34,954 bases of DNA from a virus: the IMG/VR virus record IMGVR_UViG_3300031772_005039, positions 1 to 34,954 of that record, one strand, 5' to 3'. Below the pieces are notes generated by a model. The model saw nothing but the letters and a program-made list of their open reading frames with translations. It searched no databases and was not told where the DNA came from. Positions 1 to 34,954 of the stretch are shown one piece after another. Every line of letters starts with the position of its first letter. Within the stretch, counting starts at the first letter, position 1. A program made the position numbers and the translations under genes.

Positions 1-32
1 GAATTTATTTTGGAATGGCATTAGAAAAATGA
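1..32 (+). CDS. 3' end of an upstream gene (partial)
   Basis: The frame starting at base 3 reads IYFGMALEK and stops at TGA 30-32, overlapping the ATG at 29 as ATGA. This four-base overlap is the usual join between genes in this window, which is the only reason to call it. Too little is visible to say what the protein is. The next gene's own frame is also open to the window edge, so that gene could instead start further upstream. Confidence 0.35.
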   Translation, partial: IYFGMALEK

Positions 33-1024
33 TTGATCATCATCATAAAATTAGTGGTTACATAACAACGTACAATTGTGTTAAACAAGAATATCCGTTT
101 GACAAATGTATTCAATCATTATTGGGGTTTTGTGATGAAGTATGTGTGGTCGATGGCGGTTCAACCGATGAAACAATTAAAATCTTAAATGATCTCGCTC
201 TTAAAGATAGTCGAATTAAAATAAAAGTAGTGTCTCGAGATTGGAGTGATCCAAGATTTGCTGTTTTTGATGGCATGCAAAAAGCCGAAGCCCGTTCAAT
301 GTGTACCGGCGACTTTTGTTGGCAAATGGATAGTGACGAAATTGTTCATGAAGATGATTACGAAAAGGTCAAAGATTTATGCAAATCATTTCCAAAAGAT
401 GTCGACATTTTATCACTTCCGGTAATTGAATTTTGGGGGACTTTAGAGAAAGTTAGAATGGACATTCAACCATGGAAGTGGAGGTTGAGTAAAAACAAAA
501 ATAATATAACTCATGGAATACCATTCAATTTAAGAAGATATGACTCAGGGGGTCGAGTGTATTCTCTTCCTGGTAGCGATGGTTGTGATATGATAGATAA
601 AACGACCGGTGAAAGACTTAATCATATGGGATTTTATACCCAAGATGCCGATAAATTTAGACAAAAAGGATTATTGTCATTAAACAATGTTGATCGTGAT
701 CAATATGAAAAATGGTTTAATGAAATGACAAATATTCTTCCTTGCGTATTTCATTATAGTTGGTTAAATCTACCTCGAAAAATAAAACTTTATCGTGATT
801 ATTGGTCTGCCCATTGGGAAAATTTAGTTGGAAATGATTATAAAGATTTGCCAACAACGAATATGATGTTTGATGTTCCCTGGACAGAGGTCACAGATGA
901 TATGATCAATGATCTTGCTAAAAAGCTTTCAAAAACCGGAGGTCATATTTGGCACTCTAAATGGAATGGTCAAATAACACCCTGGATTGGTTGTTCTAGA
1001 AAACAGCCAAAGATTATGGAATGA
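29..1024 (+). CDS. GT2-family (GT-A fold) glycosyltransferase
   Basis: Predicted to transfer a sugar from a nucleotide-sugar donor. The N-terminal half has the GT-A layout: a beta strand at residues 9-15, the nucleotide-binding motif DGGSTDET at 42-49 and an MDSDE motif at 100-104 that fits the metal-binding DxD. The C-terminal half (about 130-331) is rich in Trp and Tyr and probably binds the acceptor. No signal peptide or membrane segment is seen, so it should act in the cytoplasm. The ATG at 29 overlaps the stop of an upstream frame. It heads a run with a methyltransferase and a second GT2 gene. Donor and acceptor cannot be told from sequence. Confidence 0.85.
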   Translation: MIDHHHKISGYITTYNCVKQEYPFDKCIQSLLGFCDEVCVVDGGSTDETIKILNDLALKDSRIKIKVVSRDWSDPRFAVFDGMQKAEARSMCTGDFCWQMDSDEIVHEDDYEKVKDLCKSFPKDVDILSLPVIEFWGTLEKVRMDIQPWKWRLSKNKNNITHGIPFNLRRYDSGGRVYSLPGSDGCDMIDKTTGERLNHMGFYTQDADKFRQKGLLSLNNVDRDQYEKWFNEMTNILPCVFHYSWLNLPRKIKLYRDYWSAHWENLVGNDYKDLPTTNMMFDVPWTEVTDDMINDLAKKLSKTGGHIWHSKWNGQITPWIGCSRKQPKIME

Positions 1025-1028
1025 AATT

Positions 1029-1769
1029 ATGAAAATTATTAACATAAAACAAAAACTTGAGGAATTTGATGTTCCCCTCAGCTCTATAAGACTAGGTGAC
1101 TTTGATTATATCGGCCATTTCACCGCAGAACGCCACCGTCAACCTGATGATGCAAATTATTCAAAAATCGGGTGCTTTTATCGTAGCAATTACGAACGAG
1201 GAATTCTCATATATTATCTTATACGAAAATTCAATCTAACTTCAATGTTAGAAATAGGATTTGGTAGAGGATATTCAACGTTTTGTGCTGCCAAGGCTTT
1301 TACAGATGCAGGAATAAAAGGCAAAATTGTCACAGTTGATCCTGATTTAAATGAAGATTATTTAAAACAATTACAAGCAATTTTCCCCAAAGAATGGTTT
1401 GAACATATTGAATTTGTTAAGGCTCGATCACAAGATTATTTATCACAATTAAATGATAAATTTGATTTGGTTTATATCGATGGTGATCATTCATATGAGG
1501 CAACAAAATCAGATTGGAATATGACCAAAGAAAAATTTAATAGTTTTATTTTATTTGATGATTATCATTTACCTTCTAAAAATGACCCAGGAATTGCATG
1601 TGCAAAAGCCATTGATGAAATTGATGAAAGTATTGAAAAGTGCAATGAAAAAGAATTAATTATTCTTGACAGACGTATCTTTTTTGATGATCGACAACAA
1701 ACAGACGATCAAATAAATTACGGACAAATTCTTTTACAAAAATCAAGTGTAAAATTATCAGAGTGGTGA
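1029..1769 (+). CDS. Class I SAM-dependent methyltransferase (Methyltransf_24-like)
   Basis: A Rossmann-fold methyltransferase. The SAM-binding motif EIGFGRG lies at residues 75-81, an acidic residue ends the next strand (VTVD, about 104), and the DGDH and DDYH motifs at 151-154 and 177-180 are typical of the Methyltransf_24 group, which often methylates sugars or small molecules in glycan clusters. The frame opens earlier with TTG at 987, but that start overlaps the previous gene by 38 bases. ATG 1029, five bases after the previous stop, is the better start and gives 246 aa. Lying between two GT2 genes, it probably acts on a glycan or its precursor; the substrate is unknown. Confidence 0.82.
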   Translation: MKIINIKQKLEEFDVPLSSIRLGDFDYIGHFTAERHRQPDDANYSKIGCFYRSNYERGILIYYLIRKFNLTSMLEIGFGRGYSTFCAAKAFTDAGIKGKIVTVDPDLNEDYLKQLQAIFPKEWFEHIEFVKARSQDYLSQLNDKFDLVYIDGDHSYEATKSDWNMTKEKFNSFILFDDYHLPSKNDPGIACAKAIDEIDESIEKCNEKELIILDRRIFFDDRQQTDDQINYGQILLQKSSVKLSEW

Positions 1770-1770
1770 T

Positions 1771-2526
1771 ATGACCCATCAAAATAAGTTCATTTTTGTC
1801 GCCCCCATGTTCAATGCCAGCAAAACGCTGGAACAAATGCTATATTCGATTTGTGGTCAATCATATAAAAATTGGAAATTAATCTTAATTGATGATATTT
1901 CAAATGATTATGAAAGAATAGAAGAAGCCAATATTATTAAATCTTTTAAAAATTTGATTGGCGATAATAGTAGAAGCCAAGATGATCAAAAAATTAATGT
2001 AGTTTGGAATAAAACAAAAAAATGGGAAGTTGAAAATGTTCTATATGGGATTTCAATGTGTGAAGATGAAGATATTATTTGTCGAATTGATGCCGACGAT
2101 TGGTTAACTGATCTTGATGCATTGACATATCTTAATGCACTTTATAATCAAACTGGTGCCGAGGTGCTTTGGTCCGCTCATCGATGGGAATATACAGATA
2201 GAAACATCTCAGGCCCGATGCCGCCCGATGCCGACCCTTACAATTTTCCCTGGGTTTCTTCTCACTTAAAAACATTTAGAAAACGATTAATTAATGACGT
2301 AAATGATATAAATTTTCGTGGTGAAGACGGAAATTATATTCGCCGCGCTGGTGATCAAGCGATTTATTTGCCTATATTATTTAAAACCAAAAAAAGAGGA
2401 TTTGTGCCACGAGTTTTTTATCATTATACAATTGATGAAAAAAATGGTGAAGTATATCAAACTGATGATGCAAAATTTCAAAAAAATGAAGCAGAATTTT
2501 TACGTCATAGAGGATTTACAAAATAA
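1771..2526 (+). CDS. GT2-family (GT-A fold) glycosyltransferase
   Basis: A 251-residue GT-A enzyme. It begins with the strand FIFVAPMFNAS (about 7-17), typical of GT2 enzymes, followed by the strand LILIDD (about 37-42). The DADDW motif at 107-111 is the metal and nucleotide-sugar site. A GEDG...GDQA segment near 184-197 may form part of the active site. It starts one base after the methyltransferase stop, so the two are likely translated from one message. No membrane segment is visible. The sugar and acceptor are unknown. Confidence 0.85.
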   Translation: MTHQNKFIFVAPMFNASKTLEQMLYSICGQSYKNWKLILIDDISNDYERIEEANIIKSFKNLIGDNSRSQDDQKINVVWNKTKKWEVENVLYGISMCEDEDIICRIDADDWLTDLDALTYLNALYNQTGAEVLWSAHRWEYTDRNISGPMPPDADPYNFPWVSSHLKTFRKRLINDVNDINFRGEDGNYIRRAGDQAIYLPILFKTKKRGFVPRVFYHYTIDEKNGEVYQTDDAKFQKNEAEFLRHRGFTK

Positions 2527-2582
2527 TATTTTATAAGTTAATAAATCTCAAACAACCCTCTGTTAGTTATTACTTTAATAAA

Positions 2583-2590
2583 TATAAATT
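2583..2590 (+). promoter_or_regulatory. T4-late-promoter-like TATAAATT
   Basis: TATAAATT matches seven of eight bases of the T4 late promoter (TATAAATA) and lies about 30 bases before the start of a probable virion gene, in a 92-base gap. A gp55-type sigma factor is encoded in this window, so late promoters are expected. The same octamer also occurs inside genes of this AT-rich sequence, so the match could be chance. Confidence 0.25.
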
Positions 2591-2618
2591 AAAATTTTAA
2601 ATAATTTTAAAATACATA

Positions 2619-3014
2619 TTGAAAGTGGCATTTTTAGATCATAGAGGGTTTGTTGATGATGGTTCTCCTAATTTAAATATTAGTGGTGACGTAAGAGTTA
2701 GTGGGGCTGTTTTTATAAATGGATCGGCTAGTTTAAATCCAACATATTCTTTAACACAAATAACTTATAGTTATTTTCTTACAATAAATGACAACGTCGT
2801 TGAGTGTACAACGGGATCGTTTATAGTTACTCTTCCCACTGCCATTGGTATTACTGGAAAATTATACAATATTAAAAACACCGGATCTGGCATTATAACC
2901 ATCAATACAACATTAAGTCAATCTATAGACGGATATGTAAATGGTGAATTGGCGTTAACACAATATGAATGTTTGTCGGTTGTTTCAAATAACACAAAAT
3001 GGTTAATAATGTAA
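2619..3014 (+). CDS. Small tail-fibre/appendage-like protein
   Basis: A 131-residue beta-rich protein. The C-terminal part (about 70-131) has a pattern common at the ends of phage fibre proteins: a Thr/Gly-rich strand, then YNIKNTGSG, a short TINT strand, an SIDG turn and a final Trp-containing strand (KWLIM). This suggests a virion surface or receptor-binding appendage domain. No ATG is available near the 5' end. The frame opens after TAA 2598-2600, and TTG 2619 or GTG 2625 are candidate starts. It is followed by another probable appendage gene, inside a cluster of glycan genes. Function is inferred from composition and fold pattern only. Confidence 0.6.
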   Translation: MKVAFLDHRGFVDDGSPNLNISGDVRVSGAVFINGSASLNPTYSLTQITYSYFLTINDNVVECTTGSFIVTLPTAIGITGKLYNIKNTGSGIITINTTLSQSIDGYVNGELALTQYECLSVVSNNTKWLIM

Positions 3015-3052
3015 TTAAAGAAGATTGAAGACGGGGGACGAGGGCAACACAA

Positions 3053-4600
3053 ATGACATATTTTAAAAAGACCATCATACAAGGAACACATGACGATGGG
3101 TCGATTGATGATATTCCAATAACAAACGAGAATCATCTTGAAATTGAAGTTCATGGTCCCATACATCCTTATGGTGAAATCCATGCTGAAAGGCTTCACC
3201 CACTTATCCAAGGAACAGCTACATATGGAATTAACTCTACTAATCATCGGACAACAACTTATCTAAGTGGAACTGTAACAACTTCAGGATCAATGTTCAT
3301 CTGTTCAACAGGTACCCAAGCATTGTCTTTTGGTACTTTTCAGTCTAGAAGAAGAGCAAAGTATCGGGCCAATCAAGGTCTCGTTGCAAGGTTCGGCGTG
3401 CTTTGGTCAGATCCAGTAGCAAGTTCAATTGTTGTTGCAGGAATTGGTCATGCCGAAAGCGGATATTTCTTTGGTTATAATGGAACAAGCTTCGGTATTC
3501 TTCATAGTAATGGAGGTGTCAGAGAGATAAGAACTTTAACAATCAACACAAAATCTTCTCATGCTGATAGCATTGACATAACCCTTAATGATGTTGTTAC
3601 TCCAGTTACTGTTACCAACGGGGCCTCCGCAATCACAACGGCTTCTGAAATAAACAAAACAACATTTACAGGATGGGTTGTAACATCTCGGGGTAACAAA
3701 GTTATATTTGTCGCCGATGATGTTGGTTCTAAAAATGGAACTTATTCTTTATCAAATGCAACCAGTGCCGCTGGAACCTTTGTCAGATCAACAACAGGTG
3801 TTGTATCAAACGATATATGGATTCCACAAACAGACTGGAACGGAGATCAATTGTTGGGCGCGGGCTCGTCGGGAATAACTCTCAATAAACAAAAGGGAAA
3901 TGTATTTCACATCGGTGTTCAACATGGATTTGGAAATATTATATTCAAGGTTGAAACTGTAAGTTCAAATTTGAATAATTCTACTTTTACAACTGTTCAT
4001 ACAATTCGAAATCCAAATACAAGAACAACACCAAATTTGACCAATCCATCGTTTACATTTACGATGTCGGCATATAGTACAGGCTCAATAACTGATGTAT
4101 CAGTTAAGTGTGGCAATTATGGTATCTTTAATGTTGGTGATATTAATTCCATTGAAAACAATTATACATACTCAGGTCAAATAACAACGGCAACTGATAC
4201 AACTTATGTTCCAATATTCACAATCGTAAATTCAAATGAATTCAATGGTCGAGCCAATCAATCGGTGGTAAACTTTACATCGCTGCAGGGCGCTATGAAG
4301 CATACTCAACCTGCTACTTTTTATTTAGTCAAAAATGCAACACTCCTTGGCTCACCCAACTTTGTCTTATATTCCAGTTCGAGTTCAACTTACGTAGACA
4401 CGGCCTCAACATCATTAACGTTTTCTGATAATAATCAAGTTGTGTTTTCTATTCCCGTGGGTGAAACAACAAGTTTCCACGCTGTTTTTACTCACAAAAT
4501 TGATTTGCAACCCGATGATTCAATATCAGTTTGTGTCAAGGCTTCAACAGGCAACCCTGCATATTGTTTGGCATCACTTAATTCTTCAGAAGAACAATAA
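3053..4600 (+). CDS. Probable virion appendage (tail fibre-like) protein
   Basis: A 515-residue protein dominated by Ser, Thr, Asn and Gly, with many short beta-strand patterns, no membrane segment and no signal peptide; this composition is typical of phage fibres and surface proteins. Residues about 70-160 form one block of strands (SGTVTTSGSM, then QSRRRAKYRANQG and a Gly-rich stretch). Residues about 350-515 look like another beta-sandwich region. ATG 3053 follows a G-rich leader (GGGGGACGAGGG) that may help ribosome binding. It directly follows the small appendage-like gene and is probably co-expressed with it. I recognise no catalytic motif; a receptor-binding or decoration role is inference. 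Confidence 0.6.
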   Translation: MTYFKKTIIQGTHDDGSIDDIPITNENHLEIEVHGPIHPYGEIHAERLHPLIQGTATYGINSTNHRTTTYLSGTVTTSGSMFICSTGTQALSFGTFQSRRRAKYRANQGLVARFGVLWSDPVASSIVVAGIGHAESGYFFGYNGTSFGILHSNGGVREIRTLTINTKSSHADSIDITLNDVVTPVTVTNGASAITTASEINKTTFTGWVVTSRGNKVIFVADDVGSKNGTYSLSNATSAAGTFVRSTTGVVSNDIWIPQTDWNGDQLLGAGSSGITLNKQKGNVFHIGVQHGFGNIIFKVETVSSNLNNSTFTTVHTIRNPNTRTTPNLTNPSFTFTMSAYSTGSITDVSVKCGNYGIFNVGDINSIENNYTYSGQITTATDTTYVPIFTIVNSNEFNGRANQSVVNFTSLQGAMKHTQPATFYLVKNATLLGSPNFVLYSSSSSTYVDTASTSLTFSDNNQVVFSIPVGETTSFHAVFTHKIDLQPDDSISVCVKASTGNPAYCLASLNSSEEQ

Positions 4601-4637
4601 GAACATAATTTAGTGTATATGTTGTAAAAAATTGCTT

Positions 4638-4892
4638 ATGGTATTTATAGCCATGACAAAACGCCTTCCTAAATGTCAAATTACAAAAACTTTTATTAAA
4701 AAAGTCAAGTATGATCTTAAGGTTGGCGATTGTGTTGCATTATCATGTGTATTTGGCGATAATCAATATGAAAATTATATAATCACTGGCGATCCAGTTT
4801 ATTTTAAAGATGCTGGTGGTTGGTATGTGAAAGCAAGAAGAGCGCTAACGGGATATATTGAAGATATTTCTGTTGATAGGATTTTATTATGA
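4638..4892 (+). CDS. Small hypothetical protein
   Basis: About 84 residues (79 if ATG 4653 is the start; a TTG at 4632 is also in frame). It contains a Lys-rich N terminus and a beta-rich core with paired patterns such as VGDCVALSC and YIITGDPVYF, suggesting a small barrel. No family is recognised. Its stop overlaps the next start as ATGA, so it is translationally coupled to the next small gene. Lying between appendage and glycosyltransferase genes, it could be a small virion or accessory protein, but this is not shown. Confidence 0.6.
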   Translation: MVFIAMTKRLPKCQITKTFIKKVKYDLKVGDCVALSCVFGDNQYENYIITGDPVYFKDAGGWYVKARRALTGYIEDISVDRILL

Positions 4893-5155
4893 AAAGATTT
4901 TATTTAAAACGTGTTATCGATGCATCTGGTGTTTCTGGTGTTGGTAACGTCGCCGAAGGTTGTCAATTTGACAATGGATGGGTTGCACTAATTTGGCTTA
5001 CAAATAAAACAGTAATGAGTTATTATGAGTCAATTGAAACTGCCGTTGAAATTCATGGCCATGGTAATAATACACAATGTATATGGGTTGATGATGAATC
5101 ATCAAATGTAAGAATTCTAAGTGATCACGTAGAAACAGGATCAATATCGCGATGA
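4889..5155 (+). CDS. Small hypothetical protein
   Basis: An 88-residue protein. An N-terminal basic strand (MKRFYLKRVID) is followed by VSGVGNVAEG and a WVALIWL strand. This pattern recalls a short beta-rich fold seen in small phage proteins, but no family can be named. It overlaps both neighbours by four bases (ATGA), so it belongs to one translational unit with the upstream small protein and the downstream GT4 gene. The region between about 45 and 75 is rich in His, Asn and acidic residues. Confidence 0.65.
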   Translation: MKRFYLKRVIDASGVSGVGNVAEGCQFDNGWVALIWLTNKTVMSYYESIETAVEIHGHGNNTQCIWVDDESSNVRILSDHVETGSISR

Positions 5156-6066
5156 AAGTTTATATTAATCGAAAACCAATAAACGGTCCCTGGGGTGGTG
5201 GAAATCATTTTGTTCGAGCTTCATATGAATTTTTTAAAGAAAATGACATAGAAGTAATTCCATCTGATTGTCATACGGAAGCCCCTGATTCTATGTTGAT
5301 TGTTGGGTTAGATAATGATGGCACGGGCATTTCACTTGAACAAGCAATAATGTACAAACTAACGATGTCACATATACGTGATATCAAATTAATACTCAGG
5401 GTCAATGAAAATGATGCACGAAAAGCAACAAACATAATTGATAAAAACCTTGTAAAATTTTCATCTCATATTGATGCGACAATCTTTGTTTCAAACTGGC
5501 TTCAAGATTATTTTATGAAAAAAGGTTGGGCTTGCCAAAATAATTCCGTTATCGTAAATGGTGTTGATTCAACTGTCTTTAAGCCATCTCAAAAAAGAAA
5601 TGATGGAAAAATTAATATTGTTTGTGCTCACTGGAGTGACAATCATCTAAAGGGACAAGATGAATATGAATGGTTAAATTCGTTTGTTAATAAAAACAAA
5701 AATGAATATACATTTACGTTTATAGGTCGCACAAAAGCAAATTTAAATAATTCAACTCACGTTCGTCCTCTTTTTGGTTTGAAACTTGGTGAAGAACTTG
5801 CAAAATATGATGTGTGCATCAACTCATCACGATTTGATCCTGGACCAAATTCTGTAATTGAATCAATATCATGTGATTTACCAACATATGTACATGCTGA
5901 TGGTGGTGGCGCCGTCGAGTTCGCTGGTCAAGATCATGTTTTTTCAAATATACAAGAACTTGAACAATTGTTATTATCAAAGAAATTTCAAAGTAATACA
6001 GCACAGTTTTTACCTTGGAAAGATGTGATACAACAATATTCAAAAACGATTAAGTCAATTATATGA
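5152..6066 (+). CDS. GT4-like (GT-B fold) glycosyltransferase
   Basis: A 304-residue GT-B type enzyme. The N terminus has a glycine-rich loop (GPWGGGNHF, about 13-21) of the kind that contacts the sugar donor. The C-terminal donor domain shows FDPGPNSVIESISC followed by LPTY and a DGGG loop (about 225-255), the GT4 nucleotide-sugar signature in which the Glu of the VIES segment corresponds to the EX7E motif. It is shorter than typical GT4 enzymes (350-400), as phage versions often are. No membrane segment is seen. It overlaps both neighbours by ATGA. Confidence 0.82.
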   Translation: MKVYINRKPINGPWGGGNHFVRASYEFFKENDIEVIPSDCHTEAPDSMLIVGLDNDGTGISLEQAIMYKLTMSHIRDIKLILRVNENDARKATNIIDKNLVKFSSHIDATIFVSNWLQDYFMKKGWACQNNSVIVNGVDSTVFKPSQKRNDGKINIVCAHWSDNHLKGQDEYEWLNSFVNKNKNEYTFTFIGRTKANLNNSTHVRPLFGLKLGEELAKYDVCINSSRFDPGPNSVIESISCDLPTYVHADGGGAVEFAGQDHVFSNIQELEQLLLSKKFQSNTAQFLPWKDVIQQYSKTIKSII

Positions 6067-6440
6067 ATGAAGAACATAATAAAAAACAACAGGTTTTTGA
6101 TGCCATATCAAAAATGATAGAACAAAAATTATTTGTCTATAAGAACGAGTCAATTAATCCATTAATATGTCTTAAAATCTATCAAGAAATTTTTAGTACA
6201 TTTACTGAAGTTTTAAATAATTCAAAAATTCAAATCAGTAATGAAGCATTAAATTACGTGGCACAATTATTTTATGATATGGTAAAAATTAACAATAATA
6301 AAGAACTTGATCCAAATATTTTTACGCAAAGAGCAAGTCTTGATAATGTTGAAACAAAAGATTTAAAAATAATTATCACCATTTTAAAAGGATCACCTGT
6401 TGCATTAATTCCATTTGAGGAATTAAAAAAACGAGGATAA
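6063..6440 (+). CDS. Hypothetical alpha-helical protein
   Basis: A 125-residue protein predicted to be mostly helical: amphipathic stretches at about 1-25, 35-60 and 65-80, then a beta/alpha ending (DLKIIITILKGSPVALIPFEEL). No signal peptide, cysteine pair or known motif is visible. It sits between two GT4 genes, starts inside the upstream stop (ATGA), and carries the SD (GAGGA) of the next gene in its last codons. It may be a partner or regulator of a glycosyltransferase, but nothing in the sequence proves this. Confidence 0.65.
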   Translation: MNEEHNKKQQVFDAISKMIEQKLFVYKNESINPLICLKIYQEIFSTFTEVLNNSKIQISNEALNYVAQLFYDMVKINNNKELDPNIFTQRASLDNVETKDLKIIITILKGSPVALIPFEELKKRG

Positions 6441-6441
6441 A

Positions 6442-7374
6442 TTGAGAATTCATTTTGATAACGTTGTATTTGGGGGACAAAGTGGTCCTAATTGTTTTGC
6501 AACACGTTTAGCAAAAGCCTTTTTTGAAAGTGGGCACGAGGTTGTTAATAACGGTCCAGATGCAAACGTTTCACTTGTCTTAATAGAACCCACCGGCTTG
6601 CCTCTTGCAAAGAAGAAAATTCAAAGAATAGATGGTATATGGTTTAAACCTGAAGAATTTTATCAAAAAAATCAAAATATCAAAAGATTTTATGATATTG
6701 CCGACGCTGTTATTTGGCAATCTAAATTTGATAGACGATTTGTCACCAAGTTATGGGGTGATCATCGATGTGATACCATCATAAGCAATGGAATTGCAAA
6801 TAACGTTTGTAAAAAAATAACAAGTCCGGCTCTTGAACAAATTCGTAATCAATATAAGTTAATTTTTTGTTGTTCATCAAATTGGCATCGTCAAAAACGC
6901 CTTAAAGAAAATATTGAATTATTTAAACATATTCAATCAACAATTGAAAATTCGAGCGCACTCATTGTTTTGGGTTCTAATCCTGAAATCATTGCCGATA
7001 AAGACATTTTTTTTGCAGGTCAACAATCTCATGATGTTTGTGATGAAGTTTATTCAATTTCAAATTGGATGTTGCATTTGGCCTGGTTGGATCATAGTCC
7101 TAATGTCGTGTGTGAAGCACTGAATCAAGGAACTCCTGTAATATGTTCAGAAGATGGTGGTACATCAGAACTCGTTGGTGACTTTGGTGTTGTTTTAAAA
7201 GAAAAAGAAAAATTTAAGTTTACTCTTACAGATTATGACAATCCACCAATTTTTGATGTATCACAACTTAAATCTTTACCAACTAAAAACTTATTAGGTA
7301 ATCATAAAGAGATCAATATTGAAATAATTGCAAAACAATATATTGGTTTATTTGAAAGAATTTTAGATGAATAA
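6442..7374 (+). CDS. GT4-like (GT-B fold) glycosyltransferase
   Basis: A 310-residue GT-B enzyme. The N terminus (FDNVVFGGQSGPNCFATRLA) holds a donor-site glycine loop. The C-terminal domain carries HSPNVVCEALNQGTPVI and EDGGTSELVG (about 218-247), the classical GT4 donor-binding block. A mid-protein strand LIFCCSSNWHRQKR (about 140-153) is where GT4 enzymes place the phosphate-binding basic residues. It probably starts at TTG 6442, since GAGGA at 6433-6437 is well placed for a ribosome; no nearby in-frame ATG competes. The end overlaps the next GT gene by eight bases. Confidence 0.83.
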   Translation: MRIHFDNVVFGGQSGPNCFATRLAKAFFESGHEVVNNGPDANVSLVLIEPTGLPLAKKKIQRIDGIWFKPEEFYQKNQNIKRFYDIADAVIWQSKFDRRFVTKLWGDHRCDTIISNGIANNVCKKITSPALEQIRNQYKLIFCCSSNWHRQKRLKENIELFKHIQSTIENSSALIVLGSNPEIIADKDIFFAGQQSHDVCDEVYSISNWMLHLAWLDHSPNVVCEALNQGTPVICSEDGGTSELVGDFGVVLKEKEKFKFTLTDYDNPPIFDVSQLKSLPTKNLLGNHKEINIEIIAKQYIGLFERILDE

Positions 7375-8284
7375 AGTTTATATCTTAGGGGCTGGAGAAA
7401 ATTGGATCGTTGATCGTTTTGTTAAGGAGTGGTCTGAGGATAATCAAGATATAACTGTTACAGATCCTTGGAATGCTGACGTAATTTGGTTATTGGCTGA
7501 TTGGTGTTTTAAACAACTACCACATGTTTTATTACAATCAAAAACAGTGATCACAACAGTTCACCACATTGTTCCTGAGAAATTTGACAAGTATGCCGAT
7601 GTTGATTTCGTTTGTCGTGATAAACTAACTGATGTATATCATGTATACAATCAAATCACTTATGATTTTATTCGTCCCCTAACTGATAAAAAGATTGTAT
7701 TAATTCCTTATTGGGCCAACCAAAGGTTGTTTCAACCATTATCCGTGACCCGAGAGTGGCTCAGAAAAAAATATCATTTATTGGATACAGATTATATTTG
7801 TGGGTCGTTTCAACGCGATACAGAGGGTGCAGGCGTCCCAAACGGAATATTTTTACCCAAACTTGAAAAAGGTCCTGATATTTTTTGTGATTATGTTGAA
7901 AGTCTTGCTAAGACAAAAAATAACGTTCATGTGTTATTAGCCGGATGGCGAAGACAATACGTAATTGATCGCCTTGACAAGGCAGGAATAAAATTTACGT
8001 ATCATGAACTTCCATCAGCTCAAGTATTAAATGAACTTTATCAATGTCTTGATACGTATGTTGTTTCGGCTCGGTGTGAAGGCGGTCCTCAGGCGTTACT
8101 TGAATGTGGACTTCTTAACGTTCCAACAATATCCACCCCCGTCGGAATTGCCCACAACGTCCTGCCACAATTATCGATCAATAATGATTTAATGAAATGT
8201 AACCCAACAATACCAGTAATTCCGAATGAGTGGAAACTCCCACGTGGATATGAACTTTATAGAAAATTAATTGAGGAATTATGA
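7367..8284 (+). CDS. GT4-like (GT-B fold) glycosyltransferase
   Basis: A 305-residue protein whose C-terminal half matches GT4 enzymes: a VHVLLAGWRR strand (about 187-196), LPSAQVLNELYQCLDTYVVSA (about 220-240) and the donor block EGGPQALLECGLLNVPTIST (about 238-257). The N-terminal half lacks the usual glycine loop; it begins with YILGAGENW and may bind a different acceptor. It overlaps the upstream GT by eight bases and the next gene by ATGA. This is the third GT-B gene in a row, suggesting sequential building of one glycan. Confidence 0.8.
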   Translation: MNKVYILGAGENWIVDRFVKEWSEDNQDITVTDPWNADVIWLLADWCFKQLPHVLLQSKTVITTVHHIVPEKFDKYADVDFVCRDKLTDVYHVYNQITYDFIRPLTDKKIVLIPYWANQRLFQPLSVTREWLRKKYHLLDTDYICGSFQRDTEGAGVPNGIFLPKLEKGPDIFCDYVESLAKTKNNVHVLLAGWRRQYVIDRLDKAGIKFTYHELPSAQVLNELYQCLDTYVVSARCEGGPQALLECGLLNVPTISTPVGIAHNVLPQLSINNDLMKCNPTIPVIPNEWKLPRGYELYRKLIEEL

Positions 8285-9117
8285 AAGATAAAATTACGTT
8301 AGGTTGTTTGTTATTCTTGACTGATGAAAATCGATCAAGACGTTATGATATTGTCCAGCAGTCGATTTTTTCATTGAATTTTTTTCAAAAACAAGAAAAT
8401 GTTGATTTATTAATAATAAACAATGGAAATAAAGATAAAGATGATATTTCTTCATTCATTAGTGAAGATTGTCAATTAGTTACAAAAAATAAAATTATTA
8501 ATTTAAATAAAAATTATTTTGATATTGCATCCCATATGTGTTCATATTGGCATGCTCTTGAAAATGGAAATAAATATTTTGCGTATACATATGATGATTT
8601 TGTTTTCACGGATGATAAATGGATAGATGAAGCAATAGAATTTATGAACCTCAGACAAGATATTTCTTGTATTAGAATTCCTTCATATATTCACAATGAT
8701 GCAATGTATAACACAAAATATACATCTAAAGATCAAAATCCAGATGCCGTGAGACACGAAACCGGTGCTGGCAATAAACAACTTGATAATCAGTTTAGTT
8801 GGTTGATTGGAACACATAATTTTTATAAATCAAATTGGCTTCCAAATTCAAGACCTATGTTATGGAGAACATCAGAGTTTGGTCATATGATCAATTCATT
8901 CAAAACGCTCCCGGTAATGCAATCATTTGAAGCTCTCATGTATGAATATGCAAATATCAATTATATAAATTGGACAAGCGGATTTATTGATAAAGGGGTT
9001 TGTTATACATTCCCAGTTAAAACATCTGAACGTACACTTGTTTCAAATCATTATCGTGATGTTTCAATAGATGTTTTAGAATTTAGAAAGGCATATGATG
9101 ACGCAAGCAACACCTAA
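8281..9117 (+). CDS. GT-A-like glycosyltransferase
   Basis: A 278-residue protein with a GT2-like layout: an opening strand ITLGCLLFL, a run of residues resembling the nucleotide-binding half (LLIINNGN, about 40-47) and a YTYDDFVFTDD segment (about 102-112) in the place of the DxD metal site. A later region with many His, Trp and Tyr residues (about 160-240) probably forms the acceptor side. Sequence support is weaker than for the other GT2 genes, and a non-canonical DxD is noted. The end overlaps the next gene by 23 bases. Confidence 0.65.
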   Translation: MKDKITLGCLLFLTDENRSRRYDIVQQSIFSLNFFQKQENVDLLIINNGNKDKDDISSFISEDCQLVTKNKIINLNKNYFDIASHMCSYWHALENGNKYFAYTYDDFVFTDDKWIDEAIEFMNLRQDISCIRIPSYIHNDAMYNTKYTSKDQNPDAVRHETGAGNKQLDNQFSWLIGTHNFYKSNWLPNSRPMLWRTSEFGHMINSFKTLPVMQSFEALMYEYANINYINWTSGFIDKGVCYTFPVKTSERTLVSNHYRDVSIDVLEFRKAYDDASNT

Positions 9118-9814
9118 AATTTTTGTTGGAACAATGTTTAGTAACGAAAATGAATTTTCAAATAGTTGTACATCATTATTTTCACAAACCAACGTTGAAA
9201 TTGATCATTGTATTATTCATGGCAAACGTGAACTTCAAGCACACCAAGCACTATATAAAAAATGGAATGAAGTAAAAAAAGACTATGACGCATTTATACA
9301 ACTAGATCCAGATACTGTTTTGTATAATTCAAATACGTTGCGGGACATGTATGATCGATTAACAATATATCATAGCCAGTCACAAAACTACACGTCAATA
9401 CAATGTGCTCTCGATGATTTCTTTATTAATCAACCCATTTATGGCTTAAACATGTATCTTCCAGACGTAATTTTTAATATGCCCACTGATGAAGTTCATT
9501 GTGATCGTTCAACATTAAATAATAGAACATTTTGTGAGGCCGATGCGGTCGGATCACATTGTTCAAATCCAACATTTAAGCAGGCATTTCATTTTGGTTT
9601 ACATCGAGGCTTAAAAAACAAATTACATCAAAGATATGATTGTGAAAGTGTTTTTAAGAAATTGGGCGATGACCGACGGTGCATGGCGATTCTTGGATTT
9701 GATATGTCACATAAATTTAGTTTAAATGAGAAAACAAGTTACGTTGATGAAGAATTTGAAACGGCATATATTATTGCATGTACAAAATTAAGTGAGTTTA
9801 AAATGACATTATGA
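9095..9814 (+). CDS. GT-A-like glycosyltransferase or related protein
   Basis: A 239-residue protein. IFVGTMFSNENEF (about 9-21), SLFSQTNVEIDHCII (about 27-41) and QLDPDTVLY (about 69-77) follow the order strand, 'S..Q' helix and DxD seen in GT2 enzymes. The part after about 110 is unlike known families and contains several Cys and His residues. The start is one of two consecutive ATG codons overlapping the previous gene. It joins the radical SAM gene downstream by an ATGA overlap, so the two may act together. Confidence 0.62.
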   Translation: MMTQATPKIFVGTMFSNENEFSNSCTSLFSQTNVEIDHCIIHGKRELQAHQALYKKWNEVKKDYDAFIQLDPDTVLYNSNTLRDMYDRLTIYHSQSQNYTSIQCALDDFFINQPIYGLNMYLPDVIFNMPTDEVHCDRSTLNNRTFCEADAVGSHCSNPTFKQAFHFGLHRGLKNKLHQRYDCESVFKKLGDDRRCMAILGFDMSHKFSLNEKTSYVDEEFETAYIIACTKLSEFKMTL

Positions 9815-10572
9815 CAATTAATAAACAAATACCTTTGTTTACACGTTTTGAAATTGAAACTCAATCAACGTGTAATCGTAAGTGTGTAACCTGCATTCGT
9901 AATTCAACTCCAGATAAAAACGCTACAGCATCCTGGTTTACAAAAACCCAATTATCATTTGACGATATTAAAAGAATTCTTGATGAAAGTTTACAAATGG
10001 GATTTCGAGGTGAAATTTGTTTATCACATTATAATGAACCTCTAATGGATGAACGAATTGTTGAAATTGCAAAATACACAAAAAGTCTTGGAAAATTTTC
10101 AAGAATATTCTTTTGTTCAAATGGCGATTTCTTAACAAAGGAAATCGCTTCAGAACTCGACGGAAATATTGACGACATTGGATTTACGTTGTATATGTCA
10201 AATCCCCAACGTGCAGAAAGGGAAATTTGGATTCGTTCACTTTTTAAGAAAACAAAATTAGATCCAATTGGAATTGGTGTCGAAGGTCACATGGTTACAC
10301 ACAATAGTCCTAAACAAGAACTTATTTCATTAATTGTTCATCATAAAAATAATCCATGTAAATTACCCCTCGTAAGAATGATTGTTAATCATAAAGGTCA
10401 ACAACTTTTATGTTGTGATGATTTAATTGGTAATTTTAATCTTGGAACAATATATGAAAAATCAATTGAAGAATTATGGTATAGTAATACACATCAAAAT
10501 TATGTTTTAGAATTATTAAAATCAGGTGGTAGAAAAATTCATTCTCACTGTTTAAGTTGTCCAAGAAAATGA
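9811..10572 (+). CDS. Radical SAM/SPASM-type enzyme
   Basis: A 253-residue radical SAM protein. The cluster motif CNRKCVTC is CxxxCxxC at residues 21, 25 and 28 and holds the 4Fe-4S cluster that splits S-adenosylmethionine. A substrate strand GEICLSHYNEPL (about 67-78) resembles the GGE-containing region. The C-terminal part (about 200-253) has CC near 201, then a NLGTIYEKSIEELW block and C247/C250; this is the layout of SPASM or twitch domains that hold an auxiliary cluster. Such enzymes modify peptides, sugars or other metabolites; which one here is not known. The next gene overlaps its stop (ATGA). Confidence 0.85.
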   Translation: MTINKQIPLFTRFEIETQSTCNRKCVTCIRNSTPDKNATASWFTKTQLSFDDIKRILDESLQMGFRGEICLSHYNEPLMDERIVEIAKYTKSLGKFSRIFFCSNGDFLTKEIASELDGNIDDIGFTLYMSNPQRAEREIWIRSLFKKTKLDPIGIGVEGHMVTHNSPKQELISLIVHHKNNPCKLPLVRMIVNHKGQQLLCCDDLIGNFNLGTIYEKSIEELWYSNTHQNYVLELLKSGGRKIHSHCLSCPRK

Positions 10573-11141
10573 TATTTGAAAATCAAAGAGGCCACGCACT
10601 TCGGGACCCAAATAAAAAAATTCGGGTAGGAACACATATCAATGTTCTAGAATCGTGTATCAAACAATCATCACAAAAAATTCAACATATATTTGAACAC
10701 GGAATGGGTCTTGCCTCGACATCATTTTTCCACAATATTCCAGAAATAAAATCAATTACATCATTAGAAGATGATCTAAACTGGCAAACATGTAATGATT
10801 GTAATAATAAAAATGGATCAAATGTTGAACATAAAATTATTACTTTTAGCACAGAAAATTTATTAAATTCAATTTTAAATAAACATAATTGGAACCTTGC
10901 GTTGGTTGATGGCCCACATTTACAAAGGGTACAAATTATTGAATTTCTTCAAAATCTTCAAGTTGAATATATTGTAGAACATGATGCCGAAGCGTTATCA
11001 AAATTTGAACTTGAAACTCGATGTAAAATAAGTGAAAATAACAAATATAATATACAACAATATGTTGGTCTAAACCCTGAAACAATTGTTTATTCAAAAA
11101 GTATGTTATTAGGAAATAATTTAATCAACATATTAAAATGA
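10569..11141 (+). CDS. Methyltransferase-like Rossmann protein
   Basis: A 190-residue protein starting at ATG 10569, which overlaps the previous stop; TTG 10557 is in frame but less likely. It resembles a degraded class I methyltransferase: EHGMGLAST (about 43-51) in place of the SAM loop, LEDD (about 66-69) in place of the acidic residue that binds the ribose, and LVDGPH (about 112-117) in place of motif IV. Because motif I is atypical, it may not bind SAM, or may bind it weakly. It sits between a radical SAM enzyme and a GT-like gene. Confidence 0.55.
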   Translation: MIFENQRGHALRDPNKKIRVGTHINVLESCIKQSSQKIQHIFEHGMGLASTSFFHNIPEIKSITSLEDDLNWQTCNDCNNKNGSNVEHKIITFSTENLLNSILNKHNWNLALVDGPHLQRVQIIEFLQNLQVEYIVEHDAEALSKFELETRCKISENNKYNIQQYVGLNPETIVYSKSMLLGNNLINILK

Positions 11142-12061
11142 AAACAAAACCAAAAATACATTTACTTGTTGATTCAATTAACTATATTGAAAATGAACCA
11201 TATCAACATCAATTAAATAAAGTTTTAAATCAAAATTATGAATGTATTTATCATGAAATTGGTGATTTAACAAAACAAATCAACAAAAATGAAATTATTT
11301 TATCACTATTAAAAATTCGATCTACAAAAAAACATATTGATTGGATTGTAAGTCTTGTTGGCGATACACATATTATTGTAAATGATTATGATCCCTGGGT
11401 TTCATTTGAAGACGGATCAATTCACAAAGGCACATATGAATTTATTTCATCAAAATTAAATGCAACATTTTTTGTACCAAGTATTGAATGGACTAAGATA
11501 ATCAAGTCAAAAGGACTGCGTTGTGTTTCATCAAAAATAGGAATGTTATCTGATTATTGTGATACAACACCTTGGGAAAAAAGAATAAATCAAGTTGAAT
11601 TTCGAGGTGCCCATTACTCATGTAGAGATATCGCTATGAAAAAATTATTTGATACCGGCTTTCCAATGTGTTGGAAGGCAGGAAAGATTGCTCCATATCA
11701 TTTTTTTCTAGAGCGACTGTCAACAATTCAGGTTTGGGCACAATCAGAAACTGAACCAATTTTCGTTGATGGAAATCCCATTTGTCGTAATTGGTTATGG
11801 CCAAAAGCAATTGAAGTTTTGTCTCGAGGATGTTTTTTAATTAGAGATAAACAACCTGAAGCTGAAAATTATGTAAAAAATATGCCAACAGTTTTTTTAT
11901 TTGAAAAAGAAACTGAAGCACTCGATCTTTTAAACAAAATTAATTCATTATCAAATAAAGAAAAAAATGAAAGAATAAAAGAAACAATTAATTATATTCA
12001 AAATGAATTATATTATCAAGTAATCTGTGATAATTTAACCTTTTGGTGGAATAAATTATGA
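11138..12061 (+). CDS. GT-B-like protein (CgeB/Glyco_trans_1_2-like)
   Basis: A 307-residue protein. The C-terminal part (about 222-300) has KAIEVLSRGCFLIRDKQPEAENYV followed by a Leu-rich helix and closing helices, the arrangement seen in CgeB-type GT-B enzymes, where an acidic residue after the hydrophobic strand contacts the donor. The N-terminal half has repeated beta/alpha units but no glycine loop. It probably transfers a sugar, with lower certainty than the GT4 genes. It is joined to both neighbours by ATGA overlaps. Confidence 0.55.
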   Translation: MKTKPKIHLLVDSINYIENEPYQHQLNKVLNQNYECIYHEIGDLTKQINKNEIILSLLKIRSTKKHIDWIVSLVGDTHIIVNDYDPWVSFEDGSIHKGTYEFISSKLNATFFVPSIEWTKIIKSKGLRCVSSKIGMLSDYCDTTPWEKRINQVEFRGAHYSCRDIAMKKLFDTGFPMCWKAGKIAPYHFFLERLSTIQVWAQSETEPIFVDGNPICRNWLWPKAIEVLSRGCFLIRDKQPEAENYVKNMPTVFLFEKETEALDLLNKINSLSNKEKNERIKETINYIQNELYYQVICDNLTFWWNKL

Positions 12062-13161
12062 ATAAAGATATTAAAAAACACGAAGAATTAACACAAGAGT
12101 ATGCAACATGGGGTGATAAGTTATTACAACACACAGACGTGTTACATGAAATGCAAGTTCACAAAAACATCAAACCCATAACGATCCAGTTGGCTCCCAC
12201 GGAAGGATGCGATTCCGATTGTAGTTTTTGTTCCGTTTCTGGTCGACCCCTTAAAACATATATACCGTTTGAAAACATTAAACAAATCTTATCAGATTTT
12301 CGAAAATTAGGTGCAAAATCCGTTGAATTGACGGGTGGCGGAAATCCAATGATTTACAAAGATAAAGAGTCAAAAAAGAACATCAACGACATAATCGAAT
12401 ATGCGGGATCTCTTGGATATGACATCGGAATAATCACAAACTCAGAAAAACTAACAAAAATACGTCCAGAATTATTTTCAATGATTAATTGGATTCGTAT
12501 AAGTCTTATAAAACTCGACGAAGGATGTGATCCCGAAGACTATGATTTTGGTAGTTTCCCATATGAAAAACTAGGATTTAGTTACATTATTTATGATGAA
12601 TGTGCATCAACGCCAATAACAAAAAAATATCGTGAAGGCACTTCTGAAAAAACAATTGAAAGAATTGCAAAACTCGTTGAAATACATAATGGAAACATTA
12701 AGTTTGTACGATTTGCTGGAAACTGTTTAATAAAGGGAAATAATAGTCTTGTTAGAAAGAAATTTGGTGATATTGTTGATGCCAACGATCGTTATAAAAA
12801 ATTCTTTCTTAAAACAATAGAGGATAATGATGGCGCGTATGATAAAGGATGTTATGTAGGAATGATTAGACCTTATGTCGCCGCATCGCCAGACGGAAAT
12901 GGTCATAATGTTTATATTTGTACAAGCCACGTATTGAATAAGAGAACTTATGATACTGATTATTCTCTGTGTAAAACAGGAGATATTATTTCAAAGTGGT
13001 CTGAAATGAATGAGTCGTATAAAGTAAATGGTTACCCTTACGAGGTAAAAAACAACAAAGGATGTGGTTGGTCTGAGTCGTGCAAATTTTGTTATTACGC
13101 TAACAATAACAAATTGTTACACACCGTTGCACGAGAAATGAAAGATAAGAATTTTCCATGA
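12058..13161 (+). CDS. Radical SAM enzyme with C-terminal cysteine cluster
   Basis: A 367-residue radical SAM enzyme. CDSDCSFC gives the CxxxCxxC motif at 51, 55 and 58. LTGGGNPMIY (about 91-100) matches the GGE-type strand that contacts the SAM methionine. The C-terminal 110 residues hold further cysteines (about 272 and 287, then the CGWSESCKFC cluster near 336-345), which fit an auxiliary Fe-S domain. It differs clearly from the first radical SAM gene (N-terminal extension, other spacing), so it is not a simple duplication. The substrate is unknown; peptide or sugar modification is possible. Confidence 0.85.
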   Translation: MNKDIKKHEELTQEYATWGDKLLQHTDVLHEMQVHKNIKPITIQLAPTEGCDSDCSFCSVSGRPLKTYIPFENIKQILSDFRKLGAKSVELTGGGNPMIYKDKESKKNINDIIEYAGSLGYDIGIITNSEKLTKIRPELFSMINWIRISLIKLDEGCDPEDYDFGSFPYEKLGFSYIIYDECASTPITKKYREGTSEKTIERIAKLVEIHNGNIKFVRFAGNCLIKGNNSLVRKKFGDIVDANDRYKKFFLKTIEDNDGAYDKGCYVGMIRPYVAASPDGNGHNVYICTSHVLNKRTYDTDYSLCKTGDIISKWSEMNESYKVNGYPYEVKNNKGCGWSESCKFCYYANNNKLLHTVAREMKDKNFP

Positions 13162-13766
13162 TGTACGATGAAAAATATTATACTAATAATAATTACGCAA
13201 GTTATCTTGAAAGATCTGAACGATATGAAAGAATGGTTCAAGAAATTGAATATGAATTATTTAGAATTTTAAAATTAGACTTTAAAACATTTCCTGTTTT
13301 AGATTATGGTTGCGGTGTTGGGTTTGTTGTTAATTCATTTCAAAAATTAGGATATACAAATATTTGGGGATATGATGTTTCTAATTGGGCAATTGAATGG
13401 GGGAGAAAGAATGTTGTAAAAAAACCAACAATCATTACTAATGACTTCGGTCTTGTTGAAAGTAAACATTCAAAATTAATGACAGCATTTGATGTTTTTG
13501 AACATATGTCACCCCAAGAAATTAAAATCGTACTCGCAGCAAACCGTCCAGAACATATACTAGTTCGCATACCACTAACAATTTGCGATAATGGAAAATT
13601 TATATTAACAGTGTCTGAAGGCGATCCGACTCATATAACAAGACTAACACGTTACTCATGGATAAATCTTTTTAAAGAAAATGGTTACACATTTTTATTT
13701 AATGTTAATGTTGGAAGTTTTTACGATAGTGACGGTGTAATGTGTGCAATGTTTAAGTGTCTATAA
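13158..13766 (+). CDS. SAM-dependent methyltransferase (Methyltransf_23-like)
   Basis: A 202-residue class I methyltransferase. DYGCGVGF (about 49-56) is the SAM-binding motif I, YDVS (about 74-77) is the post-II strand, and FDVFEHMSP (about 111-119) with the following helix is typical of the Methyltransf_23 group. It overlaps the upstream radical SAM gene (ATG ATG at the stop). Sugar O- or N-methylation or an acidic-group methylation would fit its setting. It is the last gene before a 70-base gap, so it probably ends this operon. Confidence 0.82.
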   Translation: MMYDEKYYTNNNYASYLERSERYERMVQEIEYELFRILKLDFKTFPVLDYGCGVGFVVNSFQKLGYTNIWGYDVSNWAIEWGRKNVVKKPTIITNDFGLVESKHSKLMTAFDVFEHMSPQEIKIVLAANRPEHILVRIPLTICDNGKFILTVSEGDPTHITRLTRYSWINLFKENGYTFLFNVNVGSFYDSDGVMCAMFKCL

Positions 13767-13778
13767 TTGATAGATAAT

Positions 13779-13804
13779 ATTGTTTAGAAGAGCATCTGAA
13801 CAAT
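13779..13804 (+). other. Inverted repeat / hairpin in gap
   Basis: ATTGTTTAGA (13779-13788) and TCTGAACAAT (13795-13804) form a ten-pair stem with one G-U pair and a six-base loop. It sits in the 70-base gap between the methyltransferase and glf. The stem is AT-rich and followed only by a weak T run (GGTTTTATC), so it may be a weak terminator, an RNA processing site or a structural element. It is the clearest structure between the two transcription blocks. Confidence 0.4.
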
Positions 13805-13836
13805 TAGTGGTTTTATCTAAGTTTTATTTGTAAAGA

Positions 13837-14946
13837 ATGATATATGATTATTTAATTGTCGGCGCGGGACTTTTTGGCTCAACGTTTGCATATTGTGCAA
13901 CTTGTTCAGGAAAAAAATGTCTTGTTATAGATATCAATGATCATATAGGTGGAAATTGTTATACAAAAAAACAAGAAGATATTCATGTTCATGTTCATGG
14001 ACCTCATATTTTTCATACGTCAGATAAACGAATATGGGATTTCGTAAATGAATTTGCTAAATTTAATTCATATACTCATCGCGTTAAAGCGATTTCAAAT
14101 AATAAAATTTATTCCTTGCCAATAAATTTACTAACAATGCATCAAGTTTTTGGATCATGCACCCCCATTGAAGCAATTAGTTTATTAGAAAAAGAAAAAA
14201 TTCATTGTAATAATCCAAGAAATCTTGAAGAGTGGGCTTTATCACAAGTTGGTCGACAGTTGTATGATCTTTTAATTTATGGTTATACACGAAAACAATG
14301 GGGACAAGAACCTTCCACCCTACCAGCAAGCATCATAAAAAGACTTCCTATCCGTACGACGATGGACGACAATTATTTTAATGATATTTACCAAGGGATA
14401 CCGATAGGAGGATATACACAAATATTTGAGATGCTTCTTGAGGGCTCAGATGTTATGTTATCAACTGATTTTTTTAAAAATAGAAAAAATCTTGAAAAAC
14501 TTGGTAATCGTATTGTTTATACTGGAAAGATCGATCAGTATTACGATTATGCGTTTGGAAAATTGGGATATAGAACTTTACGATTTGAGAATAAAGTATT
14601 TGACACAGAAAATTATCAAGGCCTCGCCCAACTAAACTACACATCATTAGATGTTCCATGGACACGCACAATCGAACATCGTCACTTTGATAATACTATA
14701 AAGTCATCAAAAACAATTGTTACATGGGAATATCCTGAAAAATTCACAGATAATTCACCCGCATATTATCCGGTAAATGATTTAGAAAATTCTAACATTT
14801 ATTCTAAGTACAAAGAATTAAGTTTAAAAGAAGATAAGACAATTTTTGGTGGAAGGTTGGCAACATATCAATATAAAGATATGCATCAAATAATCGCTTC
14901 TGCCATGCACCTTGCAAAAAAAGAGAAAATATTTTCTATTCTTTAA
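13837..14946 (+). CDS. glf: UDP-galactopyranose mutase
   Basis: Converts UDP-galactopyranose to UDP-galactofuranose, using reduced FAD. At 369 residues it is of normal length. It has GAGLFGS (9-15) for FAD binding, GPHIFHT (about 55-61), the YTGKIDQYYDY segment (about 228-238) and RTIEHRHF (about 280-287). The C-terminal FGGRLATYQYKDMH block (about 338-351) is highly characteristic of Glf. The start is ATG 13837 with no strong SD. It provides the donor sugar for galactofuranosyltransferases, so some nearby GT genes may use UDP-Galf. Its 3' end overlaps the convergent minus-strand gene by 11 bases. Confidence 0.95.
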   Translation: MIYDYLIVGAGLFGSTFAYCATCSGKKCLVIDINDHIGGNCYTKKQEDIHVHVHGPHIFHTSDKRIWDFVNEFAKFNSYTHRVKAISNNKIYSLPINLLTMHQVFGSCTPIEAISLLEKEKIHCNNPRNLEEWALSQVGRQLYDLLIYGYTRKQWGQEPSTLPASIIKRLPIRTTMDDNYFNDIYQGIPIGGYTQIFEMLLEGSDVMLSTDFFKNRKNLEKLGNRIVYTGKIDQYYDYAFGKLGYRTLRFENKVFDTENYQGLAQLNYTSLDVPWTRTIEHRHFDNTIKSSKTIVTWEYPEKFTDNSPAYYPVNDLENSNIYSKYKELSLKEDKTIFGGRLATYQYKDMHQIIASAMHLAKKEKIFSIL

Positions 14947-15769
14947 TTTGTTTTAAAACACAATCAACAATACTTTGTGATGTCATATGTGTTTCCCAAG
15001 CATCTATACACTTTTGACTAAGTTCTTTATATTCAATTGAGTTTATATCATATACAATGTTTTCAAATTCAGAAAACACAATGTTACAACCCCTTGTAAT
15101 GTTATCAATATATGAACTTTCGGGTATTAAACTTGGTATTCCCAATGCCATACTTTCATACGTAGCATGCCGTAATCCACCACCATGAGGTTGAATTGCA
15201 TACGCCGCCATTTTTAAAACATCAACATATTGTTTTGGACCAAGCCCGGTGTGAATAGAAAAATTAGTTCCCCAATATTCCCTTGATTTATCAATGTAAT
15301 ATTTTCTTGCATCATAGTGTCCATTAAACCCCGTTGTTGATCCACAAAAAACAATTGTTGTTTCAATGAAATTATTTGTATTACGAAATTTTTTAACTTC
15401 CTCTCTAACGTTATTTATATGTCTATATACATCATGATAGTATGACCATTTAGGTGAAGTCAATAGTTCAAAATTATTTTGTTTTGCAAGTTCAAAAAAA
15501 CCCAAACTTTGTGTTTGACTTAAATTAGGCTTAACATAAATAAATCTTTTATCTTTATTTCTTGCTTCCCAACATAAATTAAGGCGTTCAGTACTTTCTT
15601 GTCCCATTGATGGTAATATTCCATCATGATATTCCCACCAAACTTGTGTATCTTTTAAATCCCATAACATTGTTTTATCAACAACAGGTTGAGAACTAAT
15701 AATCCATTCTTTGGGAATTGATGGAATTAAATATTGAAATCTATGATGATAAAAACACTTATTTGTCAT
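14936..15769 (-). CDS. GT-B-like glycosyltransferase, only minus-strand gene
   Basis: A 277-residue protein. The segment PHGGGLRHATYESMALGIPSL (about 193-213) resembles the donor-binding block of GT-B enzymes (Gly-rich loop and E...LG.PS). The N-terminal half has no clear catalytic motif. It is the only gene on the minus strand, converging on glf, and its stop is TAG (plus-strand CTA at 14936-14938), the only TAG stop in the window. It may have been acquired separately. Its start is separated from the divergent aldehyde dehydrogenase start by 35 bases. Confidence 0.65.
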   Translation of the reverse strand: MTNKCFYHHRFQYLIPSIPKEWIISSQPVVDKTMLWDLKDTQVWWEYHDGILPSMGQESTERLNLCWEARNKDKRFIYVKPNLSQTQSLGFFELAKQNNFELLTSPKWSYYHDVYRHINNVREEVKKFRNTNNFIETTIVFCGSTTGFNGHYDARKYYIDKSREYWGTNFSIHTGLGPKQYVDVLKMAAYAIQPHGGGLRHATYESMALGIPSLIPESSYIDNITRGCNIVFSEFENIVYDINSIEYKELSQKCIDAWETHMTSQSIVDCVLKQIKE

Positions 15770-15804
15770 GTATATATGTAAATTATATTATAAATTATTA
15801 ATAA
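15770..15804. promoter_or_regulatory. Divergent promoter region, almost all A/T
   Basis: The 35 bases between the minus-strand gene and the aldehyde dehydrogenase contain only A and T apart from two G's. On the minus strand, TATAAT-like words occur about 20 bases upstream of the ATG; on the plus strand, TATAAATT (15789-15796) is a one-mismatch T4 late element, but very close to the start codon. This gap must hold the promoter for at least the minus-strand gene. The exact start sites cannot be read from sequence. Confidence 0.4.
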
Positions 15805-17304
15805 ATGTCATATTATAATAAGCGTTTACCAAAAAATAATTTAGTTTTGTATGATGATCATGGCGATTTACTTGTTAAGTCGCCAATTGATGGATCGATT
15901 ATAACGTCAGTTTATTCAAATAAAGAGATTGATGTTGATTTGGCAATTAATAACGCAAAACAATGTTTTAAAATCTTAAAAACTATTCCTGCTCCCAAAC
16001 GTGGAGACATGATAAAATTATTTTCTCAAAAATTATGTGAACAAAAAAATAACCTCGCTGAATTAATCACTCTTGAAACTGGAAAAATTATACAAGAAAG
16101 TTTAGGCGAAGTTCAAGAGATGATAGATATTTGTGATTTCGCCATAGGATTATCAAGACAATTATATGGTTTAACAATCACGTCAGAACGCCCAGATCAT
16201 AGGTTAATGGAGCAATGGTTGCCTCTTGGTCCGGTCGTTGTTATAAGCGCATTTAATTTTCCTTGTGCTGTTTGGGCTTGGAACTTTACACTCGCCGTCG
16301 TGTGTGGAAATCCCGTAATTTGGAAACCATCAGAAAAAACACCCCTAACGGCCTTGGCATGTCATAATCTGTGGACGACATGCCAAACTGATACAATTCC
16401 AGAAAATATTTCTCAAGTCCTAATTGGCGATAAAAAAATTGGTGAATTGCTTGCAAAAAATTCTTCAATTGCTCTTGTGAGTGCCACGGGATCTTCACAA
16501 ATGGGTCGTGAAATCGCCCCAATAGTTGCATCAAGATTTGGTAGATCGTTATTAGAACTAGGAGGAAACAATGCAATGATCGTCACGCAGGCGGCAAATC
16601 TAAGTTTAGCAACACAAGCGATTGTTTTCTCGGCCATTGGTACTTCAGGTCAAAGATGTACAACTTTACGACGATTAATTGTACATGAATCAATATATGA
16701 AAAATTATTAATTAAATTAAAAAAGGCATATGCTAACGTTTGTATAGGTTCACCTTTGTTAAAAAATATAATGATGGGACCTATATTTCATAAACAAGCT
16801 TTTTATAATATGAAACTTGCAATTGAAACCGCACAAAAAGAAGGAGGAACAATAGAATATGGGGGATACAAAGTTCCTTATGGGTATGATGATGCATATT
16901 ATGTTACCCCTGCATTAATTTCAATGCCATCACAGACTAATATTGTAAAACAAGAAACTTTCGCACCAATTTTGTATATACTAAAATATACTGATTTAAG
17001 TGATGCAATTAATATGAATAATGATGTTGAACAAGGTTTATCTTCAAGCATTTTTACAAATGATATGATTGAAGCCGAATTATTTATGTCAACAAAGGGA
17101 AGTGATTGTGGAATTGTTAACGTCAATATTGGTACCTCTGGTGCTGAAATTGGTGGCGCGTTTGGTGGTGAAAAAGCCACTGGCGGTGGTCGTGAGTCAG
17201 GATCAGACGCTTGGAAGAATTACATGCGCCGGACAACAAATACAATAAATTACTCAAGCAAATTGCCACTTGCCCAAGGAATTGATTTTAATTTAGACAA
17301 ATAA
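15805..17304 (+). CDS. Aldehyde dehydrogenase, ALDH7/AmaB-like
   Basis: A 499-residue NAD(P)-dependent aldehyde dehydrogenase, full length. FNFPCAVW (about 150-157) and WKPSEKTP (about 173-180) are the cofactor motifs. E251 in LELGGNN is the catalytic base, and C285 in GTSGQRC is the nucleophile. The C-terminal run with NVNIGTSGAEIGGAFGGEK and GGGRESGSD resembles the ALDH7 family (alpha-aminoadipic semialdehyde dehydrogenase, AmaB), which oxidises lysine-derived or related aldehydes. All key residues are present, so it is probably active. The gene has no clear SD and lies alone between the divergent gap and a 142-base regulatory gap. Confidence 0.9.
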   Translation: MSYYNKRLPKNNLVLYDDHGDLLVKSPIDGSIITSVYSNKEIDVDLAINNAKQCFKILKTIPAPKRGDMIKLFSQKLCEQKNNLAELITLETGKIIQESLGEVQEMIDICDFAIGLSRQLYGLTITSERPDHRLMEQWLPLGPVVVISAFNFPCAVWAWNFTLAVVCGNPVIWKPSEKTPLTALACHNLWTTCQTDTIPENISQVLIGDKKIGELLAKNSSIALVSATGSSQMGREIAPIVASRFGRSLLELGGNNAMIVTQAANLSLATQAIVFSAIGTSGQRCTTLRRLIVHESIYEKLLIKLKKAYANVCIGSPLLKNIMMGPIFHKQAFYNMKLAIETAQKEGGTIEYGGYKVPYGYDDAYYVTPALISMPSQTNIVKQETFAPILYILKYTDLSDAINMNNDVEQGLSSSIFTNDMIEAELFMSTKGSDCGIVNVNIGTSGAEIGGAFGGEKATGGGRESGSDAWKNYMRRTTNTINYSSKLPLAQGIDFNLDK

Positions 17305-17325
17305 ACTATTTAAGCCTGTACAAGT

Positions 17326-17333
17326 TATAAATG
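17326..17333 (+). promoter_or_regulatory. Late-promoter-like TATAAATG
   Basis: TATAAATG differs by one base from the T4 late promoter TATAAATA. It is about 110 bases upstream of the small basic protein gene and in the right orientation and distance to start a message carrying the downstream hairpin. AT-rich chance matches are possible. Confidence 0.3.
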
Positions 17334-17385
17334 AGATTTATATTTAAAATATGAAACAATACGAATTGTAGATTTTTGCTCGTGG

Positions 17386-17443
17386 TCCTCCGTACATAAC
17401 ACATTCAATAAATGTTTGTGTTACTAAGTTACTTTATGGAGGA
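17386..17443 (+). promoter_or_regulatory. Hairpin masking the Shine-Dalgarno sequence
   Basis: TCCTCC (17386-17391) is exactly complementary to the SD GGAGGA (17438-17443), which lies three bases from ATG 17447. Pairing extends inward through G-U, T-A and A-T to 17394/17435, giving nine pairs. A second stem, TAACACA (17397-17403) with TGTGTTA (17417-17423), caps it with a 13-base loop. A direct repeat GTTACT-AA-GTTACT lies at 17420-17433. In the RNA this would hide the ribosome site until opened by temperature, a protein or a ligand. It is a prediction from pairing only. Confidence 0.65.
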
Positions 17444-17446
17444 TAT

Positions 17447-17845
17447 ATGAATATTAATTTACAAATGTTACGTGCAAAAATTCGTGGATTTCAGGTTACA
17501 AGCGAAACAATTCGTAAAAAGATCAATAAAACGTCTAGGAAAACTAGACATGATCTTTGGAATAAAAAGAGAATATTAGGAAATTATTGTAGAAGTCATT
17601 TAATCGCTTATGGTTTATTACGAAATATTTCATATGATAAAATTGAAAAACATTCGTTGAACAATAAACCAGATTTTGTTAAAATTCTATCAATTGTTAT
17701 AGAACACACACCATGGCCACACAACACAAGCGAATTAAGAAATTGCACACATCTACGCGATCTAGAAAATCGCATGATAGAAAAATACCAATACCAAAAA
17801 TCAAAAAGCCCACAAAAAGCCCCCGAAAAAGGCGAAAAATTATGA
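17447..17845 (+). CDS. Small basic protein, hairpin-controlled
   Basis: A 132-residue, strongly basic protein with many Lys, Arg and His, mostly helical up to about 100, then a Lys/Pro-rich tail (SKSPQKAPEKGEKL). The basic N-terminal half (RKKINKTSRKTRHDLWNKKR, about 23-42) suggests binding of RNA or DNA. No known family is recognised. It has one of the strongest SDs in the window, GGAGGA, placed inside a predicted hairpin. Its stop overlaps the PTH2-like start as ATGA, so it would be coupled with that gene. An RNA-binding autoregulator is one possibility. Confidence 0.7.
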   Translation: MNINLQMLRAKIRGFQVTSETIRKKINKTSRKTRHDLWNKKRILGNYCRSHLIAYGLLRNISYDKIEKHSLNNKPDFVKILSIVIEHTPWPHNTSELRNCTHLRDLENRMIEKYQYQKSKSPQKAPEKGEKL

Positions 17846-18195
17846 CCGGTGTAAACCATCAAATAAAATTAGGAGATAAACTCTACCTTATCACAAGGCG
17901 CGATATACCGCCCGGATATCAGGCTGTTCAATCTTGCCACGCTATCCGCCAGTTTATCCAAGATCATCCAGAAATCGATAGTGATTGGTTTAAATCTTCA
18001 AATTATTTAGCGTTGCTTTCAGTTGAAGATGAAATTGAATTAATGAGATTAATAGTGGGTGCAAATGATAAAAATCTTCGTTGGTCGGCTTTTCATGAAC
18101 CCGACGTCGGGGGGAAAATAACGGCAATTGCAATTGAACCTCACCCAAAAACAGTAGATTTATGTAAATTTTTACCATTGGCATTAAGTGAATAA
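17842..18195 (+). CDS. Peptidyl-tRNA hydrolase 2 (PTH2)-like protein
   Basis: A 117-residue protein of the PTH2 size (about 115). KLYLITRRDIPPGYQAVQSCHA (about 13-34) matches the core K-x-R-D...GK-x-AAQ-x-HA region, and EPDVGGKITAIAI (about 86-98) matches the D-x-G-x-T strand that ends the domain. PTH2 enzymes release peptides from peptidyl-tRNA and so recycle tRNAs from stalled translation. The frame reaches back to ATG 17713, but the ATG at 17842, overlapping the upstream stop, gives the normal domain length and is preferred. A tRNA gene lies ten bases downstream. Confidence 0.8.
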   Translation: MTGVNHQIKLGDKLYLITRRDIPPGYQAVQSCHAIRQFIQDHPEIDSDWFKSSNYLALLSVEDEIELMRLIVGANDKNLRWSAFHEPDVGGKITAIAIEPHPKTVDLCKFLPLALSE

Positions 18196-18205
18196 ATAGA
18201 AACTC

Positions 18206-18280
18206 GACCTCGTAACTCAATAGTAGAGTGACTGATTCTAAACCAGAAAGTTGCGGGTGCGAATCCCGCCGAGGTCTCCA
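18206..18280 (+). tRNA. tRNA, anticodon CUA (probable amber suppressor)
   Basis: A 75-base cloverleaf. The acceptor GACCTCG/CGAGGTC is perfect, discriminator U, CCA encoded. The D stem is ACTC/GAGT with a short loop that lacks the usual GG. The T stem is GCGGG/CCCGC with loop TGCGAAT, where position 55 is G instead of U. The anticodon loop is TTCTAAA, reading CUA. The anticodon stem has only three Watson-Crick pairs (C-G, T-A, G-C) flanked by A-A and A-C mismatches. Other registers give no pairing, so CUA, decoding UAG, is the best reading. The weak stem makes activity uncertain; identity is unknown. Confidence 0.72.
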
Positions 18281-18292
18281 AAGAAAGTTAAT

Positions 18293-18694
18293 ATGATATA
18301 TTATATTTGTGAAAATTGTGGAAAAAGAATAAATGAAACAGAAATTGAGGAAAGCCAATTTCCGGAGTCTTTCGCCAGACCTAAAGAAATTGAAGCAATT
18401 AAGAATTATCATTTAAAAAAGAAAAATGAATTAGATCATCCCTCAATAGAGATTACTAATGATGATAAAACAATTAGTTTAATTAGTTTTAATCCCCCAC
18501 TTACTGATTTTCCTATAATTAAATTTCATACGAAATATGATTATGTATTTTCTCAATATAAAAAACTAGCATGTTATCCACTACACGTTGAAAACGAGCA
18601 AGAAAGATTTATTAGTTGGCTTGGAGGTGATTTTGAACTACCTAAGAAAAGTGTAGTAAAATATCCTTATGACCCATACAGAAGATATAAGTAA
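18293..18694 (+). CDS. Small hypothetical protein with one CxxC
   Basis: About 133 residues from ATG 18293; a TTG at 18251 is in frame but lies inside the tRNA, so it is rejected. The N terminus has MIYYICENCGKRI, a CxxC knuckle that might bind zinc with ligands not visible here. The rest is mixed and rich in Lys, Glu and aromatic residues, with several Pro near the end. No family is recognised. It overlaps the nuclease gene by 26 bases and is likely made from the same message. Confidence 0.6.
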   Translation: MIYYICENCGKRINETEIEESQFPESFARPKEIEAIKNYHLKKKNELDHPSIEITNDDKTISLISFNPPLTDFPIIKFHTKYDYVFSQYKKLACYPLHVENEQERFISWLGGDFELPKKSVVKYPYDPYRRYK

Positions 18695-19505
18695 TAAACC
18701 ACCACTTGCGAAGTTTGAAAATTTACCAACAGGTAAACCACATATTTCATTTTCAGAAATGCGAGATTGGGTTGAATGTTCGTATCGACATAAACAAAAA
18801 CACGTTAATAAAATTAATTTATCCCGCCCAGGTCAAGCACTTGATTTTGGAACGGCGATCCACGCATCCTGTGAATCGTTCCTCAGGACAAGGACTATGG
18901 ATAGTTCAATTGCTCATGAACATCTTAAAAAAGCTTGGGTCACCCATAAGGGAAATCCGGGATTCGAGCCTGAAATGTTACAAATATGTATTGATGAAGC
19001 AACGGCGATCTTGTTAGACGTCCCACCGTTCATGGATGAAAATTTTCCAAATTGGGAATATGTCGACGCCGAACATTTATTATATGAACCAATTGAAAAT
19101 CATGCTCATGCATTTAAAGGATTTATTGATGGTATTATAAAAACGACCAATAAAGAAAAACAACTTTATTGGTTAATAGATTGGAAAACCACCAATAGTT
19201 ACTGGCCCGCAAATAAAAAATCTGATCCAAATGTCACTGGACAATTAGTTCTTTATAAGAATTATTGGTCAAAGAAAATGAATATTAGTTTTAAAGAAAT
19301 TAGATGTGCATTCGTTTTATTAAAAAGAAAAGCAAAACCAGGACGCCATTGTGAGATAGTAACCGTGTCAGTTGGTGATGTAACACAAAAACGACACTTA
19401 AAAATTGTGGGTAATATGTTAGCAAGTGTTAAACGTGGATTCGCTATCAAGAATAGAGATTCATGTAAATGGTGTGAATTAAAAAATACAGAACATTGCA
19501 CGTGA
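18669..19505 (+). CDS. PD-(D/E)XK nuclease, Cas4/RecB-like
   Basis: A 278-residue exonuclease-like protein. The motif order fits the family: GTAIH (61-65), E135, GFIDG with D154, WLIDWKT (D171-x-K173) and Q192 in GQLVLY. Residues C37 and CKWC...C (266, 269, 277) are placed like the four cysteines of the Fe-S cluster in Cas4 and AddB nucleases. It probably cuts DNA during replication, recombination or host DNA breakdown. There is no CRISPR array in the window, so it is not a Cas4 acquisition gene in context. The start overlaps the previous gene. Confidence 0.82.
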   Translation: MTHTEDISNKPPLAKFENLPTGKPHISFSEMRDWVECSYRHKQKHVNKINLSRPGQALDFGTAIHASCESFLRTRTMDSSIAHEHLKKAWVTHKGNPGFEPEMLQICIDEATAILLDVPPFMDENFPNWEYVDAEHLLYEPIENHAHAFKGFIDGIIKTTNKEKQLYWLIDWKTTNSYWPANKKSDPNVTGQLVLYKNYWSKKMNISFKEIRCAFVLLKRKAKPGRHCEIVTVSVGDVTQKRHLKIVGNMLASVKRGFAIKNRDSCKWCELKNTEHCT

Positions 19506-19515
19506 TTAGAAAAGT

Positions 19516-19863
19516 ATGAAACTTAAAAAACATGAAATTGCAAGATTTGCCTCAAAAATAAACACTAACGTTGTTGGAGGATTTGGAAAATTGTTATCAT
19601 ACGTTAGTAAAATTCATAATAACATAATATTTTTGACGTATGTAGATATACGACATGGACAAAATAGTAAACAATATATGAATAATGGGTTTAAATTAAT
19701 TAATAAAACAGCGCCGCGTTTTTGGTGGACTGATACAAATAAAAGATATGATCGATTTTCAATTAGGGCTACAAAAGACAACACAGAAGCCGAAAATTCA
19801 GTTATTAAAAGAAAACTAAAAATCTGGGGTGTGTCAAATTTAATTTTTGAGAAAATAATATGA
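19516..19863 (+). CDS. Hef-like homing endonuclease C-terminal fragment
   Basis: A 115-residue protein resembling the C-terminal half of Hef/Vsr-type homing endonucleases: FASKINTNVVGGFGKLL (about 11-27), a TYVDIRHGQNSKQY strand (about 41-54), GFKLINKTAPRFWW (about 58-71), a basic RYDRF strand (about 77-81) and the closing GVSNLIFEK (about 105-113), in the order expected. The N-terminal catalytic part of the family is missing. It could be a stand-alone DNA-binding domain or a decayed selfish element. It ends with an ATGA overlap with the next GT gene. Confidence 0.6.
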   Translation: MKLKKHEIARFASKINTNVVGGFGKLLSYVSKIHNNIIFLTYVDIRHGQNSKQYMNNGFKLINKTAPRFWWTDTNKRYDRFSIRATKDNTEAENSVIKRKLKIWGVSNLIFEKII

Positions 19864-21119
19864 TTGAAAAGAAAAAGAAAATACTGTTATTAAGTGACCA
19901 TGCCTTGAGTACAAGCGGCGTCGGGACACAAGCTCGTTGGTTAATTAATGGTCTTGTTGAAACCGGAAAGTATAGTTTTTTTTGCTTTGGTGGGGCAATA
20001 TCACATGAATCATATGATATCATAAACGTTAATCCTGATTTTATTATTAAACCTACAAAGGGATTTGGTGATAAATCTTTATTGAGAACTGTTCTTGCGC
20101 AAATTAAACCTGATGCATTGATGCTTTTTACTGACCCAAGATTTTTTGTGTGGGTATGGGAAATGGCCGACGAAATTAATCAGATCTGTCCAATAGTTTA
20201 TTGGCACCTTTGGGATAACCCACCAGTCCCCAAATTTAATGATGTTCTTTACGAATCAACACAAGCAATTAATTGTATCAATTGGCCAACGTATGAAATG
20301 CTCAAAGAAAGATTTCCTCAACCTGGAAAAGTGGGATATATTCCACACGGTGTCCCAGACGCCCTCTATAAACCAATTCCAGATGATGAAATTCTTAAAT
20401 TTCGAAAAGAGTTATTAGGTAAAGATAAGTTTGATGATTTTATAGCACTATATGTTGGCCGAAATGCCCGCCGCAAATGTGTGAGTGATATATTGATGTC
20501 ATGGAAAATGTTTGTACAAGAACTAGAGCAAAAATATGGTCATAAAAAAGCAACATTAATACTTCATACAGATCCACTTGATCCTGAAGGTCCAAATTTA
20601 CACCACGTCGTTGAAATGTTAGGTATAGAAAATAATATTGTTTTCTCTAAAGACAGAACCGGGTTTAATGAGATGCGAACAATTTATAACGTCTCAGACG
20701 TTATTATTAACTCAAGTTCAAATGAGGGATTTGGTCTACCGGTTCTCGAAGGTAAGATGTGTGGGATTCCGTCAATCGCAATTAAAACCGGGGGACTAAC
20801 AAGACAAATTGTTGATCATGAAACAGGCGAAGAGTATGGCGTCGCGATGACACCTGACGTTAGAACAATTGTTGGTAATCAATCAATTCCATATATTTTT
20901 GAAGATTATGTTTCACATGAAACACGCACACAAGCATTTATGAAAATGTATGAAATGGGAAGCGAAAAACGAAAAGAATTAGGAAAAAGAGCGCTCACTC
21001 ACGCTCAAAAACATTATAATTTATCTACTGTTATAAGTGACTGGGATAAATCATTAGAAAAAACATGTAATGATTGGGAACTCTCACCTGAAAAGAAATG
21101 GAGTTTGGTGGAAGTATGA
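19860..21119 (+). CDS. GT4-family (GT-B fold) glycosyltransferase
   Basis: A 419-residue GT4 enzyme, the longest here. STSGVGTQARWL (about 17-28) is the N-terminal glycine loop. YVGRNARRKC (about 198-207) places the basic donor-phosphate residues. NEGFGLPVLEGKMCGIPSIA (about 288-307) is the EX7E donor block. The C-terminal helix then returns to the first domain as usual. It is cytoplasmic, with no membrane segment. It lies next to a second GT4 enzyme and away from the main glycan region, so it may form a two-enzyme pair with it. Confidence 0.9.
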   Translation: MIEKKKKILLLSDHALSTSGVGTQARWLINGLVETGKYSFFCFGGAISHESYDIINVNPDFIIKPTKGFGDKSLLRTVLAQIKPDALMLFTDPRFFVWVWEMADEINQICPIVYWHLWDNPPVPKFNDVLYESTQAINCINWPTYEMLKERFPQPGKVGYIPHGVPDALYKPIPDDEILKFRKELLGKDKFDDFIALYVGRNARRKCVSDILMSWKMFVQELEQKYGHKKATLILHTDPLDPEGPNLHHVVEMLGIENNIVFSKDRTGFNEMRTIYNVSDVIINSSSNEGFGLPVLEGKMCGIPSIAIKTGGLTRQIVDHETGEEYGVAMTPDVRTIVGNQSIPYIFEDYVSHETRTQAFMKMYEMGSEKRKELGKRALTHAQKHYNLSTVISDWDKSLEKTCNDWELSPEKKWSLVEV

Positions 21120-22285
21120 AAAAAGTACTACTTAGGGCTCCCGTTTTATCAAAATCCGGTTACGGCGTTCACGCCAGACAAATCGCTAGATGGTTATTGT
21201 CTAGGCCTGACTTAAATGTAGAATTTCAAATATTACCTTGGGGCGACACATCTTGGGAAATAAACCCAGATTCTCATGATGGTCTCATTAGAGAAATGAT
21301 GACGCATAGTACTGATCCTACAAAAAATAACACCAAGTATGACATTTCATTTCAATTACAACTTCCCAATGAATGGGATTCCACTATTGCAAACTACAAC
21401 GTTGGAATGTCAGCTATGGTTGAAACTGATAAATGCAATCCTGGCTGGTGCATTGCTGCAAATAAAATGAACATGATAATTGTTCCATCAAAACATGCGG
21501 CATCATGTTTAACAAACTCTGGGGATGTCACAGTCCCAGTTCATATTGTTCCGGAGGCATACTCTGATGCATTTTCAAAAAATGATCAAAACTTGTTGCT
21601 TCCTTCATTGCAAACACCATTTAATTTTTTGATTTTTGGTCAACTAACAGGCAATAATCCCAATAATGATAGAAAGAATATTTTCTATACAATAAAATGG
21701 TTATGTGAAGCTTTCAAAAATGATCCCGATGTGGGAATTGTTGTAAAAACCAATTTAGGAAAAAGTACAAAAATTGATAAACGAATTGTTACACAATTAA
21801 TAACGAATGTTGCCATTGAATCAAGACAAAAAAATATCAATCCAAAAATTCATTTATTACATGGTGATATGTCAGATGAGGAAGTTTCATCTTTATATAC
21901 GCACCCTCAAATAAAATGTTTAGTTTCACTTACAAGGGGTGAAGGATTTGGTTTACCTTTGCTCGAGGCCGCAACGTGCGGATTACCAGTAATAGTCCCA
22001 TCTTGGTCTGGCCACACTGATTTTTTAAAGCATGGTAAGTTTATAGATATTTTTTATCAACTTGATAATGTTCATCAAACAAGAATAGACAATGCGATTT
22101 TTATGTCCGGCGCGAAATGGGCAAATGCAAATGAGGATGATTTTAAAAAGAAAGTATTAAAATTTAAAAACAATCCTACGATCCCAAAACAATGGGCCCT
22201 TGACTTAAAAACAAAATTACTTTCACTATATAGTTTTGAATCAATATCTAAACAATATAGTGATCTTATGAAAGACGTATTATGA
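21116..22285 (+). CDS. GT4-family (GT-B fold) glycosyltransferase
   Basis: About 389 residues from ATG 21116, which overlaps the upstream stop; ATG 21098 is also in frame but leaves a longer overlap. SKSGYGVHARQIARWL (about 13-28) resembles the donor loop of the previous gene, and GEGFGLPLLEAATCGLPVIV (about 275-294) is the donor block. The two adjacent enzymes share the same general plan, so they may come from an old duplication. No membrane segments. The acceptor is unknown. Confidence 0.9.
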   Translation: MKKVLLRAPVLSKSGYGVHARQIARWLLSRPDLNVEFQILPWGDTSWEINPDSHDGLIREMMTHSTDPTKNNTKYDISFQLQLPNEWDSTIANYNVGMSAMVETDKCNPGWCIAANKMNMIIVPSKHAASCLTNSGDVTVPVHIVPEAYSDAFSKNDQNLLLPSLQTPFNFLIFGQLTGNNPNNDRKNIFYTIKWLCEAFKNDPDVGIVVKTNLGKSTKIDKRIVTQLITNVAIESRQKNINPKIHLLHGDMSDEEVSSLYTHPQIKCLVSLTRGEGFGLPLLEAATCGLPVIVPSWSGHTDFLKHGKFIDIFYQLDNVHQTRIDNAIFMSGAKWANANEDDFKKKVLKFKNNPTIPKQWALDLKTKLLSLYSFESISKQYSDLMKDVL

Positions 22286-22587
22286 TAGTCATATTATCAA
22301 TTTTGATATTAATATTAGTTGTTTGTTTGGTTTTAAGTGTGTATAGAAATATTCAATTAATGAATTCAATTGATGAGATTACAAACCAAATAGAAGAATC
22401 TCTTGATTTACTTGATACAATTTATGGTAGATTATATGATAAATCAAAAATTGAAGTTTATTCTGACGATTATATAATCAGAGAGATAGTTGGCGATATT
22501 AAGTTAGCAAGAGATACAGTTTTATTGGTTGCTACAAAACTTGTTTCATTTTCCGAAGATGAAGAAACGCCCGAGAGCATTAAATAA
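22282..22587 (+). CDS. Small membrane-anchored coiled-coil protein
   Basis: A 101-residue protein with a hydrophobic N-terminal segment (about 2-20, MIVILSILILILVVCLVLS), which should be a membrane anchor, then a helical region (about 25-60) likely to form a coiled coil. The C terminus is acidic. It overlaps its neighbours (ATGA upstream, one base downstream) and precedes the late sigma gene. Small one-anchor proteins are common near this position in T4-like phages; the function is not known. Confidence 0.65.
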   Translation: MIVILSILILILVVCLVLSVYRNIQLMNSIDEITNQIEESLDLLDTIYGRLYDKSKIEVYSDDYIIREIVGDIKLARDTVLLVATKLVSFSEDEETPESIK

Positions 22588-23462
22588 TGTTTAAAAGAAA
22601 AAAAATAATTGAAATACCAAATGGCGATGGCTCTCCGCCACCTAAAGTTCAACCAATTAAAAGGCGCCGAAGGGTAAGCAAAAAACACGTTGTAATTGAA
22701 CCAGTTGTTGTTATAGATCCAATTACAGGTGTCGAAACAATACAAATACCGGCCGAAACAAAACCTGAACCTAAATCAGTACGATTATATTTCCACGCTG
22801 GTACTCAAGCTGCGATTGTTGCATACCAAACAATGTCAGATCAAAAAGCACGCGAAAAGTTGTATGTTACGGAAATTATGCCAGCATTTGAAAAATTGGC
22901 AGAAAATCTAATTAATATTCATAAATTTACAAGTTTACATGATTCATTTGATGATCTTAAAAGTGATTGTGTATGTTTTTTATTTGAAACAATTAGAAAG
23001 TTCGACGCGTCACGCGGAACAAATGCCTTTTCATATTTTAACGTAGTTGCAAAAAATTGGTTAATTATAAAAACAAAACAACGTACACAAAAAATGCGAC
23101 GAAATGTTAGTTTAGATGATCCTAATTCTTTGTCAATTACTGAACATCAAATTGTTGAAGATCATTATTTAATTCCTTCACAAGAATCAATCCTAGAAAA
23201 GGAATATACTAATCATTTTATTCTTAAACTATTATATGAAATTCGTACAAAAGTAAAAACAGAAAATGAATTGGCATGTATTAATTCAATAGTAACTATT
23301 TTTGAAAATATTAATGAAGTTGATTTATTGAATAAATCGGCTGTCTTATTATATATGCGTGAACTTTCGGGACTAAGTCCAAAACAACTTACAACTACAA
23401 TGCAACTTGTGAAAAAGCATTATAAGAAACTCAAAGTTGATCCTAGATTTAAATTATTTTGA
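22587..23462 (+). CDS. T4 gp55-like late sigma factor
   Basis: A 291-residue protein with the region-2 layout of T4 gp55-type sigma factors. A helical region (about 90-138) with LAENLI and SDCVCFLFETIRKFD leads to FDASRGTNAFSYFNVVAKNW (about 138-157), the -10 recognition and polymerase-binding part, followed by a Lys/Arg-rich segment. Such factors direct host RNA polymerase to late promoters (TATAAATA in T4). It is longer than T4 gp55 (185 aa), with a basic, Pro-rich extension of about 70 residues at the N terminus. It sits directly upstream of the baseplate genes it would activate. Confidence 0.82.
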   Translation: MFKRKKIIEIPNGDGSPPPKVQPIKRRRRVSKKHVVIEPVVVIDPITGVETIQIPAETKPEPKSVRLYFHAGTQAAIVAYQTMSDQKAREKLYVTEIMPAFEKLAENLINIHKFTSLHDSFDDLKSDCVCFLFETIRKFDASRGTNAFSYFNVVAKNWLIIKTKQRTQKMRRNVSLDDPNSLSITEHQIVEDHYLIPSQESILEKEYTNHFILKLLYEIRTKVKTENELACINSIVTIFENINEVDLLNKSAVLLYMRELSGLSPKQLTTTMQLVKKHYKKLKVDPRFKLF

Positions 23463-23475
23463 AAGATAACTTATT

Positions 23476-23838
23476 ATGATAGAAGAAGAAGAAGAAAAAC
23501 ATCAACAAGAAATAAAGGAAAAAATTAAAGATTTTTCTTCTCTTTTGGCATCAATAGAAAATCTTGAAGATAAGAAAAAAAAACTGTGGACAGAAATTTA
23601 TGAAAATGCAATTACTGATAGACAAAATGCATATATGTTATTTGTTAAGTTGAGTAACATAATTGAAAATAAATCAACTGAATTTGCCGTCCACGGTAAA
23701 ACAATGACATCGTTTATTGAACGAATGGGAAAAGCCAATGATCAATTAATTAAATTAGCAGATTTAATTGCCAGCGCTGATCAAAAGAATGATAATTATA
23801 ATCCCGATGACTTATATGAAAAAATGAAAAAAAACTAA
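23476..23838 (+). CDS. Hypothetical charged coiled-coil protein
   Basis: A 120-residue, highly charged helical protein with an acidic N terminus (EEEEEKHQQE) and predicted coiled-coil (about 5-45). The second half contains AYMLFVKLS and MTSFIERMGKANDQLIKLADLI, helical segments of unknown role. It follows the sigma gene by 13 bases. A partner of the sigma factor or a packaging or scaffolding protein would fit the position, but no known family can be assigned. Confidence 0.6.
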   Translation: MIEEEEEKHQQEIKEKIKDFSSLLASIENLEDKKKKLWTEIYENAITDRQNAYMLFVKLSNIIENKSTEFAVHGKTMTSFIERMGKANDQLIKLADLIASADQKNDNYNPDDLYEKMKKN

Positions 23839-23892
23839 ATTCATATTTATTGGATTTTTTTTACGTTCAGCGGCTAATTTTACTACAAAGAC

Positions 23893-25356
23893 ATGTCTAA
23901 AAACAAATTTAATAATAAGCAAGCCCAACATGACATGGCCGAAGGTTCTAGACCTTCATTAGATTCATTTGATAATCGAAGCGCCCCGCCGTCATTTGTT
24001 AGAATGGTTGTTCTTGAAGTTATTTTTGATCCACAGTCAATTGATGAAAAAAAATTAAGTTATTGGGAACATCTTTTAAAAATTAAAAATATACGTTTTG
24101 GAAAAGTTCTTCCAAGAAACACTATTATAGGTCAAAGAGTTCTTATGGCGGGAGCTACTGCATCGGATTTACCGATGTTTTTATTTCCTTTTTTCCCGTC
24201 GCACTTATCTTTACCATGTAAGCCTGGTGAGCACGTCTGGGTAACTTTCGAACACCCAGGCGCAAAATATTCTGAAATTGGATATTGGATGTGTAGAATA
24301 ACAGAACCACATTTTGTTGATGACGTTAATCATACCCATTCGCCAAGAAATTTTGATAAATTTATGTTTGTCCCCGGCACCGAAGGGAAATTTAATGGCA
24401 AATCTGATATAAAATATGAATTTCGTAATGGTAGTGTTGATGAAATAGATGGTGAAAGATACACCCCTTCAAATTCTGCACAAATTTCATCAACTGAAAA
24501 TGCATATGAAAAATTAATAACAGAAACTGATGCGTCAAAAGTAACTCAATATGAATCCGTTCCTCGTTTTAGAAAACGCCCGGGCGATGTTGCATTTGAA
24601 GGTTCAAATAATACTCTTATTGTTTTGGGAACAGATAGAAGTGGTCATGTTTCAGAAATTGATGATCAAAAAGATGACGATTTTGGAAAAAATCACAAAC
24701 AACCAGAAAATGATTTATTTGGTCAAGCTGGCTCGATTGACATGGTTTCCGGTCGAGGACAAACTGAAAAAACAGGGGGTACCAAAGTAACGTCCAAGAC
24801 CGTTCAGGGAATTGATTTTAAAGAAGAGATAGGAAAATCTGTTAATGAGCTTCAAGAAAACGAGGGAGATCCTGATTACTCGAGTGATAGAAGTAGAGTT
24901 CTTAATAGCCAACGTATGTTGGTGGATGAAAAGTTTAACTTAAAAAGTCATAATGAAGAAAATCTTAAAGACGTAAAAGATTACAAAGACGGCGATGGAG
25001 CGATTGTAATCAAGTCAGATAAAGTTCGAATTATTGCCCGAAGCGATGTACAAATACTCGTTAGTAGGTTTGAAAGAAACACAGATGGAAAGATGGTTGA
25101 ACAAACAGATATTAAAAAGTTTGCATCAATGACAATAAGGGGTAATGGAGATATAATTTTTATTCCCGCTGAAGACGGAGTGATAAAGCTTGGTGGAGAT
25201 GATGCAAATCTTGCAATTCTTTGTCAAAAAGCCACCACAGGTCCAAATGATAATAGTGGTCATGTAACAGCACCGCCTATTATAGATACTATGTTTGGTA
25301 GTCAAGGCGGCGGCGGAATCTCAGGCGAGTACGCTAAAAAAGTATTAATGAAATGA
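23893..25356 (+). CDS. Baseplate or tail OB-fold structural protein
   Basis: A 487-residue protein. Residues about 107-130 (LPCKPGEHVWVTFEHPG) form an OB-fold-like strand and turn of the type in gp5-like baseplate hub and spike proteins. RPGDVAFEGSNNTLIVLGTDRSG (about 229-251) is a repeat seen in structural proteins of related phages. A long charged, Gln/Gly-rich region follows (250-350), then a beta-rich end with GAIVIKSDKVRII and repeating strands. It is likely part of the central hub or spike. No lysozyme motif is seen. It is the first of a run of tail genes. Confidence 0.65.
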   Translation: MSKNKFNNKQAQHDMAEGSRPSLDSFDNRSAPPSFVRMVVLEVIFDPQSIDEKKLSYWEHLLKIKNIRFGKVLPRNTIIGQRVLMAGATASDLPMFLFPFFPSHLSLPCKPGEHVWVTFEHPGAKYSEIGYWMCRITEPHFVDDVNHTHSPRNFDKFMFVPGTEGKFNGKSDIKYEFRNGSVDEIDGERYTPSNSAQISSTENAYEKLITETDASKVTQYESVPRFRKRPGDVAFEGSNNTLIVLGTDRSGHVSEIDDQKDDDFGKNHKQPENDLFGQAGSIDMVSGRGQTEKTGGTKVTSKTVQGIDFKEEIGKSVNELQENEGDPDYSSDRSRVLNSQRMLVDEKFNLKSHNEENLKDVKDYKDGDGAIVIKSDKVRIIARSDVQILVSRFERNTDGKMVEQTDIKKFASMTIRGNGDIIFIPAEDGVIKLGGDDANLAILCQKATTGPNDNSGHVTAPPIIDTMFGSQGGGGISGEYAKKVLMK

Positions 25357-25384
25357 TTAATTATTTACAAAAAGAGATAAATTA

Positions 25385-26323
25385 ATGGCAAGTCCTTATG
25401 GCAAAATATTGACTGACGTGGGGCTGATTGGCGCTAACGGTAAAATAAGCAATGCAGCGAGACAAAGATACGTTGCAGATGTGTCTTTGTTGTTAATAAA
25501 CGGAAATCATAAAGGGAAAACATTATTTCCAATAAGTGAAATCATTGCGATGCCGCCAATACCAGGTCCTATTGTTCCTAGCTTAAATCCCCTTATATCT
25601 AAGCCAGAGAATTTTTTTTGGTTCAATCCAGATCCTATCCTCGCCTTAGGCACTATAGCACTCTTAAATAAAAATCATGAAACTGATTTTTGGCATCAAA
25701 TATTCATAGATTTTCTTTTTGAAAAATCAGCTCTTATGCTCGATCTTCCCGGATCAACGCCATTTTTTCCTATATTTGACGCATCAGGTCCATTTGGTGT
25801 CGAATTGCCTCTACCTTTCACACTTCCTGATCTAGCGGCGGAATTGAAAATTTTACCTCCTGAGCTTGCAATCAAATTAGCAAAACTTGGAATAAAAGTT
25901 GCATTACCATCATTGCCAACGTTACCCGAAATACCAACACTACCTATACCTCTTGGGTTCCCCGGGGGTATTCCCTTACCTTTTATTGCGTTACCACCAT
26001 TTCCCATGTTACCTGAATTATTACTAGGATTAATAAAACTTCCGGTTACTTTAATAGGCAGCCTAATAACAGACATCAGTCTTGCTTTTGACATCCCAGG
26101 ATTGCCTAAAAAAATATTTGATCTTGCGTTTAAGGCACTTTTATTATTATTAGATGGGTTAGGTTTATTAAATTTGTTACCCAAAACATTTATTGCATCT
26201 ATTATTGTTTATATGAAAAATGTAATAGCAATGGTTTGTGTTGTTATTATAGGTCTTCTTATCGGCTCTGGGTCAATTACAAAAAGCTTAGCTATAATGC
26301 TTGGATTAATACTACCTGCTTGA
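25385..26323 (+). CDS. Pro/Leu-rich hydrophobic virion-associated protein
   Basis: A 312-residue, strongly hydrophobic protein. The centre (about 150-230) repeats short LPxLP units (LPSLPTLPEIPTLPIPLGFPGG), and the C terminus (about 240-312) holds two or three likely membrane segments (ALLLLLDGLGLLNLL and VIAMVCVVIIGLLIGSG). It is placed between two baseplate genes, so it is probably carried in the virion. A role in membrane entry or genome delivery is inference; no enzyme motif is present. Confidence 0.6.
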   Translation: MASPYGKILTDVGLIGANGKISNAARQRYVADVSLLLINGNHKGKTLFPISEIIAMPPIPGPIVPSLNPLISKPENFFWFNPDPILALGTIALLNKNHETDFWHQIFIDFLFEKSALMLDLPGSTPFFPIFDASGPFGVELPLPFTLPDLAAELKILPPELAIKLAKLGIKVALPSLPTLPEIPTLPIPLGFPGGIPLPFIALPPFPMLPELLLGLIKLPVTLIGSLITDISLAFDIPGLPKKIFDLAFKALLLLLDGLGLLNLLPKTFIASIIVYMKNVIAMVCVVIIGLLIGSGSITKSLAIMLGLILPA

Positions 26324-26357
26324 TGTACAAGTGATATATTTAGTCCAGGAGATTTAA

Positions 26358-26831
26358 ATGACTGTTTATAGTTTTAAAAGCTCGGGTTTAACACAACAAC
26401 AAAGTGAACTTGAGAAAATTGTTAAAACAACAATGCCAATTGGTATTAAAACCCCACTTGAATTTGGGGCTGAGACATCAGGCGACATTTTTAAAATGCA
26501 TTACAATCTTGCCGATCAAGTGCATGATAACCTTAGAAATCTTCTTCTTACAAATTGGGGAGAGAGATTGTGTCAATATAAATTGGGTGCAAACCTTCGT
26601 CCCTTAGCGTCTGAATTTGTTTCACAGGATGATTTTGATTCACAAGCAATATCAAGAATAAAAGACGCTGTAGGAAAATGGATGTCATATATAGATTTGG
26701 AAAATTTTTTATCAGAAATTGATAGAACAGAAAATACAAATACTGCCGTTGTAAATGTTACAATTACATATAATGTACCCTCATTACAAGTAAAAGGACG
26801 CAAGTTACAAATCAAATTGTACGTTATGTAA
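26358..26831 (+). CDS. Baseplate wedge protein gp25-like (GPW/gp25 family)
   Basis: A 157-residue baseplate protein. The segment LLLTNWGERLCQYKLGANL (about 61-79) is the conserved core of the gp25 family, where the GER motif is nearly invariant. The C-terminal strands (VVNVTITYNVP, then LQIKLYV) match the beta ending. T4 gp25 joins the wedges of the contractile baseplate and helps start sheath polymerisation. It has a good SD, AGGAG at 26347-26351, six bases before ATG. It is followed by the gp6-like gene, the usual gene order. Confidence 0.88.
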   Translation: MTVYSFKSSGLTQQQSELEKIVKTTMPIGIKTPLEFGAETSGDIFKMHYNLADQVHDNLRNLLLTNWGERLCQYKLGANLRPLASEFVSQDDFDSQAISRIKDAVGKWMSYIDLENFLSEIDRTENTNTAVVNVTITYNVPSLQVKGRKLQIKLYVM

Positions 26832-26856
26832 CTCTAACAGTTATTTATCATAGCTT

Positions 26857-28701
26857 ATGGCCACAAATATAGATAATTTAAAACAAGTAAGAAATCGTAG
26901 ATATCTCGCAAAGGATTTTGACGGCCTAAGGGTTATCATATTAGAATATGCCCGCTTGTATTATCCTGATAAACTAAAAGATTTATCAGAGTTGTCAATG
27001 GGTGGACTATTGTTAGATATGGCTGCAATTGTTGGTGATAATTTATCTTTTTATCTTGATCATCAATATGGCGAACTAAATTACGAAACAGCTGTGGAAA
27101 CAGTCAATATTGATCGAGCGTTACGCGAGGCGGGCGTGCCCATTTATGGGGCAGCACCGTCAGTTGTACCAGTCACCATATATGTAGAAATCCCAGCTGT
27201 AGTTGCATATAATAAAACAATTGCTGATCCAACTGCACTTCCAATAATTCAAACAAATTCAATTTTTACATCAAATACTGGAATTGATTTTTTGTTATTA
27301 GAAGATATAGATTTTAGTGCTGAACGAGCTGATGGAACTCTTATTGCCGAACAACGCATAGGACAACAATCGCCTAATGGAACGATACAAACGTTTATTC
27401 TCGCCGCCTCGGGCATATGTGTATCAGGAAAAGAAACATCTGAAACAATATCAATTTCAGGAGACTTTATACCGTTTAGAAAAATTACATTATCAAGTGC
27501 TAATATAACTGATATTATGAACGTAACTGATGGTTATGGAAACACTTATTATAAAGTAAATGAACTAACACATGACGTTGTATATAAAAACGTTCTTAAC
27601 ATAGAAAGTGACAATAACATAGTAAAAGATGCCCTCAAGATTGTCCCAGCACCATATCGATATGTTACCAACGTTGATCTTGCAACAAGAAAAACAACAC
27701 TTACGTTTGGTGGTGGCAATGCATCAACGTTAGAAGATGATATTATTCCCGATCCTTCAGAATTTGCAATTTCATTGCCTTATTCACAAACATTTTCTAG
27801 AATTGCAATAAATCCTGAAAAATTATTAAGTACTAAAACACTTGGCGTTGCAACAGTTGACACAACACTAACAATTACATATCGTTTTGGTGGTGGATTG
27901 GATCATAACGTAAAAGAAGATCGTATTAAAACAGCAAAAACACTTAATGTGACATTTCCTGGAAATCCCTCAATTGCCTTGGCTGGTAGAATAAGAGGTG
28001 GAATAGAAGTAACTAACAAAATTAGATCTTCAGGGGGCGAGGATGCGCCGACAGCAAATGAATTGAGATCATTGATACCTTCGGTAAAAAATTCTCAGGA
28101 ACGCATTGTAACTCGAGAAGATATGTTGGCTAGAATTTATGCAATGCCAACAAATTTTGGTCGTGTATTTCGTGCTGCAGTTAGATCAAACCCACACAAC
28201 CCTTTAGCTACACAGTTATTCATCATTTCTAGAACGTCAGACTCACAGTTAATAACATCCCCAGATACGCTTAAGACAAATTTAGTTAAATTTCTAAATC
28301 CGTATAGAATGATATCAGACGCCGTCGACGTTCTTGATGCAAAAATTATTAATTTATCAATGGTGTTTGAGGTAGTAATAGACTCAACATTAAATCGTGC
28401 AATTGTTTTACAAAGTATTTTAACAAAATTACAACCCATTGTTGATATTAAAAACTTTCACATTGATCAACCTATTGTGATATCAGATTTCACAAATGCA
28501 ATTTATACCGTAAGTGGTGTTATATCTGTAAATAAAATTAAGTTTACTAATATGAATGGAACAGTGAACAACAACGTTTACAGTAATTCAACATTCAGCG
28601 TTCATGCCAACACACACCAAAATATAATATTTCCACCTCCCGGCGGAATATTTGAATTCAGATATCCAGAAGTTGATATAATTGGAAGAGCGGTTGTCTA
28701 A
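26857..28701 (+). CDS. Baseplate wedge protein gp6-like (Baseplate_J)
   Basis: A 614-residue protein of the T4 gp6 size. The N terminus (about 1-70) contains a YLAKDFDGLRVIILEYAR block and GGLLLDMAAIVGDNLSFYLD, and the C-terminal half (about 400-560) has ERIVTREDMLARIYAMP with FGRVFRAAV, both typical of the Baseplate_J/gp6 family. It forms the wedge ring around the hub. It begins 25 bases after gp25 and overlaps the next gene by one base. No unusual feature is seen. Confidence 0.88.
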   Translation: MATNIDNLKQVRNRRYLAKDFDGLRVIILEYARLYYPDKLKDLSELSMGGLLLDMAAIVGDNLSFYLDHQYGELNYETAVETVNIDRALREAGVPIYGAAPSVVPVTIYVEIPAVVAYNKTIADPTALPIIQTNSIFTSNTGIDFLLLEDIDFSAERADGTLIAEQRIGQQSPNGTIQTFILAASGICVSGKETSETISISGDFIPFRKITLSSANITDIMNVTDGYGNTYYKVNELTHDVVYKNVLNIESDNNIVKDALKIVPAPYRYVTNVDLATRKTTLTFGGGNASTLEDDIIPDPSEFAISLPYSQTFSRIAINPEKLLSTKTLGVATVDTTLTITYRFGGGLDHNVKEDRIKTAKTLNVTFPGNPSIALAGRIRGGIEVTNKIRSSGGEDAPTANELRSLIPSVKNSQERIVTREDMLARIYAMPTNFGRVFRAAVRSNPHNPLATQLFIISRTSDSQLITSPDTLKTNLVKFLNPYRMISDAVDVLDAKIINLSMVFEVVIDSTLNRAIVLQSILTKLQPIVDIKNFHIDQPIVISDFTNAIYTVSGVISVNKIKFTNMNGTVNNNVYSNSTFSVHANTHQNIIFPPPGGIFEFRYPEVDIIGRAVV

Positions 28702-30206
28702 TGTATAAAATTTTAAAAGCAGATAAAGACGCTTATATAACAAATAAAATTATAAATAGCGTTCGAGCTGTTTCTGGTAATACGGGTTTGGCAGGCACAC
28801 TTGATTTATTTAAGGTTTATGGAATGTCAGATAACACACCGCCAGATACGGAGTTATCAAGACTATTGGTTCATTTTAATTTAGATCCAATTAGACAAAT
28901 GATAACTGATGGCGAATTAGATATTTCTAACGGTAGTTTTTATTGTAAACTAAACCTTAAAGACGTTTACGGTGGTCAACCAACGCCTAGTAACTTTATA
29001 GTTGATATTTTTCCTCTTTCGGCATCATTTACAGAGGGATTAGGAAAAGATATCGTTTATTATTCTGATAATGATAATTGTAATTTTTTATCATCATCAT
29101 TTGATGTACCTTGGATATTGTCAGGTTGTGCATCCGGTGGGGGTGCAACAGCTCAGTGCGATTATATTACAGGAACAACAAACATATCCTCAACAAAGAA
29201 AACACAACAATTTATTACTGGCGAAGAGGATTTACTTGTCGATGTCACAAACTTAATTTCTGCCACACTCACTGGCGAAATTCCTGATAGGGGATTTAGG
29301 ATATCATTTGATTCAACATATGAAACAAATCAACACACATATTTTGTAAAACGTTTTGCAAGTAAAAATGCGTTTAATGAAGATAAACATCCTAAATTGT
29401 TAATCGGGTATGATGATTCAATATTGGATGATACACAAAATTTATCATTTGATTCAACACAAAATTTATTTTTATATAATTACGCGCAAGGTAGTCTTTC
29501 AAACATCGTATCAGGAAGTGCTAGTACACAAATAAACGGATCAAATAGTCTTACGCTTAAATTAACAACTCCGATTTCAGGCGGATTTTATACGCTTTAT
29601 TTTACGGGTTCACAACATAGAGTTGGAATTAATTCATATAGTGGAATTTATTCAGCTTCAATATTTGTATCATCATCAACTACAACAATTGCATCCAAAT
29701 TACGATTATCATCATCAATCGAATTCACACCAGTTTGGGGTTCACTTGATGGAACAGTTTCATATCTTACGGGTAGCAAAATATCAATGTTTCCCTCTGC
29801 CCGGACAACAACAAATCAAATAGCCAAAAAATTTATTATTTCAGTTTTAGGTCTTAATTCTGTTCATCGTTCAGATGAGAATATTTCACTACGATTAAAT
29901 ATATTTGATCATACAAGCCCGCTTATAAAGGTTGTGCGCACCCCCACAGAATTACCAGGACTTGTTATTAGAAACGTTTATTATGCTATCCGCGATGTGT
30001 TAACAAATGAATATACAATCCCATTTGACACAACGCATAACTCAACAAAAGTATCAAGTGATGCATCAGGAATGTTTTTTAAACTTGACATAACAAACCT
30101 AACAAAAGAGCGTTCATATGTAATTGATATTTTGATAATAACGTCAAATAATCAACAAAAGTATTTAAGTGTATCTTCAATTTTTAAAGTAAGCGATTTA
30201 GTATAA
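28701..30206 (+). CDS. Beta-rich baseplate-region structural protein
   Basis: A 501-residue Ser/Thr/Asn-rich protein. The N-terminal part (about 1-95) is compact with LSRLLVHFNLDPIRQ and the strand block that follows; the rest is beta-rich with several Ser-Ser-Ser runs, without known catalytic motifs. It overlaps the gp6-like gene by one base and lies before the large LamG gene, so a wedge or fibre-attachment role fits. A short near repeat (TQNLSFDSTQNLF) occurs at about 250-265. I do not recognise a family. Confidence 0.6.
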   Translation: MYKILKADKDAYITNKIINSVRAVSGNTGLAGTLDLFKVYGMSDNTPPDTELSRLLVHFNLDPIRQMITDGELDISNGSFYCKLNLKDVYGGQPTPSNFIVDIFPLSASFTEGLGKDIVYYSDNDNCNFLSSSFDVPWILSGCASGGGATAQCDYITGTTNISSTKKTQQFITGEEDLLVDVTNLISATLTGEIPDRGFRISFDSTYETNQHTYFVKRFASKNAFNEDKHPKLLIGYDDSILDDTQNLSFDSTQNLFLYNYAQGSLSNIVSGSASTQINGSNSLTLKLTTPISGGFYTLYFTGSQHRVGINSYSGIYSASIFVSSSTTTIASKLRLSSSIEFTPVWGSLDGTVSYLTGSKISMFPSARTTTNQIAKKFIISVLGLNSVHRSDENISLRLNIFDHTSPLIKVVRTPTELPGLVIRNVYYAIRDVLTNEYTIPFDTTHNSTKVSSDASGMFFKLDITNLTKERSYVIDILIITSNNQQKYLSVSSIFKVSDLV

Positions 30207-30238
30207 CAAAATACGTATTCATAATTGAAATTTACTAA

Positions 30239-33200
30239 ATGGCAATATTAACTTCACCAACTATGGTATCTTTTTTGCGGCACGCAATGAATAATACGCG
30301 CCCTATTCAATTAACGTTTAGCGAAATAAGTGACACAAATATAAAAAGTTCATCATCATTCTTATATGATCATTCACAAGCCCCTCTTAAAAACACACAA
30401 CAATTAAACATAGATTGGTCAAAATTTGAAAATCATACGTTTTTTTCATCTGCCGAAGCCAAAGTCAATTTATCATTTGATCAAATTATCAATGGATACC
30501 CATTTGATGGCAGCAAAAAAGACGTCGAGGTTTTTTTTGAAAAACTAACTGGTTTTGATAAATACGTTTTTGATCAATTTCCTAAATATCGTGGACAGTT
30601 ATTATTTTCAGGTACACAAATTGGCGAAGATGATGACGGAACGTTGGGAACTTGGATCTTGACAAAAGATCATGCAGGATTTTTATATCCTGAAATTTCA
30701 AAAAATCAATCAGGTGAATCAATTTTAAACCCGCCTCAGAATAAATCATTTACATTCGAGGCCCATATATTCATTCCAGAAATTGTAAATGATACGCAGG
30801 TGATATTTCAAAAAATATCTAGTGCGTCAGATGGAATATCATTATATCTTCTTCCCTCGGCGTTGACCGCGTCTGTTACAACAAGGTTTAGTGTTATTTC
30901 AGGAAGTAATAATTTATATGTTGATGCCACATTAGAAAAAGGTAAATTTAATCATATATGTGTAACAATAAACAAAGATTATGGTTTACATTATCTACAA
31001 TACTTTGTTGACTCTACACTTGTTTCAGTAAGTCGTGATAAATTTAATTTTGGAAAACTAAACATTGATAATTCTGATTTATTAATAGGATCAGGAAGTA
31101 AAATTACTTATAACGCCACGGACTACACGCCAACTCAAACATTCAGTGGAAGCATGGATGAACTAAGAATATTTCATTCATCAAGAACAACACTTCAACA
31201 AAGTTTATTTGCACAAAAAGCAATATATTCAACGTCGGATTTAAAATTATATTATAAATTTAATGAACCAGTTGGTCCCCTGAGCACAGTTACTGGTGAT
31301 CTAATTAATGGAGTTGTTCTTGACAGTTCAGGTAATTCATTACATTCTTTGATTTCAAATTTTACGTCTTCGCTTAGACAAGATGTCTCAGATGATGCGT
31401 CTAGTTTAATGATATATGAAAAACTTGTCACATCTCCAATCCTATTTCCAGCTTATTCTGATGTTGTGACTCTCAATACAACATTGCTTGTTTCGGCATC
31501 GTTATACGATTCAATTAATCCTAACTTAATAACAAAACTTGTGCCCCAACATTACTTGTTAGATGGTGCTCTTAATGATGGATTTGAAGAAATAAAGGGT
31601 CAATCAGGTGATGCTTACACGGGAAATACAGGCCCAGGCAGTGGTGTGATGGGGAACGTTCAAATAATACTATCGTTTTTGTATATTTGGGCAAGATTTT
31701 TTGATGAAATGAAATTATTCGTTGATTCATTTAGTACATTAAAAACAATAGATTATGAAACCAATGATACTATTCCTAATAATTTTGTTAAAAGATATGG
31801 ATTTAATTTACCCCCTTTGTTCAATGATTCAACAATTGAACAATATGTTGATGGTGAAAACATAGAACAAGAAATTTCAACAGGTGAGTTTCCAATTAAG
31901 TACATTCAAAATGAATTACTCCGTCGTGTACTTGTCAACATGCCCGGAATTTTGAAATCAAAGGGCACTCAACATAGTATAAAGGCTTTTTTACGCTCTA
32001 TTGGAATTGATCCAGAAAATAGTTTAAAGTTACGTGAATTTGGTGGGCCAACAACAAGACAACTCTCGTTCGCTCGAGAAACCCGTCGTGAGCCAAGTAC
32101 GATGGTAAAGTTTATATCATCATCATTTGCAGTTTCAAATTTTTTATCCGCATCGCGAGTTGAACCAGGATATCCCAACGTTGTTGGTCCCATGGTTGAT
32201 GGAAAATCAACAACGGCCTCTGATGGATTATTAACGTCTGGTTCATGGACGATTGAGGGTGTATATAAGTTTCCACCACAACAACGACTGTTGATGACAA
32301 GCGTTTCTCAATCGCTTATGAGACTTAGCACGACTGGTTCTTCAACTGCAAATACAAACTTGGTAACAAACGTTTTAGCTATATCGTCGTCAGTGAATCC
32401 TAGACTGGTTGCCTATCTAAGATCAGGCGTCGCTGGTTCGTCACCATTATTGCAACTAGAGCTTGCTTTACCAAAATATGGCATTTTTGATGGCGATCGA
32501 TGGAGTGTGTCATTTGGTTGTATGCGAAATGACTCCATAGAATCAAACGTATCATCATCTTATTTTTTACGTGCTTCGCATCAGGGTGATGATCAAGGTC
32601 GTTTTTATGTTACGTCATCTTATTTTCAAGAAGCCCCGCTTGGCGAGGCGAATGTTTTACAAACCATTAGTGCTCAATTAAATCAATCAGGGGCATTTCT
32701 AGAGCTTGGAAATAGAACTTTTAATAATGGAAGTGCTGCCGGTTATTTATTATTAAATAATTCTTCTGCGGTCCCTGGAGAGGCCAGAACGACAAATTTT
32801 GAGGGTTGGGTATCGGGCTTAAGGTTTTGGTCACGCGGCATTCAAGAAATTGAATGGAAGGAACACGTTAGAAACTATAAATCACTAGGTGTACAAGATC
32901 CTCTTGTGAATTACAACTTCGTAACAACACGTTCAGGTTCATTTGAAAAAATTCGTCTTGATACGATGAACAAACAATCAAATAGAAGAGCCGTGGCTTC
33001 AGCGTCTTTGGGTGTGCTTGGATCGATGGCGTTTCTTGATTTTAGCCTAAATAATAATCATATTTCAGGAACAGGATTTCCTATTGACAGTGATTGTTTA
33101 GTCGGCGAAACATTTGACTATAGTTATCTTTCACCATCGTTTGATGAAGCTTCAACTGATCAAAAAATAAGAATTAGAAGTTTTCAAGATCAAAAACTTA

Positions 33201-33694
33201 TTGATAACACGCCATGGGCGGGTGTAGCACCAATACATGAAATTGTAAAAAGCGAACAACCCACAGATGATGTACGATTCTCAATTGAATTTTCATTAAT
33301 TGATTCATTAAACAAAGACATAATAACAATGTTTTCAACGTTTGATGCAATAGATAATGCACTAGGAAATCCGGAATTATTATATTCACAAGATTATCCA
33401 GATTTAGAGCGCCTTAGAAACGTATATTTTAATAGAATATCGTCAAAAATAAATTTTCGTGATTTTTTTGAATTTTTTAGATGGTTTGATACATCAATAG
33501 GAACATTTATTGAACAACTAATACCAAGAAAAACAAACTTTAAGGGTGTCAATTTCGTAATTGAATCCCATATGTTAGAACGACATAAATTAGAATATCA
33601 CTCTAATGAAATTTATCTTATGGATAATTCAAGAGATAGAATAAGAGACGTATTACTTGTGCAACAACTTGCCGGAAATGTAAGAAAGTATTAA
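30239..33694 (+). CDS. Large LamG-domain baseplate wedge protein (gp7 position)
   Basis: An 1151-residue protein with two regions resembling LamG/concanavalin A-like beta sandwiches: about 165-320 (SFTFEAHIFIP, then IFHSSRT) and about 660-870 (SWTIEGVYKFPP, then SGLRFWSRGI). The segments between and after are helical and include KSKGTQHSIKAFLRSIG (about 575-590), which probably joins the wedge. Following gp25 and gp6, with a size close to T4 gp7 (1032), it is a candidate functional counterpart of gp7, with carbohydrate-binding modules added. This is inference from position, size and fold pattern. Confidence 0.65.
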   Translation: MAILTSPTMVSFLRHAMNNTRPIQLTFSEISDTNIKSSSSFLYDHSQAPLKNTQQLNIDWSKFENHTFFSSAEAKVNLSFDQIINGYPFDGSKKDVEVFFEKLTGFDKYVFDQFPKYRGQLLFSGTQIGEDDDGTLGTWILTKDHAGFLYPEISKNQSGESILNPPQNKSFTFEAHIFIPEIVNDTQVIFQKISSASDGISLYLLPSALTASVTTRFSVISGSNNLYVDATLEKGKFNHICVTINKDYGLHYLQYFVDSTLVSVSRDKFNFGKLNIDNSDLLIGSGSKITYNATDYTPTQTFSGSMDELRIFHSSRTTLQQSLFAQKAIYSTSDLKLYYKFNEPVGPLSTVTGDLINGVVLDSSGNSLHSLISNFTSSLRQDVSDDASSLMIYEKLVTSPILFPAYSDVVTLNTTLLVSASLYDSINPNLITKLVPQHYLLDGALNDGFEEIKGQSGDAYTGNTGPGSGVMGNVQIILSFLYIWARFFDEMKLFVDSFSTLKTIDYETNDTIPNNFVKRYGFNLPPLFNDSTIEQYVDGENIEQEISTGEFPIKYIQNELLRRVLVNMPGILKSKGTQHSIKAFLRSIGIDPENSLKLREFGGPTTRQLSFARETRREPSTMVKFISSSFAVSNFLSASRVEPGYPNVVGPMVDGKSTTASDGLLTSGSWTIEGVYKFPPQQRLLMTSVSQSLMRLSTTGSSTANTNLVTNVLAISSSVNPRLVAYLRSGVAGSSPLLQLELALPKYGIFDGDRWSVSFGCMRNDSIESNVSSSYFLRASHQGDDQGRFYVTSSYFQEAPLGEANVLQTISAQLNQSGAFLELGNRTFNNGSAAGYLLLNNSSAVPGEARTTNFEGWVSGLRFWSRGIQEIEWKEHVRNYKSLGVQDPLVNYNFVTTRSGSFEKIRLDTMNKQSNRRAVASASLGVLGSMAFLDFSLNNNHISGTGFPIDSDCLVGETFDYSYLSPSFDEASTDQKIRIRSFQDQKLIDNTPWAGVAPIHEIVKSEQPTDDVRFSIEFSLIDSLNKDIITMFSTFDAIDNALGNPELLYSQDYPDLERLRNVYFNRISSKINFRDFFEFFRWFDTSIGTFIEQLIPRKTNFKGVNFVIESHMLERHKLEYHSNEIYLMDNSRDRIRDVLLVQQLAGNVRKY

Positions 33695-34522
33695 ATGAAA
33701 TCACATGATTTTTTTGCAGGAACTGACCGTTCAAATTCATCATGGTTTGATGAAGGCCCACCGGTTATTATTAAATTACAAAACGTAATCAACTCATCCA
33801 GTTTAAATACATTACCTATTGATCCTTATCGACAGGGTGTCGAACTCACTCAAATAAAGCACTTCGATGCCGGAATGGTTAAAATTCACGCGGGCGAACC
33901 TGGTCATATTATTAGACAAACGTATTTTGGCGAAAGTGAATTTATAGATCTATCACCTACAAAATTCGTAGAAGATTATGATACAATTAATCCGGTTGAG
34001 TTTTTAAGTACTCACCGCACAGAATCATCTTCAGTTTTAATTGCTATCGCAGGAAGAAAAACAAAAGATAGATTAATGGATGGGGTAATTGAGCCCTTTG
34101 CTTTAATTACACATAAAAAATACACAAACAACACATCGAAACCATTTTATAAAGCGTCATCTTTTCGTGGTTCTGTACAATCAGGAAATTCAAATGCAAT
34201 TGACGGAAGTGATCTTATTTTGTCAATTGATTATTACAACATAAGTTCAAGTGTAGCACCCTATATAGACAATAACGAAAATCCTATTCTTGATCTTTCT
34301 CTACAACATGCAAAAATTAACATGTTTAGTGATACAAAGTATATTAGAAATGCAAATACGTCTTCATTGGGAAACGATATTGATTCAGCACTAAGTAATA
34401 TGACCGGCTCAACAGAAAATTATGTTACACTTAAACAAAAATCTGGTGCCACTGGTTGGTACACAGACATTAATAGTTTTGCGGGTGTTGATTCATTAGC
34501 ATTTGGGGGATTAACATACTAA
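33695..34522 (+). CDS. Unrecognised virion structural protein
   Basis: A 275-residue protein starting immediately after the LamG gene's stop, with no gap. Strand-rich N terminus, IKLQNVINSSS, then GMVKIHAGEPG and EFIDLSPTKFVEDYD; Ser/Asn-rich C terminus. No known motif is visible. The position suggests another baseplate or fibre component, possibly in the place of T4 gp8, but no similarity to gp8 can be claimed. Confidence 0.55.
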   Translation: MKSHDFFAGTDRSNSSWFDEGPPVIIKLQNVINSSSLNTLPIDPYRQGVELTQIKHFDAGMVKIHAGEPGHIIRQTYFGESEFIDLSPTKFVEDYDTINPVEFLSTHRTESSSVLIAIAGRKTKDRLMDGVIEPFALITHKKYTNNTSKPFYKASSFRGSVQSGNSNAIDGSDLILSIDYYNISSSVAPYIDNNENPILDLSLQHAKINMFSDTKYIRNANTSSLGNDIDSALSNMTGSTENYVTLKQKSGATGWYTDINSFAGVDSLAFGGLTY

Positions 34523-34523
34523 T

Positions 34524-34954
34524 ATGTCAGCATCAGATAAAAGTAAAAGAACCCCACCGGCAAGAGTATTTGAAGATTATATTTTAACACGAACAGTTTC
34601 AACAAATGTGGGTTTATCAAACATCCCAGAAGATAGGTTTATTAGACCAATAAGTTCTGTGTTGGGCGCAGGAGTAGCCCCTAAATATGCAAATGAACCA
34701 GGGGCATACGCGGCACAAAGTGATATACTTTCTATTGGATTTAATTTTTTATTTGATGGAATAACTTATAATAAGTTTGTTATTTCAACTTCAGGATGGA
34801 TTGCATTAATTGATCCATTACAAACAAATTATGAAATTATGTTCGATCCTCCCAAGGTAACTAGTGCCGGATCTACGGGTGGACCTGGCGAGCCTGAAGG
34901 CCACGCTGATGGCACATCAAAAAATAATTGGAGAAATGCAAATATTAACTTGGA
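34524..34954 (+). CDS. Structural protein, N-terminal part (cut by window end)
   Basis: An open frame from ATG 34524 with no stop before the window end (143 codons). The segment SIGFNFLFDGITYNKFVIST followed by SGWIALID (about 72-98) matches the FxFxYxG...vSsnGwi pattern of nidogen-like and similar beta domains used in adhesins and phage tail proteins. A Gly/Pro/Glu-rich linker follows (about 117-128). It is joined to the previous gene by one spacer base. It is probably a fibre or baseplate appendage. Confidence 0.6.
   Translation, partial: MSASDKSKRTPPARVFEDYILTRTVSTNVGLSNIPEDRFIRPISSVLGAGVAPKYANEPGAYAAQSDILSIGFNFLFDGITYNKFVISTSGWIALIDPLQTNYEIMFDPPKVTSAGSTGGPGEPEGHADGTSKNNWRNANINL

What the first reader, a model, noticed from the sequence alone, without database searches (positions are those of the whole stretch)
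18206..18280. tRNA with CUA anticodon: probable amber suppressor
Seen: a complete 75-base cloverleaf with encoded CCA and anticodon loop TTCTAAA, read CUA. U33 and A37 fit this register; neighbouring registers give no anticodon stem. Known: suppressor tRNAs reading UAG occur in some large phages and go with UAG reassignment or read-through. Inference: this phage can decode UAG as an amino acid. Odd: only three pairs in the anticodon stem, no GG in the D loop, G at position 55.
Basis: partly seen in the sequence, partly recalled or inferred. Interest (0 to 1): 0.75.

Follow-up and report, generated by a model that had tools for sequence, protein, structure and literature searches.

The report
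Phage tRNA keyed to stop-codon switch
A large phage carries a tRNA that reads the stop codon UAG, and comparison with dozens of related phages indicates that it does not recode the genome but is the matching key for one stop codon that gates a nearby operon making a peptidyl-tRNA hydrolase.

Summary
The tRNA is real: ARAGORN and Rfam (60 bits) both place a CUA tRNA at 18206-18280. The phage does not reassign UAG: no gene holds an in-frame TAG and 1 of 38 ORFs ends in TAG. The likely target lies 0.8 kb upstream: a leader ORF MKQYEL-UAG (17351-17371), then in frame IFARGPP, then a hairpin (z -3.9) hiding the Shine-Dalgarno site of an operon for a small protein U and PTH2 (peptidyl-tRNA hydrolase). 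The tRNA starts 10 bases after PTH2. RGPP is a published ribosome-arrest motif. In 19 related leaders the stop always matches the linked tRNA (CUA-UAG 5, UCA-UGA 13, UUA-UAA 1), and the stop-to-RGPP spacing is 0 mod 3 for 7-nt anticodon loops (8/8) but 1 mod 3 for 8-nt loops (11/11), as four-base reading of UGAA requires. In more distant phages the stop sits at codon 2-8 of PTH2 itself; 44 of 44 such gates with a linked stop-reading tRNA match it, and a supported sister pair switched both together. Inferred, not shown: charging, read-through, stalling, activation. Exceptions exist: two giant phages have the gate without a detected tRNA.

The parts
17351..17371 (+). Leader ORF MKQYEL ending in the proposed target UAG (17369-17371)
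   Evidence: Only leader candidate in a blind enumeration; leaders of CUA relatives end in TAG, of UCA relatives in TGA
17372..17392 (+). Read-through segment IFARGPP in frame with the leader; RGPP codons at 17381-17392
   Evidence: Open in frame 0 and RGPP-coding in all CUA members of the clade; RGPP is a published arrest motif (PMC12992588)
17380..17450 (+). Hairpin pairing the RGPP codons with the Shine-Dalgarno site GGAGGA (17438-17443) of gene U
   Evidence: -22.7 kcal/mol, z -3.9, none of 200 shuffles as low; similar hairpin in the related leaders
17447..17845 (+). Gene U, 132-aa protein without a Pfam match
   Evidence: Conserved upstream of PTH2 in the whole window clade; no family
17842..18195 (+). 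PTH2-type peptidyl-tRNA hydrolase; its ATG overlaps U's TGA (ATGA)
   Evidence: PF01981 E 3e-7; AlphaFold model pLDDT 81 matches solved PTH2 structures, Foldseek E 2e-7
18206..18280 (+). tRNA with anticodon CUA, 10 bases after PTH2

Best explanation
The tRNA is a working UAG-decoding tRNA with a private target. At the UAG that ends the leader MKQYEL it competes with release factor. When the UAG is read as an amino acid the ribosome goes on through IFARGPP, pauses at the arrest motif RGPP while it covers the anti-Shine-Dalgarno arm, and so frees the ribosome-binding site of U; PTH2 follows by coupling (ATGA). The circuit reports how well the tRNA beats termination and answers by making a peptidyl-tRNA hydrolase, which would recycle the peptidyl-tRNAs that build up when termination is poor. 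Distant relatives use the same logic more simply, with the stop at codon 2-8 of PTH2 itself. Shown by sequence comparison: the parts, their linkage, the match of stop and anticodon, the match of frame and loop size, and a predicted hairpin. Inferred: charging, read-through, stalling, release of the Shine-Dalgarno site, PTH2 activity and the purpose.
For: tRNA real. All 16 first loci of this PTH2 carry stop-anticodon tRNAs. 19 of 19 leaders match in stop identity; spacing is 0 mod 3 with 7-nt loops (8/8) and 1 mod 3 with 8-nt loops (11/11); blind enumeration agrees; loci not used to find the pattern fit. 44 of 44 direct gates match the linked tRNA; sister pairs switched stop and anticodon together: L279/L296, window/L088, L097/L090. 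SD-ATG-few codons-TAG starts: 19 at PTH2, 1 elsewhere in 484 kb. Hairpin z -3.9. RGPP arrests ribosomes in vivo and in vitro (PMC12992588).
Against: LR745206 and LR756502 have a TAG-gated PTH2 but no CUA tRNA was found in their tRNA clusters; 13 gated loci have none in the fetched flanks. A few loci have the tRNA without a clear gate (L303, L294, L168). Loci are related, so counts overstate independence. The frame rule was seen before it was scored. Several leader hairpins are only weakly better than shuffles (L088, L090). The leader ATG has no clear Shine-Dalgarno site. Odd tRNA features could mean poor activity.
Confidence: 0.78

Rival explanations
1. Genome-wide reassignment: the phage uses genetic code 15 and the tRNA decodes UAG throughout its genes.
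For: UAG is almost unused as a stop here (1 of 38), as in recoded phages; Lak phages with a distant PTH2 relative are TAG-recoded.
Against: No in-frame TAG in any gene and no gain in coding density with TAG as sense.
Confidence: 0.04
2. General low-level suppressor: the tRNA reads through many host or phage stops, for example to disturb host proteins, and the leader is incidental.
For: UAG is scarce as a stop in most CUA phages (33/569 against 64/452 in UCA phages), so the phage would be spared.
Against: UCA phages use UGA as their main stop, and mycobacteriophages with a CUA tRNA use TAG freely. It does not predict the matching of leader stop, frame and loop size.
Confidence: 0.1
3. The tRNA is a decoy or a decayed tRNA that does not decode, for example bait for tRNA-cleaving defences.
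For: Weak anticodon stem, no GG in the D loop, G55.
Against: The stop anticodon is kept in the clade and changes only among CUA, UCA and UUA together with the gate codon, which decay or bait does not predict.
Confidence: 0.05
4. The leader senses loss of release factor or near-cognate read-through, and the tRNA is an accessory; the switch works without it.
For: Two giant phages have TAG-gated PTH2 without a detected CUA tRNA.
Against: Gate stop and anticodon change together across branches, so the tRNA normally matters.
Confidence: 0.15

Closest known systems
Suppressor tRNAs of standard-code jumbo phages: XacN1 (PMC5852040, two CUA) and Atu_ph07 (PMC6102473, UCA)
   Same: Stop-reading tRNAs in a large phage that does not recode its genome; a peptidyl-tRNA hydrolase is also encoded.
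   Different: No target was found there and the hydrolase was not linked to the tRNA; their hydrolases are not in this gated branch, or only distantly.
TAG-recoded phages (code 15), e.g. Lak and crAss-like phages (PMC7162821, PMC9523058)
   Same: Phage-encoded stop-reading tRNA; UAG read as an amino acid.
   Different: There many genes carry in-frame TAG; here one regulatory UAG is the only candidate found.
Arrest-peptide attenuators: SecM, ApdA, ApdP with RAPP or RGPP (PMC10951233, PMC12992588)
   Same: Leader with an arrest motif over a hairpin that hides the Shine-Dalgarno site of the next gene.
   Different: Those sense protein export; here the arrest motif is reached only if a stop codon is decoded by a phage tRNA.
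Release-factor-2 autoregulation (prfB in-frame UGA; from general knowledge)
   Same: A stop codon early in a gene measures termination efficiency and controls that gene.
   Different: prfB uses frameshifting by normal tRNAs; here a dedicated tRNA is encoded beside the gate and the product is a peptidyl-tRNA hydrolase.
Pyrrolysine system (pylT/pylS; from general knowledge)
   Same: A CUA tRNA with few UAG targets; ARAGORN gives it the same label.
   Different: The tRNA lacks the pylT hallmarks, and no pyl gene was seen among the window proteins scanned.

Membership tests
Amber suppressor tRNA | tRNA fold with anticodon CUA, U33 and A37 | tested here: met
Amber suppressor tRNA | Charged with an amino acid and inserts it at UAG | not testable with these tools
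   Needs an experiment; comparative matching of stop and anticodon is indirect support
Phage genetic code 15 (TAG reassigned) | In-frame TAG codons in many genes | tested here: not met
   None in the window; only a 35-kb fragment is held
Pyrrolysine tRNA | One base between acceptor and D stems, 3-base variable loop | tested here: not met
   Two bases (TA) and a 5-base variable loop (ARAGORN drawing)
RAPP/RGPP arrest-peptide attenuator | Short leader with an RGPP-like motif upstream of the regulated gene, over a Shine-Dalgarno-hiding hairpin | tested here: met
RAPP/RGPP arrest-peptide attenuator | Ribosome stalls at the motif and the downstream gene is induced | not testable with these tools
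   Motif activity is known from other leaders only (PMC12992588)
PTH2 peptidyl-tRNA hydrolase | PTH2 domain and fold | tested here: met
   PF01981 31 bits over cut-off 23; profile hits to solved PTH2; Foldseek E 2e-7
PTH2 peptidyl-tRNA hydrolase | Hydrolyses peptidyl-tRNA; catalytic residues in place | not tested
   Catalytic residues were not checked one by one; identity to solved PTH2 is about 24%
Four-base-decoding tRNA (UCA relatives, not the window) | 8-nt anticodon loop and a matching four-base site whose +1 frame is the coding one | tested here: met
   11 of 11 UCA loci with 8-nt loops; decoding itself not tested

The most novel reading that the evidence does not exclude
A private stop-codon key: large phages carry a dedicated tRNA whose main job is to read one regulatory stop codon that gates a PTH2 operon. 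In some relatives, not in this window, it does so as a natural four-base decoder: an 8-nt-loop tRNA (UUCA) reads UGAA and moves the ribosome +1 into an arrest peptide that unmasks the ribosome-binding site.
Probability: 0.65. Interest if true: 0.95.

Novelty: categorically new. Interest (0 to 1): 0.92.

Why it matters
Stop-reading tRNAs in phages that do not recode their genomes have had no known target; the XacN1 authors looked and found none (PMC5852040). Here is a specific target, in which the stop codon, the reading frame and the anticodon loop size predict one another. If true it is a new kind of translational control: a private tRNA and one stop codon act as key and lock for one operon, with a peptidyl-tRNA hydrolase as the output, and natural four-base decoding gains a regulatory role in relatives. 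No paper in the held open-licence library links these parts. It can be tested with reporters in laboratory strains.

Tried and rejected
Genome-wide TAG recoding: rejected. UGA recoding in UCA relatives: rejected, UGA is their main stop. Avoidance of TGAA stops by UCA phages as a sign of four-base reading: no clear avoidance. Control of PTH2 through the UGA that ends U: rejected as the tRNA's target, because that stop is UGA in CUA phages too. CUA tRNA elsewhere in LR745206 and LR756502, predicted by their TAG-gated PTH2: not found in their tRNA clusters; a loose pattern search of other gated genomes gave no convincing one. A gate at codon 2-8 of PTH2 in the window itself: absent. The exact tRNA sequence in viral contigs: no hit. 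The amino acid from the nearest known tRNA: only weak hits. PTH2 relatives in plasmids and cellular genomes: none at this sensitivity. The same gate in XacN1 and Atu_ph07: not this branch. RGPP leaders in mycobacteriophages and Lak phages: none found. A codon-usage scan for in-frame stops missed the gate of LR756501, so it is not sensitive near starts.

Full report
What is there. ARAGORN and Rfam agree on one tRNA at 18206-18280 with anticodon CUA. The window is a 34,954-base virus record, probably a fragment, from a myovirus-like phage: baseplate-wedge and many glycosyltransferase families match, and relatives of its aldehyde dehydrogenase and PTH2 genes lie on contigs of up to several hundred kb.

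No recoding. Of 38 ORFs, 19 end in TGA, 18 in TAA and 1 in TAG. No gene holds an in-frame TAG, and reading TAG as sense does not raise coding density.

A linked gene. Ten bases upstream of the tRNA ends a PTH2-type peptidyl-tRNA hydrolase, 17842-18195; its AlphaFold model matches solved PTH2 structures. Scanning viral contigs with it gave 16 loci, all with one or two nearby tRNAs whose anticodons read stop codons, CUA or UCA. ARAGORN mislabels several UCA tRNAs because their anticodon loops have 8 bases. More distant relatives add UUA. This PTH2 branch was not found in plasmids or cellular genomes. It is present in cultured mycobacteriophages; in the three examined (IkeLoa, Myrna, ScoobyDoobyDoo) a CUA tRNA follows it.

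Direct gates. Outside the window's clade the PTH2 gene usually starts ATG, one or a few codons, TAG, then the conserved domain, for example M-S-TAG-I-K-x-G-D-K. Of 75 such loci 56 have TAG and one has TAA at codon 2-8 with no other start before the domain. Where a stop-reading tRNA lies in the fetched stretch it matches the gate in 44 of 44 cases; clustered at 70% identity, 18 clusters show a matched pair. The TAA gate (L296) has a UUA tRNA, while its supported sister L279 has TAG and CUA. With a Shine-Dalgarno site, such starts occur 19 times with TAG and once with TAA at PTH2, against 3 times elsewhere in 484 kb, once for each stop.

The window's own gate. The window clade has no stop at the start of PTH2. 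Instead, upstream of the preceding gene U (17447-17845) lies a leader ORF, MKQYEL-UAG (17351-17371), then in frame IFARGPP, then a hairpin (17380-17450, -22.7 kcal/mol, z -3.9) that pairs the RGPP codons with U's Shine-Dalgarno site. RGPP is an experimentally shown, strong ribosome-arrest motif (PMC12992588). In CUA relatives the leader ends in TAG; in UCA relatives with 8-nt loops it ends in TGAA. After TAG the same frame encodes RGPP. After TGA the same frame closes before the arm, whereas the +1 frame is open and encodes RGPP. Loci that had not been used to find the pattern fit as well: L249, L254 and L258 inside the clade, and L283, L290, L169 and L307 on other branches, these four with RGPP in frame 0 and 7-nt loops. 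In all, 19 of 19 match in stop identity and in frame. A blind enumeration of leader ORFs gives the same picture in 18 of 19; L307 has no ATG leader. At the third base of the Gly codon in the arm the predicted pair varies among A-U, U-A, G-C and C-G across loci; these pairs come from single-sequence folds, so they lean towards pairing.

Mechanism. The tRNA and release factor compete at the leader stop. Read-through lets the ribosome reach RGPP, pause on the anti-Shine-Dalgarno arm and expose the operon's ribosome-binding site, so U and PTH2 are made; PTH2 would then recycle peptidyl-tRNA released when termination is poor. The sequence relations are shown; read-through, pausing, activation and purpose are inferred. 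The amino acid on the tRNA is unknown.

Comparison. Works like an arrest-peptide attenuator combined with a nonsense-suppressor tRNA. The parts are known kinds; the private pairing of tRNA and stop codon for one operon was not found in the held library, which lacks most subscription journals.

Limits. Loci are related, so the counts overstate independence; the firm events are the sister switches (window with L088, L097 with L090, L279 with L296). The frame rule was seen before it was scored. Two giant phages have a TAG-gated PTH2 without a detected CUA tRNA, 13 gated loci have none in the fetched flanks, and a few loci have the tRNA without a clear gate. In the mycobacteriophages the TAG sits just before a GTG with the better Shine-Dalgarno spacing, so gating there is uncertain. 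UAG is scarce as a stop in most CUA phages but common in mycobacteriophages with a CUA tRNA.

Noticed in passing
L174 (LR756501, 735-kb phage), 4992 and 5094: The PTH2 gene carries two in-frame TAGs, at codons 3 and 37, in a genome that is not TAG-recoded.
   Followed up: partly
L087:5875 (G011, 309-kb contig with two CUA tRNAs): An HD-domain-like gene next to PTH2 has one in-frame TAG exactly where nine relatives have Gln; a possible second read-through target, or a mutation.
   Followed up: partly
window 17447-17845 and relatives: U always ends in UGA, in frame +1 to PTH2 at several spacings, with A-runs shortly before the stop and the PTH2 frame open upstream; a -1 frameshift fusion or simple coupling.
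   Followed up: partly
L087-L101, 1-5 kb upstream of PTH2: Genes that look by eye like NMN adenylyltransferase, nicotinamide phosphoribosyltransferase and a macro domain precede PTH2; possibly an NAD-repair, counter-defence set.
   Followed up: no
window 17315-17324: CCTGTACAAG recurs upstream of the leader in several relatives; a possible promoter or operator.
   Followed up: no
L176, L177 (Lak phages): A UUA-anticodon tRNA lies about 0.6 kb upstream of a distant PTH2 relative in TAG-recoded Lak phages.
   Followed up: partly
L171, L172, L180 (mycobacteriophages Myrna, IkeLoa, ScoobyDoobyDoo): All have ATG or GTG, then TAG, then GTG at the PTH2 start; promoter-like spacing would allow a transcript that begins at the first of these codons.
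   Followed up: partly
L059 2592-2757 (607-kb phage G001): Two adjacent CUA tRNAs, one with a long variable arm, in another huge phage; PTH2 linkage not examined.
   Followed up: no
G011, G012, G013, G018, G019, G022: These phages carry a second PTH2 paralogue that scores higher against Pfam, in the five closest to archaeal-type PTH2 and often within the main tRNA cluster.
   Followed up: no
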